This document shows, piece after piece, positions 1 through 64,000 of a DNA stretch of 64,000 nt. Position numbers and translations under genes: made by a program. Positions within the stretch are counted from its first letter, which is position 1. Each line of letters opens with the position of its first letter. This stretch comes from Sphaerochaetaceae bacterium (GTDB lineage Bacteria > Spirochaetota > Spirochaetia > Sphaerochaetales > Sphaerochaetaceae): assembly GCA_028532915.1 (NCBI GenBank), contig JAQQAI010000070.1:1-64000 (forward strand), written 5' to 3'. The notes under the pieces are model-generated. The model ran no database searches. It had not been told where the DNA came from and saw only the letters and a list, made by a program, of their open reading frames with translations.

Positions 1-1
1 G

Positions 2-952
2 CAGTTCATCAACAGGATACAGACGACGGAATTATGTGAAATATATATAACCGGCTCTTCATCTAAACTTCTCTCAAAAGAGATCGCAACAGAACTGGGA
101 GGAAGGACATTTACCTGGGAGATGTTCCCGTTCTCATTTAACGAATTTCTGAGAGCACATGAGAAGCCTCAGGCAATCACAGATGTAGCGAGTAGGGATG
201 CGATCATCAGTGGATTTGATTCTTACGTTGAGCTCGGGGGTATGCCCCGAGCGATTGATCCTTCCGAAGGACTCTATGGCACCGGTCTTTTTTCAGAATT
301 TGGTAAATGATGTGATCAGTCGTGATATGCTGTTCAGGTATAATATACAACATCCTGTTCAATTAAAAAGGCTTGTACAAATCTTGTTTAATAGTTACTC
401 CAGACCTATTACAGTTAACAAGCTGAAACAAGGCTAGCAGGAGAGCGGAATAAACTTTCACCTGAACTGATCAGCGACTATATAGATAAGCTTATAGATT
501 GTTATTTAATATTTACTGTCCCTATCCGCTCGTACAATATGGCTGTCCGATCAGTTAATCCAAAGAAGGTCTACTGTGTTGATCATGCATTGGTACAAGC
601 CTTTTCCCGTTCACCTTCTGAGAACAGGGGATTAGTACTGAAAAATATGGTGTATATGGCACTGAGACGTTCTACAGAACTTATCTTCTACTACAAAACC
701 TCTCAAGGAGATGAGATCGATTTTGCGGTTGGGCCTGACTCAGATATTCGGCTCATACAGGTCAGCTGGAGCCCGAGCAAAGATAATAGAACAAGGGAAC
801 GAGAGATTTCTGCTCTTCTCGATGGAATGGAAGAACTGAGGCTGCAGGAATCGTGGATCATTACTGCGTATGAACAAGAGGAATTTAAAGACGAGAAAAC
901 AGGAAGAATGATTCATATCGTTGTAGCCTACTCGTGGTTGTTACACGACTAG
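2..952 (+). pseudogene. AAA ATPase with DUF4143 domain, 5'-truncated and frameshifted
   Basis: Three reading-frame pieces together read as the C-terminal two thirds of an AAA_14/DUF4143 ATPase, a family of mobile-element or toxin-antitoxin-like ATPases of unclear role. The first piece is open from the window edge and contains 'ITGSSSKLLSKE' and 'FPFSFNEFL', which are typical of the family. It ends at 310. The family sequence then continues one frame over ('NLVNDVISRDMLFRYNI') to a stop at 435-437, and returns to the first frame from 434 to 952 ('LISDYIDKLIDCYLIF', then the restriction-like DUF4143 tail with 'GDEIDFAV'). The first shift lies near a run of six T at 288-293, the second between about 400 and 434. 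The Walker A part lies outside the window. Two independent shifts suggest a decayed gene, but base-calling errors at the homopolymer cannot be ruled out. Confidence 0.75.
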
Positions 953-1073
953 ATGAATCTCAGGCCTCAATTCTCCCCTCATGATCAACGGTGGTCGGGA
1001 TAATACTGGGTATTACGGGCTACTTATCATAATAACCGTTCAACTTTTATCCTCACTCTCATTCAATGAAGTG

Positions 1074-1101
1074 ATACCCTTGTTCCCTGCGTAAAGGGTA
1101 T
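1074..1101 (+). promoter_or_regulatory. Leader hairpin directly before the ssb ribosome-binding site
   Basis: ATACCCTT (1074-1081) and AAGGGTAT (1094-1101) form a perfect 8-bp stem with a 12-nt loop. The next bases are the Shine-Dalgarno AGGAGG (1102-1107) and the ssb ATG at 1117. A stem abutting the ribosome-binding site could modulate ssb translation. Function is inferred from position only. Confidence 0.4.
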
Positions 1102-1116
1102 AGGAGGATATAAGAG

Positions 1117-1479
1117 ATGAACAATTTGAATTCAATTCTGATCGAGGGGAATCTTACAAAAGACCCCGAGATCCATGTGACTCAAAACGGCAGAAGCTTG
1201 TGCAAATTTCCCATTGCGAACAATCGTTACTACAAGAACAAGGAACAGGAGGTCGTACAGGAGACCTCGTTCATCCAGGTGGAGACATGGGGCCCTTTGG
1301 CCGAAAGCTGCGGAACCTATCTGGAAAAAGGAAAAAAGGTGAGGGTTGTCGGCAGGTTGCGACAGGATAGATGGCAGACGGAAGACTCCCAGAATAAAGA
1401 ACGGTTTCTGATCGTCGCAGAGCATGTGGAGTTCCAAAGCCGTCCCGACAAGGAAGGCTCTGAAGATGATTCTGAATAA
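1117..1479 (+). CDS. ssb: Single-stranded DNA-binding protein
   Basis: A 120-residue protein made almost entirely of one OB fold: 'ILIEGNLTKDPEIH' at the start, 'TSFIQVETWG' in the middle and 'GKKVRVVGRLRQDRW' near residue 70 match the SSB family. It binds single-stranded DNA as an oligomer in replication, repair and recombination. The acidic tail (GSEDDSE) is short and lacks the usual D-D-D-I-P-F tip, so contacts with partner proteins may differ, and the protein is shorter than typical SSBs (about 150-180 residues). It could therefore be a secondary paralogue. The ATG at 1117 follows AGGAGG with good spacing. The gene stands alone, preceded by a hairpin and followed by a 10-bp inverted repeat. 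Confidence 0.93.
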   Translation: MNNLNSILIEGNLTKDPEIHVTQNGRSLCKFPIANNRYYKNKEQEVVQETSFIQVETWGPLAESCGTYLEKGKKVRVVGRLRQDRWQTEDSQNKERFLIVAEHVEFQSRPDKEGSEDDSE

Positions 1480-1488
1480 CTCAGGGGT

Positions 1489-1513
1489 ACGGCATCTTGA
1501 CAAAAGATGCCGT
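1489..1513. terminator. Inverted repeat between convergent ssb and ybaK
   Basis: ACGGCATCTT (1489-1498) and AAGATGCCGT (1504-1513) form a perfect 10-bp stem with a 5-nt loop between two convergent genes. No clear U-tract follows on either strand, so it may be a weak bidirectional terminator or an mRNA 3'-end stabiliser. Confidence 0.45.
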
Positions 1514-1980
1514 CATACCAGATCTGCAACATGCGCATGGGCAACTTCGATAAGTATTTCAGGAGAAATGAGAAGCTGAAGACCTCTCATTCCTGCACTG
1601 ACATATATTCGGTCATACAGCTGACACGTTTCGTCAATATAGGTCGGATATTCTTTTTTCATGCATAGGGGAGAACATCCTCCCCTGATGTAGCCTGTAA
1701 GAGAAAGAAGCTCTTTTACCCCAATCAGTTCAGCTTTTTTTTCACCGGCGGCCCTAGCCGCTTTTTTGAGGTCGACCGTACATTCTCCCGGGATGACACA
1801 GACGAAGATGGAGCCCGAAGATCCTCTGAGTACGAGTGTTTTGAAAACCCTGTCCAGATCAAGTCCGTTCTTCTGCGCAACGGCTTTTGCACTCACATCA
1901 CTGTCATCCACCTGATATTCGAAAAGGGAAAATGGGAGATTGAGTCTTTCAAGTAATCTTACAGCGTTAGTCTTTTCCAT
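1513..1980 (-). CDS. ybaK: Cys-tRNA(Pro)/Cys-tRNA(Cys) deacylase, YbaK/EbsC family
   Basis: A 155-residue single-domain protein of the YbaK family, which hydrolyses Cys-tRNA(Pro) mischarged by prolyl-tRNA synthetase. Visible family hallmarks are 'NGLDLDRVFKTLVL' near residue 38, 'CVIPGECTVDLKKAARA' near 62 and 'LTGYIRGGCSPL' near 93. The conserved lysine that positions the substrate lies in 'VFKTL', and the G-G-C-S-P loop is intact. Length and motifs fit YbaK rather than the ProX subgroup. The start at 1980 has only a weak ribosome-binding site, and no better in-frame start is present. It is convergent with ssb and not obviously in an operon. Confidence 0.92.
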   Translation of the reverse strand: MEKTNAVRLLERLNLPFSLFEYQVDDSDVSAKAVAQKNGLDLDRVFKTLVLRGSSGSIFVCVIPGECTVDLKKAARAAGEKKAELIGVKELLSLTGYIRGGCSPLCMKKEYPTYIDETCQLYDRIYVSAGMRGLQLLISPEILIEVAHAHVADLV

Positions 1981-2031
1981 GATCCCATTATAGAAACATT
2001 GATCATCGCTTGAAAAGCAGATGGAGAAAGA

Positions 2032-2691
2032 TCAATGTCTTAGTTTTTTCAATTCTTCGAGAATTTCAGCCGGTTCCGCTCTATTTCTGTAATCCTCATC
2101 GATAAAGGCGTAACGGATGATCCCTTCTGTATCTATGATATAGGTTGCCGCCAGGGGTAATTCTTTTCTTTCATGATCATAATACTGGTGAAACTGAAAA
2201 CTCTCTTCATAGATTCGGGCAACCTCATCGGTGAGATTGAAAATGAGGCCGTACTCTCGTGCAACGGAATTCTGAAGGTCGCTGAGAACCTCGAATTCGA
2301 GATTATACTGTTCCACCGTCGTCATCGATTTGTCGGGTTTTTCCGGAGTGACGGCAATCAGATTGGCTCCTTCTTCTTTGAAAGCCGGCAGTTCTTTCTG
2401 CAGGCGGCTGAGAGTGAGATTGCAGTATGGACACCATGAGCCGCGATACCATGTGAGAACTACAGGACCTTTTTTCAGATAGTCTCTCAGTCTCACATCT
2501 TTTCCGGCAGCATTTGGGAGAACGAAATCTTCTGCCCTGTCTCCGACATGTCTGGCCCTTTCGAGAACGCCGCTGAGGGCTACCGCTGTGATTCCCTCTT
2601 CATAGATTCTGATCCGCTCGCTGTCGGCAGTTGCGTTGAATGCCTGCCTTTTCTCATCCAATATATTCTTCAAAGTTTCTTTATGTTTCAT
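2032..2691 (-). CDS. Peroxiredoxin-like thiol oxidoreductase (AhpC/TSA family)
   Basis: A 219-residue cytoplasmic thioredoxin-fold protein. After an N-terminal helical extension (about 1-45) comes the AhpC/TSA core: 'GDRAEDFVLPNAAGKDV' then 'GPVVLTWYRGSWCPYCNLTL' around residue 85. The W-C-P-Y-C motif resembles that of the peroxiredoxin-like AhpC-TSA_2 group rather than a classical 2-Cys peroxiredoxin. It probably reduces peroxides with electrons from a thioredoxin-type donor; trxA lies 1.3 kb away. The reaction is inferred from the family. A 9-bp inverted repeat that brackets a TATAAT-like element lies just upstream, which suggests repressor control. Confidence 0.85.
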   Translation of the reverse strand: MKHKETLKNILDEKRQAFNATADSERIRIYEEGITAVALSGVLERARHVGDRAEDFVLPNAAGKDVRLRDYLKKGPVVLTWYRGSWCPYCNLTLSRLQKELPAFKEEGANLIAVTPEKPDKSMTTVEQYNLEFEVLSDLQNSVAREYGLIFNLTDEVARIYEESFQFHQYYDHERKELPLAATYIIDTEGIIRYAFIDEDYRNRAEPAEILEELKKLRH

Positions 2692-2695
2692 AATA

Positions 2696-2729
2696 TGTAC
2701 CTTAATTTATTATATTAGCATAAGGTACA
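2696..2729 (-). promoter_or_regulatory. Candidate operator at the peroxiredoxin-like gene promoter
   Basis: TGTACCTTA (2696-2704) and TAAGGTACA (2721-2729) form a perfect 9-bp inverted repeat with a 16-nt spacer. On the minus strand the spacer contains TATAAT (2714-2709), a good -10 element for the gene starting at 2691. Half-sites either side of a -10 element are typical of a dimeric repressor site. The regulator is unknown. Confidence 0.5.
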
Positions 2730-2784
2730 AAAAAAATCGGCGGCTGTCACTATATTGTGAAGGGTTGTTTCAACTTAAGACATC

Positions 2785-2802
2785 TACCAGAATAATCTGG
2801 TA
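2785..2802 (+). repeat. Short palindrome upstream of the membrane protein gene
   Basis: TACCAGA (2785-2791) and TCTGGTA (2796-2802) form a 7-bp inverted repeat with a 4-nt centre, about 55 nt before the ATG at 2856. It could be an operator or a leader hairpin; nothing else supports either reading. Confidence 0.35.
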
Positions 2803-2855
2803 TCAACGTCTTATCTATGCTAAGATTTTTCCAGTTTAACATCACGGGGCAAATT

Positions 2856-3872
2856 ATGAATAAAAGAGCAACTGTGTTTTATGTGGTAGTATTGGGGATT
2901 TTGATTTACTTCGAGGTCAATGGTTACTTTTTCAGTGTACCCTTTTTTGATGTATTTCCGATACAAGAATTGTGGATGACTATCTTTCCTGAATTTTCTT
3001 CGGTTCTTTCCTGGTCCCAGACTTTGATAATTCTGCTGATTCTGATCGGCCTTATCAGTCTGACTTTCGGGCCATCTCGTTTGGGAAGACAAAAAAGCCG
3101 AATTGTTGTTGATTTTATCGATACTATAAATGATGATCTTTTGATTTATGAAGCATACAAGACGGAATACGGTTCTCAAAGATATGCGGTGAACATTTCC
3201 GAGATAAGCGCGGTGAACTTCATTTCCCGAAAAAAATGGATGTTCTATCTGTTGTGGGCTGTCGAGACAGTGGTGGCGGTTCTTATTGTTTTAATTTTCA
3301 AGCATTACGGTATTTCCCAGCTTCCTCTATATCTTAAGATTGTTTTCGTTGTATTCGGTCTTTATTTTTATACGGCTGTTCTTTTCAAACTGATCCGATT
3401 CTATCTCAGAGCCCAGCTAGACATCCTTCTCAGTGATGGCAGGACGAACAGCCTTTTCGGTCATGTCAAAGACTTTGAAAGGATTCGAACCCAGCTCTCC
3501 CGTCGTCATTATTCTCCGGTATCGGTTCGTTCCTTCATGCATGAACGTACCTGGCTTTTATCGTACGACAATTGTATTGAAGTTCAAAGAATAACGCACT
3601 TTACCCTTTTTGTCTGGATTGCAGTGTTTACCTGTGCGATCATAACTACCGGCGTTTTTGTATATGCGGCAGTAAAGATAATTGAAAATATCATAAGCCT
3701 TCCATCATTAGTGATTTTTTCTTTATATGCTGTTGTCGTTTTTTCTCTGAACTCGTTTGTCAACAGCAGAAAAAGGACATTCATTCTTACAAGAGGTGCT
3801 CATAGAATAGGTTTACCACATGAGATAGGAGAAATATTCTTCAAAGAATGGTGTGCCTTATTTGAAAAGTGA
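2856..3872 (+). CDS. Polytopic membrane protein of unknown function
   Basis: I do not recognise this 338-residue protein. Six likely membrane segments are visible: near residues 5-22 ('VFYVVVLGILIYF'), 55-72 ('LIILLILIGLISL'), 128-150 ('FYLLWAVETVVAVLIVLIF'), 160-180, 250-272 and 285-303. A soluble stretch of about 65 residues lies between segments 4 and 5. An ATG at 2817 is in frame, but the ATG at 2856 is preferred: a GGGG-like ribosome-binding site precedes it and the first membrane segment then begins at the N-terminus. The gene is divergent from the peroxiredoxin-like gene. No conserved motif suggests an enzyme or transporter. Confidence 0.7.
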   Translation: MNKRATVFYVVVLGILIYFEVNGYFFSVPFFDVFPIQELWMTIFPEFSSVLSWSQTLIILLILIGLISLTFGPSRLGRQKSRIVVDFIDTINDDLLIYEAYKTEYGSQRYAVNISEISAVNFISRKKWMFYLLWAVETVVAVLIVLIFKHYGISQLPLYLKIVFVVFGLYFYTAVLFKLIRFYLRAQLDILLSDGRTNSLFGHVKDFERIRTQLSRRHYSPVSVRSFMHERTWLLSYDNCIEVQRITHFTLFVWIAVFTCAIITTGVFVYAAVKIIENIISLPSLVIFSLYAVVVFSLNSFVNSRKRTFILTRGAHRIGLPHEIGEIFFKEWCALFEK

Positions 3873-3995
3873 TTCTCGGTCGCAGCCTTTCAACAATTAT
3901 TTATTTTTGTCAAGTGACTCTATCACTTCACTTTTCAATTGTTCGTAGGTATATTACAATCATATTTAAGAAGAAACACTTATTGGAGGATATAC

Positions 3996-4316
3996 ATGAG
4001 TGAAATAACATTGACAAACGAAAATTTCGAGAGTGAAGTAGTAAAATCTGAGCTTCCCGTCCTCGTGGACTTTTGGGCTGTTTGGTGTGGTCCTTGTAAG
4101 ATGGTAGCTCCTGCCGTAGCCAAGATTGCTGAGAAATTCGAAGGGAAACTGAAAGTCGGAAAGGTGAACGTCGATGAGCAGCTTCAGCTTGCTCAGCAGT
4201 TCAATATTTCAAGTATACCTACTTTGGCAATCTTCAAAGACGGAAAAGTTGCAAGCCAGAAGATAGGTGCTCTTTCAGTTGCGGCACTTGAATCATGGGC
4301 GAACGAATACGTTTAA
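3996..4316 (+). CDS. trxA: Thioredoxin
   Basis: A 106-residue classic thioredoxin: the redox site W-C-G-P-C has cysteines at about residues 31 and 34, followed by the buried 'KMVAP' helix, and the cis-proline loop is 'SSIPTLAIF' near residue 75. It is a cytoplasmic disulfide reductant for ribonucleotide reductase, peroxiredoxins and similar partners. The start at 3996 follows a strong GGAGGATATAC site. An in-frame start at 3939 would add an unlikely 19-residue leader. Upstream, AAGTGA (3912-3917) and TCACTT (3923-3928) form a small inverted repeat in the likely promoter region. The gene is monocistronic and is followed by a clear terminator. Confidence 0.96.
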
Positions 4317-4340
4317 AATATTATGTAATCTTGGAAGAAG

Positions 4341-4368
4341 GAGCTGCTTAAAGTGCAGCTCTTTTTTT
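4341..4368 (+). terminator. Rho-independent terminator after trxA
   Basis: GAGCTGC (4341-4347) pairs with GCAGCTC (4355-4361) around a 7-nt loop, followed by seven T (4362-4368). It lies 25 nt after the trxA stop codon. Confidence 0.9.
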
Positions 4369-5327
4369 CATGGACTGTACAGGACCTGACTGTTCGGTTC
4401 GCCGAATGTCGATTCTCTGGTCGCGACCACATACCAGTCGGCACTGGTATTCGAGTCATGTCCATCTTCTTTCCTGTTGAGCGATCTGGTGGCAGTGGAA
4501 TTTTCGCTTCTGACGGCGGTTTCCGGTGTTATCGGATTAGCCGGAATCCACAGTCTGCTCTCTGCTAATTCACTTACCATATCATAGACCTTCTTTGTTC
4601 CGAATCCTCCGTATTCGACATCGGAATCATCTGACCGGTTCGAATAGACGACGGCATCGACGATCTCGTTCTGAGGTGAGCGATAAATGCTGAGAACTCC
4701 GTTGTTGCTTCCAAGTCCTTCTTCTCCTCCGTAGAATGTGAAAGGATCATCCTCTTCAGGTTCCGTCTGGAACTGAATGACCAGATACTGACCCCTGCTG
4801 ACGTCGATCGATTCGAATATATATGAGAATTCATGATGATGGTACATCCCGTTATAGAAGGTCACTCCCGCCATATTCCCGTCGGAGAGGATTCTGATTT
4901 CCACTCTGTCGGGATTCGTCCTGCTTCCTTTAGTCGTAAACTCGTTAAGAATCAGATCTGGAACATCAAAATTCTTTCCGTAAGCTACAGTCTCTATCGT
5001 GGTCGAATTACCCGCGCTGTCCTGGACAGAAAGCTGAAGTGCAACAGCTTCCATCGGCTGAAGGTCCTCTGAGAGATGGACGATAGCCTGATTCTCGAAG
5101 ACAGTCGCCGAACCTCCTTTCTCATCGCTGAGCACCGTGAGATCGGCTTTTGCAACATTCTCGTTGAAATAAAGAACTATCTCATCGGTCTCAACGGTTT
5201 TCACCTCCAGAAACACAGGACTTGTCCTGTCTCTGCCCTGAAAGAAGTTCGTCAACATCTCCTCTTCCTGAGAACAGGAGATGAAAGAGAGTACCACGGC
5301 AACTGTTATCAATAATGATGTTCTCAT
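4368..5327 (-). CDS. Surface lipoprotein with Ig-like and lamin-tail-like domains
   Basis: A 319-residue exported protein. The N-terminus is a lipoprotein signal (hydrophobic stretch then L-S-F-I-S-C, acylated Cys at about residue 18). Residues about 35-115 ('SPVFLEVKTVETDEIVLYF', 'LSEDLQPMEAVALQLSVQD') resemble the SbsA-type Ig-like domain. From about 125 the pattern 'ILNEFTTKGSRTNPDRVEI' followed by beta-strands recalls the lamin-tail domain of bacterial surface proteins. Both domains bind or display and are not catalytic. It is likely anchored in an outer or inner membrane leaflet. The start at 5327 has a GAGGATGAG ribosome-binding site. The gene is convergent with trxA and its stop abuts the trxA terminator. 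Domain calls are by pattern only. Confidence 0.72.
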   Translation of the reverse strand: MRTSLLITVAVVLSFISCSQEEEMLTNFFQGRDRTSPVFLEVKTVETDEIVLYFNENVAKADLTVLSDEKGGSATVFENQAIVHLSEDLQPMEAVALQLSVQDSAGNSTTIETVAYGKNFDVPDLILNEFTTKGSRTNPDRVEIRILSDGNMAGVTFYNGMYHHHEFSYIFESIDVSRGQYLVIQFQTEPEEDDPFTFYGGEEGLGSNNGVLSIYRSPQNEIVDAVVYSNRSDDSDVEYGGFGTKKVYDMVSELAESRLWIPANPITPETAVRSENSTATRSLNRKEDGHDSNTSADWYVVATRESTFGEPNSQVLYSP

Positions 5328-5430
5328 CTGCTCATCCTCATATCTGCTTTACGTCAATTATGAGAGAATTGATTGAAATGTTTTATCTCATTCGCTACAC
5401 TTTGCCCATCGCAATGAAGTGAGGAAAGAT

Positions 5431-6798
5431 ATGGGGAAATTATGGCAGAAAGAGATTACGCTCGATTCTTTGATGGAGGAATTCACCGTAGGCAATGATC
5501 CTGTGAACGATCTGGATCTGATCAAAAGTGATATTCTGGGTTCTATCGCTCATGCGAGAGCGATCTTTAAGGCAGGAGTGCTCTCACAGCAGGAAATCGA
5601 TGATATCGAAGGAGGCCTTTCCCGTATCCTTCGTGAGTTTGCGTCAGGTGAATTCACCATTCACAGAGAAGATGAAGACTGCCATACGGCTATCGAAGGA
5701 AGGCTGACCCAGCTTATAGGAGATGCCGGAAAGAAGATCCATACCGGCCGGTCGAGAAACGATCAGGTCCAGACCGCTTTGAGACTGTGGATGAGAGAAT
5801 CTGTTTTGCATCTCACAGCGGCTCTTGGAGAGCTTGCCTCTGAACTGTCTGCGTTTGCGAAGAAGCATGAGTTCATTCCCATGGCCGGAAGAACCCATAT
5901 GCAGCTTGCAATGCCATCATCGGTCGGACTGTGGGCATCATCTTTCGCCGAAGGGTTCAGCGATCAGATCACTCATCTGCTGAGCCTCTATCCGATCATC
6001 GATCAATCTCCTCTCGGTTCTGCAGCGAGCTACGGCACATCTCTTCCAATCGACAGGTCCTACAGCGCGTCTCTTCTCCATTTTTCGAAGGCTCAGCACA
6101 ATGTGCTGTATGCGAACAATTCAAGGGGACTGTTCGAGGCGATGCTATTGGACAGCTGTGATTATATCGGACTCACTTTGAGCAAACTTGCACAGGATCT
6201 TATTCTGTTCAGTCTCCCCGAATTCGGCTATTTCACCCTCGATTCTCGTCTATGTACAGGCAGCAGCATCATGCCTCAGAAGAGGAACCCCGATGGTCTT
6301 GAGCTTACCCGGTCGCGTTCTGCAATCATCAGCGGATATGCACAGCAGATCAAATCTGTTATCCGATCTCTTCCCAGCGGTTACAACCGCGATTTCCAGG
6401 ATACCAAAGAACCGTTCATGAAGGGAATGAAGACTACGCTGCTGCTCGTCAGGATCATGACTCACATGGTAAAAGGCGTCGAAGTGCATGAGCAGAAACT
6501 GATCGAAGGATGTAAGAAAGAACTGTATGCGACCGATGAGGTCCTCAAGCGGATCAAAGAGGGTAGACCCTTCAGGGAGGTCTACAAAGAAGTAGGAATG
6601 GATCTCGAAAGTGTCAGCAGCTACGATCCGTATGAGACAGTCAGAACAAGAGTAAGTGAAGGAACCAGCGGGAATCTGCAGCTCGATGCTCTGCATGCTC
6701 ATATTTTGGGCCGCACAGATCAGATTAACTCTGCACTGGATGATCTGTACGACTCTTATCGGATGCTCTGCGGCGAAAATATCTCGCTGACGCTATAG
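5431..6798 (+). CDS. argH: Argininosuccinate lyase
   Basis: A 455-residue member of the fumarase/aspartase superfamily that splits argininosuccinate to arginine and fumarate in the last step of arginine synthesis. The family signature 'GSSIMPQKRNPDGLE' with its catalytic serine lies near residue 280. 'HTGRSRNDQVQTALRLW' near 105 and 'AGRTHMQLAMPSS' near 155 supply the catalytic His/Thr region. An in-frame GTG lies at 5419, but the ATG at 5431 is chosen because GTGAGGAAAG immediately before it is the ribosome-binding site. No other arg gene is in the window. The 3' end overlaps the convergent 6793-7326 gene by 6 nt. Confidence 0.96.
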   Translation: MGKLWQKEITLDSLMEEFTVGNDPVNDLDLIKSDILGSIAHARAIFKAGVLSQQEIDDIEGGLSRILREFASGEFTIHREDEDCHTAIEGRLTQLIGDAGKKIHTGRSRNDQVQTALRLWMRESVLHLTAALGELASELSAFAKKHEFIPMAGRTHMQLAMPSSVGLWASSFAEGFSDQITHLLSLYPIIDQSPLGSAASYGTSLPIDRSYSASLLHFSKAQHNVLYANNSRGLFEAMLLDSCDYIGLTLSKLAQDLILFSLPEFGYFTLDSRLCTGSSIMPQKRNPDGLELTRSRSAIISGYAQQIKSVIRSLPSGYNRDFQDTKEPFMKGMKTTLLLVRIMTHMVKGVEVHEQKLIEGCKKELYATDEVLKRIKEGRPFREVYKEVGMDLESVSSYDPYETVRTRVSEGTSGNLQLDALHAHILGRTDQINSALDDLYDSYRMLCGENISLTL

Positions 6799-7326
6799 GC
6801 GGTAGAGAATTCCTACGGTGCTGGAAACCAGGCCGATGAGCGGTAAAAGAGGATCTGTGAAGACGAGACTTTCTCCATCTGCGAACAGATAGACCATGAT
6901 CGGCGCATTCAGGTTCATAAACAGCCCGATATCTTTCTCCTGAATCCAGAATTCACCTTTGATAGCTCCTCCTAACGCTCCGAAGACACCGCTTTCAAAA
7001 TCTGTGAATCCCAGTGTGCTTATACCGAATTTCAGATCAAAGTTGTCGCTCAACGAGACAGGGTAGGTCACATCGGCCGTTACATTGAAATAGGGGAAGA
7101 AGAAAGCATCGTCGATGTTGTCAGTTGCCGCCTGAATGAATGAGAATCCCAACGGATAATTGATCCCGGCCTGCACATCGAGCGCTCCGAAGGGAATGTC
7201 GATCACTACCCCTGAAGCGAGAAAACCGAGCTGGCCGCCGACAGCGAGTGTGTCATTCGCTTTCGAGACCAGCGGGGTAGAAGCCAGAATGATGACTGCA
7301 ATAAGAATAATCAGGAACCTTTTCAT
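6793..7326 (-). CDS. Small secreted or outer-membrane beta-rich protein
   Basis: A 177-residue protein with a clear signal peptide (residues 1-23, ending A-S-T-P-L-V-S-K-A). The mature part alternates polar and apolar residues with many glycines and aromatics ('VDIPFGALDVQAGINYP', 'YFNVTADVTYPVSLSDN'), as in small outer-membrane beta-barrels. The protein ends in Y-R-L, close to a barrel C-terminal signature. The function is unknown. The start at 7326 follows AAGGAGGTC. A LacI-type operator-like palindrome lies about 70 nt upstream (7396-7409), so the gene may be under sugar control. Confidence 0.65.
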   Translation of the reverse strand: MKRFLIILIAVIILASTPLVSKANDTLAVGGQLGFLASGVVIDIPFGALDVQAGINYPLGFSFIQAATDNIDDAFFFPYFNVTADVTYPVSLSDNFDLKFGISTLGFTDFESGVFGALGGAIKGEFWIQEKDIGLFMNLNAPIMVYLFADGESLVFTDPLLPLIGLVSSTVGILYRL

Positions 7327-7395
7327 AGAAGACCTCCTTGAACCGGTATATATACGCGGTTTATCAGTGCATCAACAGATAAACAATTTTACCGG

Positions 7396-7409
7396 CAGAA
7401 ACGTTTCCA
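7396..7409 (-). promoter_or_regulatory. LacI-type operator-like palindrome
   Basis: CAGAAACGTTTCCA matches 11 of 14 positions of the LacI-type site TGGAAGCGTTTCCA at 32683-32696 and contains the 10-bp palindrome GAAACGTTTC with a central CG. It lies between the divergent genes at 7326 (minus) and 7525 (plus). Confidence 0.45.
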
Positions 7410-7477
7410 ATATTTTAGCATTTCATGTATTTGCTGCCGCATTCTTGGTGAAATACTAAGATCCGGCCGATTTCATT

Positions 7478-7506
7478 TTGATTCAGTGTTGAATTATCAG
7501 GATAAA
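7478..7506 (+). promoter_or_regulatory. Candidate promoter of prs
   Basis: TTGATT (7478-7483) and GATAAA (7501-7506) are separated by 17 nt. The start point would fall near 7513, only about a dozen bases before the ATG at 7525. This would explain why no ribosome-binding site is visible and argues against the upstream GTG at 7486. Confidence 0.45.
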
Positions 7507-7524
7507 TTGTGTAAAGTACCGACT

Positions 7525-8811
7525 ATGAGCATTGTCAAGCCACATAAATTGGGAATTATCGCCGGTCCTGGATCCGAATACTTTGCTGGCAAAGTAATCA
7601 GGCATCTCAGAAGGCTCTATCTGGATCGTTATCAGAAGCTAAGTGCTTCTCTTGTAAAAAGACACGATATGACTCCCGAAGAACTGCTTGATACTGTGAC
7701 GCTGAACGATGATCTGTTCAGCAAGAAGATCCCGAGAGGGAAAAAACCTAAAGCCTATACCTGTCCCGATTTCGATATCCCGGTAAAATATACCAGATTT
7801 GCCAACGGCGAGGTCAAGTCAGAAATACTTCAGGCCGTGCGCGGTCTCCGTGTCTTCTTCATATACGATGTTTCCAATGATTACCCGATCAAACTGTGGG
7901 GGAGCGATGAGACGACGACTCTTTCGATCAATGATCATCTCATGTTCATGTTCACCACCATCAGTGCACTGAAGAACAGCGGAGTCGAGAGTGTGACTCT
8001 GGTGCTTCCAACCTATCCCTATGCGCGGCAGCACAAGAAGGGTTCCAGAGAAGCTCTGACTGCGGCTCTGTTCGGCAGAATGTGCGAAAATATGGGAGTG
8101 GAACGAATCATCACTCTCGATATCCACTCGCGTGAGATCGAAAACTGCTTCAACAATACTCACCTCGAGAATCTCCATGCAAGTTATCAGGCATTGATAA
8201 AACTGCATAAGATCATAGATTTCAGCGATCCCGATCTCGTTGTCGTCTCTCCCGACACCGGTGCTGTCCAGAGAAACAAATTCTATGCTGAAGCTCTGCA
8301 CAGACCTCTGGCCATGTTATATAAAGAGAGAGACTACTCGATTGTCAGCAAGGATGCGAAAAGTTCCAATATCAGGTCGATCAGCCTTCTCGGGGATGTG
8401 AAGAACAAGACTGTTCTTATGGCCGATGATATGATCGGAACCGGAGGAACGCTGCTGATAGCGATGAAGGAACTGAGGAATCTCGGAGCGAAGAAGATCA
8501 TCTGTCTTGTATCTCTGCCGTTTTTCAACGGAGATGCGCGTGATGCGTTCGATGAAGCATATAAAGAGGGCGTGTTCTACAGAATCGTCGGAACGAACGC
8601 AGTGTTCCACGATAAGGGCCTCACGAGCAAGGAGTGGTTCATCCAGGCCGATGTTACAGAACTCTTCGCCAGAGTCATCAGCCGGCTCCACCATGGAAGA
8701 CCGCTGAGTCCTCTGCTGGATAACAGGCAGTTCATCCATCGTCTGGTCGATATGAGCCAAGCTAATCCGCAAGCTCCATTGCCGGGACGAAAGGAAGTCT
8801 ACAGAGACTGA
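7525..8811 (+). CDS. prs: Ribose-phosphate pyrophosphokinase (long form)
   Basis: Makes PRPP from ribose 5-phosphate and ATP for nucleotide, histidine and tryptophan synthesis. The C-terminal half carries the family motifs: 'TLVLPTYPYARQHKK', the metal-binding 'ITLDIHSREIENCF', and the PRPP loop 'VLMADDMIGTGGTLL' around residue 310. At 428 residues it is about 110 longer than the usual enzyme; the extra length is an N-terminal region (about 20-110) and a C-terminal tail rich in polar residues. The catalytic loop has 'QHKKGSREALT', where standard enzymes have a loop with K and R. A GTG at 7486 is in frame, but a promoter-like sequence overlaps that region, so the ATG at 7525 is chosen. Confidence 0.9.
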   Translation: MSIVKPHKLGIIAGPGSEYFAGKVIRHLRRLYLDRYQKLSASLVKRHDMTPEELLDTVTLNDDLFSKKIPRGKKPKAYTCPDFDIPVKYTRFANGEVKSEILQAVRGLRVFFIYDVSNDYPIKLWGSDETTTLSINDHLMFMFTTISALKNSGVESVTLVLPTYPYARQHKKGSREALTAALFGRMCENMGVERIITLDIHSREIENCFNNTHLENLHASYQALIKLHKIIDFSDPDLVVVSPDTGAVQRNKFYAEALHRPLAMLYKERDYSIVSKDAKSSNIRSISLLGDVKNKTVLMADDMIGTGGTLLIAMKELRNLGAKKIICLVSLPFFNGDARDAFDEAYKEGVFYRIVGTNAVFHDKGLTSKEWFIQADVTELFARVISRLHHGRPLSPLLDNRQFIHRLVDMSQANPQAPLPGRKEVYRD

Positions 8812-8903
8812 TCACAGTCTGACCTTCTTTTCTTCTCGGCTGGTCATAAGGCCCCATATGCCTGCATCAGTCGGGCAGAGTCTTACAATCAGGAGTTTAA
8901 AAG

Positions 8904-10106
8904 ATGAAATTATCTAAAAGAATATCAAGTTTCCAGGCTTCACCGATCAGACGTCTCGTTCCGTTTTCAAACGAGGCTGCAGAGAAAGGAATCCATGTCT
9001 ATCATCTGAATATCGGTCAGCCCGATATCCAGACACCGCCTCAGGTCATCGAGGCTATCCGCAGGTATGATCACAATATCATAGCCTACGGTCAGAGCGA
9101 AGGAGACAAAGACCTCAGAAAGGCCCTTCCTGCCTACTACAGAAGATATAATATCGAAGTGACCGAGGACGATATCATGATCACGACCGGAGGAAGCGAA
9201 GCTATCCAGTTCGTGTTCATGACCTTATGTGATCCTGGCGATGAGGTGATCGTGCCGGAACCTTATTATACAAACGTAGGTTCATTCGCCAAAGGAGCGG
9301 GAGTCGTTCTCAAGAGTGTGACAAGTTCTTTTGATGATGCATTCAGACTCCCCGATATCGGAGAATTCGAATCTCATGTGAACGAAAGAACACGGGCAAT
9401 TATGCTGTGTTCCCCGAATAACCCTACAGGACATGTCTATACCGAAAAGGAGCTTCATGATATTCTTCAGCTGGCGAAGGAAAGAGATATCTTTCTGATA
9501 GTCGATGAGGTCTACAGGGAGTTCTGCTATGACGGGGAAGCCTTTCTCAGTGCACTTACACTTACCGGGTATCAGGACCGGATCATTGTCGTCGACTCGT
9601 TCTCGAAACGTTACAGTATGTGCGGGGCCCGGATAGGGACACTGGTGACAAAGAACAGAGAAGTCCTTGATGGTGTGATGAAACTGGCGCAGGCCAGGTT
9701 GTGTCCCCCCGAGATAGAACAGATTGCAGCGCTGGCTGCTTTGCAGACTCCTTCATCGTATCTGGATGAAGTTCAGGTTGAATACCAGAAGCGCCGGGAT
9801 TATCTTGTAAAGAGGTTGCAGACAATGGAGGGTGTATCGTGCAGTCATCCGAAAGGAGCCTTCTATCTTGTCGCCCGTCTTCCGGTCGATGATGCTGAAG
9901 ATTTCTGTACGTTTCTTCTCAGGGATTTCTCCTACCGCGATGAGACAGTGATGCTTGCTCCTGCAGAAGGTTTCTATGTGACCGGTGGGATGGGGAAAAA
10001 TGAAGTGAGAATCGCGTATGTCCTCAACATTGACGACCTCGAGAGAGCTATGGATTGTTTAGAAAATGCTTTGGAACAGTACACTAGGAGAACTAATAGT
10101 AACTAA
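8904..10106 (+). CDS. PLP-dependent aminotransferase, class I (aspartate/aromatic type)
   Basis: A 400-residue fold-type I aminotransferase. 'HLNIGQPDIQTPP' near residue 37, 'TTGGSEAIQF' near 94, 'SPNNPTG' near 172 and the PLP-binding lysine in 'VDSFSKRYSMCGARIG' (Lys about 235) are all intact, as is the substrate-carboxylate arginine region near 'NEVRIAYVL'. It most likely moves amino groups between aspartate, alanine or aromatic amino acids and 2-oxoglutarate; the exact substrate cannot be read. The start has a CAGGAGTTT ribosome-binding site. It sits 92 nt after prs with no terminator visible, so co-transcription is possible. Confidence 0.9.
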   Translation: MKLSKRISSFQASPIRRLVPFSNEAAEKGIHVYHLNIGQPDIQTPPQVIEAIRRYDHNIIAYGQSEGDKDLRKALPAYYRRYNIEVTEDDIMITTGGSEAIQFVFMTLCDPGDEVIVPEPYYTNVGSFAKGAGVVLKSVTSSFDDAFRLPDIGEFESHVNERTRAIMLCSPNNPTGHVYTEKELHDILQLAKERDIFLIVDEVYREFCYDGEAFLSALTLTGYQDRIIVVDSFSKRYSMCGARIGTLVTKNREVLDGVMKLAQARLCPPEIEQIAALAALQTPSSYLDEVQVEYQKRRDYLVKRLQTMEGVSCSHPKGAFYLVARLPVDDAEDFCTFLLRDFSYRDETVMLAPAEGFYVTGGMGKNEVRIAYVLNIDDLERAMDCLENALEQYTRRTNSN

Positions 10107-10201
10107 TAGATTATTTGATTGTTTAAATTACAGTTTACCGATAGAATTCCTAAATGTAGCGCTGATTTCATAATGCAGAGTTTCAAAGAAGGATAATTTT
10201 G

Positions 10202-12040
10202 ATGAATAGTAATGTCCGAAGAGTTTCACGACGCCTGATGTATGCTCCAATTGATGTATTACTGATTTATTTCGGATTGATACTGACTCAGTTTACCACG
10301 CGTATTACGCTGGCGCAGTTATGTGATTCTCCGTTCGCCTTTCCGGTAATCGCGGCTTCCTATGTTCTGTTTCTTTTTATCTTCAAGGTCTATTTCATCC
10401 GGATCGTGGACAGTTCGCTCGAACTCGTCATCCGCGGTTTTTTCGCACTTCTGTTCGCATCTGTTGTGAATATCATCTTCCTTCTGATAAAAACACAGGA
10501 TTTTTCTCTGGTCTTCAGACACCAGATTCCTTTTACCTTTTCGATAGCTCTTATGCTTCTCGGCTATCGGGTCGCATACCGCATCGCGGTCTCCTATCAC
10601 CCGACTCCCAAGATCATTGCTTCGGCCCATCCTAAAGCGGTCATCTACGGGGCCGGAGAGATAGGGATGCAGCTGGTCAGGCAGCATTACAAGAACAAGC
10701 TGTCGCTGCTGATCGTCGGATTCATCGATGATAATCCGATCAAAAAATCGTCGATGATCAACGGAGTGAATGTCCTTGGGTCCCTTGAGACACTTCCCGA
10801 TATCCTTCGATCCAGTGATATTCAGGTACTCGTTATTGCTATCACGAATCTTTCGGGCGACAGAATGAAACTTGCATTGGAAACTGCTGAGCGCTTCGGG
10901 GTCGAAGTGAAGATCATCCCGTCCCTTTTCGAGATAGAGAGCAATAAAAAAGGTGTCACCGATCTTCGTTCTCTGAACATCGAGGATCTGATCGGAAGAC
11001 GGCAGGTGAGCCTGGACAGAGAACCGATCAAAAATATGGTTGAGGGCAAACGGGTTCTTGTCACCGGGGCAGGCGGCTCGATAGGGAGCGAAATCTGCAA
11101 ACAGCTGCTGGAATATGAACCGAAATCACTTCTTCTCGTCGACATCGACGAGACCGAGCTTCATGACCTCTCGCTGCGTCTTCACGGTTATTCGGGAGAG
11201 TTCAGCGATACCATCCTGCCGGTCGTCTGTGATGTGAGAGACAGGGGAAAAGTGAACAGACTTTTCGAAAAGCATAAGCCGGAACTAGTCTTCCATGCTG
11301 CAGCCTACAAGCATGTTCCTATGATGGAGTACTATCCCGAAGAGGCTGCAAGAACAAACATCATGGGAACCTATAACGTGTTTGAGGCTGCTGTTACCCA
11401 CGGAAGCTACCGGTGTATACTCATCTCCACCGATAAGGCTGTGAATCCCACGAACGTCATGGGCGCCACAAAGAGAGTAGCCGAACAGATTGCCCGGATG
11501 CTCAGCTGCGCGGGCACGGAAATCATCTGTGTCCGTTTCGGGAACGTACTGGGATCCAGAGGTTCGATGCTCCCGTTGTTTTTGGAGCAGATGAACAACG
11601 GTCATCCCATCACGGTCACAGATAAGAATATCATCCGCTATTTCATGACTATTCCCGAAGCGGTTTCTCTTGTATTCCAGGCCGGAGCTCTCGGCAAAGG
11701 AGGAGAGGTCCTTGTTCTGGAGATGGGAGATCCTGTGAATATCTATGAATTTGCCAGGAGGCTTGTCAAATATTTCGGTGATGGAAGAAGCGAGGTTGTC
11801 ATCACAGGTCTCCGTCCCGGAGAAAAGCTGTATGAAGAGAAACTCAGTGATCTCGATAAGACGATGCCTACCGATAACCCCAAAGTATACCGGGCAAAAG
11901 TGAACGGGACGATTGATCATGCGACATTCAAGGCGTTCTATGACGAGATTCCTTCACTATCTCCTGAACAGATCATTGAAAGGGTGAAGAATTTTGTCCC
12001 GGAATATACACGTAACGGGCAGAAAATCATAGGGAAATAG
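10202..12040 (+). CDS. Membrane nucleotide-sugar 4,6-dehydratase (FlaA1/CapD/PglF family)
   Basis: A 612-residue polysaccharide-biosynthesis protein. Four membrane helices fill about residues 13-130. A CoA-binding-like Rossmann domain follows ('AVIYGAGEIGMQL' near 150). The SDR domain begins near 280 ('GKRVLVTGAGGSIGSEI', NAD binding). The catalytic region reads 'STDKAVNPTNVMGATKR' near 405, with Met in place of the SDR tyrosine as in UDP-HexNAc 4,6-dehydratases. It would convert UDP-GlcNAc to a 4-keto-6-deoxy sugar at the inner membrane. The ATG at 10202 is preferred over the TTG just before it because AGAAGGA gives good spacing. The next gene, a NusG paralogue, begins at the base after the stop. 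No glycosyltransferases follow. Confidence 0.93.
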   Translation: MNSNVRRVSRRLMYAPIDVLLIYFGLILTQFTTRITLAQLCDSPFAFPVIAASYVLFLFIFKVYFIRIVDSSLELVIRGFFALLFASVVNIIFLLIKTQDFSLVFRHQIPFTFSIALMLLGYRVAYRIAVSYHPTPKIIASAHPKAVIYGAGEIGMQLVRQHYKNKLSLLIVGFIDDNPIKKSSMINGVNVLGSLETLPDILRSSDIQVLVIAITNLSGDRMKLALETAERFGVEVKIIPSLFEIESNKKGVTDLRSLNIEDLIGRRQVSLDREPIKNMVEGKRVLVTGAGGSIGSEICKQLLEYEPKSLLLVDIDETELHDLSLRLHGYSGEFSDTILPVVCDVRDRGKVNRLFEKHKPELVFHAAAYKHVPMMEYYPEEAARTNIMGTYNVFEAAVTHGSYRCILISTDKAVNPTNVMGATKRVAEQIARMLSCAGTEIICVRFGNVLGSRGSMLPLFLEQMNNGHPITVTDKNIIRYFMTIPEAVSLVFQAGALGKGGEVLVLEMGDPVNIYEFARRLVKYFGDGRSEVVITGLRPGEKLYEEKLSDLDKTMPTDNPKVYRAKVNGTIDHATFKAFYDEIPSLSPEQIIERVKNFVPEYTRNGQKIIGK

Positions 12041-12568
12041 ATGAAAAGTTACTGTCTCTACTGCAAGACCGGATCAGAGAAAAAGCTTGCCTATCTTATC
12101 AAAAAGAGTGTGGAAGATGTGCTCAATGAGGACATCCAGATCATGTATCCGGTGAGAATCATGAACCAGAAGAAACAGGGGAAATGGAAGAAGGTAGAAC
12201 AGCCTCTGATTCCCGGGTACATGTTTCTCTATCTCGAAGATGATATCCCCTTTCCTCTCTTCCTCATTAAAAACGAAAGAAATGCGTATAAGATTCTGAG
12301 GAATAATGATTACACTCTCGCCCTCAAAGGGAGTGACGAAGACTATGCGAGGTGGGTCTATAATCATCAGGGGACCATCAGGCCGAGCAAAGTCCTGTTC
12401 AAGGAGGGGAAATTGGTCAGGGTTATCGACGGTCCTCTATGTGATCTTAACGGGAAAATCGTAAAAGTTGACAGACACCACAAAAGAGTTCACGTCATGT
12501 TCCAGTTCGGAGGAAAAGAGAGGATCATCAATCTCTCCATCGAGGACATCGAGATGGATTCACAATAG
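12041..12568 (+). CDS. NusG-family processive antiterminator paralogue (LoaP/RfaH-like)
   Basis: A 175-residue protein with an N-terminal NGN domain ('MKSYCLYCKTGSEKKLAYLI', 'PLIPGYMFLYLED' near residue 60) and a C-terminal KOW domain ('GKLVRVIDGPLCDLNGKI' near 122, 'VHVMFQFGG'). Specialised NusG paralogues of this kind load onto RNA polymerase at polysaccharide operons and prevent termination. Start and stop codons abut the upstream dehydratase gene (TAG then ATG), so the two are translationally coupled. The expected polysaccharide operon does not follow; a minus-strand gene begins 10 nt downstream. It may therefore act on a locus elsewhere. It is distinct from housekeeping NusG, which usually sits with secE and rplK. 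Confidence 0.85.
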   Translation: MKSYCLYCKTGSEKKLAYLIKKSVEDVLNEDIQIMYPVRIMNQKKQGKWKKVEQPLIPGYMFLYLEDDIPFPLFLIKNERNAYKILRNNDYTLALKGSDEDYARWVYNHQGTIRPSKVLFKEGKLVRVIDGPLCDLNGKIVKVDRHHKRVHVMFQFGGKERIINLSIEDIEMDSQ

Positions 12569-12577
12569 ATTGAAGTT

Positions 12578-13513
12578 CTATTGAGTATGCTTTGCAATCA
12601 GGGCATAGAGCTGAACTCTCGTCGAGACCTGCAGCTTTTCGTAGATATGCTTTATGTGTGTCTTCACGGTATTGTGTGAAATATAGAGATGCTCTCCGAT
12701 TTCAAATGAAGTTTCACCTCTCACAAGAAGATAGAGAACTTCCTTCTCTCTGGCTGAGATTCCTTTTTCCATCATGAATTTTTCATCGATGATACCTTCG
12801 TGTACAGGGTGTTCATACTGCTGGAAGTATCTTCTTGAAATGAAAAAATAGAGGTATACAACGAAGATCGAATAGCTCAGATATGCGACCTTGAATGTCT
12901 GGTCTCTGAAAAAGATGAGATCGATGGGGAATGTGAACAGCAACGGCAGAAATGTCGCACTTATTCCCGATAGAAGACTTTCCTGCTCCCAGCCTCTGGC
13001 GTTTCTTTTATAATACAGTGCTGCAATTCCGAGTGCGCTCATAAGCGAACTGGCAGCAAAAAAATGGTAGGAGAAGGTGATATGCATCACTTTTGATGGT
13101 TCAAAGTTCCCGGCCGCCAGGATAGAAACGGTGCTCGCGGTGAAAAACAGCATGATGATGCCTCTCATGATCTTCATGGCGATAGAGGTCTGCCGTTTCG
13201 TTGTCGGAAGCAGCAGAATCAGATAGCGGGCCAGTGTATAGACGACAGCGGTTGTAAGTGCCACGGATGAAAACGATGCCCACCACGCATATAGCGTGTA
13301 ATTAGGACTACCCCCGGTGAAATTCGGTGAAACAGTGTCCACATAGGAGACAAACTGTGTCAACAGCATCTGAAACGAAAGAGGGACGAGAACAGAGAGA
13401 AATTCGAGAGAATACCCGTCCTTCGCCCGTATATACGTGAGGACACACAACGCCATTATCGATAATACGAGACTGGTTGTGAGAAACAGTAACACATCTC
13501 CTACTACAGACAT
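12578..13513 (-). CDS. Membrane-anchored LuxR-type transcriptional regulator
   Basis: A 311-residue protein with about seven hydrophobic helices in residues 1-235 and a LuxR/GerE helix-turn-helix at the C-terminus ('ISAREKEVLYLLVRGETS', then 'HNTVKTHIKHIYEKL'). The membrane part probably senses a lipophilic ligand or envelope state; no receiver domain is present. The start is ATG 13513, preceded by GGAG at good spacing, rather than the GTG at 13516. It is the last gene of the minus-strand run from 18644 and lies 59 nt after the DUF2147-like gene, so it may regulate that exporter operon. It is convergent with the NusG paralogue. Ligand and targets are unknown. Confidence 0.82.
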   Translation of the reverse strand: MSVVGDVLLFLTTSLVLSIMALCVLTYIRAKDGYSLEFLSVLVPLSFQMLLTQFVSYVDTVSPNFTGGSPNYTLYAWWASFSSVALTTAVVYTLARYLILLLPTTKRQTSIAMKIMRGIIMLFFTASTVSILAAGNFEPSKVMHITFSYHFFAASSLMSALGIAALYYKRNARGWEQESLLSGISATFLPLLFTFPIDLIFFRDQTFKVAYLSYSIFVVYLYFFISRRYFQQYEHPVHEGIIDEKFMMEKGISAREKEVLYLLVRGETSFEIGEHLYISHNTVKTHIKHIYEKLQVSTRVQLYALIAKHTQ

Positions 13514-13572
13514 CACAGAGGCTCCTTACCCCGATTGTATCATACAGGAAACGAATCAGATAGAGAGCAGTG

Positions 13573-14082
13573 TCAAAGAGTGTAGGGTACGAAAGAGTCC
13601 AGTCTAGGTATTCTGACAAAAGGCGGAAAATCTTTTTCTACAGCTTTGCAGAAACGGTATTTCATACCGAACGGTCCCAGCATCCCGCGCAGTATGAGAT
13701 CACCGGATTCTCTCCATATCTGTGCACCGTAGATGTTGCCGTTTTTCACATCCACGACTTTCCCGCCCGTGTATCGCGACCCGTTTTTCTTCAATCCGAA
13801 AAAGAGATCGATCTCAACAAGAAAATGCCTTTTGTTCCCAATACTGATCGATGATACGGGCGATTGATAACTTTCAATGTATGTACCGTCCTCTTCGTCG
13901 AAGGCAACTATGATTCTTCCGTACACCATTTGATCATAGGTATACACAGCGATGATGCTGGTGGTGAAACCCTGCTTGGAATCGACACTCTTGTAGTATC
14001 CATCAGGCGACGCAGCCGTAAGAACAGACAGTGTCATCATCAATGCAGTGCAGATACCCCACGCTGCCGATCTTGTTATCAT
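13573..14082 (-). CDS. DUF2147-like secreted protein
   Basis: A 169-residue exported protein: signal peptide of about 23 residues ('TALMMTLSVLTAAS'), then a single beta-rich domain resembling DUF2147 ('DGYYKSVDSKQGFTTSIIAV', 'MVYGRIIVAFD', 'YTGGKVVDVKNGNIYGAQIW', 'ILRGMLGPFG'). The run 'GG.V.D..NG..Y' is the most family-like part. The domain's role is unknown; relatives are periplasmic. It sits 11 nt after the outer-membrane gene and ends 59 nt before the LuxR gene, inside the RND/LolA/barrel operon, so a periplasmic accessory role in that export system is a reasonable inference. Confidence 0.7.
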   Translation of the reverse strand: MITRSAAWGICTALMMTLSVLTAASPDGYYKSVDSKQGFTTSIIAVYTYDQMVYGRIIVAFDEEDGTYIESYQSPVSSISIGNKRHFLVEIDLFFGLKKNGSRYTGGKVVDVKNGNIYGAQIWRESGDLILRGMLGPFGMKYRFCKAVEKDFPPFVRIPRLDSFVPYTL

Positions 14083-14093
14083 ATCCCGGATCC

Positions 14094-15416
14094 TCAGAAA
14101 AGGTAGGAGATCGACAGATATAGCCTGTCGTTCTTGTCCCAGTAGGCGTAAGAGGAACTGATTTCGCTGTCAAATGATCCGATAAGTTCCATCCCCGCTG
14201 TCACACCAATCTCATCGGTCGCAAAATAGGTGATTTCGGTGAGAAAAGCATAGCCGGTCGTAGGAAACTGATAGGTAAAAGCACCTTCGAATCGCAGTTG
14301 TTCGTTCAGCATGGAAAGAAGGAATGCCAACGTCAGATTATGATCGGTTTCCACATAGGTCATCGTGTCCACATCCATCACCTCTGTATTGTCATAACCC
14401 AGTATATGGCTGCCGTAATATCCTGCAGTGATGGAACTTGAAGAATTTTTGAAAAGATACATCAGTGATGCTCCGTAGGCGAATCTGGAGTTATACAATG
14501 TCTCGTCGGTGCCGTCAGCATCTTCACTGAGAAAGAAAGCTCCTTCTGCCGCGACTGTCATGGGTCCGACAACATATCGTGCATCGGCACCGAATGTGTT
14601 GAACCGTGTATAGATCGTTTCGATCGAATCTACAACCGCTCTCGGATCGGGACTAACAGGCGCAGAGAGTGAATAAACATAACCTCCCTGATAATCATAT
14701 CCGTGATGAAAGAACAGGTGAGTTTCAAGGTTCATTGAAGAAAGTGCGAGCCGCACTGCGTAACTGGCGTAAGAGAATGTCGAGGTATTCTCTTTGATCA
14801 TCTGCGTGTCATCGGTGATAACGAAGCTCTCCTGGTCGGCCTCGATCGTCCATCGGCTGTTCTCGTTTCCCGTCCATGTCGGATGGAATACAGGTTTGTA
14901 AATGAGTTGAAGTGAACTTGTATCGAAGAACCACTGAGCTATACCCATCATTTCAGGAAGTTTCATCTTCCTCGTATCCATCGACAGTCCATCTGAAAGA
15001 TCAACAGCATTTATGATGTCGGTGACACGGTATGTATCTGTGACTCCCCACTGCTGAACCATATATCCTGCTTTGAAGTTTCCCCGCGGAAAGAACCATG
15101 TGAGCGATAGATTCTGAAGAATATCAGAGATTACAAAATCTTCTGATAAATCCGACCCGAGACTGAAATCGACATTACCCGCAAAATCTGATGAAGTGAA
15201 CTCAAGTCCTCCTTCGAGAGCTGCATTCGGTTCGATCAGATTATCATAGCCGGGAAGATAGGAAAAATGAGAAGAAATAGAACCTGAGAACTCAACAGCC
15301 TGTTCAGTACTGTCAAGATCACCGAATATCTGTGTGAATCCTTCGGCCGGATATACCGGCATCATCAGAAGCACTATCAGGACAGTGATCATAATTGGGT
15401 ATCTGCTATTCATCAT
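14094..15416 (-). CDS. Outer-membrane beta-barrel protein (DUF1302-like position)
   Basis: A 440-residue protein with a signal peptide (residues 1-25) and a long mature region of alternating beta-strands rich in aromatics and acidic residues. It ends 'DRLYLSISYLF', whose final Phe is a classic outer-membrane barrel C-terminus. 'FFPRGNFKAGYMVQQWGVTD' near residue 115 resembles the region of DUF1302 and related porin-like proteins that travel with RND exporters and LolA-like proteins. The start codon overlaps the stop of the upstream LolA-like gene (ATGATGA). It is likely the outer-membrane partner of the operon. Assignment to DUF1302 is tentative. Confidence 0.68.
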   Translation of the reverse strand: MMNSRYPIMITVLIVLLMMPVYPAEGFTQIFGDLDSTEQAVEFSGSISSHFSYLPGYDNLIEPNAALEGGLEFTSSDFAGNVDFSLGSDLSEDFVISDILQNLSLTWFFPRGNFKAGYMVQQWGVTDTYRVTDIINAVDLSDGLSMDTRKMKLPEMMGIAQWFFDTSSLQLIYKPVFHPTWTGNENSRWTIEADQESFVITDDTQMIKENTSTFSYASYAVRLALSSMNLETHLFFHHGYDYQGGYVYSLSAPVSPDPRAVVDSIETIYTRFNTFGADARYVVGPMTVAAEGAFFLSEDADGTDETLYNSRFAYGASLMYLFKNSSSSITAGYYGSHILGYDNTEVMDVDTMTYVETDHNLTLAFLLSMLNEQLRFEGAFTYQFPTTGYAFLTEITYFATDEIGVTAGMELIGSFDSEISSSYAYWDKNDRLYLSISYLF

Positions 15417-16189
15417 ATCCTCCCTGTTTTGAGGAACTGAAGCGAGAAATAGGAAGATGGGATGGGTATATCATACTTGGCCTGCACGATCGTAATTACG
15501 CTTCTATGACCGGTAGATATCGTTCTCATCTCCATTTTCGTGGCGACCCATGATCCGTCTATAAGATCCTTTTCCAAAATGATCAGTTCCTTTATCATTG
15601 TCGTTCCCTTTTCATCGAACAGCTGGACCTTCGACGGGAGGAAACTCTCTTTGTCGACATATGTGATTGTTCTGCCGTAGACGGCATCTGATTCATACGG
15701 GACCGATTCTATGATATAAATCTCACCGGTTTCCCCGATGACGGTATGGGCTGCCTCATCAGAATCGAAGGTAGTACTGTCCATATCTTCGTAGGAGAAA
15801 TCACTTCCCATGAAAGAGGCCCCTCTTTCTGCACTTCCGATCTTCCTCGATTGTTTCAGTGCAGGTAGATAGATCCACTGCTCCTTGTAGTTTTCCTTTT
15901 CAATTGACAGGAATCTGGTCTGCCTCACACTCGCAGGGGAGAGAAATATCGTGATGCTCTCGTTATTCTGCTCAGAGCTTCTGTTCAGAGTCTGTATCCT
16001 CCGTGTCCTGACTTCCCCGTTCTCACCGATGAGTTCCAATGAGATATCAAGAGCACTGCTGTCATGTTTTTGGGTATTTTCCACCTTCTCCATAATCTGG
16101 GCAGCTGTCATCGCACTTATCGTTTGCGTCACGGCAAGCACGACATATATAACAGCTGCTACCATTTTCAGTCTATGTTTTTTGATCAT
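15413..16189 (-). CDS. LolA-like outer-membrane lipoprotein-sorting protein
   Basis: A 258-residue periplasmic protein with a signal peptide ending near 'TISAM'. It matches the LolA-like family found beside RND exporters: 'YKEQWIYLPALKQSRKIG' near residue 105 and 'FMGSDFSYEDM' near 125 are hallmark blocks. LolA-fold proteins carry a lipid or lipoprotein in a half-barrel across the periplasm. The gene overlaps the RND gene by 17 nt at its start and the barrel gene by 4 nt at its end, indicating tight translational coupling. A role as periplasmic lipid carrier between the RND pump and the barrel is inferred from context. Confidence 0.82.
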   Translation of the reverse strand: MIKKHRLKMVAAVIYVVLAVTQTISAMTAAQIMEKVENTQKHDSSALDISLELIGENGEVRTRRIQTLNRSSEQNNESITIFLSPASVRQTRFLSIEKENYKEQWIYLPALKQSRKIGSAERGASFMGSDFSYEDMDSTTFDSDEAAHTVIGETGEIYIIESVPYESDAVYGRTITYVDKESFLPSKVQLFDEKGTTMIKELIILEKDLIDGSWVATKMEMRTISTGHRSVITIVQAKYDIPIPSSYFSLQFLKTGRI

Positions 16190-18644
16190 AACTTTCCTCC
16201 ATCATAACTAATGTGACCGGTAATATGATCAGTGCCGCACAACCGGCAAAGATCATAGAAATACAGAAGAGTATCCCCATCTGTCTTATGGGAATGAATC
16301 TTGAAAAGATGAGAGCGGCGAAACCTATGGTCACAGAAAGTACATTTATGATGATCGCCTTTCCCGTAGTCTTCATAATCACTGCAATCGGTGTCTCTGA
16401 GGTGGACAATCCTTTCAGACGCTGATATGCGAATATATAGTGGATTGAATAGTCGACTCCTATCCCGATCGCCAGAGCAGCGAGCAAAGATGTTACAATA
16501 TCGAGGCGGATAGAGAGAACAGCCATCGATGAGAATATTCCCGCCAGTGCGAAGACCACGGGAATGAGGCCGGCAAGCGCATAGCGAAGTGACCTGAACA
16601 GAAACAGCAGTATAAGAAAGACGACAACAAGAGAAATTACAAGAGAGTAGATCTGGCTTTTCGTTACCAGATTTGTAAGTTCAAGACTGATTGCCTCCCC
16701 TCCGCCTACGGCAACATCTATGTTGGGATTTCTTCCATCATCCCAGTAGGAGGTGATAAAATCTTTCAGTTTCCCGAGTGAGTCTGAAGAACTGTCATTG
16801 ACGATGATGGTTATATTCGCAGCATCTGGTTCGATTGTATCGTTTATGAAATAGGAAAGGTTGCCTGAATAGAGGATGAGATATTGACTTATAAGATCTG
16901 ATAGGTCCTGCCGAGTCTCCAGAAAGTATTTCTTCGGGTCTGAAGGGATCTCATCGAATGAGTAGTCAATCTGTGACCTGTCATACTCTTTTTTCTCAGC
17001 GGTGTTCGCTGAAGGGAGCTTTTCTGTTTCGAACGAAAACGAATCGCTGAAAAAATCGATTTCCGATGCTGTCTGCTGTTCTTCTTCGCTGCGGTTCTGA
17101 TTCATGAGCAGATTCATTCTCTTTATGTAGGGAATGATCGACTGGACAGATCCTACAGTATCAAATCCCGTCAGCTTTTGAGAGAAGGTCTGCAGTGATA
17201 ACAGAAAGGATGGAGTGAGAATAGATGAGTCGTCCTCTGTCGAGAACATCACATTGATGATGCCGCTTCCTCCCATCTTATCACTGTAGATTTCGGTATC
17301 TTTCACGACTCTGTTATCTTCGGTGAAAAAGTCGATCATATTTGTCCCTTTTTTGATATGGGGAACAAGAGCTATCGTCACAGCACAGATCACAACAGAG
17401 AGAATCACAACTGTTTTTGTGTGATGCATTGCCCTCTGAACGACCAGAGTGCTTTTAAACGTTCTTTCATCGTTTCGTTTCTTATGACTTCTCCATCTTT
17501 CTCTTTTATCCTCTCTTATTCCGTTGATGCTTGTCAGGCGGATAAGCGATGGTAAAAGGAAAAGAGATCCGAGCTGGGAGATAAGAATGCCGAAAGCACT
17601 GAGAAGCCCGAACATCCTGAAAGGTCGAAGAGGTGAGGCCAGTTGTGCGAGAAAACCTGCCGCAGTAGTCATTCCCGCCAGTATTATCGGCTTTCTGTTC
17701 TTTCTGATGACCGAAGCGAGTGTAGAGTCGACCGATTCATAGGTTACCGGCGCGGGAAGCTGTTCGATCTCTTCATAGAAATGACTCATCACATGGATTG
17801 CATAGGCGCTCGAAACGATCAGAAGTAGGACGGGAACAAGCATCGTTGCCATGGTGAACGTGATTGAAAAGTGAACCATGATTCCTATGACGACAGATGA
17901 GCTGACAAGCAGCGGGACAAAAGAAAGAAGAATGCCGGCAGGTCTTTTTAGCGAAAAGGTAAGTACGAAGAAGATGAGAATGGCTGCGATGGGCGCGAGG
18001 AACGTCAGATCATTCACCAGAGATGTGTTGATCTCGCGTTTGATCACAGGCAATCCTACCAGTGAGAGAATGCTGCTTTCATCGGTGTATCGGGTGACGA
18101 TCGTGTCCAGTTTTCCTATGAGCTGTTGCTGCTGCTGTTCAGTAAGTCCCGTTTTCATGGAGATGACGATCGACGAGAAGGTGAGATCCTTTGAGATCAG
18201 AGAGTTATGGTACACCTCTTTCCAGCTTTCAATCTGATCGGCCATGTGCCGGATCTGATCTTCTTGAGTTCCTGTAAACAGGGGCTGTGCCTCCAATCCG
18301 AGAGAATCGACACCGAGGTGGGTGAGGCTGGTGATGCTTCGTACACTTTCTACTTCAGGCAGTTGTCTGATCATGTTTGTGAGGTCGTCGATAAGAGTCA
18401 GAGTCTGCTTATGAAGAATGCCGTCTTGTTCATTATGAACGGAAAGCAGCAGTGAATCGAGGGAACCGAATTCAAGTTCTATCTTATCATTTACTGCAAC
18501 AACCTGTGAATCCTGCGGAATGAAGACATCGGTAGAGCTGTCGATCTTCAGCTCATCAATCAATGAGAGAGAGTATATCGACATCATCAGAAAAATGAGG
18601 GTGATGATGATATCTATGCAGATTTTTTTCCGTTTTGTTTTCAT
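16173..18644 (-). CDS. RND/MMPL-family exporter with sterol-sensing-like domains
   Basis: An 823-residue inner-membrane protein with the MMPL/HpnN architecture: a first helix near residue 15, a periplasmic loop to about 205, a five-to-six helix bundle (about 210-375, 'APIAAILIFFVLTFSL', 'LLIVSSAYAIHVMSHFYEE'), a helix near 415, a second loop to about 655 and a second bundle to about 815 ('GIGVDYSIHYIFAYQRL', 'GFAALIFSRFIPIRQMGILF'). The G-x-D-Y motif in bundle two fits proton-driven lipid transport. Relatives move hopanoids, glycolipids or other lipophiles. It is first in an operon with LolA-like, barrel, DUF2147-like and LuxR genes. The start is ATG 18644; the GTG at 18647 is also possible. 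Confidence 0.9.
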   Translation of the reverse strand: MKTKRKKICIDIIITLIFLMMSIYSLSLIDELKIDSSTDVFIPQDSQVVAVNDKIELEFGSLDSLLLSVHNEQDGILHKQTLTLIDDLTNMIRQLPEVESVRSITSLTHLGVDSLGLEAQPLFTGTQEDQIRHMADQIESWKEVYHNSLISKDLTFSSIVISMKTGLTEQQQQQLIGKLDTIVTRYTDESSILSLVGLPVIKREINTSLVNDLTFLAPIAAILIFFVLTFSLKRPAGILLSFVPLLVSSSVVIGIMVHFSITFTMATMLVPVLLLIVSSAYAIHVMSHFYEEIEQLPAPVTYESVDSTLASVIRKNRKPIILAGMTTAAGFLAQLASPLRPFRMFGLLSAFGILISQLGSLFLLPSLIRLTSINGIREDKRERWRSHKKRNDERTFKSTLVVQRAMHHTKTVVILSVVICAVTIALVPHIKKGTNMIDFFTEDNRVVKDTEIYSDKMGGSGIINVMFSTEDDSSILTPSFLLSLQTFSQKLTGFDTVGSVQSIIPYIKRMNLLMNQNRSEEEQQTASEIDFFSDSFSFETEKLPSANTAEKKEYDRSQIDYSFDEIPSDPKKYFLETRQDLSDLISQYLILYSGNLSYFINDTIEPDAANITIIVNDSSSDSLGKLKDFITSYWDDGRNPNIDVAVGGGEAISLELTNLVTKSQIYSLVISLVVVFLILLFLFRSLRYALAGLIPVVFALAGIFSSMAVLSIRLDIVTSLLAALAIGIGVDYSIHYIFAYQRLKGLSTSETPIAVIMKTTGKAIIINVLSVTIGFAALIFSRFIPIRQMGILFCISMIFAGCAALIILPVTLVMMEESYDQKT

Positions 18645-18777
18645 CACCTCAACTATACTGAGAGAACATGCGCCGACCTATCGGGAAACAGGATGATATT
18701 GCTCATCATTTCGGGTGATTGACTCCTCTGTGAACCTTCTCTTTTATATGTTACTATTTGCACTAAGGAGAAAAATT

Positions 18778-19242
18778 ATGAACAATGCAGAATTACTATC
18801 AGAGCTTTCAAATCAGGAACGGGACATTCAGTTCACTCAATTTAATTCTCATCTGGCATTTCAGATCGGATCGTATGTGGTGAAGAAAGGTATGAGAGAG
18901 TCTCTTCCTATCGCTGTTGATATCACTGTCGGATCGAGGTGTCTGTTCCACTTTTCCTTCGATGGTGCATCGATGGATAATGAACGCTGGATCGAAAGAA
19001 AGCGCAACAGCGTTCTCAGATTCAATCACAGTTCGTATTACATGGGGCGGCTTCTCGAAAAAGAAGGTAAAAGCATGAATGAACGATTCATGATCAAAGA
19101 AGAGGAGTATGCTTTTCACGGAGGCTGTTTTCCGATCATCATCAAAAACACCGGGGTTATCGGGACGATGACGATCTCAGGTCTCACACAACAGGAAGAT
19201 CACGCGCTGGTCGTAGAGGCCTTGAAAGAATATCTGATGTAA
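18778..19242 (+). CDS. UPF0303/GlcG-HbpS-like heme-binding domain protein
   Basis: A 154-residue cytoplasmic protein of the UPF0303 group, related to the HbpS/GlcG fold. Recognisable blocks are 'GSYVVKKGMRESLPIAVDIT' near residue 25, 'ERKRNSVLRFNHSSYYMG' near 70 and 'AFHGGCFPIIIKNTGVIGTM' near 110; these proteins bind small ligands such as heme, or act as chaperones, but the role is not settled. The start at 18778 follows AAGGAGAAAAATT; the upstream in-frame start at 18715 lacks a ribosome-binding site. It lies 24 nt before the alcohol dehydrogenase gene, so the two are likely co-transcribed. Confidence 0.8.
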   Translation: MNNAELLSELSNQERDIQFTQFNSHLAFQIGSYVVKKGMRESLPIAVDITVGSRCLFHFSFDGASMDNERWIERKRNSVLRFNHSSYYMGRLLEKEGKSMNERFMIKEEEYAFHGGCFPIIIKNTGVIGTMTISGLTQQEDHALVVEALKEYLM

Positions 19243-19266
19243 CCAATATTTTGAAGGAGGTCAACT

Positions 19267-20442
19267 ATGTTGAATTTCACATTTTACAATCCGACTCGGA
19301 TCATCTTCGGAAAAGGAACCATAGATCAGGTGGGAAGCCAGTGTAAACGGTTCTCCACCAGGGTTCTCCTTCATTACGGTGGAGGGTCCATTAAAAAGAA
19401 CGGGGTGTACGATGAAGTTGTCTCCTCTCTGAATAAAGAGGGTATCGAGTTTGTAGAACTTTCCGGTGTTGTTCCCAATCCCCGGTTGTCTAAAGTCCTG
19501 GAGGGGATAGAGATTGTCCGAAGAGAGAATATCTCTTTCATTCTTGCAGTAGGCGGAGGATCGGTGATCGACTCTGCGAAGGCTATCGCGTTCGGTTCTC
19601 TTGCAGACGGTGAGCATTTGTGGGAAGACTATTTCATGAACCCGGAAAATTCAATAAAGAAAGCACTTCCTGTAGGCGTTGTTCTCACCATTCCCGCCTC
19701 AGGCTCAGAAAGTTCGACTAGTCTGGTGATAACAGATGAGAGAAGCAATCTGAAACGGGCGATTAAAAGTGAACAGGTGATTCCGCAGTTCGCTATTATG
19801 GATCCTGAGACGAACTACTCGCTTCCTGATTATCAGACAGCCTGCGGTGCTGCTGATATTCTCGCTCATCTGATGGAGCGGTACTTTACCAATGAATTGC
19901 ATAACGATCTTTCCGATGAACTTCTGGAAGGTGCGATGAGAAATGTTCTCGCACATGCACCTCTTGCTTTGAAACACCCTGCCGATTACAAGTACAGAAG
20001 TGAACTGATGTGGACAGGGACTCTTGCCCATAATGATCTGTTTGATCGGGGGAGGGTAGCCGACTGGGCATCTCATGCGATTGAACATGAACTCTCAGGA
20101 GCTTACGATATTGCTCACGGAGCAGGATTGTCGATCATATTCCCTGCATGGATGAGATATGTATACAAGCGGAACATAGACAGATTCGTTCAGTTTGCTA
20201 TCAGGGTATGCAGTGTTAATCTGTCTCTTGATGATAAAGATGCCGTCGTTGAATCGGCAATCGACCGGCTTGAACTTTTTTATAGATCACTGGGATTACC
20301 GGTGAGGCTGACTGATGCCGGGATTGGTACTGAAAAGATCGATCTTATGAGTAAGAATGCCATGATAAACAAAGAGACGATCGGTAATTTCGTTAAACTT
20401 ACGGAGGATGATGTCAGAAAGATACTTCGTCTTGCACTCTGA
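19267..20442 (+). CDS. Iron-containing alcohol dehydrogenase (butanol dehydrogenase type)
   Basis: A 391-residue group III metal-dependent alcohol dehydrogenase of the BdhA/YqhD branch, which reduces aldehydes to alcohols with NAD(P)H in fermentation or detoxification. The nucleotide-binding loop 'AVGGGSVIDSAKAIA' lies near residue 98. 'PASGSESSTSLVI' near 146 and the metal ligands in 'CGAADILAHLMERYF' (Asp, His near 198) and 'HAIEHELSGAYDIAHGAGL' (two His near 265-280) are present. The ribosome-binding site is GAAGGAGGTC. It overlaps no gene; its stop codon is directly adjacent to the stop of the convergent HD-GYP gene. Cofactor choice cannot be fixed by eye. Confidence 0.93.
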   Translation: MLNFTFYNPTRIIFGKGTIDQVGSQCKRFSTRVLLHYGGGSIKKNGVYDEVVSSLNKEGIEFVELSGVVPNPRLSKVLEGIEIVRRENISFILAVGGGSVIDSAKAIAFGSLADGEHLWEDYFMNPENSIKKALPVGVVLTIPASGSESSTSLVITDERSNLKRAIKSEQVIPQFAIMDPETNYSLPDYQTACGAADILAHLMERYFTNELHNDLSDELLEGAMRNVLAHAPLALKHPADYKYRSELMWTGTLAHNDLFDRGRVADWASHAIEHELSGAYDIAHGAGLSIIFPAWMRYVYKRNIDRFVQFAIRVCSVNLSLDDKDAVVESAIDRLELFYRSLGLPVRLTDAGIGTEKIDLMSKNAMINKETIGNFVKLTEDDVRKILRLAL

Positions 20443-21498
20443 TCATTCGTATGTAGAGACAAGGACCTCTTTGAAGTTGTGCTGCAGATCAATGAAGCAT
20501 TGGAGAACCCGCGGGCAGAAATGTTCGGGTTTAGTCCTTCCGTCACCGTGAACGATGATATCGAAAGCCTTTTCATGTGAGAAGGCTTTCTTGTAGGGAC
20601 GTGCGGATGTAAGTGCGTCATAGACATCAACCAGGGCCACGATCCTGCCGCTTACCGGAATCTGATTTCCAACGAGGGCATTGGGGTAGCCCGATCCGTC
20701 GAACTTTTCGTGGTGGGTAAGGGCAATCTCAAGAGCCTTTCTCAGAAAGAAATTCTCCCCGAGCATCGACATCGTCTTCTCAATCGCATTGGCCCCCAAA
20801 ATAGTATGGGTCTTCATGATTATCATCTCATCATCTGTGAGTTTTCCCGGTTTCAGCAGTATCTTGTCGGGGATGGCAACCTTTCCGATATCATGGAGTG
20901 CTGAAGCCTGCGACAATAGCTGGGCCTCTTGCAGACTCAGTTCATCAGGATATCTTCGAGATAGTTCCTCGGCGAGTATGGAACAGTAGTTCTGAGTTTT
21001 GAAGATATGTGCTCCGGTGGTTTCATCCCTCGATTCTGCAAGATAGGCTACCGTCTGAACTACCGTATCACGGGTATGCACGAGCTCTTTCGTTCTCTGG
21101 GCCACAAGAAGTTCAAGATTCTTCCTGTGTGAATCGAGTTCAAGGTGAAGCTGAACTCTCCGTTTGACCAGTTCTGTGTTGAATGGTTTGGTTATATAAT
21201 CTACAGCTCCCAATGCGAAACCTCTGATCTGATCTTCAGCCTGGTCCATTCCGGTGGTGAATATAACGGGGATGCTGTCGAGTTTCGGATCTCTCGATAG
21301 AATCTCCATGAATTGATACCCATTCATTCCAGGGAGGATCGCATCGAGTATGATGAGATCAGGTTTATCCTTTTTGAGGATCTGAAGAGCTTTTTCGGCA
21401 TCGATTGCGATGAGCAGGTCATAATCAGTTCCAAGAGCGGAAACCAGAAGATCAATGTGAAAAGGAGAATCTTCTACTATCAGAATCTTGTAGGTCAT
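20443..21498 (-). CDS. Response regulator with HD-GYP c-di-GMP phosphodiesterase domain
   Basis: A 351-residue two-domain protein. The receiver domain (1-120) has the acidic pair in 'IVEDS', the phospho-acceptor Asp52 in 'LIILDAILPG' and the switch Lys in 'DYITKPF'. A helical linker leads to an HD-GYP domain (about 150-340) with 'ALHDIGKVAIPDKILLKPG' and the full 'HHEKFDGSGYP' motif, so it should hydrolyse c-di-GMP. It lies 10 nt after the hybrid kinase gene on the same strand and is very probably its output: phosphorelay via the kinase's HPt domain would set local c-di-GMP levels, perhaps controlling motility. This pairing is inferred from gene order. Confidence 0.93.
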   Translation of the reverse strand: MTYKILIVEDSPFHIDLLVSALGTDYDLLIAIDAEKALQILKKDKPDLIILDAILPGMNGYQFMEILSRDPKLDSIPVIFTTGMDQAEDQIRGFALGAVDYITKPFNTELVKRRVQLHLELDSHRKNLELLVAQRTKELVHTRDTVVQTVAYLAESRDETTGAHIFKTQNYCSILAEELSRRYPDELSLQEAQLLSQASALHDIGKVAIPDKILLKPGKLTDDEMIIMKTHTILGANAIEKTMSMLGENFFLRKALEIALTHHEKFDGSGYPNALVGNQIPVSGRIVALVDVYDALTSARPYKKAFSHEKAFDIIVHGDGRTKPEHFCPRVLQCFIDLQHNFKEVLVSTYE

Positions 21499-21508
21499 GA
21501 CTTAGCTC

Positions 21509-24500
21509 CTATGGTTCGAGATCGCCGATCATTTCGCCAACATAGATTTCGGCTTTCTGGTAATCATATAACCTGATAGTATTACGTATCACTGTCATTT
21601 TTTCTTTATACCCTTCTTCGAAGCGCAGCTGATTCAACTCTTCGACTGTCGAATTGATGCTGTTTCTGTTACCCGTTCTCAGATCCTGCTGCAGCTTCGA
21701 CAAAATCTCAAGCAGCTGATTTTGCCCGATAACCTCTTTTTCCAAGATAGCAGGTTCTTCCTCTTTGATACAATAGGGAGAATGTTCGATCGATTGGATG
21801 ACGATGGCGAATTCCTTCATGAAGGAATGCTGAATCTCCGCATAATACTCGTATTCCATATCAGGAATCATCTTCTCGAGGTCAGATGCAAGTCTCGAAA
21901 GTTTCATGGCTCCCAGATTGGCAGCGACACTCTTGATTGAATGAACAAAACGGACCCTTTCCGTCTCCTTTTCTGCTGTATCATTATAGATTCGAGCATA
22001 ATCATGATATTCATCATAGAACTGATTCAGAAGTTTTATATAAAGTTCTTTATCATTTTGAAGATTCTTCAGTGCCCTGTTTGTATCGATTCCCGTCAGA
22101 GGATTCATCATAGAGGACTCATCATTGAATTCGATCCGGTTCTGTCTGGGACTGAGATACATTTCAGAAGGTAAAAACTGCAGAAGCGATCCATACAGCT
22201 GTTCAGCCTTGACCGGTTTTTCGAGATAGTCGTCCATTTTTGCTATGAGGCACTTTTCTCTCTCTCCGGGAGCAACATTCCCAGTCATTGCGATGATCGG
22301 TACTTTTGATTTTTTTTCATCACCTAAGGCCCGAATACGGGCGCAGGTCTCATACCCGTCGATCTTCGGCATCTGGATATCGAGAAGTACGATGTCATAA
22401 TTATTCTGTTTCACCATCTCTACAGCCGTAAGCCCGTTATCGGTATGGTCTCCATGAATACCGACCTTATCGAAATGATACATGATAATCTCTCTGTTGA
22501 TCGCGATATCATCGACGATCAGGATATCAAGTCCGGAGAGGACTTTGAAATCATTATACACCAATGCCTTTTCAATAGACATTCTGTCCATCTTTGTCTT
22601 CAATTGTTCATAGAGGAAATTTTCATCTACGGGATAGAGAAGGTATCCGTCGAACGGACAGTTTGCGCTTTCGGCAGTGAGATCGGGTGAAACATGTGAG
22701 GTGAGAAAGAGAAGATGATGAAAGAACCTGCCGCTGGTTTTACATGAGATAAGGTAGGTATTGATCTGGTCATCTATAAATGAAGAGTCTATGAAACAGA
22801 CAGAATAAGGGTTTTCTGCATCGATGAGCTGTGAGATCCTTTCTTTCAATTTGTTACGAGTCTGGACCGTATCGATCTGAAAACCCCAGGCGTTGAGTAG
22901 TGAAGTGAGTTCTTGCATTTTTTCAAGGTCGGCTTGTGCTATCAGGACCTTCTTATCTTTCCATGACGGATCACCCGACAGGTAAGATTTCTCCTGAGCA
23001 ATTACCTGAAGGGGTAAAGTACAGGTGAACGTGCTTCCTTTCATGTGTTCACTTTCCACGTTGATCGTTCCGCCCATCGCACCGACGAGCCATTGGACAA
23101 TCGGCAGGCCTAAACCTGAACTTTCCAGAGTCTGGCGGGAACTGTCATCTATCTGGAAGTACGGTTCAAAGATCTTTTCGAGATCTGCTTCTTTGATCCC
23201 GATGCCGGTATCTTCCACCATAATTGAAGCTGTGATCTGATTGCTATCGGAATTGACAAGTTTTGTCGAAATTCGGATCGATCCGGTTTCGGTATATTTA
23301 ATGGCATTGCTTACCAGATTGGAGACAATCTGGCTGATCCTTACCGCATCGCCGTACAGTGATTTGTTCAGATTCTCATCTTCGACAAATTCCATGGTGA
23401 GCTCTTTGTCATCGGCGAATACTCTCAGGGAGTCTATGACCTGCAGGATGATCTCAGAAAGAGAGAATTTGGATAGATGCAGGTCCACCACATGATCGTT
23501 CATCCGTGAAAAATCAAGAACATCCCGGATGAGATTCAAAAGGAATTCACTGTTGGACCTGATAATTTTCGAATAGCGCTTTTGAGTAGCATCAAGGTCT
23601 GTATCCATAAGCATCTGATTAATTCCGATAATCGAATTTATCGAGTTCCTGATTTCATGGCTCATCTTTGCGAAAAAAGAATTAAGTTCACGATTTATCT
23701 GTTCTCGTTCCGATGCGAGAGATTCAGCCTTGTCCCGCATCTCATTGAGGAGCAGCGTGTTCTCTTTTCTGGCAAGGGTCTCACCGATGGTGTTCGCATA
23801 GAATCTGAGCAGGCGCCGTTCGTCGTTTGTCCAGCTCATGTTGCTTGTGACAGCATCGAAACCGATGAAACCGAACACTTTCTTATGTCCGATGATGGGG
23901 GTGACAAGAACAGATTTTATCTGCTGCGCCTGCAGCAGCTTCTGCTCTGCCTTCCAATTGGATTCGAGGCTGTCGATGTCGTGGATGTATAATTCTTTTC
24001 CTTTGTTTATGGTGGATACCCAGTTGGGGAACATCCTCTGGGGAAGCTGCTGCAGATTCTCTATCTGAGAGGTGATGCCTGAAGCCACCCATTCATGGGT
24101 GTTGTCCATCGTCTTTTCCTGGCGGAACATGAATACATATGCTCTGTCTGCTCCGGAGAAAGTCCCGAGCGTGATCAGCGCATTGTTTATCGTAGAGTTG
24201 AATGTGATCTCGTCGCTTATGAGCATCTTAGTGGTCATATCGAAAAGGATATCCTCGAATATTTTCTTTCTTTCAAGCAGCCGTTGGGTTGATATGATGC
24301 CGGATATTTCGGTAATTGCAGCAATATACAGTTTTTCACTGCGGATATGTTCGAGTACGGAGTTTGTGACATTCACGCGGAAATGCTTTTTCTGCTTTGT
24401 CACGATCGTCGTTTCATAGGTTTGGCTTGCGGTGGCAGTTTTAAGGAACTCGTGTACCTGTTTTCCTACAATCTCGTCCATCTTGAATCCTGTCATTCGT

Positions 24501-25294
24501 TCGAACAGAGAGTTTGCAGAAATGATGATTCCTTTCTCATCGTATACAAGGATTCCCTGATAGAAATCTTTCAGAGGTCTGCTGGAAAAATCTATTTCAC
24601 TGGTGATATCCTTAATATTCAGAATATAATGGAACAATTGACCGGAAGAAATTTTCTGTCCGTTGATTTTAAGCCGTCTGGGGTTCTGGATATCAGGGGA
24701 ATAATAGATCATCGAGGAGCTCTCTCCGTCATCTTTGATCCCGAGCAGCAGGTTGTTTACCGGCCGTGCGAAATTGGGGCCGAAGACCTCCTTGAGAGTA
24801 TGTCCCATCAGTTCTTTCCGGGATTTAGACAAAATATCTTCATCTGTCGAAAATTCGATGTTTCTGATGATCAGGTATTCATCAAGCAGCAGCAGAATAT
24901 CGTACTGGTACTTAGTTATCTGTTCCCTGAGATTATATGAATAGTGTTCGATTGATGTATCTTTGATAATTATCAGAAGTTCATCGGGAATCTCTGTTGA
25001 AAGGTAGGTTACCGATAATTGTCTGCCGGTAGTGGAGCGAAGACCGTCTTCGACAAAAGGAACCGACCTCAGCGATGCGGCATGAAAGAGTTTCTTCCAT
25101 GGAAGGTGTCTTTTGCACGATGATATCACTTTCTCTACCGGTTTGTTGGTGACAGAAGAGAGATTCAGACCCATCAGGCCGAGAGCCTCATCATTTGCGA
25201 ATTTGATTGCTTTGATTTTACCGATAGAGTCTATAGTACATCTGATGAAGGCGACCGAAGGTGAATTGCCTTCATGTGCCAGGTGTCGAAACAT
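21509..25294 (-). CDS. Multidomain hybrid sensor histidine kinase (PAS-GAF-HisKA-HATPase-REC-REC-HPt)
   Basis: A 1261-residue phosphorelay kinase. Domains in order: PAS-like folds at about 10-110, 130-235 and 245-335 ('GIIISANSLFERMTGF'), a GAF domain at about 350-505, HisKA with His546 ('MSHEIRNSINSIIG'), HATPase with N box 'NLVSNAIKYTETG' and G boxes 'VEDTGIGIKEAD' and 'SSGLGLPIVQWL', a degenerate receiver (about 780-905), a complete receiver (about 920-1045, Asp972 in 'VLLDIQMPKIDGYE') and an HPt domain with His1118 ('FVHSIKSVAANLG'). No membrane segment is visible, so it is cytoplasmic. The start is ATG 25294, preceded by GAGGGAGAGGGAA; the upstream ATG at 25330 has no ribosome-binding site. 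The HD-GYP regulator gene follows 10 nt later. Confidence 0.93.
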   Translation of the reverse strand: MFRHLAHEGNSPSVAFIRCTIDSIGKIKAIKFANDEALGLMGLNLSSVTNKPVEKVISSCKRHLPWKKLFHAASLRSVPFVEDGLRSTTGRQLSVTYLSTEIPDELLIIIKDTSIEHYSYNLREQITKYQYDILLLLDEYLIIRNIEFSTDEDILSKSRKELMGHTLKEVFGPNFARPVNNLLLGIKDDGESSSMIYYSPDIQNPRRLKINGQKISSGQLFHYILNIKDITSEIDFSSRPLKDFYQGILVYDEKGIIISANSLFERMTGFKMDEIVGKQVHEFLKTATASQTYETTIVTKQKKHFRVNVTNSVLEHIRSEKLYIAAITEISGIISTQRLLERKKIFEDILFDMTTKMLISDEITFNSTINNALITLGTFSGADRAYVFMFRQEKTMDNTHEWVASGITSQIENLQQLPQRMFPNWVSTINKGKELYIHDIDSLESNWKAEQKLLQAQQIKSVLVTPIIGHKKVFGFIGFDAVTSNMSWTNDERRLLRFYANTIGETLARKENTLLLNEMRDKAESLASEREQINRELNSFFAKMSHEIRNSINSIIGINQMLMDTDLDATQKRYSKIIRSNSEFLLNLIRDVLDFSRMNDHVVDLHLSKFSLSEIILQVIDSLRVFADDKELTMEFVEDENLNKSLYGDAVRISQIVSNLVSNAIKYTETGSIRISTKLVNSDSNQITASIMVEDTGIGIKEADLEKIFEPYFQIDDSSRQTLESSGLGLPIVQWLVGAMGGTINVESEHMKGSTFTCTLPLQVIAQEKSYLSGDPSWKDKKVLIAQADLEKMQELTSLLNAWGFQIDTVQTRNKLKERISQLIDAENPYSVCFIDSSFIDDQINTYLISCKTSGRFFHHLLFLTSHVSPDLTAESANCPFDGYLLYPVDENFLYEQLKTKMDRMSIEKALVYNDFKVLSGLDILIVDDIAINREIIMYHFDKVGIHGDHTDNGLTAVEMVKQNNYDIVLLDIQMPKIDGYETCARIRALGDEKKSKVPIIAMTGNVAPGEREKCLIAKMDDYLEKPVKAEQLYGSLLQFLPSEMYLSPRQNRIEFNDESSMMNPLTGIDTNRALKNLQNDKELYIKLLNQFYDEYHDYARIYNDTAEKETERVRFVHSIKSVAANLGAMKLSRLASDLEKMIPDMEYEYYAEIQHSFMKEFAIVIQSIEHSPYCIKEEEPAILEKEVIGQNQLLEILSKLQQDLRTGNRNSINSTVEELNQLRFEEGYKEKMTVIRNTIRLYDYQKAEIYVGEMIGDLEP

Positions 25295-25441
25295 TTTATT
25301 CCCTCTCCCTCTGCCAGTTCCTCCCGACATAGTTTATAGTAATTTATATTTAAAGTGAGTTCAATAAAAATGTGATGCAGATTGATTCGATTTTATGGTA
25401 GACTGGGCCGGTGATGCTGTTGTTCTAAAAATTATTAGTAT

Positions 25442-25759
25442 CTAAATACCTAATATCTCAGATATTTTATCAATATTTTCCTCATTTGTTTTCTGCAGTT
25501 CGCAGTAGATAAGAAACAGTCTTTTCTGTTTCAAAGGAAAACTGTCGATATCCTGAAGCAGTATTTCAACAGGTACACCGATTTTCTGTGCAATCAGGGA
25601 GACTTCCATTGCTTTGGGAATTCTGTTGAGGGACCGTTGCACCTTTATCAGTTCGTAGTTCAAGCCCGCCCGGGATGCAAATTCTTTCAAGGTCTTATTC
25701 GGATCTCTATACTTGTCAAAGCGTTTCCAGAATAAATATCCTTCTTCTAAATAATCCAT
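25442..25759 (-). CDS. Small helix-turn-helix protein, paralogue 1
   Basis: A 105-residue protein with an XRE/helix-turn-helix-like N-terminal region: 'TLKEFASRAGLNYELIKVQR' near residue 23 is the two-helix DNA-binding pattern and 'SLNRIPKA' follows. A C-terminal helical part (about 55-105) could dimerise. It aligns end to end with the first two thirds of the gene at 26058-26429, both sharing the 'GLNYE.IKVQRSL.R.P.A' core, so the two are paralogues 300 bp apart on the same strand. A GGGGAG site lies 11 nt before the ATG. Role and targets are unknown; a transcriptional regulator is the simplest reading. Confidence 0.72.
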   Translation of the reverse strand: MDYLEEGYLFWKRFDKYRDPNKTLKEFASRAGLNYELIKVQRSLNRIPKAMEVSLIAQKIGVPVEILLQDIDSFPLKQKRLFLIYCELQKTNEENIDKISEILGI

Positions 25760-25948
25760 AAAACAATAGCTCCCCTGTCTTGCACGAAATTAGTCGAAAA
25801 AATGCAGAAAGTAATCTGGATTCAGATACTGTGCTTTTTCCTATATAATAATGTTTGTGACATAATAAGCATGTATTATAACGAAAAATATCAAAATTGT
25901 CTCTTATGTTGAACTATTTTTCTTGTATTTTCCTACAACAAAATGTAA

Positions 25949-25972
25949 ATAATCTGTTAAATGACAGATTAT
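25949..25972. repeat. Inverted repeat in the gap between the two HTH paralogues
   Basis: ATAATCTGT (25949-25957) and ACAGATTAT (25964-25972) are perfect 9-bp inverted repeats with a 6-nt centre. The 298-bp gap 25760-26057 holds no gene and is AT-rich. The repeat could be an operator for one of the flanking HTH proteins, or a weak terminator for the 26058 gene; no solid U-tract follows on the minus strand. Confidence 0.4.
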
Positions 25973-26057
25973 CTGTACATATCTGGCACTCATTGTCCGA
26001 ATTCCAGATATTTTGTGCATCGGATGCATGATATGAAAGTGAACTGATGTGTGTGGT

Positions 26058-26429
26058 TCAGGCTTCTTTGCTGACAGGCCGTTCACCGGGCATCAGCATA
26101 TTTTCTATCATATGAATCATATGTTTTGGAGATCCGGCTATGAGCTCGAGAAGGTTCAGAACCTTCTCATCTTCTTTGGACCTTCCGACTCTGAGCTCGT
26201 CGATTGCGTTCTCGCATACTCCGAGAACCAGCCACTGCATCGGTACATTCAAAGCGCATGCGATTTTCGCGGCTTCTTCCGCCCGCGGCATTCTTCCTAA
26301 GGAGCGTTGAACCTTGATAATCTCATAATTCAGACCAGCTTTTTGAGCAACAGATTTCAGTGAACCGTCGATTCCCTGAACTGCATCAACACGATTCCAA
26401 AAATTGTTTCCTTCATATTCGCCTAACAT
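26058..26429 (-). CDS. Small helix-turn-helix protein, paralogue 2
   Basis: A 123-residue protein whose first 60 residues match the gene at 25442-25759: 'SLKSVAQKAGLNYEIIKVQR' is the helix-turn-helix core, followed by 'SLGRMPRAEEAAKIACALNV'. The last 50 residues form predicted helices and end in a charged tail. An open frame continues upstream to 26510, but alignment with the paralogue places Met at 26429 as the start. That ATG lies inside one arm of an 11-bp palindrome (26426-26462), so a protein or hairpin on this site would affect both transcription and start-codon access. Probably an autoregulated DNA-binding protein; targets unknown. Confidence 0.72.
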   Translation of the reverse strand: MLGEYEGNNFWNRVDAVQGIDGSLKSVAQKAGLNYEIIKVQRSLGRMPRAEEAAKIACALNVPMQWLVLGVCENAIDELRVGRSKEDEKVLNLLELIAGSPKHMIHMIENMLMPGERPVSKEA

Positions 26430-26462
26430 ACGACATATTTTTAACGAAATAATGTCGTATGT
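26426..26462 (-). promoter_or_regulatory. Perfect 11-bp palindrome over the HTH start codon
   Basis: ACATACGACAT (26426-26436) and ATGTCGTATGT (26452-26462) are exact inverted repeats with a 15-nt spacer. The start codon of the minus-strand HTH gene (26429-26427) lies in the proximal arm. This fits an autoregulatory operator or an RNA hairpin that hides the start codon. Confidence 0.6.
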
Positions 26463-26585
26463 CAAAGAGTAATCTGCCGATAGCGGAAGAAATAATATAT
26501 CAGTTAACAAAAGGTAACCAAATAAGCAAATAATTTACAAACTATCCTGCTTAGATGTATGAAATAAGTATTAAAGTTGTTCTAA

Positions 26586-27518
26586 TCAATAATCTTTCGC
26601 TTTTACTTCGATCCTGACAGGATGGTGGTCAGATGGTGTGAAAGAGAGGTCATCTGTCTTAATATCTAACATTTCTACATTGTCACTTATTACAAAAGCA
26701 TCGATGATGAGCGTATAGTTTTCTCCCTTCTGATAGGGCTGTTCAGCCGTCCTGACTGTAGAGGTTGAGGGATCTGCCACCCATCGTAGATTTTCTTGAG
26801 TTCGGGAAAAATCTGGTAGAGGACGAACCCAGAACAGGTCTTCATCTCTAGTCGAGTATGGGCCGAAATCGCTTTCTACGATCTTCATGTTCCAATCGCC
26901 TCCAACTACCACGTGGTATCCGGCTTTCCGTTCGGATAGTGCGAAATCGAAAACCTGACTGAGCTGCTTTTCCCGAATCGACACGCTTTTATCATCGAAT
27001 GCCGAAAGATGGATGTTGATCAGCGACCACAGGACATTGTCATGTTCGAGATGAATCACATGCATCCTGTATTCTTTTCTGAATACCTGAAGAAGAAAAT
27101 CAGGTTCATCTTCCAGAGGATGCGAGGTGCACATGTCGATAGGAATCGTGCTCGCAGTGGCGTTACCCATACGGATCGAAAATGGCGGCGGGATCAGTTT
27201 CGTTCTCAGATCATCAGTGTAAGTCCACTGATAATCATCGAACTGTTGTACGAAAAAACCCATCACATCTGTTGAATAGGTGATCCATGAGGCATATGGC
27301 ACTTCCTGAAGCATCATGATGTCAGCTTCTGACCCATTCAGATATTCCTCTATCTTTTTCAGATTGTCGGCAACAGATTCTCTGGAAGGGGGGGGGCGCA
27401 GCTGCTTTCCGTGATCGAAAAGAAAATCAGAGTCCTCTCCCATTCCCGCATAGCCGATATTCCATGTGAGAATCTGAAGAGCTTTGGTACTTTTGTCTGT
27501 TATACTTTTCCCGGTCAC
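26586..27518 (-). CDS. Endonuclease/exonuclease/phosphatase-fold protein, probably membrane-anchored
   Basis: An EEP-superfamily hydrolase: 'LQILTWNIGYAG' with its catalytic Asn, 'ADIMMLQEVPYAS' with the metal-binding Glu, 'VVVGGDWNM' and the final 'PSDHHPVRIEVKA' histidine motif are all intact. Members cut nucleic acids, phosphoinositides or sphingomyelin; the substrate cannot be told. The only canonical in-frame start is GTG 27518 (310 residues), but the frame stays open to 27638. That extension encodes a strongly hydrophobic anchor ('VIIVLLLIILIYIGIVF') preceded by AAGGAGG with only a CTG (27629) as start, so the real protein may be membrane-bound. A run of nine C in the coding strand (27396-27388) is a potential slippage site. 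Confidence 0.78.
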   Translation of the reverse strand: MTGKSITDKSTKALQILTWNIGYAGMGEDSDFLFDHGKQLRPPPSRESVADNLKKIEEYLNGSEADIMMLQEVPYASWITYSTDVMGFFVQQFDDYQWTYTDDLRTKLIPPPFSIRMGNATASTIPIDMCTSHPLEDEPDFLLQVFRKEYRMHVIHLEHDNVLWSLINIHLSAFDDKSVSIREKQLSQVFDFALSERKAGYHVVVGGDWNMKIVESDFGPYSTRDEDLFWVRPLPDFSRTQENLRWVADPSTSTVRTAEQPYQKGENYTLIIDAFVISDNVEMLDIKTDDLSFTPSDHHPVRIEVKAKDY

Positions 27519-27678
27519 GGGAATTTCGTATGTCCGGCTGGTTCTGAACAGTCTGTTGGCGCAGAAAACGATGCCGATGTAGATCAGAATTATCAGGAGA
27601 AGGACGATAATGACGGCATCGGCTGACAGTGACCTCCTTCATATTCTGATAGTACGGTGTATTGCCCGAGCGAGCAAT

Positions 27679-27710
27679 CAAAAAAAATGCCTCCGATGAA
27701 TCAGAGGCAT
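27679..27710 (-). terminator. Rho-independent terminator after the 27765-28169 gene
   Basis: On the minus strand ATGCCTC (27710-27704) pairs with GAGGCAT (27693-27687), followed by eight T (27687-27680). It lies 55 nt after the stop codon of the gene ending at 27765. Confidence 0.88.
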
Positions 27711-27764
27711 ATACAACATGGAGGTCTTTCAGGTTTCCATTAGTTGCAAATATCTACATAACTG

Positions 27765-28169
27765 TCAGGCAACCCGGATGGGGTTCGATATCTTCGAAAT
27801 GAACTGACCCAGTCCTTTGCCGTAGGTGGCAGCATAGTTGATCGCAGCCGCCTGAGCGCTGATTCTCTCATCCTTTGCAAGGAGGAAGTACCAGTGGTCT
27901 GAAATGGCAAAGAATAGCTGAGAGTCGCTCATATCAGGGAAAGATGCTCGAACGTTCCACATCTGAGCAACCTGCATGATCGGGCGGTATACGTTCTCAA
28001 GCCAAGAGAAAATCGCATCATCATCTGTGATGGTCCAGGGAATATTCTGATTGATCAGATATTTGTGGACCTCGATCTGGCTGGTGAGCAACGGCAAGTC
28101 GCTTTCACCGAATGCACCGTTGGTGCTCGAAAGTATGAAGCTTTGTTCCTGTGTTAATTTTGTCTTCAT
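27765..28169 (-). CDS. Conserved-looking protein of unknown function
   Basis: A 134-residue soluble protein I cannot assign. It is mostly helical with several aromatic clusters ('PWTITDDDAIFSWLENVYRP', 'LFFAISDHWYFLLAKDE') and a glycine-rich C-terminal part ('NYAATYGKGLGQFISK'). The start at 28169 follows AAGGAG with a clean spacer. The in-frame start at 28286 would add a basic 39-residue leader that runs through the leader hairpin and is rejected. The gene is monocistronic, with a hairpin before the ribosome-binding site and a strong terminator behind. It is divergent from the ferritin-like gene. Confidence 0.65.
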   Translation of the reverse strand: MKTKLTQEQSFILSSTNGAFGESDLPLLTSQIEVHKYLINQNIPWTITDDDAIFSWLENVYRPIMQVAQMWNVRASFPDMSDSQLFFAISDHWYFLLAKDERISAQAAAINYAATYGKGLGQFISKISNPIRVA

Positions 28170-28182
28170 AATATATCTCCTT

Positions 28183-28198
28183 GACGGCTTATGCCGTC
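28183..28198 (-). promoter_or_regulatory. Leader hairpin adjoining the ribosome-binding site
   Basis: GACGGC and GCCGTC (28183-28188 and 28193-28198) form a 6-bp GC-rich stem with a 4-nt loop, directly touching the AAGGAG site (28182-28177) of the minus-strand gene starting at 28169. It may influence translation or mRNA stability. Confidence 0.4.
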
Positions 28199-28279
28199 TT
28201 CTCTTCTTCTTTACATCTATAGTATCTACAAAAGTGAGAAGATAGGCAATACTTTTCAGAAAAAAAGTAAAGAAATTTC

Positions 28280-28308
28280 TTGACAAATAGCGAATTCCAC
28301 CCTTATGT
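28280..28308 (+). promoter_or_regulatory. Distal candidate promoter of the ferritin-like operon
   Basis: TTGACA (28280-28285) and TTATGT (28303-28308) are 17 nt apart. The -35 element is consensus and the -10 element is weaker. It would give a leader of roughly 130 nt. Confidence 0.4.
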
Positions 28309-28393
28309 GAAAAAAATGTTAAAAAAAATTAATAATCAGCAAATAATTACCTATTTTCGTAAGAGTTTAACTTGGTAGTTAAGGATTTAATTC

Positions 28394-28422
28394 TTGCGTA
28401 CCCTTTGTATACTTGCTACAAT
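28394..28422 (+). promoter_or_regulatory. Proximal candidate promoter of the ferritin-like operon
   Basis: TTGCGT (28394-28399) and TACAAT (28417-28422) are 17 nt apart. Start of transcription would fall near 28429, about 20 nt before the ATG and just before the GAAGGAGATG ribosome-binding site. Confidence 0.55.
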
Positions 28423-28449
28423 GAATCAATCCATTCTTGAAGGAGATGA

Positions 28450-28935
28450 ATGATGAATATTTTCGAAATCGCTATTCAGATGGAAATTGAGGGCGCATCT
28501 TATTATACGAAGATGGCGGGTCAGGCGGAAGATGAAGGATTGAAGTCGATTTTCTCGTTATTGGCGGCCGATGAAAAAAAGCATCAGGCAATATTCGAGG
28601 CACTGCAGTCTGATGCCGCAATTCCTTCCGATTCTCTTTCTTCGGGAAAGACCGATATGAAACAGATACTCTCCACATTCTCCAGCGAGTTCAAGCAGAA
28701 GGAAAAAACTCATCTGCAGGCATACGAGAGTGCCCTCGAGATCGAGCTGAAGAGTATCGAATTCTACAGTGAGTACCTTGCTTCTCTTGAAGATACCAGA
28801 GAACGGGAAGTTCTCAATTTTATCATTCAGGAAGAACGAAAGCATTATGACCTGATAGATACCATCATCGTTATGATAAACCGTCCGAATTCATGGGTTG
28901 AAGATGCTGAGTTCGGTCAGCGGGAAAGATATTGA
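28450..28935 (+). CDS. Rubrerythrin/ferritin-like diiron protein
   Basis: A 161-residue four-helix-bundle protein with the expected diiron ligands: Glu in 'EIEGASYYTKMAG' (about residue 14), E-x-x-H in 'ADEKKHQAIF' (about 43-46), Glu in 'SALEIELKSIEFY' (about 98) and E-x-x-H in 'EERKHYDLI' (about 136-139). Such proteins reduce peroxide or store iron in anaerobes. There is no C-terminal rubredoxin domain, so an external electron donor is needed. A second ATG directly follows the first at 28453. The gene starts a run of three closely spaced genes (27 nt and 15 nt gaps) with a TIR-like protein and an acetyltransferase. Confidence 0.88.
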   Translation: MMNIFEIAIQMEIEGASYYTKMAGQAEDEGLKSIFSLLAADEKKHQAIFEALQSDAAIPSDSLSSGKTDMKQILSTFSSEFKQKEKTHLQAYESALEIELKSIEFYSEYLASLEDTREREVLNFIIQEERKHYDLIDTIIVMINRPNSWVEDAEFGQRERY

Positions 28936-28962
28936 ACAATCTAGAAGAAGAAAGGAAGCCGC

Positions 28963-29484
28963 ATGATTATTACTCAAAAAGAACTGCTCCGTGCTTCGTT
29001 GAGCGAGCGATCAGCTAACGATTATCTGTTAAAACGCCCGTCAGGCATACCGGTTATCCATATCCTGCATTCTTTTGAAGATTTTCGTCTGGTCGAAGGG
29101 ATGATCAACCATCTGAAGAGCGCGAACATTGATGCATACTTCCAATGGGAGTCGGGCTATGATCTCTCACTTCTTCAGTCTAATGTGGCGGTCAATGAAA
29201 AAGCTCAGATAGTCGGAGCTCAGGCAGTGATCCTGCTTGCCACCTTCAAATCCCTGCAGGATGAGAAGGTCAGAGACAATCTCTCATTCGCCCGTTCGGC
29301 TCAAAAAAGGGTCTATGTGTTTCCGACTGTAAATGACGACGAAATCTACGGAGAATCTCTCTATCCCGAGTTTCCTGTGCTGTACATGGAGGAACGCACT
29401 ATGGGAGGAGCGCTGAATCTCAAAGTCAAGAAACCTGATCAGAAGAACTTTCTTCGCCTGATCACATCCGCCAGGATGCTTTAG
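28963..29484 (+). CDS. TIR-like fold protein (tentative)
   Basis: A 173-residue protein whose centre follows the TIR order: 'VIHILHSFEDFRLVEGMINHL' (residues about 31-51, like the first strand and helix, H-S-x-x-D), 'IDAYFQWE' (about 55-62), 'AQAVILLATFKSLQDEKVRD' (about 87-106) and 'SAQKRVYVFPTVNDDE' (about 110-127). TIR domains in bacteria can be NAD-cleaving defence effectors or protein-interaction modules. I cannot identify a sure catalytic Glu, and no partner defence gene is adjacent; the neighbours are a diiron protein and an acetyltransferase. The assignment is pattern-based. The ribosome-binding site is GAAAGGAAG before ATG 28963. Confidence 0.5.
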   Translation: MIITQKELLRASLSERSANDYLLKRPSGIPVIHILHSFEDFRLVEGMINHLKSANIDAYFQWESGYDLSLLQSNVAVNEKAQIVGAQAVILLATFKSLQDEKVRDNLSFARSAQKRVYVFPTVNDDEIYGESLYPEFPVLYMEERTMGGALNLKVKKPDQKNFLRLITSARML

Positions 29485-29499
29485 GAGGGATGTCCTTTT

Positions 29500-30072
29500 A
29501 TGCCTTTTTCATATATCGAAGATGATCTGACTTCAGAGAGATTATCTCTGAGAAGCCCTCTACGGGTGAAAAGTGCTGATCTTCTCGAATTTTTCGTGGA
29601 AAACAGAGAATTCCATGCTCCGTGGGAGCCCCTGAAGGATGAGACCTTCTACACGTTAGAATCGATGAAGTTGCTGCTGAAGTCGCAGTGGGAAGATCAC
29701 CTCTCAAGAAGAGCAGCCAGTTTCTATCTCTCTGTCCGCTCTGATAAAAAGATCATAGGAACCGTTTCTCTATCGAATATGGTTTTCGGTCCGTTCTGCA
29801 GTACGTTCGTCGGCTACAGACTTGCCCGTGAGGCAACCGGGAACGGCTATATGAGAGAGGCTCTCTCCAAAGTGCTCGAAATCGGGATGAGTGTATACAA
29901 CCTGCACAGGTTCGAGGCGAACATCATGGTGAACAATGAACGATCAAAAAAAGTGGTGCGGTCTTTAGGGTTCACCTATGAAGGAACCAGTCCGAATTAT
30001 CTTTTCATCAGAGGACGGTGGGAAGACCATGAGCATTACGTCTTTCTGAATGGAGCATGGAAAAGAGGGTAA
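29500..30072 (+). CDS. GNAT N-acetyltransferase, RimJ/RimL type
   Basis: A 190-residue acetyltransferase. 'LTSERLSLRSPLRVKSADLL' at the N-terminus, 'GTVSLSNMVFGPFCSTFVGY' near residue 87, the acetyl-CoA region 'LAREATGNGYMREAL' near 109 and 'LHRFEANIMVNNERSKKVVR' near 133 match the RimJ/RimL subgroup, which acetylates ribosomal-protein N-termini or small amines. The usual R-G-x-G-x-A loop appears as 'EATGNGYM', still compatible with CoA binding. It follows the TIR-like gene by 15 nt with an AGGAGGGATG site, as the third gene of the ferritin-like run. The acceptor is unknown. Confidence 0.85.
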   Translation: MPFSYIEDDLTSERLSLRSPLRVKSADLLEFFVENREFHAPWEPLKDETFYTLESMKLLLKSQWEDHLSRRAASFYLSVRSDKKIIGTVSLSNMVFGPFCSTFVGYRLAREATGNGYMREALSKVLEIGMSVYNLHRFEANIMVNNERSKKVVRSLGFTYEGTSPNYLFIRGRWEDHEHYVFLNGAWKRG

Positions 30073-30146
30073 ATCGGCTTTACTTGTCCGTTGAGCCGTC
30101 TTATACTTCTCACTATAAGATAAAAGTACAAAGGAGTAACTTCTTC

Positions 30147-31811
30147 ATGAAAAACAATGAGCATTACGTTATAGGAGCAGATTTCGGTTCTGACTCGGTC
30201 AGAGTCGTGATCATCGATGCAGCAGACGGAACTGTCGTCTCTTCTGCCGTTTCCTATTACAGACGCTGGAAAGATGGTCTGTTCTGTGATCCGAAGAAGA
30301 ATATGTTCAGACAGCATCCTCTCGACTATACAGAAAGTTTTACCGAGGCTGTCGTCACGGCGGGAAATGAACACGTAGATGTGATGAAAAAAGTCAGAGC
30401 TATCTGTATCGATACAACAGGAAGCACCCCGGCTCTCTGTGACGGGGAGGGGACTCCTCTGGCGTTGAAAGAGGAATTCAAAGATGATCCTGATGCAATG
30501 TTTATTCTCTGGAAAGACCATACGGCCATATCGGAAGCCGATGATTTCAACCATCTGTCACACACCTGGGGAAAAGAGGACTACACTCAGTACCTGGGAG
30601 GAACCTACAGCAGTGAGTGGTTCTGGGCCAAGCTGCTTCACGTGATCAGATCCAATGACCGGGTAGCCGAAGCCGGCCTCTGTGCTGTAGAGCATTGCGA
30701 CTGGTTCCCAGCTCTGCTTTGCGGAACCACATCTCCAAAGGCGATCAAGAGGTCCAGATGTGCTGCAGGTCATAAGATCGCATGGCATGCATCATGGGGA
30801 GGCTATCCGAGTGAAGAATTTCTCGATCTTCTCGATGTACGCCTTTCTCGAATCAGAGAATCTTTGGGTACCGAGACCTATTCTTCGGATACAGCTGCCG
30901 GCAATCTTACCTCAGAGTGGGCTCAAAAGCTTTCCCTTCCTGCAGGAATTCCCGTTACCGTGGGAGCCTACGATGCCCATATCGGTGCGGTAGGGGGATT
31001 CGTAGATGAGAAGGTGATGGTGAAGAGTATCGGAACAAGTACCTGCGACATCATCGTCGGACCATTGCCCGCGGAAGGCGGGGCGGAAGTGCTGGTTTCC
31101 GGTATCGCGGGACAGGTCGACGGGTCCGTGATTCCGGGATATATCGGTTATGAAGCAGGACAGAGTGCCTATGGAGATTTCTATGCCTGGTTCAGAGACC
31201 TTCTTATGTGGCCTTTGAAGAATATGGACCACGATATATCGGAAGAGACTGTTGAAAAGATAGAGAAGAAGGTTCTCTACGAGCTTGAACAGAGAGCTGC
31301 TGACATTGAAGTAACGAAAGATTCCCCGCTTGCTCTTGACTGGATAAACGGAAGGCGGTCCCCGCACGCCGACCAGATGCTCAAAGGAGCTCTCACCTCT
31401 CTGACATTGGGCAGTGATGCTCCTGCTATCATGAGAAGTCTGCTTGAAAGTACCGCCTTCGGAGCACGGGCTATTCTGGAATGTTTCGAAGAAGGGGGAG
31501 TTCAGGTGGACAAGATCATTGCGATCGGAGGAGTCGCAAGAAAAAGCACTCTCGGTATGCAGATTCTGGCAGATGTGACCGGCAGAGAAATCTATGTGAC
31601 CGACCATGATCAGGCTCCGGCTATCGGAGCCGGAGTATTCGCTTCGGTTGCTGCCGGATTGTACGATGATGTGAAAAGTGCACAAAAGGCTCTATGTGCA
31701 GGAACCAAGCGGGTTCACAGACCCAATAAGGCTGTTGCTCCCGTGTATGATGAATTATATGCACGCTATAAGCGGATAGGAGCATTGGAAAGTTCCATCA
31801 GAAGAGGGTGA
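30147..31811 (+). CDS. araB: Ribulokinase
   Basis: A 554-residue FGGY-family sugar kinase. The N-terminal ATPase motif 'YVIGADFGSDSVRVVIIDA' lies at residues 7-25, 'AICIDTTGSTPALCD' near 90 is the AraB-type substrate region, 'CDWFPALLCGT' near 190 and 'VGAYDAHIGAVGGFVDE' near 275 are ribulokinase-like, and 'IAIGGVARKSTLGMQILADV' near 460 is the C-terminal FGGY block. It phosphorylates L-ribulose or a related ketopentose. An open frame runs upstream to 30057, but AAAGGAGTAAC places the start at 30147. No araA or araD is nearby, so the physiological substrate is uncertain. A strong terminator follows. Confidence 0.9.
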   Translation: MKNNEHYVIGADFGSDSVRVVIIDAADGTVVSSAVSYYRRWKDGLFCDPKKNMFRQHPLDYTESFTEAVVTAGNEHVDVMKKVRAICIDTTGSTPALCDGEGTPLALKEEFKDDPDAMFILWKDHTAISEADDFNHLSHTWGKEDYTQYLGGTYSSEWFWAKLLHVIRSNDRVAEAGLCAVEHCDWFPALLCGTTSPKAIKRSRCAAGHKIAWHASWGGYPSEEFLDLLDVRLSRIRESLGTETYSSDTAAGNLTSEWAQKLSLPAGIPVTVGAYDAHIGAVGGFVDEKVMVKSIGTSTCDIIVGPLPAEGGAEVLVSGIAGQVDGSVIPGYIGYEAGQSAYGDFYAWFRDLLMWPLKNMDHDISEETVEKIEKKVLYELEQRAADIEVTKDSPLALDWINGRRSPHADQMLKGALTSLTLGSDAPAIMRSLLESTAFGARAILECFEEGGVQVDKIIAIGGVARKSTLGMQILADVTGREIYVTDHDQAPAIGAGVFASVAAGLYDDVKSAQKALCAGTKRVHRPNKAVAPVYDELYARYKRIGALESSIRRG

Positions 31812-31837
31812 TGAGACGATCTGACTCTCGATATTTC

Positions 31838-31868
31838 AGGCCTCTAAAGGTGGAGGCCTTGATTTTTC
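31838..31868 (+). terminator. Rho-independent terminator after araB
   Basis: AGGCCTC (31838-31844) pairs with GAGGCCT (31853-31859) around an 8-nt loop, followed by TGATTTTTCC. Confidence 0.85.
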
Positions 31869-31974
31869 CTCCTTATTTGTAATACATATAGAAAATGAAA
31901 GATGATAAAATTTGACTTTTGACAGATATTAAGAGTATGTTATCTGCAAAAGCTTATGAAAGTGGGGGAAGAAG

Positions 31975-32589
31975 ATGGCAGATATAACAAGAATATTCAA
32001 AGAACATAAAATAATCGCCATGATCAAGGAAGTCGGACTCTCCAGCGCAGCGCAGTTGGGTAAAGCCCTGCTCAACGGCGGCGTCAGGGTAGTGAATATC
32101 TCCCAGTTCAGCAGGGAAGGAAGTGCGATCCTCAATCTTTTCACAAAGGATTATCCTGAACTTATCTGCGGAGGGGGCAACGTTCAGAGTGTCGAAGCTG
32201 CTTCCGATGCGATCAAGAACGGTGCAAAGTTCATCTTCTCTCCCCTGTTTGACCAGCAGATTGTCGACATGTGCAGGTCAGCGAACATCCCTGTCTTTCC
32301 TGTGATCACCGATCCCTTTCTGGCAATCGAAAACGGGTTGAAAACCATTTCGCTCTATCCGGTGGAAAGACTCGGAGGGGCAAGATTCGCTCAGAGTCTG
32401 TTCGACCGGTTCGGCCTTACATCTATCGTAGCAGGCGGAATCTCAAAGGACACGATCTCTTCTTATCTGAAGACTCCTGCGATCATTGCAGCCACCGGTG
32501 CCTGGATGATCGATCCTTCAAAGATCGATCAGTGCGATTTTGATGGAGTCGCAGACGACTGCAGAGCCCTTCTCGGTACTGTTCATTGA
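31975..32589 (+). CDS. KDPG/KHG-aldolase-fold protein lacking the usual catalytic residues
   Basis: A 204-residue TIM barrel clearly related to 2-keto-3-deoxy-6-phosphogluconate aldolase: 'GKALLNGGVRVVNIS', 'ELICGGGNVQSVE', 'GAKFIFSPLFD', 'GLKTISLYPVERLGGARFAQ' and 'IIAATGAWMIDPS' align along the whole E. coli Eda sequence. The Schiff-base Lys133 of Eda corresponds to Ser126 here, catalytic Glu45 to Asn41 and Arg49 to Phe45. Standard aldolase chemistry therefore looks impossible; it may bind a sugar phosphate or catalyse something else. The start follows GGGGGAAGAAG. It sits between araB and the alpha-disaccharide operon with its own likely promoter (TTGACT near 31915). Confidence 0.85.
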   Translation: MADITRIFKEHKIIAMIKEVGLSSAAQLGKALLNGGVRVVNISQFSREGSAILNLFTKDYPELICGGGNVQSVEAASDAIKNGAKFIFSPLFDQQIVDMCRSANIPVFPVITDPFLAIENGLKTISLYPVERLGGARFAQSLFDRFGLTSIVAGGISKDTISSYLKTPAIIAATGAWMIDPSKIDQCDFDGVADDCRALLGTVH

Positions 32590-32648
32590 CTAGACTGTAC
32601 ATATTCAACACTCCTCTTTGAAAATCGTTCAGATACGATAATTTCTGT

Positions 32649-32696
32649 TTGACAAGTGACTCAAACTGTGGAAAACTAAATATGGAAGCGTTTCCA
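32649..32696 (+). promoter_or_regulatory. Promoter region and LacI-type operator of the disaccharide operon
   Basis: A consensus TTGACA lies at 32649-32654. The near-perfect palindrome TGGAAGCGTTTCCA at 32683-32696 has the central CG and arms of LacI/GalR-family operators. It lies 64 nt before the binding-protein ATG, around the expected transcription start, a repressing position. The LacI-family gene at 39036-40001 is the likely regulator. The -10 element is not clear. Confidence 0.75.
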
Positions 32697-32759
32697 AAAC
32701 GCATTACTGTATATGTGACTTAAGGTTATATCCTTAAGCATAAAAAGGAGAGTACAGGT

Positions 32760-34031
32760 ATGAAAAAGATCGTTTTATCGATTCTGATCATGACGTTTCT
32801 CGTTGTGGCCATTTTCGCCGGAGGTCAGCAGGAGCCTGCAGAAGATTCTGAAAAGGTGGTACGAGTCTTCGGAGCTTTTGTAGATGAAGAACAACGGAGA
32901 TTCGAAGAGGCTATAAAACCGTTCGAAGAACGGACGGGTATCGAGGTGATTTATGAAGGTTCTTCAGATTTCGAAACACTCATCAGCGTGCGTGTCGAAG
33001 GAGGAAATCCCCCCGATATAGCAGCTCTTCCGCAGCCCGGGCTGATGAAGAATTTCGCATCACAGGACAGACTTGTTCCGATGTGGCCTTCACTGGAAGA
33101 AGCCATTGACGAAAACTACGCTCCTGTGTGGAAGACCCTCGGTTCATACGAAGGGACCCCTTACGGAGTATTCCATAGGGTCAATGCCAAGAGTTTTGTC
33201 TGGTATCCGAAGAAGGCATGGGAAGCTGAAGGTTATGAAGTGCCCACGACATGGGATGAACTGATGAGTCTGATGGATCGCATGGTTGCCGACGGATATA
33301 CGCCATGGGCAGTCGGGATCGAATCGGGCGGTGCAACCGGTTGGCCCGGAACTGACTGGATCGAAGACATTATGCTCAGGACCGCAGGTCCAGAGATGTA
33401 CGACAAATGGGTTTCCAATGAGATACCGTTCAATGACCCGGTTGTGAAGAATGCTTTTTCAGTCCTCGGCGAGATCTGGATGAATCCGAAATACGTGTAC
33501 GGAGGGACCAATACGATACTTACTACAAGTTTCGGTGATGCACCTCTGCCGATGTTCTTTGATCCTCCCAAGGCGATGATGCACAGGCAGGGAAACTTTA
33601 TCACAGGTTTCTTCCCCGAAGCTATTCAGGCAAATCTGGAAGAAGAGATCGGAGTATTCCCTCTTCCGTCAATCGATCCCGAATATGGAATCCCCGTACT
33701 CGGCGGCGGAGACCAGTTCGTAGTGTTCAACGATACTCCCGAAGTGAGGCAGTTCGTGGAATTTCTGGCAACCTGGGAATCGGGTGAATCATGGGCCCGT
33801 TCAGGCGGAGCATTGTTTCCGTATCTGAATCAGGATCTGAACGCCTATCCGAATGAGATCGAGCGGTCTCTGGCAGAGGCTCTTGTGAACGCAAAGGTCT
33901 TCAGGTTCGACGCATCGGATCTGATGCCTGCACAAGTCGGTGCAGGAACCTTCTGGACCGGAGTCGTCGACTGGCTGACAGGCAGGTCGATCGATGATGT
34001 CCTGGCAGATATTCAAAGAAGCTGGCCCTGA
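32760..34031 (+). CDS. Sugar ABC transporter substrate-binding protein (CUT1, family 1)
   Basis: A 423-residue extracytoplasmic solute-binding protein. The N-terminal signal (residues 1-20, 'ILIMTFLVVAIFAGG') has no lipobox cysteine, as often seen in spirochaetes. 'VVRVFGAFVDEEQRRFEEAI' near 33 and 'FEERTGIEVIYEGSSDFETL' near 58 are typical of the alpha-glucoside/maltose-type cluster, and 'GGNPPDIAALPQPGLM' near 83 is the CUT1 binding-protein block. It likely binds an alpha-linked glucosyl disaccharide, since the operon ends in a GH65 phosphorylase. The ribosome-binding site is AAAAGGAGAG. A stable hairpin separates it from the permease genes. The cognate ATPase is not encoded here. Confidence 0.92.
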   Translation: MKKIVLSILIMTFLVVAIFAGGQQEPAEDSEKVVRVFGAFVDEEQRRFEEAIKPFEERTGIEVIYEGSSDFETLISVRVEGGNPPDIAALPQPGLMKNFASQDRLVPMWPSLEEAIDENYAPVWKTLGSYEGTPYGVFHRVNAKSFVWYPKKAWEAEGYEVPTTWDELMSLMDRMVADGYTPWAVGIESGGATGWPGTDWIEDIMLRTAGPEMYDKWVSNEIPFNDPVVKNAFSVLGEIWMNPKYVYGGTNTILTTSFGDAPLPMFFDPPKAMMHRQGNFITGFFPEAIQANLEEEIGVFPLPSIDPEYGIPVLGGGDQFVVFNDTPEVRQFVEFLATWESGESWARSGGALFPYLNQDLNAYPNEIERSLAEALVNAKVFRFDASDLMPAQVGAGTFWTGVVDWLTGRSIDDVLADIQRSWP

Positions 34032-34044
34032 TACAAGTAAAGAG

Positions 34045-34072
34045 AGATATGCGGCCGCGGTGCCGCATATCT
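34045..34072 (+). repeat. Stable intercistronic hairpin between binding protein and permease genes
   Basis: AGATATGCGGC (34045-34055) and GCCGCATATCT (34062-34072) form a perfect 11-bp stem with a 6-nt loop. Only TTT follows, then the AAGGAG site of the permease. Such a hairpin can protect upstream mRNA or cause partial termination, giving more binding protein than permease. Confidence 0.75.
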
Positions 34073-34091
34073 TTAAGGAGAATCTATTCAT

Positions 34092-35180
34092 ATGGAACAG
34101 AAATTATGGCAGCACGTGCTGGTCCCTGTCGGAAAAATACTGATTTCCATCCTCATTCCTCTGATAGCCTTTGTCTTGCTGTGGGCGGGTTTTATTTTTC
34201 TGCGGGACAGTAATGCTCCGCAGACGGTCATCGCCGTTGTCGCCATCATCTGGGGTGTCGGAGGGGTGGCCCTTCTGTTTTACGTAGCCGATTACGTTGT
34301 AAACAAATTACCCGTGGTACTTGCGAAAAAACTGCAACCATTCGTCTTTGTCGGTCCGGCTCTGGCAATTCTGGCATGGTATCTGTTCATTCCGACGGTC
34401 AGATCTCTCTATCTCAGTTTTTTCGGTCCGCGTTCCGAGAACTTTGTCGGATTGAAGAATTATATCTATGCCTTCACCGATCCTACGATGCTTCAGGCTT
34501 TCATCAACAACCTCATGTGGATCATTTTCGGAACCGGAGGTGCTGTAGGCTTCGGGCTGCTCATCGCTCTTCTTGCTGACAGGTCGAAACTGGAAAAAGT
34601 TTTCAAGAGCATAATATTCATGCCGATGGCGATATCTTTTGTCGGAGCAGGTGTCATCTGGCGTTTCGTCTACGCCTATAAACCGCCCGGAGAAGATCAG
34701 GTGGGTATTCTGAACGCCCTCGTTACACTGTTCGGAGGGAATCCTCAGGCATGGTTTACTCTCAGGCCCTGGAATAATATCTTTCTGATCGTGATCCTGA
34801 TCTGGCTGCAGACGGGGTATGCGATGGTCATCATCTCGGCTGCACTGAAAGGGGTTCCTTCTTCAATCATAGAAGCGGGGCGGATCGACGGAGCCGGTGA
34901 GATACGGATCATCAGATCGATCATCATTCCCTATATCACAAGCACTCTGGTCACTGTCTCGACGACGATCATCATCATTTCGCTGAAGATCTTCGATATC
35001 GTGTTCACCATGACGAACGGGAATTACGGAACGGAGGTGATCGCATCAATGCAGTACAAACAGATGTTCAGATTCTACGATTACGGTAGAGGGTCTGCGA
35101 TCGCTATCGTCCTTGTCATCGCTGTCATCCCCGTGATGTGGTACAACCTGAAACAGTTCGGAAAGAGGGAGGGGTTCTGA
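34092..35180 (+). CDS. Sugar ABC transporter permease, first subunit (MalF-like)
   Basis: A 362-residue inner-membrane permease. Two N-terminal helices (about 10-60) precede the core of six helices that begins near residue 85 ('FVFVGPALAILAWYLFIP'). The cytoplasmic coupling helix 'EAGRIDGAGEIRIIRSIIIP' near residue 258 is the EAA motif that contacts the ATPase. Length and N-terminal extra helices match the MalF/AglF side of CUT1 transporters. It overlaps nothing; the next permease begins 2 nt after the stop. It works with the binding protein at 32760 and an ATPase encoded elsewhere, probably shared (MsiK-like). Confidence 0.92.
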   Translation: MEQKLWQHVLVPVGKILISILIPLIAFVLLWAGFIFLRDSNAPQTVIAVVAIIWGVGGVALLFYVADYVVNKLPVVLAKKLQPFVFVGPALAILAWYLFIPTVRSLYLSFFGPRSENFVGLKNYIYAFTDPTMLQAFINNLMWIIFGTGGAVGFGLLIALLADRSKLEKVFKSIIFMPMAISFVGAGVIWRFVYAYKPPGEDQVGILNALVTLFGGNPQAWFTLRPWNNIFLIVILIWLQTGYAMVIISAALKGVPSSIIEAGRIDGAGEIRIIRSIIIPYITSTLVTVSTTIIIISLKIFDIVFTMTNGNYGTEVIASMQYKQMFRFYDYGRGSAIAIVLVIAVIPVMWYNLKQFGKREGF

Positions 35181-35181
35181 T

Positions 35182-36087
35182 ATGAAACGGATAGGAGAAA
35201 GAAGATCATCAACGACGCTTGTCGTTACTTCGCTGCTCGCTGTGCTCGTTCTTATCTGGAGCGTTCCGATTATCGGACTGCTCATCTCTTCGATACGGCC
35301 GAAATCTGCAGTGCAGAGCACCGGCTGGTGGAAGGCTTTCGTCAACAGTTCCGACCTGACGCTGGATAATTACAGACAGGTCCTCGGTGGAAGCAGTTAC
35401 ACATTCGTCGATTCTGCAGGAAACATTGTCAGAGCCTCCGGAGACAATCTCTCTCAGGCATTCCTTAACAGCCTGACTGTAACGATTCCCTCGGTGATCA
35501 TTCCTCTGCTGATCGCTTCGGCAGCAGCCTTCGGATTCGCATGGCTCGATTTTCCGGGAAGAAAGACTTTTTTCACGATAGTCGTAGCTCTGCTTGTGGT
35601 TCCTCTGCAGATAGCACTGATTCCGATCCTCAGAGACTACCAGACACTGCGTCTTACAGGTTCTTACCTCGGAATCTGGCTCGCGCATACCGGTTTCGGC
35701 CTACCTCTGGGAATCTATCTTCTTCACAACTACATAAGCACGATCCCGCGCGATATCTTCGAATCGGCATTTCTTGACGGGGCACGTCCCATGGTGGTGT
35801 TCTCACGACTGGTTCTGCCGCTTGCTGTTCCGGCTATAGCTTCACTGGCGATATTTCAGTTCCTGTGGGTCTGGAACGATCTGCTTGTAGCACTTGTCTT
35901 TCTCGGAGGAACAGACAATGTTGCCGTACTCACACAGAAACTGGCCTCCATGGTCGGATCTAGAGGACAGGATTGGCATCTGCTCACCAGCGGGGCCTTC
36001 ATCACCATGATAATTCCGCTGATAGTGTTTTTCAGTCTCCAGCGTTATTTCGTTCAGGGCCTGATGGCAGGATCGGTAAAAGGATAA
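35182..36087 (+). CDS. Sugar ABC transporter permease, second subunit (MalG-like)
   Basis: A 301-residue permease with six membrane helices, starting with 'TSLLAVLVLIWSVPIIGLLI' near residue 12. A periplasmic loop (about 35-95) separates the first two helices. The EAA-type coupling motif is 'ESAFLDGARPMVVFSRLVLP' near 193. The size and pattern match the MalG/AglG subunit that pairs with the preceding MalF-like protein. It starts 2 nt after the previous stop, and the phosphorylase-mutase gene starts 4 nt after its own stop, so all are one operon. Confidence 0.92.
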   Translation: MKRIGERRSSTTLVVTSLLAVLVLIWSVPIIGLLISSIRPKSAVQSTGWWKAFVNSSDLTLDNYRQVLGGSSYTFVDSAGNIVRASGDNLSQAFLNSLTVTIPSVIIPLLIASAAAFGFAWLDFPGRKTFFTIVVALLVVPLQIALIPILRDYQTLRLTGSYLGIWLAHTGFGLPLGIYLLHNYISTIPRDIFESAFLDGARPMVVFSRLVLPLAVPAIASLAIFQFLWVWNDLLVALVFLGGTDNVAVLTQKLASMVGSRGQDWHLLTSGAFITMIIPLIVFFSLQRYFVQGLMAGSVKG

Positions 36088-36090
36088 CCG

Positions 36091-39021
36091 ATGGATCCAC
36101 ATATTTATTTTATCAGGGATGATGATCTGATGTGGTCCGATCTGGGACGAAGTGAAAGTCTCTATTCGATCGGAAACGGGAATATCGGATGCAGAGGCTT
36201 CCATCTCGACAGGATGGAAGTCGCTGAACCTGCTCTGTACATGAACGGCTTCTATGAGCTGACTGAGATCTCCTACGGAGAAAGTGCCTTCGGCTATGCA
36301 CGCCATCATCAGACTATGCTCTCATTGCCTGATATCAGAACATTCAAGGTCTATATTAACGGAGCTCTGGCCGCATGCTCACTGAAGAGCGCAGGATACA
36401 CAAGGATGCTCGATATGTCGGACGGCTGTTTTTCCTATAAATATATCTATGATACCATAGATGGGACACGGGCAGGAATATCGGTAGAGACTCTGTTCTC
36501 AATGACATCGAGAGACCTCGGAGCCGTACGCCTGACACTTTCTTTATCACGACCGGCTCATATCGAAATCGTTCATAGCATCGAATACCTGAAAAACAGG
36601 CATGCAGACGGCAATGATCCCAGAAAGCAGACAGCCGCAGCCAGAACTCTTCTCGGTTCAAACTATTATTTGTATCACATGAACGGAGATTGTGACGGCA
36701 TGAGCGGAGATTTTCAATCTCACAACAGTGCACTTACGCTGCATGTGGGATCGCACGATATGTTCGATGAAGGCTTCACTACCAGCGAAAGTTCATATAA
36801 CGATGAAGGGTATCCCATGATAACCTACTCGTTCGACACTTCACATATTGTGTGCACTTCAGTCTTCTACTATATTTCAACCAGAGAACCTCACAAGAGC
36901 TTATCCCACCAACAGATCAACGAAATTCAGTCTCATCTATGCCTGCATTCGTTCGATTCTCTGCTGGAGAGCAATAAAGAGTATTATCACCGGTTCTGGG
37001 CCCTCAGTGATGTTACTGTCAAAGGAGATGACCAGATTCAAAGAGCGCTACGGCTCAATCTCTTTCAACTTCATCAGTCGACTGGAAACGATGGAAAGAC
37101 CAGTCTTTCTGCAAAAGGGCTGACGGGAAGCGGATACGAGGGGCACTACTTCTGGGATACCGAGATATACGGGATGCCGTTTTTCATTCTCACCGATCCG
37201 TCCCTTGCGAGAAATCTCATCAGATATAGAATCAGGACTCTGCCTGCGGCAAGAAGGCGTGCCAAAGAGATGAATCAGAAAGGTGCTCTTTTCCCATGGC
37301 GTACCATAAACGGGGAGGAAGCTTCCGCATTCTTCCCTGCAGGAACTGCCCAATACCATATAAACGCCGATATCGCCTACTCTCTGCTGTTGTACCTGAC
37401 AGTCACAGAAGACTGGGATCTGATGTGTGAAGGTGGAGGTGAACTCCTATTTGAGACGGCCCGGTTCTATTATGATCTGGGATTCTTCAATCCGGCACGG
37501 GGCGGGAAGTTCTGCATCAACGAGGTGACCGGTCCTGATGAGTATTCTGCTCTTGTCGATAATAACACCTATACCAATGCGATGGTGCGCCACCATCTGC
37601 TCAATGCGGCTGCTGTCTATAGGAAACTGGCATCACTGTATCCCGGGAGACTGGAAGCGATAAAGAGAAAAATCCATCTCACCTCAAAGGAAACAGACCA
37701 ATGGGAGCATGCAGCACATCTCATTTATCTTCCGTTTGATATGAATCTCAAGATAAGCGCTCAGGATGATCAATTCCTCTATCGTCAGATATGGGATACA
37801 GAAAAGAAAGGGCCGATACGTCATCCCATGCTCCTTCATTACCATCCGCTGGTCATTTACCGTCACCAGGTAATAAAACAGTCCGATACTGTTTTGGCGA
37901 TGTTTCTGCTGTCCGATACCTTTCCGTGGTATCTGAGAAAAAGAAATTTTGATTATTATCATCCGCTCACGACAGGTGACAGTTCGTTATCCGACTGTAT
38001 CGAAGGAATCGCTGCGTTTGACTGTGGACGCATCGAGGAAGGCTTCGGGTACCTTCGCCGTACTATACTGCTCGATTTTCTCGACAGTCACAACAATACC
38101 CAAGACGGTCTGCATACCGCGGCGATGGGAGGGTCCTGGATGGCTGTCGTATTCGGCATCGCAGGTCTCAGAATCCGCGAAGATCACCTGTTTTTCAGAC
38201 CGCAGCTGCCTGAATCGATACATCTCATAAGCTTTTCTCTCCAATTCAAATCAGAGGTGCTGCATGTTTCGGTAGGGCGAAAAGTAACCACCTACTCTTG
38301 TGACGGTCGAATAAAAGTACAGCACAGGTCGACGATGGTAGAGCTCAATAAGAATGAGGTCTCACTTGACACCTGTGCTTCAATCAAAGGTGTCATATTC
38401 GATCTTGACGGGGTGATCACATCGACAGATGAATTCCACTTTCTTGCATGGAAACGGTTGTGTGATGAACATGGATGGAAATTCAACAGAGCGCTCAACC
38501 GGCAGCTCAGAGGAATATCGAGGGAAGAGTCGTTGAAGGTCATCGAAGAATACAATCATCTATGCTTTTCGCAGAAACAGATAGAAGAACTGACCGCAAT
38601 GAAGAATGAGATGTATGTGAGATATCTCGATTCTCTTGACAGCAGCGATATTCTTCCCGGGATACCTGAACTGCTGAAAGAGCTGAAAGAGCATCATATC
38701 GCTACGGCTGTAGCTTCGGCGAGCAGGAATGCGCGGTTCATTCTCGATAAGCTCAAGATCGCAGGTCAGTTCGACCATATCGTCGATGCGAACGAGGTGG
38801 AGAAGGGTAAACCGGATCCTGAAGTATTTGTGAGAGCTTCCGATGCTCTCGGTCTGCTGCCGGAAGAGTGTGCGGCGGTGGAAGATTCCGATGCCGGGCT
38901 GCAGGCGATAAAATCTGCGATGATGAAGTCTGTGGGGGTAGGGGAAGATATCGACCTGACCTTATGTGATGTCAGCGTGAAGTCGACGGAAGAACTGAGC
39001 ATGACAAAGATGCTTTTCTGA
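36091..39021 (+). CDS. GH65 disaccharide phosphorylase fused to beta-phosphoglucomutase
   Basis: A 976-residue fusion. Residues 1-760 form a GH65 phosphorylase: N-terminal beta-sandwich ('YSIGNGNIGCRGFHLDRMEV' near 26), then the (alpha/alpha)6 barrel with 'GHYFWDTEIYGMPFF' near 350 and the general acid Glu484 in 'NEVTGPDEYSALVDNN'. Residues about 766-976 form a HAD-superfamily beta-phosphoglucomutase with nucleophile Asp771 and Asp773 in 'VIFDLDGVITSTDE', 'VASASRN' near 870 and 'KGKPDPEVF' near 905. Together they would convert an alpha-glucosyl disaccharide plus phosphate to a free sugar and beta-glucose 1-phosphate, then glucose 6-phosphate. The linkage (trehalose, kojibiose, nigerose, maltose) cannot be read by eye. 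Last gene of the ABC operon. Confidence 0.93.
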   Translation: MDPHIYFIRDDDLMWSDLGRSESLYSIGNGNIGCRGFHLDRMEVAEPALYMNGFYELTEISYGESAFGYARHHQTMLSLPDIRTFKVYINGALAACSLKSAGYTRMLDMSDGCFSYKYIYDTIDGTRAGISVETLFSMTSRDLGAVRLTLSLSRPAHIEIVHSIEYLKNRHADGNDPRKQTAAARTLLGSNYYLYHMNGDCDGMSGDFQSHNSALTLHVGSHDMFDEGFTTSESSYNDEGYPMITYSFDTSHIVCTSVFYYISTREPHKSLSHQQINEIQSHLCLHSFDSLLESNKEYYHRFWALSDVTVKGDDQIQRALRLNLFQLHQSTGNDGKTSLSAKGLTGSGYEGHYFWDTEIYGMPFFILTDPSLARNLIRYRIRTLPAARRRAKEMNQKGALFPWRTINGEEASAFFPAGTAQYHINADIAYSLLLYLTVTEDWDLMCEGGGELLFETARFYYDLGFFNPARGGKFCINEVTGPDEYSALVDNNTYTNAMVRHHLLNAAAVYRKLASLYPGRLEAIKRKIHLTSKETDQWEHAAHLIYLPFDMNLKISAQDDQFLYRQIWDTEKKGPIRHPMLLHYHPLVIYRHQVIKQSDTVLAMFLLSDTFPWYLRKRNFDYYHPLTTGDSSLSDCIEGIAAFDCGRIEEGFGYLRRTILLDFLDSHNNTQDGLHTAAMGGSWMAVVFGIAGLRIREDHLFFRPQLPESIHLISFSLQFKSEVLHVSVGRKVTTYSCDGRIKVQHRSTMVELNKNEVSLDTCASIKGVIFDLDGVITSTDEFHFLAWKRLCDEHGWKFNRALNRQLRGISREESLKVIEEYNHLCFSQKQIEELTAMKNEMYVRYLDSLDSSDILPGIPELLKELKEHHIATAVASASRNARFILDKLKIAGQFDHIVDANEVEKGKPDPEVFVRASDALGLLPEECAAVEDSDAGLQAIKSAMMKSVGVGEDIDLTLCDVSVKSTEELSMTKMLF

Positions 39022-39035
39022 TAATGGTCTGGATA

Positions 39036-40001
39036 TCAGCTGTCGTAATCAACGATAAACGGTGTAATCTCGTAAGAGACTTCCATTTCATCCTCTTGAG
39101 CATCAAGAATATTCATCAATGTTTCGACCGCCGTCGTTCCGATTTGACCGGGACCCTGACTCACGGTAGATAATCTCATATACCGGGTGGAATGAATGCC
39201 ATCGAAACCGATGACTCTGATATCTGCGTTGTTTTCTCTTACAGCCTGAAGCACCCCCAGGCCGATCTCGTCACTGTAGCAGAATACTCCGTCGTACAAT
39301 CCGTCCGAAACGATCTTCAGTCCCGTTTCGTATCCGTTTGTTTCGTTCAGTGTTGATTCATAGACACCGATATCATTTTCATACCCTGCCGATCTCAATG
39401 TTTCAGTGAATCCTTTAAGACGGTTTTCTGTTGCATCGCTCGGAGGTGTTACCGAAATATAACAGAATTTCCGGGCCCCTTTGTCCATGAGATACTGTGC
39501 TGCGAGAGATCCGCCTCTGCGGTTGTTCGCCCAGATCGAGTGCTCCCCTTTCTGGTAATAATCGATATACAGATATTTCACATTCCACTGGCGCAGCAGA
39601 TTCTTTTCCGTTTCGTCAAGACAGAACGCGAAGATAATCAAAGCGGAGACCTGGGCATCCAGAATCCGCTTTATCACTTTAGGATTGTGTTTCTCATAGT
39701 TGAACAGAACAACATCGATTCCGAGTCCCCGGAGTCTGTGATAGATCGATTCGAATATCTCGAAGAAATACCTGTTGGTCAGATCGGGAAGAAGGAGACC
39801 CACCGACGTTTCTACAGTATCCTTTCTGGCCAGTCTGCTTGCGACCACGTTCGGGGTATACTGTCGGGCTTTGATCACATCAAGAACTTTCTCGCGTGTT
39901 TTCGCCGAGACATGTGCACTGTTGTTGAGCACTCTGGAAACAGTTCCGACGCCGACACCGGATTCCCGTGCGATATCAGCTATTGTGATTTTCTCTTTCA
40001 T
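39036..40001 (-). CDS. LacI-family transcriptional repressor
   Basis: A 321-residue regulator. The DNA-binding helix-turn-helix and hinge occupy residues 1-60 ('TIADIARESGVGVGTVSRVL', 'YTPNVVASRLAR'). The rest is a periplasmic-binding-protein-like sugar domain ('GLLLPDLTNRYFFEIFESIY', 'DGVFCYSDEIGLGVLQAV', 'VIGFDGIHSTRYMRLSTVSQ'). The ATG at 40001 is preferred; a GTG three codons upstream is also in frame. It is convergent with, and 14 nt from, the phosphorylase operon, and the operator TGGAAGCGTTTCCA before that operon fits its family, so it probably represses the disaccharide genes until the sugar is present. A similar site at 7396-7409 may be a second target. Confidence 0.93.
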   Translation of the reverse strand: MKEKITIADIARESGVGVGTVSRVLNNSAHVSAKTREKVLDVIKARQYTPNVVASRLARKDTVETSVGLLLPDLTNRYFFEIFESIYHRLRGLGIDVVLFNYEKHNPKVIKRILDAQVSALIIFAFCLDETEKNLLRQWNVKYLYIDYYQKGEHSIWANNRRGGSLAAQYLMDKGARKFCYISVTPPSDATENRLKGFTETLRSAGYENDIGVYESTLNETNGYETGLKIVSDGLYDGVFCYSDEIGLGVLQAVRENNADIRVIGFDGIHSTRYMRLSTVSQGPGQIGTTAVETLMNILDAQEDEMEVSYEITPFIVDYDS

Positions 40002-40040
40002 CGTTTTCACTCTCTTATGATCCGAAACTCCTTTGCTGCC

Positions 40041-40895
40041 CTATACGATAGGAACTTCCTGCCAGATACCGTGCAGAAGCATATCTACCGAGCGATATCC
40101 CTGCTGTACCAGCAGGTCGTCGGCTGAAGAGAAGAAGAAGTCAAGATCACCGGCCTGGTGGGCATCGCTGTTCAATACTACCGTGATGCCGAGAGACCTG
40201 CAGGTTTCCAGCATCGCCGGGGAAGGATAGACTTCTCTTGTGGCTCCTCTTGCAATACCACCGGTATTTACCTCGATGCGCACATTATGTTTTGCCGCTG
40301 ATTTGAGAAAGTGTCCGCTTATCTTCTTGTACCATTGGGATTGAGGATCGAAGAACCGGTTATCTCTGTTATGTTTCTTGATAAGATCACAGTGTCCGAG
40401 TATGTCGAAGGAGTGTTCTCTTATCATCCTTTCCTCAAGCGAATAATAATAATGTACAAATTTTTCGATGTCACTATCGAAATTGTCTTCGAGCAATGTG
40501 GTAAATTCCCCGATCGGACCGTCCACGGACAGATACTCACCGCTGGCGGTATGTCTGATCATATGAACAGAGGCAATAGTGAAATCAAGCTGGTCTTTGT
40601 ATTCAGACCCGACGAGTTCCCCGTTTCCTTCAAGATAGTCAAGCTCTAGTCCAGCATAGAGTTCGATCCGGTCGCGATAGACCTGCTTCAGGCGGTGAAT
40701 CTCTTCCAGATAATAGGAGAAATCATCTTTTTTCATGTGCCACTCGTCCTGAAGAGCTCCGGGCGCATGACATGAAAAGCCAAGCGCCGAGAAACCCTTG
40801 GAAAGGGCGCTCAACACATATTCTTCCATAGTTCCGTGACCGTCATCCAGGGCGCAATGGGTATGATAGCTGCTAATATATCTTCGCATTTCCAT
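40041..40895 (-). CDS. PHP-domain histidinol-phosphatase-like phosphoesterase
   Basis: A 284-residue metal-dependent PHP phosphoesterase. Metal ligands are visible in 'YHTHCALDDGHG' near residue 10, 'ALGFSCHAPG' near 38, 'AGLELDYLEG' near 81, 'FTIASVHMI' near 105, 'DILGHCDLIKKH' near 166 and 'VVLNSDAHQAGD' near 248. This set matches the HisK-type histidinol phosphatase, which removes phosphate in histidine synthesis. No his gene is adjacent, so another sugar-phosphate substrate is possible. It lies upstream of lacI on the same strand with a 39-nt gap, so the two could share a transcript. Confidence 0.85.
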   Translation of the reverse strand: MEMRRYISSYHTHCALDDGHGTMEEYVLSALSKGFSALGFSCHAPGALQDEWHMKKDDFSYYLEEIHRLKQVYRDRIELYAGLELDYLEGNGELVGSEYKDQLDFTIASVHMIRHTASGEYLSVDGPIGEFTTLLEDNFDSDIEKFVHYYYSLEERMIREHSFDILGHCDLIKKHNRDNRFFDPQSQWYKKISGHFLKSAAKHNVRIEVNTGGIARGATREVYPSPAMLETCRSLGITVVLNSDAHQAGDLDFFFSSADDLLVQQGYRSVDMLLHGIWQEVPIV

Positions 40896-40998
40896 AGGCT
40901 CAATACTATATCAAATGGGTAAAAGAAAAAAGATGTCGAATAACTGATTCAAACGAATAAAGAACTGTGAGTAATTTCGAAATGTCAATTTCATATAT

Positions 40999-41061
40999 AT
41001 CAAGGCAATTATATCTATTACATCCGTTTGCGATTGGTTGAATACTGAAATCAAGGCAATT
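40999..41061 (+). repeat. Direct repeats upstream of the CUT2 sugar operon
   Basis: ATCAAGGCAATT occurs twice, at 40999-41010 and 41050-41061, 51 bp apart (about five helical turns). A TATTAT element lies at 41077-41082. The 260-nt gap 40896-41155 has no gene. The repeats look like tandem regulator sites on one face of the helix. Confidence 0.5.
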
Positions 41062-41155
41062 GAACTGACTTGATGGTATTATAGGATTATCATGGAAGGA
41101 CGGAGGATTATTGCCGGTCGGCACCATTTTCTCTGCCTTGCAAAAGGAGGATATC

Positions 41156-42328
41156 GTGATCGATGGAAGTAAAGTTGAAACTGTTAACCGTCAACTGACC
41201 TATGCTATGGTAGGAGGTGGCCCCGGAGCCTTCATCGGAGATGTTCACCGCAGTGCGATACGTCTTGATGATAAGGCGAACCTGGTTGCAGGGGTTTTCT
41301 CGAGTGACAGCGCTAAAAGCAGGGAATTCGGTCAAACGCTCCACATTGCACAGGACCGCCTGTATGATGATTACATGCAGCTGGTCGAACAGGAGTCGAA
41401 AAGGCCCGATAAAGTCGATTTTGTCGTGATCGTCACACCTAATGCCTATCATTATCCGGTCGCAAAAGCCTGTCTCGAACATAAATTACACGTGGTGTCG
41501 GACAAACCCCTGACCGTCGATTCAAAGCAGGCCCGGGAACTCGAAAACCTTGCGAATAAAAACGGATTGCTTTTCGGTGTGACCTACACCTACACCGGTT
41601 ATCCGACGGTGAAGGAGATCAGGTCTCTCATCAAAAAAGGGATTATCGGCGAGTTGCGTTTCGTGAACGCCGAATACCCTCAGGAGTGGCTTGCCACCCG
41701 CAGCGAAGATACCGATAACAGACAGGCAAAATGGAGGACCGATCCGAAACTCTCGGGGGCGTCCAATTGTGTCGGCGATATCGGATCCCATATTGAGAAT
41801 CTCGTCTCTACGATGACATCCTTGAAAATCAGAAGAGTCAGTGCACGTCTGGACGTATTTGTCGAAAACCGTGTGCTTGACGATAATGCATCCATCATGG
41901 TCGATTATGAGGGAGGAGCGAAAGGTCTGTACTGGTCGTCTCAGATTGCAGTCGGTTCCGATAATGCGCTCAGGATCAGGATCTATGGTTCAAAAGGGTC
42001 TATCTCATGGTTCCAGGAGGACCCTGATCATTTCCAGCTCTCTCTTTTGGGAGAACCGACACGTATCTACAGCCGCGGACGGGATGAGTTCTCGCAGCCC
42101 GCTCAGAAATTCTCGCGTCTTCCGTCGGGACATCCCGAGGGATTATTCGAAGCCTTCGCCAATATTTACAAAGCTTATACGGACACATTGCTGAAAGTTT
42201 TGGACAAGGAAGATGTGGATCTGTCTCAAGCTGATTTCCCGACAGTCTCTCAGGGAGCAGATGGAGTAAGATTCATAGAAGCCTGTGTGCTGTCATCTCG
42301 GCAGGACAGCGCCTGGATAGATCTATAA
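41156..42328 (+). CDS. Gfo/Idh/MocA-family oxidoreductase
   Basis: A 390-residue NAD(P)-dependent dehydrogenase acting on a sugar or inositol. The Rossmann start is 'YAMVGGGPGAFIGDVHRSAI' near residue 16. The catalytic stretch is 'VVSDKPLTVDSKQA' near 118 (usually E-K-P, here D-K-P). The C-terminal beta-sheet domain includes 'CVGDIGSHIENLV' near 206 with the active-site Asp and His. The GTG at 41156 after AAAAGGAGG is the start; an upstream TTG frame at 41111 lacks a ribosome-binding site. First gene of a five-gene operon with a TIM-barrel isomerase and a CUT2 transporter, which suggests catabolism of an imported polyol or sugar. Confidence 0.9.
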   Translation: MIDGSKVETVNRQLTYAMVGGGPGAFIGDVHRSAIRLDDKANLVAGVFSSDSAKSREFGQTLHIAQDRLYDDYMQLVEQESKRPDKVDFVVIVTPNAYHYPVAKACLEHKLHVVSDKPLTVDSKQARELENLANKNGLLFGVTYTYTGYPTVKEIRSLIKKGIIGELRFVNAEYPQEWLATRSEDTDNRQAKWRTDPKLSGASNCVGDIGSHIENLVSTMTSLKIRRVSARLDVFVENRVLDDNASIMVDYEGGAKGLYWSSQIAVGSDNALRIRIYGSKGSISWFQEDPDHFQLSLLGEPTRIYSRGRDEFSQPAQKFSRLPSGHPEGLFEAFANIYKAYTDTLLKVLDKEDVDLSQADFPTVSQGADGVRFIEACVLSSRQDSAWIDL

Positions 42329-42350
42329 CAGACATCAGGAGGAAGAAATC

Positions 42351-43343
42351 ATGGGAAGACCGGTTACCTTATTCACTGGACAATGGGCGGATCTGCCGTT
42401 CGAGCAGGTGTGCAGGACAGTTTCGGAATTCGGCTATGATGGTTTGGAAATAGCCTGCTGGGGTGATCACATGGATGTTGTCAAAGGGGCGACGGATCCT
42501 GATTATATCGCCCGGAAACTTGAAGTGCTGCGGCGTTATGAACTGGGATGCTGGGCCTTGGGCAACCATCTGGCCGGTCAATGTGTCGGTGATGCATTCG
42601 GCGATCCCCGTCTTGACGGGTTTGCTCCGAAAGAACTCAGCGGTGACGGTGAGGCGATCCGTTCCTGGGGAATCGAGCAGATGAAATACACTGCGAAAGC
42701 CGCACGGGCAATGGGTGCTCAAGTCGTCACCGGATTCATGGGCTCGCCCATATGGAAATACTTCTATTCCTTTCCCGCAACGTCGCAGAAGATGATCGAT
42801 GACGGTTATGCACTGATCAAGGAACTGTGGACCCCCATTCTGGATGTCTTTGACGAAGAGGGGGTGAAATTCGCTCTCGAAGTTCATCCGGGGGAGATCG
42901 CATATGACTACTACAGCGCACGAAGGCTGCTCGAAGAATTCGAGATGAGAGAAACTCTAGGTTTCAACTTCGATCCTTCCCATCTTCAGTGGCAGGGAAT
43001 CGATCCGGCGCTCTTTTTCCGTGATTTTGCCGATCGTATCTATCATATTCATATCAAGGATGCATATGTGAAGCTGGATGGGAGAGCGGGTATACTGGGA
43101 TCTCATCTTCCGTTCGGCGATGCGCACAGAGGATGGAATTTCGTTTCGCCCGGTCACGGAGATGTCAATTTCGAATTCATCATCCGTGAAGCGAACAATG
43201 CACAGTATGAAGGTCCCCTTTCGGTCGAATGGGAAGATAACGGGATGGACAGACTTTTCGGAGCAAAGGAGGCTCTCAAATTTGTCCATACGATCGATTT
43301 TACCCCGTCGACCGTGATATTTGATGAAGCTATGGAGAATTGA
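42351..43343 (+). CDS. Sugar phosphate isomerase/epimerase-like TIM barrel (AP endonuclease 2 family)
   Basis: A 330-residue xylose-isomerase-like TIM barrel. 'VSEFGYDGLEIACWGDHMDV' near residue 27, 'ALEVHPGEIAYDY' near 180 with a metal Glu and His, 'GFNFDPSHLQWQGIDPALFF' near 204 and 'IYHIHIKDAYVKL' near 229 carry the metal-binding residues, with 'LSVEWEDNGMDRLFGAKEAL' near 284 supplying the last Glu. Related proteins isomerise or epimerise keto-inositols and hexuloses made by Gfo/Idh enzymes, so it likely acts on the product of the upstream dehydrogenase. It lies 22 nt after that gene with AGGAGGAAG. Confidence 0.9.
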   Translation: MGRPVTLFTGQWADLPFEQVCRTVSEFGYDGLEIACWGDHMDVVKGATDPDYIARKLEVLRRYELGCWALGNHLAGQCVGDAFGDPRLDGFAPKELSGDGEAIRSWGIEQMKYTAKAARAMGAQVVTGFMGSPIWKYFYSFPATSQKMIDDGYALIKELWTPILDVFDEEGVKFALEVHPGEIAYDYYSARRLLEEFEMRETLGFNFDPSHLQWQGIDPALFFRDFADRIYHIHIKDAYVKLDGRAGILGSHLPFGDAHRGWNFVSPGHGDVNFEFIIREANNAQYEGPLSVEWEDNGMDRLFGAKEALKFVHTIDFTPSTVIFDEAMEN

Positions 43344-43358
43344 CAAAGGAAATAGATA

Positions 43359-44885
43359 ATGAATACACAACGATCGGATGTACTTTTCGCGATACGTAAT
43401 GTGAGCAAAGAGTTCTCTAAAGTTCGTGTATTAAACTCAGTTTCTATCAACCTGCGCAGAGGAGAGATTCTCGGGCTCATCGGTGAGAACGGGGCCGGGA
43501 AATCTACTCTCATGAAGATCATTAGCGGGATCTATCAACCGACCTCAGGGACTCTGGTCTACGACGGCAAAGAAGTTGACATCCCCGATTACATCACAGC
43601 AAAATCGCTGGGAATATCGATTGTACCTCAAGAGTTTAATCTGATTAATACTTTGAAAGTGTACGAGAACATCTTTTTAGGAAATGAGATGAGAGGTCCT
43701 CATGGTCTTCTTTCGAAGAAGATGATGAGAGACGAAGCCCGAAGACAGCTGTCCCGTCTCAGGACAAAACTGGATGTGGATGCCCTGGTCAGCGACCTCA
43801 GCGTCGCTCAGAAGCAGATGGTCGAAATATCTAAGGCGCTGCTGCTTAATGCCCGCATACTCATAATGGATGAACCGACTACGACATTGACCGGCTATGA
43901 GGTCAGCGTTCTGTTCAACGTAATGAAAGAACTCAGAAGGCAGGGTGTATCCATCCTGTTCATCTCTCATAAGCTGAAGGAAGTCAAATCCATCTGCGAT
44001 AGAGTCGCGATTCTGCGTGACGGAGAGCTTATCTCGGTTGAAATAGTCGATCTGATAGATGAAGCCGAGATGGCCAGGAAGATGATCGGAAGAGACTTTA
44101 CCCAGGTATTCCCTCCGAAACGAGATACTGATGAGACTGATGAGGTTCTGCGTGTGGATCATCTGAAACTTGCCGGCCTTTCCACAGCTAATTCGTTCCG
44201 ATTGAACCGGGGAGAGATCCTCGGTTTCGCCGGTCTTGTCGGAAGCGGAAGAACAGAACTGTTTGAAGCTCTCATGAGACTGAGACCCGGCGATTCAGGA
44301 GAGATCTACATCAAAGGGAAGAAAGTTGTGATCCGCTCACCGCAGGAAGCGGTGAACTATAAACTCGGCTATATCAGTGAAGACCGGCAGGGCAAGGGGA
44401 TTGTAAGCGATTTTACGATAAGCCAGAATATAACGTTGATTGCACTCGCCCGCTATGTTTCTCATCTTCTCATAAACAAACGTGCAGAGATCGAAAAGAG
44501 CGAAGAATACGTGAAAGCATTCAATATCATAGCGGCATCACCAAAAATGGCTCTGCGGTTTTTCAGCGGAGGTAACCAGCAGAAAGTATATCTTGCCCGC
44601 TGGGTAGAGACTGAACCCGAGATCCTCATCTTCGATGAACCTACCCGGGGAATAGATGTCAATGCGAAAAAAGAGATCTACGAGTTTATTCATCATCTGT
44701 GCGACAACGGAATTTCCTGCATCGTCATCTCTTCCGAAATGGAAGAGATTATAGGGTTATGTTCCCGTGTATATGTGATGCGTGAAGGGAAAATCCAGGG
44801 AGTTCTTAAAGGAAAGCAGATTGATGAAGAACATATCATGTTCCTGGCTACAGGAATAAAAGGAAGGATAGAGGATGAACAATGA
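43359..44885 (+). CDS. CUT2 sugar ABC transporter ATP-binding protein (RbsA/MglA type)
   Basis: A 508-residue protein with two fused ATPase domains. The first has Walker A 'GENGAGKSTLMKI' near residue 42, signature 'DLSVAQKQMVEISKAL' near 145 and Walker B 'ILIMDEPTTTLTG' near 168. The second has the degenerate Walker A 'GFAGLVGSGRTELFEAL' near 290, a normal signature 'FSGGNQQKVYLARW' near 400 and 'ILIFDEPTRGIDVNAK' near 425. This asymmetry is normal for RbsA/MglA/XylG. It energises import of a monosaccharide or polyol through the permease encoded next, whose start overlaps this gene by 11 nt. Confidence 0.95.
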   Translation: MNTQRSDVLFAIRNVSKEFSKVRVLNSVSINLRRGEILGLIGENGAGKSTLMKIISGIYQPTSGTLVYDGKEVDIPDYITAKSLGISIVPQEFNLINTLKVYENIFLGNEMRGPHGLLSKKMMRDEARRQLSRLRTKLDVDALVSDLSVAQKQMVEISKALLLNARILIMDEPTTTLTGYEVSVLFNVMKELRRQGVSILFISHKLKEVKSICDRVAILRDGELISVEIVDLIDEAEMARKMIGRDFTQVFPPKRDTDETDEVLRVDHLKLAGLSTANSFRLNRGEILGFAGLVGSGRTELFEALMRLRPGDSGEIYIKGKKVVIRSPQEAVNYKLGYISEDRQGKGIVSDFTISQNITLIALARYVSHLLINKRAEIEKSEEYVKAFNIIAASPKMALRFFSGGNQQKVYLARWVETEPEILIFDEPTRGIDVNAKKEIYEFIHHLCDNGISCIVISSEMEEIIGLCSRVYVMREGKIQGVLKGKQIDEEHIMFLATGIKGRIEDEQ

Positions 44886-45867
44886 TAGACAGCAGCCGAA
44901 CAGGGACTCGAATCCCTTTTCATACTTCAGAAATTTCAGAATATCAGATCACCCTACCGGAATAGGGTTTATCCTGCTTTTCATTCTTGCGGTGATCGTA
45001 GGTTGGCCGACGTTTCTCCAGTTAAGAAACCTTACCAATATTCTGAGACAGATTTCCTATACTGGAATCATCGCTCTCGGGATGACGATGATCATCATCA
45101 GCGGGGGAATAGATCTCTCGGTCGGATCGATGACAGCCTTCGTCGGCGGGCTTACCATATTCTTCCTGAATCTGTTTCCCTCCGATTCGGTGTCAGCATT
45201 GATTCTCGCTTCGATATTCGCGATGGCGGCAGGTGCCGTATCAGGTCTTTTCAACGGAATTCTTGTGACTAAAGGAAGAATCGCTCCGTTCATTGCCACT
45301 CTCGGGACGATGTCGATCTTCAGGTCTCTCATCCAGTACTTTTCGGGAGCCGGTAATATTCTCTCAAACAACATCCTCTATGCGGATATCGGTTCGGGGG
45401 TGTTTCTCGGGATTCCTGTTCCTGTCTGGGTTTTCCTCATCGTTGCCGTGATTCTCCATATAGTTCTTGAGAACACGAGGTTCGGACGATATGTATGTGC
45501 AGTCGGAGCAAACGAACAGGTCGCCCGCTATTCTGCGATCCGTATCCAGATCATCAAGATGATACCGTACGTGATAACAGGATTCACCGCCGGTCTGACG
45601 GCTCTGCTGTGGTCATCGAGACTCAACTGCATCAATCCGAGCGACTGCTCAGGCTATGAACTCGATGCGATCGCTGCGGCTGTGATCGGAGGAACGTCGA
45701 TGAACGGAGGAAAAGGCTCGATCATCGGTACTGTCATGGGGGCTGTCATGCTGGGGATCATCAACAACATGCTGGTTTTGGGAGGCGTATCCTCATATCT
45801 GCAGCAGGCGGCTCGGGGATTAGTCATCATTGTAGCAGTATTGCTGCAATACAATAATAAAAACTAA
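44875..45867 (+). CDS. CUT2 sugar ABC transporter permease (RbsC type)
   Basis: A 330-residue inner-membrane permease with about eight to ten helices. Family blocks are 'LGMTMIIISGGIDLSVGSMT' near residue 63, 'GLFNGILVTKGRIAPFIATL' near 124 and 'LDAIAAAVIGGTSMNGGKGS' near 262, all standard for RbsC-like proteins. It starts inside the end of the ATPase gene and is followed 12 nt later by the binding protein gene. It probably imports the sugar or polyol oxidised by the Gfo/Idh enzyme of this operon. Confidence 0.95.
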   Translation: MNNDRQQPNRDSNPFSYFRNFRISDHPTGIGFILLFILAVIVGWPTFLQLRNLTNILRQISYTGIIALGMTMIIISGGIDLSVGSMTAFVGGLTIFFLNLFPSDSVSALILASIFAMAAGAVSGLFNGILVTKGRIAPFIATLGTMSIFRSLIQYFSGAGNILSNNILYADIGSGVFLGIPVPVWVFLIVAVILHIVLENTRFGRYVCAVGANEQVARYSAIRIQIIKMIPYVITGFTAGLTALLWSSRLNCINPSDCSGYELDAIAAAVIGGTSMNGGKGSIIGTVMGAVMLGIINNMLVLGGVSSYLQQAARGLVIIVAVLLQYNNKN

Positions 45868-45879
45868 CAGGAGGTTAGT

Positions 45880-46878
45880 ATGAAGAAAGTAGTTCTCATA
45901 ATGCTGGTTACAGTGTGTATGGTAACACCGCTGTTCGCTCAGGGAGGGAGTGAAAGTTCAACGACTAAGATCGGTATCTCTATTCCGAGTGCTGATCACG
46001 GCTGGACCGGTGGTATCGTATGGTGGGCGAACAAGGCTGTAGATGATATCAAAGCCGAGATGCCCGGACGCTTTGAATTCAGGGTTGTTACAGCCGACGG
46101 CCCTTCCACACAGGTTCAGAACGTCGAAGACCTTCTGGTCTGGGGAATGGATTACCTGGTGATACTTCCACATGAATCTGCTCCGCTTACTCCGATAGTG
46201 AAAAGTGTGCACACAGAAGGTGTGCGCGTCATGGTCGTTGACCGGGGCCTTACCGACACATCTTTCGGATATGTCAATCTTGCCGGAGACAATACTGCTC
46301 TCGGTCGTCTATCAGGAGAATACCTCAGAGACACGATGAAAGAGAGAGGACTGAAATATTATGTCGCAATGGGAGGTCTGCCTGTAACGATCGATACCGA
46401 AAGAATGGATGCCTTCTTTGCCGAGATGAACAAGGAGAAATCACTGGTCAATCTTCTCGGCGGAAACAAATATGAGTTTGCCGACTGGTCGACTCAGAAA
46501 GGATTATCACTGATGGAGACCTTTTTGCAGCAGTATCCCCGCATAGATGCGGTATTCTGTCAGGATGATGATGTGCTCACCGGTGTACTTCAGGCCATCA
46601 AAGAATCAGGAAGAGACGATGTGAAGATAGCGCTCGGAGGAGCCGGATCGAAGGTCGTCTATAAGATGATCATGGATGATCATCCTCTGGTGAAAGCTAC
46701 GGCAACTTATCATCCTTCGATGATAGCTGACGGAATTCATTACATCGTGGAAGTCGCTATGGGTGAAAGAGATGATGACTTCCATCTGGCAAAATCTCCG
46801 ACGACAGTGGTTATTCCGTCGGTGCTGGTAACAAAAGAGAATGTCGATATGTATTACGAGAGTGAATCGATATTCTAA
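45880..46878 (+). CDS. CUT2 sugar ABC transporter substrate-binding protein (RbsB-like)
   Basis: A 332-residue periplasmic binding protein. A signal peptide (residues 1-20, ending 'TPLFAQ') precedes 'TKIGISIPSADHGWTGGIVW' near 29 and 'LVILPHESAPLTPIVKSVH' near 88. 'RVMVVDRGL' near 115 and 'VFCQDDDVLTGVLQAIKESG' near 225 are ribose/galactose-binding-protein landmarks. No lipobox cysteine is present. The gene comes last in the operon, after dehydrogenase, isomerase, ATPase and permease, whereas binding proteins are usually first. The ligand is unknown; inositol-like or rare sugars are plausible from the catabolic genes. A terminator follows. Confidence 0.93.
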   Translation: MKKVVLIMLVTVCMVTPLFAQGGSESSTTKIGISIPSADHGWTGGIVWWANKAVDDIKAEMPGRFEFRVVTADGPSTQVQNVEDLLVWGMDYLVILPHESAPLTPIVKSVHTEGVRVMVVDRGLTDTSFGYVNLAGDNTALGRLSGEYLRDTMKERGLKYYVAMGGLPVTIDTERMDAFFAEMNKEKSLVNLLGGNKYEFADWSTQKGLSLMETFLQQYPRIDAVFCQDDDVLTGVLQAIKESGRDDVKIALGGAGSKVVYKMIMDDHPLVKATATYHPSMIADGIHYIVEVAMGERDDDFHLAKSPTTVVIPSVLVTKENVDMYYESESIF

Positions 46879-46906
46879 TCCGGATAGATGGATAAACTTT
46901 TTACAG

Positions 46907-46943
46907 GCAGCCGCTGACGGGGTAAAGCAGGCGGCTGCTTTTA
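46907..46943 (+). terminator. Terminator after the CUT2 operon
   Basis: GCAGCCGC (46907-46914) pairs with GCGGCTGC (46931-46938) around a 16-nt loop, followed by TTTTA. The palindrome ATTGAAGCCTTCAAT (46945-46959) lies just downstream, in the promoter region of the next operon. Confidence 0.8.
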
Positions 46944-47016
46944 TATTGAAGCCTTCAATTTTCATAACTGTATCTTTCATGTGATCTGTTATATACTTTT
47001 GCAGAAAGGGTTAGTT

Positions 47017-47901
47017 ATGGCAGTTGAAGGAAGATTCGCACGATTTGACGGTACATGGTATCCGAAAGATCGCACAATTCTCTCTGATATGATTGACTCG
47101 ATGGCGGATCGGACTTTGGTGAGATGTCCAGATCCCCGTCTGGCAATTCTGCCCCATTCCGGGCTCTATTTTTCGCTGCGCAGTTTTTCTCATCTTCTCA
47201 GTTCAGCGCAAAAACCTATCAGCCATGTCATTATATTCAGTCCATCCCACTATTATCCGCTGCACAATGACAGAATATATCAAAGCAGGTTCTCCTGGTA
47301 TGAGACTCCATTCGGAAATCTGGAAAACCGTACACTTGAACTGAATTATCCGTTATATGAACATCAGGATGCTTTTGCACATGAACATGCTGTTGAGATG
47401 GTGATGCCGATTCTCGGGTATATTCAGAAGCGGCAGAAGAAGAACATCGGACTATCACTTTTTCTTGTCAACCGGCTCACCGGCGAAAACATTACCGAAG
47501 ATTTCGCCTATTCTCTGTTGAAGAATCTTCGGCAACAGCCGGAATTTCCTGATGAGACCCTCATTCTCGCCTCGAGTGATTTCACTCATTACGGAAGAGT
47601 ATATGATCATACGCCCTTCAAAGGGCGATCTGATACTGAAGTCCTTTCCGAGATCGAAAAGGCTGACAAATCAGTTATCTCTGATCTGATTGCCGGCAGA
47701 CATTCTCAGAAATCGATCTATCCCTGTAATGCCTGCGGATATGCTGCAATGAGCATCATCTCTCAACTGGCCAAGGTCCTAAAACTCCATGGTGAAATCA
47801 TAGATTATTACCATTCATCAGATATCTCTCAAGATTTGAAACAGAATGTATCTTACGCCACTGTTTTCTTTAAAGAGGAGAGTTTATATGAATTCGAGTA
47901 A
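47017..47901 (+). CDS. amrB: AmmeMemoRadiSam system protein B (MEMO1 family)
   Basis: A 294-residue protein of the Memo family, a fold related to extradiol dioxygenases and LigB. 'ILPHSGLYFSLRSF' near residue 44 and 'VIIFSPSHYYPLHNDR' near 70 carry the His residues that bind metal in relatives. 'LILASSDFTHYGRVYDHTPF' near 183 and 'YPCNACGYAAMSIISQL' near 230 supply the rest, including the conserved Cys of the human MEMO1 site. The cellular role is not established. The GTG at 46981 is in frame, but ATG 47017 after GAAAGGG fits the family start. The 3' end overlaps the AMMECR1 gene by 14 nt. First gene of the trio. Confidence 0.92.
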   Translation: MAVEGRFARFDGTWYPKDRTILSDMIDSMADRTLVRCPDPRLAILPHSGLYFSLRSFSHLLSSAQKPISHVIIFSPSHYYPLHNDRIYQSRFSWYETPFGNLENRTLELNYPLYEHQDAFAHEHAVEMVMPILGYIQKRQKKNIGLSLFLVNRLTGENITEDFAYSLLKNLRQQPEFPDETLILASSDFTHYGRVYDHTPFKGRSDTEVLSEIEKADKSVISDLIAGRHSQKSIYPCNACGYAAMSIISQLAKVLKLHGEIIDYYHSSDISQDLKQNVSYATVFFKEESLYEFE

Positions 47902-48475
47902 TAGACTGCTGCTGCTGACGATCGCTCACCAGTCGATATGTGAGACATTGGAAAAAAAAACACCCTACACATATATGCAGGTGAAAGAAGATCCTCCCGA
48001 AGAGGTCATTCATCCGCAGGGAGTTTTCGTTACACTCAAGACGAAGCATAAAGATTATACCTCTTTGAGGGGGTGTATCGGCAATATTGAAGGGAATAGG
48101 CCTATCTATGAAAATGTCTATCAGTTGGCGAAAGAGAGCGCCTTCAAAGATCCGAGATTCCCTCCTTTGACAATGAAAGAACTTCCTTCGATCTGTATAC
48201 AGATATCGATTCTTTCAAAACTGAAGCCTATATCGTCGATGGATGAGGTGATCCTCGGGACTCACGGGGTAGTATATGAATACCGCCTGCACCGCGCGCT
48301 CTTTCTTCCAGAGGTTGCCGTGGAGCAGAAGTGGAACACTTCCCGTCTTTTCGGCCAGCTGTGTATGAAAGCTTCTTTGCCTCCAACCCACTGGAAAAGC
48401 GGAGAAGGCACCTTTTATGTCTTTACGACAGAGACCTTCGAGGACAGCAGAAATGGATCAGGTTCAGCGATGTGA
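47888..48475 (+). CDS. amrA: AmmeMemoRadiSam system protein A (AMMECR1 domain)
   Basis: A 195-residue AMMECR1-domain protein. The universally conserved block 'GVFVTLKTKHKDYTSLRGCI' lies near residue 45 and continues 'GNIEGNRPIYENV'. 'AAKESAF'-type region reads 'LAKESAFKDPRFPPLTMKEL' near 80, and 'LPEVAVEQKWNTSRLFGQLC' near 140 is the C-terminal signature. The biochemical role is unknown. The ATG at 47888 follows AGAGGAGAG and overlaps the MEMO1 gene; the radical SAM gene overlaps its own end by 23 nt, so the three are translationally coupled. A run of nine A (47952-47960) near the start is a possible slippage site. Confidence 0.92.
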   Translation: MNSSNRLLLLTIAHQSICETLEKKTPYTYMQVKEDPPEEVIHPQGVFVTLKTKHKDYTSLRGCIGNIEGNRPIYENVYQLAKESAFKDPRFPPLTMKELPSICIQISILSKLKPISSMDEVILGTHGVVYEYRLHRALFLPEVAVEQKWNTSRLFGQLCMKASLPPTHWKSGEGTFYVFTTETFEDSRNGSGSAM

Positions 48476-49427
48476 CTTCTGCTGCAGATGCTGTCTGCTG
48501 CAGAAAGGAGAATTCGGGGAATGCGGTGTAAGATACTGCGACGGGAATGCCGTTATCGACTCTCCTGAACAGAAGATTGTTGCAGTACACCTGGACCGGA
48601 TAGAGAAGAAGCCTCTCTATCATTTCTTTCCTAAAGAGAAGACGCTCTCTTTGGGAGCCTTGGGGTGCAACCTTCACTGCACATTCTGTCAGAATTATCA
48701 GTTGAGCCAGAAACCGTATATCAATGATTTCTCCTCCTCGCTCTATGAGGATTTCCCTTTCATAAGGATGCTGTCGCAGTGCCGCTCCAGAATAATGAGT
48801 TACACTTACAATGAACCGATCGTCTGGCAGGATGTTGTACTCCAAATTGCTGAGAAGGTAAGACAGGAAGGAGGTTTCAATGTGATGGTTACAAACGGAA
48901 CCTTCTCGGAAAAATCCCTCGAAATTATGGTACCCCATATCGATGCTTTCAACATCGATTTCAAAGGAGATGAATCTTTTTACGAAGAGATATGCAAAGC
49001 TCCCGGAGCATTTCGTGCTGTCAGTGATGCTATCGAATATATAAACGGACAGACTGGTAAAGTGCTGGAGGTAACGACTCTCGTCATAGAAAAATATCAC
49101 ACACAGCAGATACTTCAGAAGATGTTCGAGCATCTGATGAATCTTGGTGTGAATGTTATTCATCTTTCCCGTTTCTTTCCCGCCTACAAGATGAGCGGTG
49201 AAAAAAGCACTTCAATTTCCTGTCTTGAACAGGCGAAGGATATCGCACAACAGTGCGGTATTCCCTATGTCTATCTTGGAAATGTTTCTCTTTTTGATGA
49301 CCGATATATCGTCTGTCCCCGATGCGGCTGCACTATCGAAAGGAATAGGACATCAGGTCTAGCTGACGATAAAGGAGAGCTTTACTGCCCTTCGTGTGGG
49401 GATTTGATCTACGGAAGGTTTGCCTAA
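48453..49427 (+). CDS. amrS: AmmeMemoRadiSam system radical SAM enzyme
   Basis: A 324-residue radical SAM protein. An N-terminal cysteine cluster ('CDFCCRCCLLQKGEFGECGV', residues about 7-26) precedes the 4Fe-4S motif C-x3-C-x2-C in 'GALGCNLHCTFCQNYQLS' near 75. 'YTYNEPIVWQDVV' near 115 and 'HIDAFNIDFKGDESFYEEI' near 165 match AmrS/PflA-like activases. A C-terminal pair of C-x2-C motifs ('CPRCGC', 'CPSCGD', about 288-318) is zinc-ribbon-like. The substrate is unknown; it probably modifies or is modified with the co-encoded AMMECR1 and MEMO1 proteins. The start at 48453 overlaps the upstream gene. The stop overlaps a convergent gene by 4 nt. Confidence 0.93.
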   Translation: MDQVQRCDFCCRCCLLQKGEFGECGVRYCDGNAVIDSPEQKIVAVHLDRIEKKPLYHFFPKEKTLSLGALGCNLHCTFCQNYQLSQKPYINDFSSSLYEDFPFIRMLSQCRSRIMSYTYNEPIVWQDVVLQIAEKVRQEGGFNVMVTNGTFSEKSLEIMVPHIDAFNIDFKGDESFYEEICKAPGAFRAVSDAIEYINGQTGKVLEVTTLVIEKYHTQQILQKMFEHLMNLGVNVIHLSRFFPAYKMSGEKSTSISCLEQAKDIAQQCGIPYVYLGNVSLFDDRYIVCPRCGCTIERNRTSGLADDKGELYCPSCGDLIYGRFA

Positions 49428-50440
49428 TCACTTACAAGTTCAATGATGATATCGCTCGTGTATTCTCCTGGGAATAAGTAATTGCTGGTGTAATTAAGAT
49501 CAGAGACGGCAATCTCGATGAAATCCTGCCAGTATCCTGAAGTTCCCAATCCGGGAACGTCGACACTGAAAGATCCTGCTGAAGGTAATGTTCTGCCGGG
49601 CACATATACTTTGTATTTCAGTATTGAGCTGTTGCTCTCATGAGTGAATTCAAAATCACCGAAATCAGGATCGATCTTCGGGCTGATCTTCAATGAATAG
49701 TAGCTGGACGGATCATCATCATTGCTCGTGAATGTGACCGATCCCACGACCAGTGTGCCTCCGGAATTATGGAGTCCTTCTACATCAATATTCTCGGCGC
49801 TGGAGTAGGGGACGACCTGCAGGTCGGTGACTACCGGTTCGGGTACTTCTCCCTGTTCAATGTAGTACATCTGAATGAAGAACATATATTCATCGATGAG
49901 CACCTGATTCTCTGTTCCGTATTCGGCGAATATCTGGACGTTCAATGTCGTTTCGTAGGTACCTTCCCACCCGTAGCGGTATTTGTTGCGAGGAGTGATG
50001 CTCATCCTTATCTGACCGTCGTTGATGGAAGAGATCCCTAGATTTGTTTCGATCTGTTTGGGGCTGGTATTCATACTGTTGCTGCCGCCGACGGTTATCG
50101 TGTATTTTACGTCGAAATACAATGACGGATCTTCAACATTTCTGAGGGTGGGAGAACTTTCATTGGCAGTGAACACCCAGGTGAGTTCCTGGTGGGCGCT
50201 GTCCCACAGATTCTGAAGCTCGCTCCAAGTATACTGATTCGTAAGATCATCGTTCCTCTTGATTTGAAGATATCCGAGATAAATGCTGTTTAATTCCCAT
50301 TGAAAGTTTTTTGTGTTGTTCATCGTAGAACTGTTCTGGTTGAACTGTGTGGTATACCATGAAGGATCAACCTGTGCGAAGACAGATAACGATGCGATTA
50401 TCAGGATGGCGACTGCAATAACAGTGACTTTTCTTTTCAT
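49424..50440 (-). CDS. Secreted beta-rich protein of unknown function
   Basis: A 338-residue exported protein with a signal peptide (residues 1-23, ending 'SLSVFAQ'). The mature part is asparagine- and serine-rich, then turns into Ig-like beta-strands ('LVVGSVTFTSNDDDPSSYYS', 'FSVDVPGLGTSGYWQDFIEI'). The last strand 'FPGEYTSDIIIELVSD' recalls the donor-strand ends of fimbrial or surface adhesins, but I cannot place it in a family. The start is ATG 50440 after GGAAGAAC; an in-frame start at 50461 adds a non-signal leader. It is 68 nt downstream of the RND gene on the same strand, perhaps in its operon. Confidence 0.62.
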   Translation of the reverse strand: MKRKVTVIAVAILIIASLSVFAQVDPSWYTTQFNQNSSTMNNTKNFQWELNSIYLGYLQIKRNDDLTNQYTWSELQNLWDSAHQELTWVFTANESSPTLRNVEDPSLYFDVKYTITVGGSNSMNTSPKQIETNLGISSINDGQIRMSITPRNKYRYGWEGTYETTLNVQIFAEYGTENQVLIDEYMFFIQMYYIEQGEVPEPVVTDLQVVPYSSAENIDVEGLHNSGGTLVVGSVTFTSNDDDPSSYYSLKISPKIDPDFGDFEFTHESNSSILKYKVYVPGRTLPSAGSFSVDVPGLGTSGYWQDFIEIAVSDLNYTSNYLFPGEYTSDIIIELVSD

Positions 50441-50508
50441 ATGAATAGTTCTTCCTTGCAATCAAGTCTAATAAAACAAATGAAATAAGGCAAGAAGCAT
50501 ACTCGGTA

Positions 50509-52827
50509 TTATTTCTTCCCGGGAAGCAGTTTCCAATGAAGCGTCTCTGTCACCAGAATCACAGGAGGCAGGATGAACAGTGTGGCAAGCATCGTATTGA
50601 GAAGCGAAATGGAAACGAGGATCCCGAAATAGCGGATCGGAGTGTAGGAGCCGAAACTCAGCATCGATATTCCCAGAACGATCGCTGCCGTCGTAAGGAG
50701 AATCGGTCGACTCGTCTCATGAATCGTCTCTCTCAGGCGGAGGCGCACATTGTGATACTTGTTGATGACTACTTTGTTCTTGTATCTGATGAGAAAGTGG
50801 ATGGCGTCATCGATACCGACACCGATGGTAACACTGCTGAAACCGATGGTGATGATATCGAACGGGATACCGGTGAAGAACATGAAGATATAATTAACCA
50901 TGATTCCGACAACGATCGGGATTATGCTGTAGATACCGAACTTGAAAGACCTGAAAGAGATCGTTGACAGAAGGAAGACCAAAACGAATGAGATAAGAGT
51001 CGCTTTGTTCTGATCACTTGTGATAGTGTCGCTGAACAGTATCGCATCGGTGCCGTCTCCCCATGCATGAGGTTCAGCTCCCTGAGGCAGAAGATCAAGA
51101 TTCTCTTCGATGAGTTCCTGAATACGGACCGCGCTGGCGACTGTCTGGAAATCCTGATCCTGAGCATCCCATACTTTGAGAATGATCGTCATCTCGGTGG
51201 CATCATCATTGATGAGCATCCTTATCTGATCACTAGCCTGGTCATCCTGTGTGAGCAGCCTCATGAATCTCGACAGCAGATTGATCAGCCCCTTGGACTG
51301 AGGGATCTCGGATTTGCCGGAATAGACTTTGTTCATGAACGACACATACTCGGAATAGCTGAGAATATGGGATACATCGTCGGAGCTGTCAAGCAGAGTC
51401 TGCTCGAAGATGTGGATCTGTTCGAGTACCTCGGGGTCAAGAAAGTAGTTCTCTTCTCCCTCGGGCGCCGTCAGTGTCACATAATGGTTATGAACACCCT
51501 GGAATTCTTTGACGATCCTCATCGAATCGACGATGAGAGGTTCTTTTCGGGGGAAGTAGGTCATGTAGTTTGTCTGCAGTCCGACATGATCTTTCGTGAG
51601 AAAGAAGCCCAGAACGATCAATACACTCAGTGCGATAAAGGTTCTCCACCGTTTCATGACAATACGTGAACTGCTTCTGCTGATATGGGCGATGATCCCC
51701 TGTGTGTACTGCATCATATGCTGCTTTCTCGGAGCGATCGTGATAGTCAGGACCGCCGGAAGATAGGTAACAGAGAGAAGTGCACAGAAAGTGATACCTA
51801 TTGAAACAGAGACTCCGAACTGCTTGAAGGCATCAGTGCGGGCGCTGAGAAGACTGAGAAAGCCTATGATATCGGTGATACATGCGAGGATGATGGTTCT
51901 GCCGATCTTCGAGACGGCTTTATAGATATAATTTTCATTGCCCTCATGGTAACTTTGGAAATATTCGGTAAGGACGTGAATACTGTAGGATGAGCCGATC
52001 GTGAGAACAAGAACCGGGGTGACGATGTTCACGACCGTCAGTTTGAAACCGAGAAGAGCCATCGCCCCGAAGGTCCACACTATTCCGATGACCGAGAGAG
52101 TGAAGGGGATGACCGATGCCCTCTTGGCTTTGAACGACAGGTAGTAAACGGCCAGAATGACGAGGAAACTCAAAGAAAGTAGAGTAATCAGATCCTTTGA
52201 CAGGTAGCCCATGATCCGCTTTGAAGTCGGAAGGTCTCCTGAAACAGAAACTGTCGCCGACTGTTCGACATCAAAGAAGATCGCCGAGAAATCATCGAGC
52301 ATTTCCAGATCGTCAGGATCGGCCTGGAACTGGAAGATGAACGATGTGTAGGTCTTTGAGACAAGAAGTCCCTTCACGATATCATCATTTCTCACTTTCT
52401 GTTCAAAACTGTCCACGGTCTGTTCATCCCAGACTATCTCGCCGCTGTTTGCAAGCATCGGAACGCTGACAAGTCTTGTTCCCCGTTTCTCGATGGTCGT
52501 GAAATCGAAGATAGAAGTTACCGACCCTACACTCGGATGGTCCTTCATCTCTTCGACGGCCGTGTACAACGAACTCAAGAAGTCGGGGTCGAACAGATCG
52601 TCTGTGGTCACCATCACGGTGAACTGGGAACTGAATCTGGTGTTCTCGGAACTCGTGATGTCATACTTGCCTCCCGAAGGGGGGATCATATCACTGTAAT
52701 TTGCACTGAATTCGAGCTTCAGAATCGCTAATGCCCCGAATAATAATGTTATCAGGACCACCAGAGCTACCGTCAGGCGGGGTGAAGATTGAACTTTCTT
52801 GATAAGCTTGTCGATTGATGAATACAT
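50509..52827 (-). CDS. RND/MMPL-family exporter, second copy
   Basis: A 772-residue inner-membrane protein with the same two-bundle layout as the protein at 16173-18644: helix near residue 25 ('LVVLITLLFGALAIL'), periplasmic loop to about 205, six helices with 'LVLTIGSSYSIHVLTEYF' near 275, helix near 395, a second loop and a second bundle with 'GVGIDDAIHFLIRYKN' near 685. The G-x-D-D motif in bundle two replaces G-x-D-Y of the other copy. It probably exports a lipophilic compound. No LolA-like or barrel gene is adjacent; the secreted 49424 gene follows. An AATAGGAGTATC site precedes the ATG. Confidence 0.9.
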   Translation of the reverse strand: MYSSIDKLIKKVQSSPRLTVALVVLITLLFGALAILKLEFSANYSDMIPPSGGKYDITSSENTRFSSQFTVMVTTDDLFDPDFLSSLYTAVEEMKDHPSVGSVTSIFDFTTIEKRGTRLVSVPMLANSGEIVWDEQTVDSFEQKVRNDDIVKGLLVSKTYTSFIFQFQADPDDLEMLDDFSAIFFDVEQSATVSVSGDLPTSKRIMGYLSKDLITLLSLSFLVILAVYYLSFKAKRASVIPFTLSVIGIVWTFGAMALLGFKLTVVNIVTPVLVLTIGSSYSIHVLTEYFQSYHEGNENYIYKAVSKIGRTIILACITDIIGFLSLLSARTDAFKQFGVSVSIGITFCALLSVTYLPAVLTITIAPRKQHMMQYTQGIIAHISRSSSRIVMKRWRTFIALSVLIVLGFFLTKDHVGLQTNYMTYFPRKEPLIVDSMRIVKEFQGVHNHYVTLTAPEGEENYFLDPEVLEQIHIFEQTLLDSSDDVSHILSYSEYVSFMNKVYSGKSEIPQSKGLINLLSRFMRLLTQDDQASDQIRMLINDDATEMTIILKVWDAQDQDFQTVASAVRIQELIEENLDLLPQGAEPHAWGDGTDAILFSDTITSDQNKATLISFVLVFLLSTISFRSFKFGIYSIIPIVVGIMVNYIFMFFTGIPFDIITIGFSSVTIGVGIDDAIHFLIRYKNKVVINKYHNVRLRLRETIHETSRPILLTTAAIVLGISMLSFGSYTPIRYFGILVSISLLNTMLATLFILPPVILVTETLHWKLLPGKK

Positions 52828-52916
52828 GATACTCCTATTCTAGACAATTCACTGACAGGTAAGCAAGCATAATGTTTCCATTATTCTACCCTGGAATGCT
52901 TTCGTTCTACTATATA

Positions 52917-52936
52917 CTTCAGATAAGCATCTGAAG
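52917..52936. repeat. Palindrome upstream of the second RND gene
   Basis: CTTCAGAT (52917-52924) and ATCTGAAG (52929-52936) form a perfect 8-bp inverted repeat with a 4-nt centre, about 90 nt before the RND start codon on the minus strand and 8 nt beyond the deaD terminator. It may be an operator for the RND gene. Confidence 0.45.
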
Positions 52937-52943
52937 CATCATG

Positions 52944-52975
52944 AAAAAGGTTTATTCAACTGTATGAATAAACCT
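52944..52975 (-). terminator. Rho-independent terminator after the DEAD-box helicase gene
   Basis: On the minus strand AGGTTTATTC (52975-52966) pairs with GAATAAACCT (52957-52948) around an 8-nt loop and is followed by TTTTTC. It lies about 22 nt past the helicase stop. Confidence 0.85.
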
Positions 52976-52996
52976 GTTCGATGAAAATTGGTGACA

Positions 52997-54787
52997 TTAT
53001 CTGCTGTTTTTCTTGGACCTCTTTCCCTTCTTGAAATCGGGTTTTCCCGACCTGCGTCTCGAGTCCTCCCGTCTATTGCGGAAAGAATCGTGTCCGTCCC
53101 CTTTGAACTTTGCCAGATGTCTGCCGTTGGGGTTGTCGGGTTTTGCCCGTGTGATCACAGGTTTTCCGTCATTTTTCAGATCTGAGAAGGTCGATAGAAT
53201 GATCTTCGCAGCATCTGAATCAGCTGTCACGAATGAGAAATCCTGCATGATCTTCACATCGTTGAGCTGAGCATCACTGACGCGGGTATGTTCTTTGATG
53301 AAATCGACAAGGACCCGTTTGGTCATTCCATGTTTGAAACCACGGGCGATAAACAGCCGTGTTTCTCTGTCGGATTCACCTTTTCTCCGTGACCAGTTGT
53401 CTTTGCTCGCATACCGGTCATCATCATATCTGGAATTCTTCTGTCGCTGAGGCTTATCCTCTATCGCATTGATCTTCCTGTACTCGCTGACTTGAAGCTG
53501 ACTTCCGTAGTGTTTTTCCAGCAATGTCGTGACGATAGTCCCGGGGTCTGTGATCTCAAGCAGGTCCTGGGCCATCTCGGTATATTCTTTCTGGTGTTTC
53601 GAATCGACTGAAGATATGATGGAATCAAGGATCCTCTCTCTTTTGATTGCGACGATCGCTCTGGCATCTGGCACGATCTCTTTTTCTATCTCGGAGCCTA
53701 CCGAACGTTTGATGAAAGTGAATCTTCTTGTCTCGGAAGGGGTTACGAAGGTGATAGCGCTGCCGCTTTTTCCTGCACGGCCGGTTCTGCCGATTCTGTG
53801 AACATATGTCTCCGGATTCTGCGGAATCGTATAGTTGATCACATGAGTAAGATCCTGCACATCGATTCCCCGTGCTGCGACATCGGTGGCAACCAGAATG
53901 GATACTCTTCTTTCCCGAAACTTGTGAAGGATGATCTCCCGCTGTTTCTGTGCGAGATCTCCATGTATCGCTTCAGAGTTGTACCCTCTGTCTATCAGCA
54001 TTCTGCTCACTTCATCGCTCTGCATCTTCGTTCTGCAGAATACAAGACCGTAAAAATCGGGAGCGATATCGATAAGGCGGCACAGAAGTTCGATTTTATC
54101 TTTTTCTCTCACCTGATAATAATGCTGATCGGTGAGATTTGCTGTCTGATCTTTGCTTTCGATCTTCACCAGCGAATAATCTTTCATGAACTGTTTGGCC
54201 AGTGAGAGGATCTGTTTGGGCATTGTCGCACTGAACAGAAGCATTCTCTTCTCTTCGGGTGATTGTGACAGGATCGATTCGATGTCTTCGATAAATCCCA
54301 TATTCAGCATTTCGTCGGCCTCATCAAGAACAGCAAACTGGAGATGTGAGAGATCGAGAGTCCCCCGTCTGATATGATCGAGAACTCTTCCCGGAGTTCC
54401 CACTACCACATTGACTCCTTTGCGGAGTCTGCGTACCTGAAGGTCCATCGAAGAGCCGCCGTAAACTGGAAGAATGTTGAGCTCTCTTTCTCCCTTCATC
54501 GATTCGATCTCGGCTGCGACCTGCACAGCCAGCTCCCTTGTAGGACTCAGAATCAATGCCTGTACGTGTTTTGAGCTGGTGTCGACGATTTCCAGGATAG
54601 GAAGGCCGAAGGCAGCGGTTTTACCTGTTCCGGTTTGAGCTTGACCTACGACATCACACTGTTGTTTCAACAGAAGCGGGATACAGGCAGCCTGTATCTC
54701 GGTAGGTTCTTTAAAACCCTTTTTTTCAAGGGCATCCAATGTGCTCCGGGTCAACCCGAGAGCTGCGAAATTCTCCAATTGTTGCAT
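52997..54787 (-). CDS. deaD: DEAD-box ATP-dependent RNA helicase
   Basis: A 596-residue RNA helicase with all core motifs: Q motif ('FAALGLTRSTLDALEKKGF', start), I 'AQTGTGKTAAFGLP' near residue 55, Ia 'PTRELA', Ib 'TPGRVLDHI', II 'DEAD' near 155, III 'SAT' near 185, then 'HGDLAQKQRE', V 'VATDVAARGIDV' near 300 and VI 'HRIGRTGRAGKSG' near 328. A C-terminal DbpA-like RNA-binding fold (about 480-555, 'RLFIARGFKHGMTKRVLVDF') and a basic Arg/Lys-rich tail follow. Such proteins unwind rRNA or mRNA in ribosome assembly and cold adaptation. DeaD/CshA type fits best. Monocistronic with its own terminator, divergent from nrdD. Confidence 0.94.
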   Translation of the reverse strand: MQQLENFAALGLTRSTLDALEKKGFKEPTEIQAACIPLLLKQQCDVVGQAQTGTGKTAAFGLPILEIVDTSSKHVQALILSPTRELAVQVAAEIESMKGERELNILPVYGGSSMDLQVRRLRKGVNVVVGTPGRVLDHIRRGTLDLSHLQFAVLDEADEMLNMGFIEDIESILSQSPEEKRMLLFSATMPKQILSLAKQFMKDYSLVKIESKDQTANLTDQHYYQVREKDKIELLCRLIDIAPDFYGLVFCRTKMQSDEVSRMLIDRGYNSEAIHGDLAQKQREIILHKFRERRVSILVATDVAARGIDVQDLTHVINYTIPQNPETYVHRIGRTGRAGKSGSAITFVTPSETRRFTFIKRSVGSEIEKEIVPDARAIVAIKRERILDSIISSVDSKHQKEYTEMAQDLLEITDPGTIVTTLLEKHYGSQLQVSEYRKINAIEDKPQRQKNSRYDDDRYASKDNWSRRKGESDRETRLFIARGFKHGMTKRVLVDFIKEHTRVSDAQLNDVKIMQDFSFVTADSDAAKIILSTFSDLKNDGKPVITRAKPDNPNGRHLAKFKGDGHDSFRNRREDSRRRSGKPDFKKGKRSKKNSR

Positions 54788-54916
54788 GAGACTCCTAATA
54801 CTATATGTTGTGCTGATAAGGATATGAATAAAGGCACTGTTTCACTGTATACAAATGTCGAGACTTATGCAATATGAGCAACACTGTGGATAAAGATGAT
54901 ACTTTTAAAATACTGA

Positions 54917-54945
54917 TTGACATGGGATCAGTGAGAAGCTACTAT
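54917..54945 (+). promoter_or_regulatory. Promoter of the cobalamin riboswitch-nrdDG transcript
   Basis: Consensus TTGACA (54917-54922) and TACTAT (54940-54945) are 17 nt apart. Transcription would start near 54952, about 35 nt before the aptamer. Confidence 0.75.
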
Positions 54946-54985
54946 TTATAGCGTACTGTTAGTACATAAACACTATATATTGTGT

Positions 54986-55126
54986 GTATAGGATCAGGGA
55001 AGTCGGGTGTGAAGCCCGCGCGGTCCCGCCGCTGTGAAGGTTAGGGTGCACAGATGAACCACTGGAAATGATTTTCCGGGAAGGACTGTGAACCTGTTGA
55101 GCCGAAGCCAGAATACCTCCCTATAC
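54986..55126 (+). ncRNA. Cobalamin (adenosylcobalamin) riboswitch
   Basis: The closing helix is GTATAGG (54986-54992) with CCTATAC (55120-55126). Inside are 'GTCGGGTGTGAAGCCCGCGC', 'GGTCCCGCCGCTGTGA' and the B12 box 'AAGCCAGAATACCTCC' (near 55105-55120), all typical of the cobalamin aptamer. It lies in the leader of nrdD. Downstream, CACGGAG (55138-55144) can pair with CTCCGTG (55199-55205) and GTGGAC (55157-55162) with GTCCAC (55205-55210). The two helices cross and the second ends against the ribosome-binding site AGGAG (55211-55215), which suggests translational control. B12 would be expected to shut off the B12-independent reductase. Confidence 0.93.
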
Positions 55127-55220
55127 GTACACGTTGTCACGGAGTATGGCATGAACGTGGACTTTTCAGGCGAATTGCGTCTGTATTTTCTGGGTGTGCT
55201 CCGTGTCCACAGGAGCTTAC

Positions 55221-57305
55221 ATGATTTCATATGTAACAAAAAGAAATGGAGAAAGGGTTCTCTGCGACCGACAGAGAATCATCGATGCTGTACAGAAAGC
55301 CGCTGATGCCAGCGGAGAGACTCTGGATTCCTGTGCGATTTCACAGCAGGTCCTTCACAGAGCATCTGTGATCGCCGAAAAGTGCGTCTCAGTCGAAACT
55401 CTGCAGGATATCGTGGAGAATGTCCTGATGGAAAAAGGCCACTACACATGTGCGAAAGCCTACATTCTGTACAGGAACAAACGGCAGAACACGCGTGATG
55501 AACAGCTGGTTCTCGACAGGACGAAGGAGTTGTTTTCTTCCTACCTGGAGGATGAGAGCTGGGAAGTGAAGGAGAATGCGAATACCCGCAAATCCATCAA
55601 CGGAATGAACAATTTCATCAGAGAAAGCTTCACCCGTCAGTACTGGCTGGGAGAGATATATCCCGACCAGGTCAGTCGGGCCCATACAGGGGGAGCCATG
55701 CATATCCACGATCTGGGATTCTTCGGACCCTATTGTGCAGGATGGGACCTCAGGCAGCTTCTCACGATGGGCTTCGGCGGAATCAGCGGAAAAGTGAGCA
55801 GCAGACCGGCCAGACACCTCCGCTCCTTTCTCGCCCAGGTCGTCAATTCTACGTTCACCACTCAGGGAGAAAGTGCGGGAGCTCAGGCATGGTCTTCACT
55901 CGATACCTACTGTGCACCTTTCATCCGCTACGATGATCTGAGCGAAAAGGAGGTGAAACAGACACTCCAGGAATTCGTCTTTTCCCTCAACGTTCCCACA
56001 AGAGTGGGCTTTCAGTGCCCCTTTTCCAATGTGACACTTGATCTGACAGTCCCCAACAGACTGAAAGATCAGGGAGTGATCATAGGAGGCGAAATCAGGG
56101 ATGAAACTTACGGAGAGTTTCAGAGGGAGATGGATATGTTCAACAATGCATTTTTCAGCGTCATGATGGAAGGTGACAGCTCCTCGAGAGTCTTCACCTT
56201 CCCGATACCCACTATCAACGTGACAAAAGATTTTCCGTGGGATTCCCCGGTCGTCGATAATCTGATGGAAATGACCGGTAAATACGGAATTCCCTATTTT
56301 TCCAATTATGTGAACAGCGATCTCGACCCCGATGATGCGCTGTCGATGTGCTGCCGCCTGAGACTCGATACAAGCGAGCTAAGAAAACGGGGAGGAGGTC
56401 TATTCGGTTCGAATCCCCTTACCGGTTCGATAGGAGTGGTCACTCTCAACCTTCCCAGGCTTGCCTATGAATCGGAGAATGAGACCGAATTCTTCGACAA
56501 GGTCAGAAAGACCGCAGATCTGGCAAAAACCAGTCTCGAAATAAAGAGGAAGGTGATAGAGAAGGAAACCGAACGGGGGATGTACCCGTTCTCGAGGCGC
56601 TACCTGCAGGACATAAAGGAGAGAGAGGGATCGTACTGGGCAAATCATTTCAGTACCATCGGAATCGTGGGATTGGAGGAGGCCGGTGTGAATCTTCATG
56701 GCACAAAAGGCTCTCTCACCACAGATTACGGACAGGACTTCGGGATAAGAACTCTCAATACTCTGCGTCAGATTGTCCGTGATTTTCAGAAGGAGACTCA
56801 TCACAACTATAACCTTGAAGCTACCCCGGCAGAGGGGACAAGTTACCGGCTCGCCAAAAAGGATACTGAAGAGTACCCCGGTATCTATACTGCAGGCGAA
56901 GAGGTTCCTTACTATACCAATTCGAGCCAGCTTCCCGTCTCCTACACTTCCGATATCTTCGAGACTCTGGAGAAACAGGATGAGCTGCAGTCACTGTATA
57001 CAGGAGGTACCGTTTTACACCTGTATCTCGGCGAGAGGGTCAGTGATATCGAGGTGACCAAATCTCTTATCCGTAAGATATTCACCCGATATAAACTTCC
57101 ATATATCTCGATCACACCGATTTTCAGTACCTGCAGCGAGCACGGTTATATCAGCGGGGAACATCACAGCTGCCCTATCTGCAACAGAGAGTGTGAAGTG
57201 TGGACCCGTGTCGTGGGGTATCTGAGACCTGTGAATGATTTTCACAAAGGAAAGAAAGAAGAACACCGTCAGCGGAAGGTCTACACGATGGAGGCTGTTT
57301 CATGA
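55221..57305 (+). CDS. nrdD: Anaerobic (class III) ribonucleoside-triphosphate reductase
   Basis: A 694-residue glycyl-radical enzyme that reduces ribonucleoside triphosphates to deoxy forms under anaerobiosis. An ATP-cone lies at residues 1-90 ('VTKRNGERVLCDRQRIIDAV'). The catalytic barrel has 'HIHDLGFFGPYCAGWDLRQL' near 165 and 'TLNLPRLAYESE' near 405. The C-terminal zinc site ('CSEHGYISGEHHSCPICNRE' near 640) precedes the glycyl-radical loop 'TRVVGYLRP' near 670. The ATG at 55221 follows AGGAGCTTAC; an open frame begins at 55194 inside the riboswitch platform and is rejected. It is controlled by a cobalamin riboswitch, and its stop overlaps nrdG by 4 nt. Confidence 0.96.
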   Translation: MISYVTKRNGERVLCDRQRIIDAVQKAADASGETLDSCAISQQVLHRASVIAEKCVSVETLQDIVENVLMEKGHYTCAKAYILYRNKRQNTRDEQLVLDRTKELFSSYLEDESWEVKENANTRKSINGMNNFIRESFTRQYWLGEIYPDQVSRAHTGGAMHIHDLGFFGPYCAGWDLRQLLTMGFGGISGKVSSRPARHLRSFLAQVVNSTFTTQGESAGAQAWSSLDTYCAPFIRYDDLSEKEVKQTLQEFVFSLNVPTRVGFQCPFSNVTLDLTVPNRLKDQGVIIGGEIRDETYGEFQREMDMFNNAFFSVMMEGDSSSRVFTFPIPTINVTKDFPWDSPVVDNLMEMTGKYGIPYFSNYVNSDLDPDDALSMCCRLRLDTSELRKRGGGLFGSNPLTGSIGVVTLNLPRLAYESENETEFFDKVRKTADLAKTSLEIKRKVIEKETERGMYPFSRRYLQDIKEREGSYWANHFSTIGIVGLEEAGVNLHGTKGSLTTDYGQDFGIRTLNTLRQIVRDFQKETHHNYNLEATPAEGTSYRLAKKDTEEYPGIYTAGEEVPYYTNSSQLPVSYTSDIFETLEKQDELQSLYTGGTVLHLYLGERVSDIEVTKSLIRKIFTRYKLPYISITPIFSTCSEHGYISGEHHSCPICNRECEVWTRVVGYLRPVNDFHKGKKEEHRQRKVYTMEAVS

Positions 57306-57988
57306 TAGGGGGTATCGTGAAGACTTCTCTGATAGATTTTCAAGGATATCTGAGTGCGGTAATCTTCACCCAGGGGTGCAATTTCAACTGTTTCTACTGT
57401 CATAACAGAGAACTGATATCTTCGAAAGAAGGAGGACTTCCTGTCACGGAGGTCCTCTCTCTCCTGGATGAAAGGAAGGATTTCCTTGACGCTGTCGTCG
57501 TAAGCGGAGGCGAACCCACACTTCACAGCGGATTGGGCACACTTCTTTCTTCAATAAAGTCGCTCGGTCTGAAGTGCAAACTTGATACCAACGGCTCTAA
57601 TCCAGATAAGGTCGAATATCTCATAAAGAGAAGTCTTGTTGATTATGTCGCTGTCGATATCAAGGGAAGTCGCTCTCGATATGCACAATTCGCGGGAAAA
57701 GAACATCAGGCCGACAAGGTGTATCAGACCCTTTCACATCTGATTGAAACGTCTACACCTCATGAGGTGAGAACTACGATGGCTCCTACAATGGGCATCG
57801 ATGATCTGATCGAGATCGCAGAAGAACTTCCTCCTTCCACAATTTGGAAACTGCAGCGATATGTGATTCCTGAACTGTTCAGAAAAGAGGATGAGCAGCT
57901 GATTTACGGTGATGTCATCCCGTACGCTGCGGAGGAAGAACTGTTGAATGCTCTGAGAAGAATTCAACCTGCAGTCGCTATTCGCTGA
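57302..57988 (+). CDS. nrdG: Anaerobic ribonucleotide reductase activating enzyme
   Basis: A 228-residue radical SAM activase. The iron-sulfur motif C-x3-C-x2-C is in 'FTQGCNFNCFYCHNRELI' near residue 26. 'DAVVVSGGEPTLHSG' near 62 is the SAM-binding glycine region and 'LKCKLDTNGSNPDKVEYLI' near 91 follows. It generates the glycyl radical on NrdD using SAM. It is longer than short NrdG forms (about 155 residues) and of the PflA-like longer type seen in many anaerobes. The ATG overlaps the nrdD stop. A small HTH gene follows 52 nt later. Confidence 0.94.
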   Translation: MIGGIVKTSLIDFQGYLSAVIFTQGCNFNCFYCHNRELISSKEGGLPVTEVLSLLDERKDFLDAVVVSGGEPTLHSGLGTLLSSIKSLGLKCKLDTNGSNPDKVEYLIKRSLVDYVAVDIKGSRSRYAQFAGKEHQADKVYQTLSHLIETSTPHEVRTTMAPTMGIDDLIEIAEELPPSTIWKLQRYVIPELFRKEDEQLIYGDVIPYAAEEELLNALRRIQPAVAIR

Positions 57989-58040
57989 CGAAGCGGAAGG
58001 AACTGATACACGGTAATCCGATATGAGGAGGTTGAAACCT

Positions 58041-58256
58041 ATGTATACTCACGCCAGAACCCTTTCGGTCAACTCATACAGAAGCTGTTTCAAAGAGAAG
58101 CGCAAACACTTGAAGAGATTTTCATATACCGCTGAGCAGGATGTCATCCTCTTTGAATGGTGCAAGGGGAACACGATCGCCTCGATAGCCAGACAGCTGC
58201 AGATCCCGAGCAGTATCGTTTTGAAAAAGATGGACCGGCTCAACGGGTTGTTCTGA
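58041..58256 (+). CDS. Small helix-turn-helix protein downstream of nrdG
   Basis: A 71-residue basic protein. Residues about 27-68 contain a likely helix-turn-helix: 'YTAEQDVILFEWCKGNTIAS' then 'IARQLQIPSSIVLKKMDRL', a SANT/Myb-like or resolvase-like DNA-binding pattern. The ATG at 58041 is preferred because GAGGAGG precedes it with a 9-nt spacer; the ATG at 58023 overlaps that site. It may be a regulator made with nrdDG, or unrelated. Convergent with the DUF2804 gene, whose stop directly adjoins its own. No family recognised. Confidence 0.6.
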   Translation: MYTHARTLSVNSYRSCFKEKRKHLKRFSYTAEQDVILFEWCKGNTIASIARQLQIPSSIVLKKMDRLNGLF

Positions 58257-59297
58257 CTAGTAACGGTTGAATACGTCTTCTGCGAATCCCGGCATATTAT
58301 CGACCTGAACGGTCGTATTGTCATCAAGAACCAGCGATCCGCTGAAATGGCCGAACACCTGATGTTGAACAGATTTGATGATCAGAAAGTTACTCTGTGT
58401 GTTTCTGTCTACTACGGGAATAAACGTCAGGTCGACTCTTTTGTCATTGCTCGTAATCTTCCATGGATCGGTATAGGAGTCCGAAGGAATCTCGAATGAG
58501 ACACGGTCGATCTTGTGAAGTATATTATCGTAGAATATCGCATTCTCGGTCACGTCAGTTCTGTCGCTGAACCCGTATCCGAAATTGAAACCCACGGGAA
58601 CCGAATCGATGAAGGTCGAGGCACTGGCCCAGTACCATCTGTTCTGGTAGGTCCATCTGCCTCTTCCCCAATCGAGGACAGCAACAGATTCATCAGGGGT
58701 GAGCTCATACACCTCTTCTCCAAGACGGACTGTGCCGCTTACTCTCATACAGTTGACCTTCTCGTTGAGGTAAAAGGCTTTTCTGTTGGATTCCCATGAT
58801 GTGAGAATGTTGATACTTTCATGCCCTTCGGTCTGTATACAGGTGATATCGGCATCAAGACCTTCGTTGTGCCCCTCCGCCTTTAATCCGGGAGCTCCGC
58901 AGAGTATACGCCGGCGTTCTTCCTTTCTGCTGCATGCGATTCTGAGGATATTCGATGACATCGCAATCTCATGATCTTTCGAATGGGGAGGCAGGTGATA
59001 TTTCCCCAGCGGAAAAGAAGTGATTTTGTCGACCTGTGTCCAGCTTCCTCTGGAAATGTCGACGAATGCGATCGCGAACAGTCCCAGGTATCCCAGATCG
59101 CTGAAAGTCGTTGTGATCCAGAAACGGTGCTTATGCGAATATACGGCATAATAGTCCCACTCTTTAATTCTGAGAGGTGAAGCCTTAATATCTTTCCTGC
59201 TGTAATCCCAGAATGGACGACGGGACCATCCCGGCCCGTTTATCTGCCCGTCCGGTTTTAATGCCTTCTGCGAGGCTGTGACTTCAAACGAATACAT
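58257..59297 (-). CDS. DUF2804 family protein
   Basis: A 346-residue protein of the DUF2804 family, probably a beta-rich, lipocalin- or hydroxysteroid-isomerase-like fold. Recognisable blocks are 'LKPDGQINGPGWSRRPFWDY' near residue 13, 'KEWDYYAVYSHKHRFWITTT' near 45, 'VLDWGRGRWTYQNRWYWASA' near 208 and 'GFNFGYGFSDRTDVTENAIF' near 235. No enzymatic role is established for the family. The start follows AGGAGAGGGGG and overlaps the end of the aldo/keto reductase gene by 14 nt on the same strand, so the two are co-translated. No signal peptide is visible. Confidence 0.85.
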   Translation of the reverse strand: MYSFEVTASQKALKPDGQINGPGWSRRPFWDYSRKDIKASPLRIKEWDYYAVYSHKHRFWITTTFSDLGYLGLFAIAFVDISRGSWTQVDKITSFPLGKYHLPPHSKDHEIAMSSNILRIACSRKEERRRILCGAPGLKAEGHNEGLDADITCIQTEGHESINILTSWESNRKAFYLNEKVNCMRVSGTVRLGEEVYELTPDESVAVLDWGRGRWTYQNRWYWASASTFIDSVPVGFNFGYGFSDRTDVTENAIFYDNILHKIDRVSFEIPSDSYTDPWKITSNDKRVDLTFIPVVDRNTQSNFLIIKSVQHQVFGHFSGSLVLDDNTTVQVDNMPGFAEDVFNRY

Positions 59298-60264
59298 GCT
59301 CTTCCCCCTCTCCTGATTCCAGATATGTTCTCTCAGTCTGTGTCAGAGTGATATCGGGGTCTTTGAGAGAATCCTCCAGCTGATGTGTGCACGACGGTCC
59401 TATGATAGCAACAGACGGGAAGGGTGCACTGGTGATATAGGAAAGGACGATGGATGAGGCTGGACACTGATAGGTTTCACTCAGTCGTTTCACCCGTTCG
59501 GCCCGTTTGATATTGTTCTCACTGACGAATCTCTTTGTCACCTTGGCATTAAGGGCGATACCTTCAGCGAATTTGCTGAAAAAACCTTTCGCCTGAGATG
59601 AGTATGCGAACAGAGGCCTTTGGTGTTCGCTATACCACTGAAGCTGATCATCATCCATACATACGATAGATTCATCCTCATGAAGAGCAGGGGAAGATTC
59701 GGCAAGCGACCACTGTATTTCGCTCGCATCGATATGCACCCGGTTTTGCTGTGTCTCGTATTCGCAGATCTCATTCAACCGGGAAGAATCCCAGTTTGAT
59801 ACACCGAAAGAAGTTACGGGAAAGTATGATGAGATCTGATCTATCAGAGACAGAAACTCTTTTACGGGCTTGCTCCTGTCGTCTCTGTGGAAGAACCACA
59901 AATCCAGATTATCTGCACCAAGGTCAATGAAGCTTCTGTCGAGGTCACGCTTCATCTGTTCCAGAGAGATTCTGCTCTGATGTGTTGTGAGCGACGGATG
60001 GAGTCCTTTTGTGACTATTGCCATCTCTTTATACATATTATTGCTTTTGAGCCATCTTCCGATGATCATTTCGCTTCGGCCGGGCAGTCCGTCTTCCTCT
60101 TGGCCGTAGACCAGCGCAGTGTCTATGGTCGTCCCTCCGCTGTCAGCGAATTCATCGAGCATTCTCATCGCACTTTTCTCTTCGATGGTGGTTCCGAAAT
60201 ATGTGGTTCCCAATGCGATCTTGGAAAACTGTTTACCGTTTTCCTTCAACGTCAGATATTTCAT
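59284..60264 (-). CDS. Aldo/keto reductase
   Basis: A 326-residue NADPH-dependent reductase with a TIM barrel. 'KIALGTTYFGTTIEEKSA' near residue 15, the catalytic Asp and Tyr in 'GGTTIDTALVYGQEEDGLPG' near 43, the Lys in 'EMAIVTKGLHPSLTTHQSR' near 80 and the His in 'DNLDLWFFHRDDRSKPVKEF' near 118 make the usual tetrad. 'SFGVSNWDSSRLNEI' near 150 and the NADPH site 'SIVLSYITSAPFPSVAIIGP' near 265 follow. It reduces carbonyls; the substrate is unknown. It precedes the DUF2804 gene with a 14-nt overlap. The ribosome-binding site is AAAGGGGTGAGA. Confidence 0.9.
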   Translation of the reverse strand: MKYLTLKENGKQFSKIALGTTYFGTTIEEKSAMRMLDEFADSGGTTIDTALVYGQEEDGLPGRSEMIIGRWLKSNNMYKEMAIVTKGLHPSLTTHQSRISLEQMKRDLDRSFIDLGADNLDLWFFHRDDRSKPVKEFLSLIDQISSYFPVTSFGVSNWDSSRLNEICEYETQQNRVHIDASEIQWSLAESSPALHEDESIVCMDDDQLQWYSEHQRPLFAYSSQAKGFFSKFAEGIALNAKVTKRFVSENNIKRAERVKRLSETYQCPASSIVLSYITSAPFPSVAIIGPSCTHQLEDSLKDPDITLTQTERTYLESGEGEEHVFV

Positions 60265-60321
60265 ATGTTCTCACCCCTTTGTTCGATTATAATACCGGGA
60301 TAGAGAATTTGGTAGTGCTAC

Positions 60322-60349
60322 TTTACCGTTATATAATTGACTGTATAAT
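60322..60349 (+). promoter_or_regulatory. Candidate promoter of the yqeC operon
   Basis: TTTACC (60322-60327) and a consensus TATAAT (60344-60349) are 16 nt apart. Transcription would begin near 60356, close to the ATG at 60373. Confidence 0.5.
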
Positions 60350-60372
60350 GGAACAGGTGATACAATTTCACA

Positions 60373-61131
60373 ATGCATGACGATCCTTTCTCTCTTTCAC
60401 AATATCTTCAGAGAACTCTCATCGACGGTCATAAGAGGCCTGTGATCATATCCGTGATCGGCAGCGGCGGGAAGACCAGCGTGATCGAGAGAATTGCTCT
60501 TTTGGGGAAAAGATGTCATCTAAGGGTCCTTGTGACCACCACGACGCATATGGCACTTCCTTCAGACCATCAGTATCCTTTCGGGGTGTACCGGGCCGAT
60601 GATATTGAGAATCTGCCATTGGATGATGAACATGTCATGCTCGTCGGAAATTGGTCGGAGAAAAGGGTCAAACCGCTTACGACCGGGCAGTTCGAGAGTT
60701 TGCGGGGGCATTTTGACATGATTCTCATCGAAGCCGACGGGGCAAGAGGTATGGAGCTGAAATATCATCGCGAAAGTGAACCTGTCATCAGAGCCGATAC
60801 CGATATCCTGATAAAGGTCCTCGGCCTGAACGCCCTGGGAAAGAAAAGCGCACAGACCATTCATAACTGTTTCTTATGGAGAGGTTGCGAAGATAAGATT
60901 GTGGATGAGCACATCGTTCACGCGCTTGCATTCGATCCGCGCGGTCTGAATGCCACAAGCGATGCACCTGTTCAGATGATGCTGTACAATCAGTCGGACA
61001 CATTGGATAAAAGCAGACTTGGAACTCTTATAGAGTCGGGACTTCAATATTTCAGAGAGAGCCGGGATTCTATTGTAATAGGTTCAGTCAAACAGGATGC
61101 AATAGAGTATATATATCGTGCGAGAGGGTAG
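60373..61131 (+). CDS. yqeC: Selenium cofactor biosynthesis protein YqeC
   Basis: A 252-residue P-loop protein. 'VIISVIGSGGKTSVIERIAL' at residues 24-43 is a Walker A-like site. 'VLVTTTTHMALPS' near 55, 'ILIEADGARGMELKYHRESE' near 118 and 'IKVLGLNALGKK' near 147 are typical of YqeC, which is needed for the labile selenium cofactor of selenium-dependent molybdenum hydroxylases. It is followed 2 nt later by an XdhC-YqeB fusion gene, forming a maturation operon. No hydroxylase subunit or selD is in the window. The start at 60373 has a moderate AGGTGA ribosome-binding site. Confidence 0.9.
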   Translation: MHDDPFSLSQYLQRTLIDGHKRPVIISVIGSGGKTSVIERIALLGKRCHLRVLVTTTTHMALPSDHQYPFGVYRADDIENLPLDDEHVMLVGNWSEKRVKPLTTGQFESLRGHFDMILIEADGARGMELKYHRESEPVIRADTDILIKVLGLNALGKKSAQTIHNCFLWRGCEDKIVDEHIVHALAFDPRGLNATSDAPVQMMLYNQSDTLDKSRLGTLIESGLQYFRESRDSIVIGSVKQDAIEYIYRARG

Positions 61132-61133
61132 GT

Positions 61134-62723
61134 ATGAACATCTTTAAGAAAGCTGGCGAATTGGAAGAGCAGAACATAGCATTTGCTCTGATAACCATCA
61201 CAAAAAGTGTCGGTTCGACACCCAGATCTTCTGCGAGAATGATCGTTCTGGCGGACGGGACAACCTACGGGACTGTCGGAGGAGGTGTCGCCGAGTATGA
61301 GGTGGTAAAGAAGGCCGTCGGCAACATCCCGTTGAAAAAGAGTGAATTCTTTTCCAAATCTCTGAAGGTGACAGAGGGGCATAACTGCGGAGGGGATGTC
61401 GAATTCTACATTGAGGTGGTAAACAGTGCACCGCGTCTGATTCTTATCGGAGGTGGACATGTGAATCTCGAGATTGCAAGACTTGCCATTTCGTGCGGAT
61501 TCTTCGTCGAGATCGTCGAGACCCGTGAGGCTTTTGCCAATGCTGAGAGATTTCCTTTTGCCCATACGTTTTATGTGGACGAGTCGATTGAAAAGGCTCT
61601 GGGCGAATGCACGATCGACAAAGAGTGTGCAGTTGTCATCGCGACACATTCTCTCGACAGGATCGCCCTGGAGAAGGTTATCGGGTCTCCGGCCTGGTAT
61701 ATTGGGATGCTCGGTTCCAGAACGAAAGTGAGAACCTTCAGAAATCAGATCAGGGAGAAAATGGGCATCGACATTGCTGCCATGAAGAATCTCTTTGCTC
61801 CTATCGGCCTTGATATCAATGCGAAAACCCCGTCCGAGATCGCTGTATCGGTGGTGAGCGAGATTATGAGTACCCTCCATCATACGAGCGGGAAATCGCT
61901 GCGGGACAAAGCCTCGAATCTCGTGATAGTGAGAGGTGCAGGAGATCTTGCGACCGGTGTGATCGTAAGGCTGCACAAGGCCGGTTACCGGGTTCTAGCA
62001 CTCGAAATCGAGCGTCCGACGACAATACGGCGCACGGTTGCTTTCTCACAGGCAATGTATGACCGGCAGATTGAATTGGAGAATGTTGTATGTACCCGCT
62101 GTGAAAGCGTCGAAGAGGCAAAGAGTCTGATGGATGCCAATCATGTCGCTATCATGCACGATGAGGTTGGAGAGAGTATAAAGAAGCTTCATCCTGAGGT
62201 GGTCGTCGATGCGATTCTGGCCAAGAAGAATCTTGGAACAACCATCGATTGCGCTCCGTTCGTCATTGGATTAGGTCCGGGATTCACCGCCCAAAAAGAC
62301 TGTCACGCCGTAATAGAGACAAAACGTGGGCATTATCTCGGCTCGATAATAGCCGAGGGAGAAGCTGCCGCCAATACCGGTATTCCCGGGATCATCGGAG
62401 GCTACGGTGCTGAACGGGTGATCCACTCTTCAGTTGAAGGGGTGTTTTTCAGCGTCTGCAGCATCGGAGATATCGTAAGAAAGGGAGATGTGATAGCTCA
62501 CATCGGCAAAACAGAAGTAACGGCAACGATAGATGGTGTCTTGAGGGGGATGCTGCATGATGGACTGCCTGTCCCTGAGGGATTCAAGATCGCCGATATC
62601 GATCCGAGAGCAGAGGTCTCCCACTGTTTCAGCATCAGCGACAAGGCAAAAGCCGTCGGGGGAGCAGTTCTCGAAGCGGTCGATTCGTACAGGGATGGTA
62701 AATTCTTTTTGTACAACAGGTAA
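61134..62723 (+). CDS. yqeB: XdhC-YqeB fusion, selenium-dependent molybdenum hydroxylase maturation protein
   Basis: A 529-residue fusion. Residues 1-255 are XdhC-like: 'KSVGSTPRSSARMIVLADGT' near residue 24, 'EGHNCGGDVEFYIE' near 82, the dinucleotide fold 'RLILIGGGHVNLEIARLA' near 102, and 'IGMLGSRTKVRTFR' near 190. Residues about 262-529 are the EF2563/YqeB family ('LVIVRGAGDLATGVIVRLHK' near 263, 'DCAPFVIGLGPGFTAQKDCH' near 378, 'GIPGIIGGYGAERVIHS' near 422). XdhC sulfurates and inserts the Mo cofactor; YqeB serves Se-dependent hydroxylases such as xanthine dehydrogenases. Fusion and pairing with YqeC point to one maturation machine. It starts 2 nt after yqeC. Confidence 0.92.
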   Translation: MNIFKKAGELEEQNIAFALITITKSVGSTPRSSARMIVLADGTTYGTVGGGVAEYEVVKKAVGNIPLKKSEFFSKSLKVTEGHNCGGDVEFYIEVVNSAPRLILIGGGHVNLEIARLAISCGFFVEIVETREAFANAERFPFAHTFYVDESIEKALGECTIDKECAVVIATHSLDRIALEKVIGSPAWYIGMLGSRTKVRTFRNQIREKMGIDIAAMKNLFAPIGLDINAKTPSEIAVSVVSEIMSTLHHTSGKSLRDKASNLVIVRGAGDLATGVIVRLHKAGYRVLALEIERPTTIRRTVAFSQAMYDRQIELENVVCTRCESVEEAKSLMDANHVAIMHDEVGESIKKLHPEVVVDAILAKKNLGTTIDCAPFVIGLGPGFTAQKDCHAVIETKRGHYLGSIIAEGEAAANTGIPGIIGGYGAERVIHSSVEGVFFSVCSIGDIVRKGDVIAHIGKTEVTATIDGVLRGMLHDGLPVPEGFKIADIDPRAEVSHCFSISDKAKAVGGAVLEAVDSYRDGKFFLYNR

Positions 62724-62724
62724 T

Positions 62725-63603
62725 CTAGATATCGACTCCTAACAGCGCTTTTACCAGAATACCGATTCCGAAGGAGATGAGGGCGACGGCGATGCTGATG
62801 GATGCCATCTCGATGAATCGTTTCAGAAATGGGACTTCAAGAGCAACACTGATGTAGAACGTGAAGGTGAGAATCACCAGAAGCACCACGACCAGCATCA
62901 GAATCAGTGAGAGCATGTACATGCTGTTGGGCAGCAGCAGATAGGGCAGAGTTAGAAGGGCGACTGTGAGGAGATAGATCCCGCCTGTATAAAGACCTGA
63001 AGTGAAGGCATTGCTGTTCCCTTCGGCTCTGGAGGAGAGAAACTCGCTGCTCGCCATCGATAGTGTCGCACTTATACCCGTGATCAGTCCCGACAAAGCT
63101 ATGAGTTTGTTGTTCTGGAGTGCGAAGGTGAGTCCTGCAAGAGTCCCTGACAATTCTACCAGAGCATCCGATAGTCCGAGTACCATCGATCCCACATATT
63201 CCAGTCTGCCTTCCTTCAGCATCTGAAGCAGGGCATGCTCATGATGTTCTTCATCTTCGGAGATCTGTCTTGCTTCGGGGATAGCGTTTTCAAGGGTGAG
63301 ATAGTATTCTGTAGCATCACCTTCATTCTTCTCCATCAGTTTCACTGCAAAGGTGAACCCGAAGATACGCGCAATGAGGAGGTAGAGGAAGATTCGCAGC
63401 CGTTTGGGTTTCACCTCTTTGAGAGTATAACCTTTCCAGATATCATGATGGTGCCGTTCCTGTTTTCCTATATCGGAAAGGACCTTCGCATTATGAGGAT
63501 CCTTCACATAGTGCGAAATTTTCTCGTAGATGATGCTCTCGGTCAGTTCTCCTGTCTGTAGAGCCAGCGCAATCTTCTGATATTCTGCCGGTAAAGATGC
63601 CAT
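62725..63603 (-). CDS. Ferritin-like domain fused to VIT1/CCC1 iron transporter (MbfA-like)
   Basis: A 292-residue membrane protein. Residues about 5-135 form a ferritin-like diiron domain: 'LTESIIYEKISHYV' near 20, E-x-x-H in 'IGKQERHHHDIW' near 46, Glu in 'NEGDATEYYLTLE' near 95 and 'SEDEEHHEHALLQM' near 117. Residues about 140-292 form five VIT1/CCC1 helices ('VLGLSDALVELSGTLAGLTF', 'ISATLSMASSEFLSSRAE'). The order matches MbfA, an exporter of iron or manganese under peroxide stress. The start is ATG 63603 after AAGGAGA; an ATG at 63621 overlaps that site. Convergent with the YqeB fusion. Metal is inferred. Confidence 0.9.
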   Translation of the reverse strand: MASLPAEYQKIALALQTGELTESIIYEKISHYVKDPHNAKVLSDIGKQERHHHDIWKGYTLKEVKPKRLRIFLYLLIARIFGFTFAVKLMEKNEGDATEYYLTLENAIPEARQISEDEEHHEHALLQMLKEGRLEYVGSMVLGLSDALVELSGTLAGLTFALQNNKLIALSGLITGISATLSMASSEFLSSRAEGNSNAFTSGLYTGGIYLLTVALLTLPYLLLPNSMYMLSLILMLVVVLLVILTFTFYISVALEVPFLKRFIEMASISIAVALISFGIGILVKALLGVDI

Positions 63604-63692
63604 ATGAATTATCTCCTTCATCTGTTCTGTGAGTATACTCCATCCGTGATCGGGTATTCTACATCACTATGGAAAAATAGTGGTAATTATTG

Positions 63693-63721
63693 TTGACTTG
63701 TGTTTCTATATATAGTAACAT
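63693..63721 (+). promoter_or_regulatory. trpR promoter with embedded palindromic operator
   Basis: TTGACT (63693-63698) and TAACAT (63716-63721) are 17 nt apart. Between and over them lies the 20-bp palindrome 63701-63720, TGTTTCTATATATAGTAACA, in which 9 of 10 pairs match. A symmetric site inside the promoter is what an autoregulated repressor would need. Confidence 0.65.
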
Positions 63722-63741
63722 CTGGATTAATAGGAGCTGAT

Positions 63742-64000
63742 ATGAATGATCTAGACGAAATCATCGAAGTCTTTACCCGCACGAGCAGTGTTGAGCAGAT
63801 GCAGAAACTGTTCGAAGAATTGTTCACTCAACGGGAAAAATACGATTTTGCACTTCGTTGGCGACTTATGAAAGAATTGTATGACGGAAAGAGTCAGCGT
63901 GAGATCGCACACGATCTGGGAATCAGTCTGTGCAAGATCACCAGAGGATCAAAGATTTTGAAAAACAAAGATTCACAGATGAATCAGATATTACAGGAGT
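63742..64000 (+). CDS. trpR: TrpR-family transcriptional repressor, 3'-truncated by the window
   Basis: At least 86 residues of a TrpR-family repressor, open to the window end. The helical core 'LFTQREKYDFALRWRLMKEL' near residue 28 and the helix-turn-helix 'SQREIAHDLGISLCKITRGS' near 52 match E. coli TrpR ('SQREL...ITRGS') closely. TrpR binds L-tryptophan and then operator DNA of trp genes. The ATG at 63742 follows TAGGAGCTGAT. A promoter with a 20-bp palindrome lies immediately upstream, suggesting autorepression. The target trp genes are not in the window but may follow. The last residue seen is in 'MNQILQE'. Confidence 0.88.
   Translation, partial: MNDLDEIIEVFTRTSSVEQMQKLFEELFTQREKYDFALRWRLMKELYDGKSQREIAHDLGISLCKITRGSKILKNKDSQMNQILQE

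Follow-up and report, generated by a model that had tools for sequence, protein, structure and literature searches.

An operon of five minus-strand genes in the 64,000-nucleotide stretch of DNA analysed here (the window) probably encodes a trans-envelope transporter for hydrophobic molecules and, to control it, a dedicated one-component regulator in the membrane. The source assembly comprises 2.64 Mb in 96 contigs, and its named nearest relatives are for the most part Sphaerochaetaceae. An earlier note on this DNA had described five touching or overlapping genes for an RND pump, a LolA-like carrier, an outer-membrane barrel, a DUF2147 protein and a membrane-embedded LuxR regulator, and had read them as a lipid or lipophile export route with its own sensor. 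The open reading frames are present as described (see the table), and the assigned functions and the operon are borne out by profile matches, structure models and close spacing. The RND and LolA-like genes overlap by 17 bp and the LolA-like and barrel genes by 4 bp; 11 nt separate the barrel gene from the DUF2147 gene and 56 nt the latter from the LuxR gene. A trans-envelope route for lipophilic molecules with its own sensor is supported at the level of sequence comparison.

Genes of the operon and the operator-like repeat upstream of it, with their positions in the window
Feature	Position	Strand	Remarks
HAE3/MMPL-type RND inner-membrane transporter	16173..18647	-	824 aa; start GTG 18647 or ATG 18644
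LolA-like periplasmic carrier (PF17131)	15413..16189	-	258 aa, signal sequence
Outer-membrane beta-barrel, DUF1302-related	14094..15416	-	440 aa, signal sequence, C-terminal Phe
DUF2147 periplasmic protein	13573..14082	-	169 aa, signal sequence; accessory
Membrane one-component regulator, seven TM helices and LuxR/GerE HTH	12578..13516	-	312 aa
Operator-like inverted repeat TCACCCGAAATGATGA	18703..18718	-	about 55 bp before the RND start

The first gene encodes a protein that matches the MMPL family PF03176 in two stretches (4.5e-34, 118 bits, cut-off 20.5). Its match to the NCBI HAE3 model TIGR00921 (2e-73, 247.7 bits) lies below the curated cut-off of 351.9, and judged by this score the protein is HAE3-related, not a formal member of that family. 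Residues D732 and Y733 are invariant among 18 relatives. The pump is of the same RND branch as HpnN and the mycobacterial MmpL proteins and has distant sequence matches to 5khn and to MmpL4/5; the partner proteins are different there. Identity with the hopanoid exporter HpnN was rejected since the score against the HpnN model is far under the cut-off (97.7 bits versus 751.85). A second HAE3/MMPL-like RND gene is located in the window at 50509-52827 on the minus strand (772 aa), has neither a LolA-like gene nor a barrel gene adjoining it, and groups on the RND tree with two pumps that likewise lack LolA (L120, L178).

The periplasmic carrier matches the Pfam family LolA_like (PF17131) over domain positions 2-183 of 184 (6.5e-51), and its solved relatives in the PDB are 9tp6 (2.3e-31), 3bk5 and 4z48. 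The protein encoded by the third gene has no significant Pfam match, and none to the DUF1302 profile in particular; 7 of 29 aligned relatives do match DUF1302 (best 2.2e-14), and by way of these relatives it is a distant kin of DUF1302. An AlphaFold model computed with the 29 relatives is nearly all-beta (pLDDT 87.5, pTM 0.82). Its best Foldseek matches in the PDB are porins of the OmpF/OmpC type (best E 2e-12), with TM scores of 0.43-0.48 and a large rmsd. The N-terminus is hydrophobic and the last residue is Phe, as is typical of outer-membrane barrels. The barrel that the earlier note had proposed for this gene is thus modelled with confidence.

The DUF2147 assignment is based on a Pfam match of 6.2e-11. 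In all nine distinct loci where a DUF2147 gene was found it lies between the barrel and LuxR genes, and most cassettes of the LuxR clade lack it; by this distribution it is an add-on in a subset of the clade. A PDB search returned no solved relative of DUF2147, and the literature yielded nothing useful on what DUF2147 does or on the outer-membrane glycolipids of Sphaerochaeta.

The LuxR protein carries a GerE match (4.2e-16) with the HTH at residues 253-305. In the AlphaFold model from 37 rows (pLDDT 89.3, pTM 0.82), residues 2-235 form seven long helices and the HTH follows at the C-terminus. The N-terminal domain has no match in Pfam, known sensor domains included, and a comparison of its fold with the PDB gave nothing below E 0.001; loose alignments to 7-TM/GPCR-like proteins at E of about 0.05 were not interpreted. 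Membership in a defence system was dismissed, as the PADLOC match was limited to the HTH stretch. The architecture is common in Spirochaetia: nine of ten more distant relatives sampled from this class have seven hydrophobic segments (the tenth has eight), and the class has many 7-TM LuxR proteins with a length of about 300 aa (L174-L182, L262-L271).

Neighbourhoods were compared in three sets: a search of 61 genomes of relatives, a LuxR search of 395 Spirochaetia genomes, and 78 named loci collected with the RND profile. The complete five-gene order is present in G001, G007 and G034, and also in G019, where LolA was placed by a separate PF17131 search. G353 fits this order, its LolA frame being masked by an overlapping ORF, and two loci cut by contig ends (G003, G077) are consistent with it. 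Many Sphaerochaeta-type genomes contain RND-LolA-barrel-LuxR without DUF2147. In the named set, which was chosen on RND alone, there are 64 distinct LolA genes after an RND gene; a barrel gene comes next in 55 of these and the contig ends in 7. The named triad loci belong to Spirochaetota, Bacteroidota, Chlorobiota, Ignavibacteriota, Caldifarciminota (WOR-3), Halanaerobiales, Fusobacteriales and Fibrobacterota. Counts from the class-level set are descriptive only, because its regions were selected partly for the presence of LolA. Judged by these neighbourhoods the RND-LolA-barrel core is not specific to spirochaetes. The synteny check across Spirochaetota that the earlier note had proposed showed that the genes are not scattered and that their order is kept across genera, which rules out that they are chance neighbours.

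A TetR gene lies upstream of most RND-LolA-barrel cassettes (all four examples scanned matched PF00440; the other TetR labels come from an HMM built in this analysis). In one RND clade LuxR replaces TetR: on a tree of 116 rows, all 28 LuxR-linked pumps fall into a single 39-row clade with support of 100 and zero TetR, and one change suffices to explain the two linkages. Both kinds of cassette can be present in one genome, as in G001 (L110 with TetR, L063 with LuxR) and G007 (L112 and L066, respectively); further cases exist. Among the 395 Spirochaetia genomes, all 27 of the closest LuxR relatives (at least 329 bits) are located at an RND-LolA-barrel cassette, and none of the next nine matches (190-249 bits) is. 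By these scores and locations the cassette branch is distinct from its sister branch, which precedes SDR/epimerase-type genes. Six polar residues do not vary among the 26 cassette-linked rows: D7, D33, Q49, Y58, D199 and K209. The sister branch largely has the last two as well.

The LuxR-linked cassettes have a conserved inverted repeat, TCACC-N6-GGTGA, upstream of the RND gene. A count of inverted repeats found it in 22 of 26 non-redundant upstream regions, compared to at most 2 for any dyad in shuffled sets. With up to one mismatch and within 300 bp of the RND gene, it is present in 37 of 38 LuxR-clade cassettes (32 exact), in 1 of 72 other RND cassettes and in 5 of 760 shuffled sequences. 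The copy in the window has one mismatch. Altogether, six one-mismatch matches were seen in the window where about two are expected, which is unremarkable alone; the weight of the upstream site comes from its conserved position, not from this count. Across whole genomes, the consensus TCACCYNNNNRGGTGA occurs 1-6 times where an exact cassette site is present, compared to 0-2 occurrences of the reversed control, and in G278 the single site in 3.6 Mb is the operon's own. As many as 4 consensus sites were counted in some genomes that lack the LuxR cassette, so part of the genome-wide sites are background. Weaker copies approximately 23-25 and 46-47 bp downstream of the main site exceed all 200 shuffled sets, which suggests an operator array.

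The motif also accompanies the regulator outside the cassette. Just downstream of the sister LuxR genes it is found with up to one mismatch in four of nine cases, three of them exact, and the genes next to it are unrelated to the cassette; at three of these four loci the next gene encodes an SDR-type enzyme according to Pfam (the fourth, L177, was left out of the scan). Because it occurs at sister LuxR loci and is nearly absent from other RND cassettes, the motif tracks the LuxR type and not the pump, and it is probably the LuxR operator. It might instead be bound by another regulator, with the 7-TM LuxR acting elsewhere and the transport function unchanged. The operator role of LuxR is read from sequence, and at L195 and L224 near-sites are present although no LuxR gene adjoins them; the occurrence of the motif with the same LuxR type at unrelated genes and its near-absence from TetR and other RND cassettes make this alternative quite improbable. 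One cassette, L158, has LuxR and lacks the site within 300 bp. TetR cassettes do not share this motif; in 11 of 48 of them a different palindrome, AGTTA-N4-TAACT, lies upstream of the RND gene and is probably the TetR operator (e.g., L075-L082, L103-L122, L212-L260). The strongly conserved putative LuxR operator is an addition to the earlier note, whose proposal of a membrane-embedded LuxR as the system's own sensor is strengthened by the multi-TM model and by this apparently dedicated predicted site.

Carriers of the PF17131 family also occur with a different motor. The source genome has two further PF17131 genes, each located after FtsX-type ABC permeases and before a barrel gene of its own, and relatives show the gene order LolD-FtsX-FtsX-LolA-barrel. 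Such LolCDE-like ABC operons (LolD, two FtsX permeases) with their own PF17131 carrier and barrel are present in the same spirochaetes (L083 (G000:C81), L084 (G000:C54), L085, L087, L088, L090-L097, L101) and are possibly the ABC-driven counterpart of the RND route. On unrooted FastTree trees of LolA (113 rows) and of the barrel (119 rows), one change each explains linkage to RND or to ABC. Because of this single change on both trees, carrier and barrel seem to stay together as a constant unit, whereas the motor in the inner membrane can apparently be swapped.

The LolA fold and the FtsX-type neighbours of the two other carriers would also fit a Lol-like sorting system in which the LolA-like protein takes lipoproteins to the outer membrane or the surface, all the more as classical LolA (PF03548) has no profile match anywhere in the source genome. 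We consider this highly improbable for the RND operon. A PF17131 gene is absent from 16 of 37 searched family members (genomes of 1.2-2.4 Mb), which argues that the system is accessory and disfavours essential lipoprotein sorting, and the operon lacks a LolB-like gene. In addition, we know of no RND pump that serves as a Lol motor.

Related groups of RND, LolA-like and DUF1302 proteins, which the earlier note had mentioned for proteobacteria, are indeed described. Deletion of AmeABCD in Castellaniella defragrans leads to lower monoterpene tolerance and to more Nile Red accumulation (PMC6394551), and betaproteobacterial COG1033/PF07044/DUF1302/COG4447 operons have a proposed role in aromatic and solvent stress (PMC6449761). 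As in the spirochaete cassette, a pump of the HAE3-type RND group is encoded in these operons with a periplasmic member of the LolA superfamily and an outer-membrane protein of the DUF1302 family. In contrast to AmeABCD, where AmeB is a DUF1329 protein, the cassette has a PF17131 carrier and an only distantly DUF1302-like barrel; the COG4447 partner AmeC is not among its five ORFs, and DUF2147 and 7-TM LuxR genes are present. Growth of Pseudomonas putida on Tween 20 depends on PP_0765 (DUF1302), PP_0766 (DUF1329) and PP_2018 as well as on the transporter PP_2019, and AlphaFold contacts were reported for this set (PMC10866462). It includes a DUF1302 barrel, a DUF1329 carrier and an inner-membrane transporter with a linked phenotype, but its genes are split over two loci, its carrier is of another family, and it has neither LuxR nor DUF2147. 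Together, the three systems point by analogy to hydrophobic small molecules or lipids as substrates. Further counterparts are the TetR-RND-PF17131-barrel cassettes that this analysis found in Bacteroidota, Spirochaetota, Halanaerobiales and other groups, with homologous RND, LolA-like and barrel genes in the same order; they differ in having TetR and AGTTA-N4-TAACT instead of the 7-TM LuxR and TCACC-N6-GGTGA. Since proteobacterial relatives such as AmeABCD are known, the cassette is a variant and not a new kind; what is new beyond this known core is the motor exchange, the 7-TM LuxR regulator and its putative operator. For the regulator, the Eggerthella lenta proteins DadR, HcdR and CadR, membrane LuxR activators of neighbouring catechol dehydroxylase genes (PMC9734109), have a similar membrane-embedded N-terminus, C-terminal LuxR HTH and location beside the genes they activate, but 10-12 TM helices instead of seven and metabolic enzymes as targets.

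From these comparisons we infer the substrate class, the hand-over steps, the outward direction, activation as opposed to repression, and binding of the operator by LuxR; substrate and direction are taken over from the distant relatives. Powered by protons, the HAE3-type pump would extract a lipophile or lipid from the inner membrane; the LolA-like carrier would receive this molecule in the periplasm and pass it to or through the DUF1302-type barrel, with DUF2147 as an accessory periplasmic protein. Within the membrane, the 7-TM LuxR would sense molecules of this kind and control the operon by binding TCACC-N6-GGTGA sites before the RND gene, most likely as an activator, the likelier mode because the E. 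lenta membrane LuxR proteins are activators (PMC9734109). Transport could also be inward or two-way, with barrel and carrier bringing in lipids or lipophiles from outside, the RND protein receiving them and LuxR sensing the incoming molecule. The Tween 20 requirement in P. putida could reflect such an uptake (PMC10866462), but RND pumps of this branch with a tested function export, as does AmeABCD in the case of Nile Red (PMC6394551), and we regard anything other than export as rather unlikely.

More tentatively, and with slightly less than an even chance, the spirochaete 7-TM LuxR family may consist of lipophile sensors of which the cassette branch binds TCACC-N6-GGTGA arrays and controls a carrier-barrel lipid route that can be driven by RND or ABC motors interchangeably. 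To our knowledge, the passage of hydrophobic molecules across the spirochaete envelope is poorly known. The present analysis ties one type of carrier-barrel pair to two kinds of motor. It also provides a regulator, an exact DNA site and individual residues, all of which are open to direct tests. Through the LuxR protein of the cassette, a large family of 7-TM membrane receptors in spirochaetes that is still uncharacterised becomes accessible as well.

A scan for sigma-70 promoters and terminators gave matches no commoner than in shuffled sequences. On the plus strand, a gene with NusG and KOW domains (12041-12568) is convergent with the operon and ends 9 bp from the LuxR stop; it is directly preceded by a CapD-like polysaccharide gene (10199-12040) and probably encodes a specialised antiterminator of the polysaccharide locus. 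At the other end, an HbpS-like gene (PF03928, 18715-19242) and an alcohol-dehydrogenase-like gene (19267-20442), both on the plus strand, point away from the operon and have the upstream region in common with it. In G001 (L063), genes of comparable size are located at this position.
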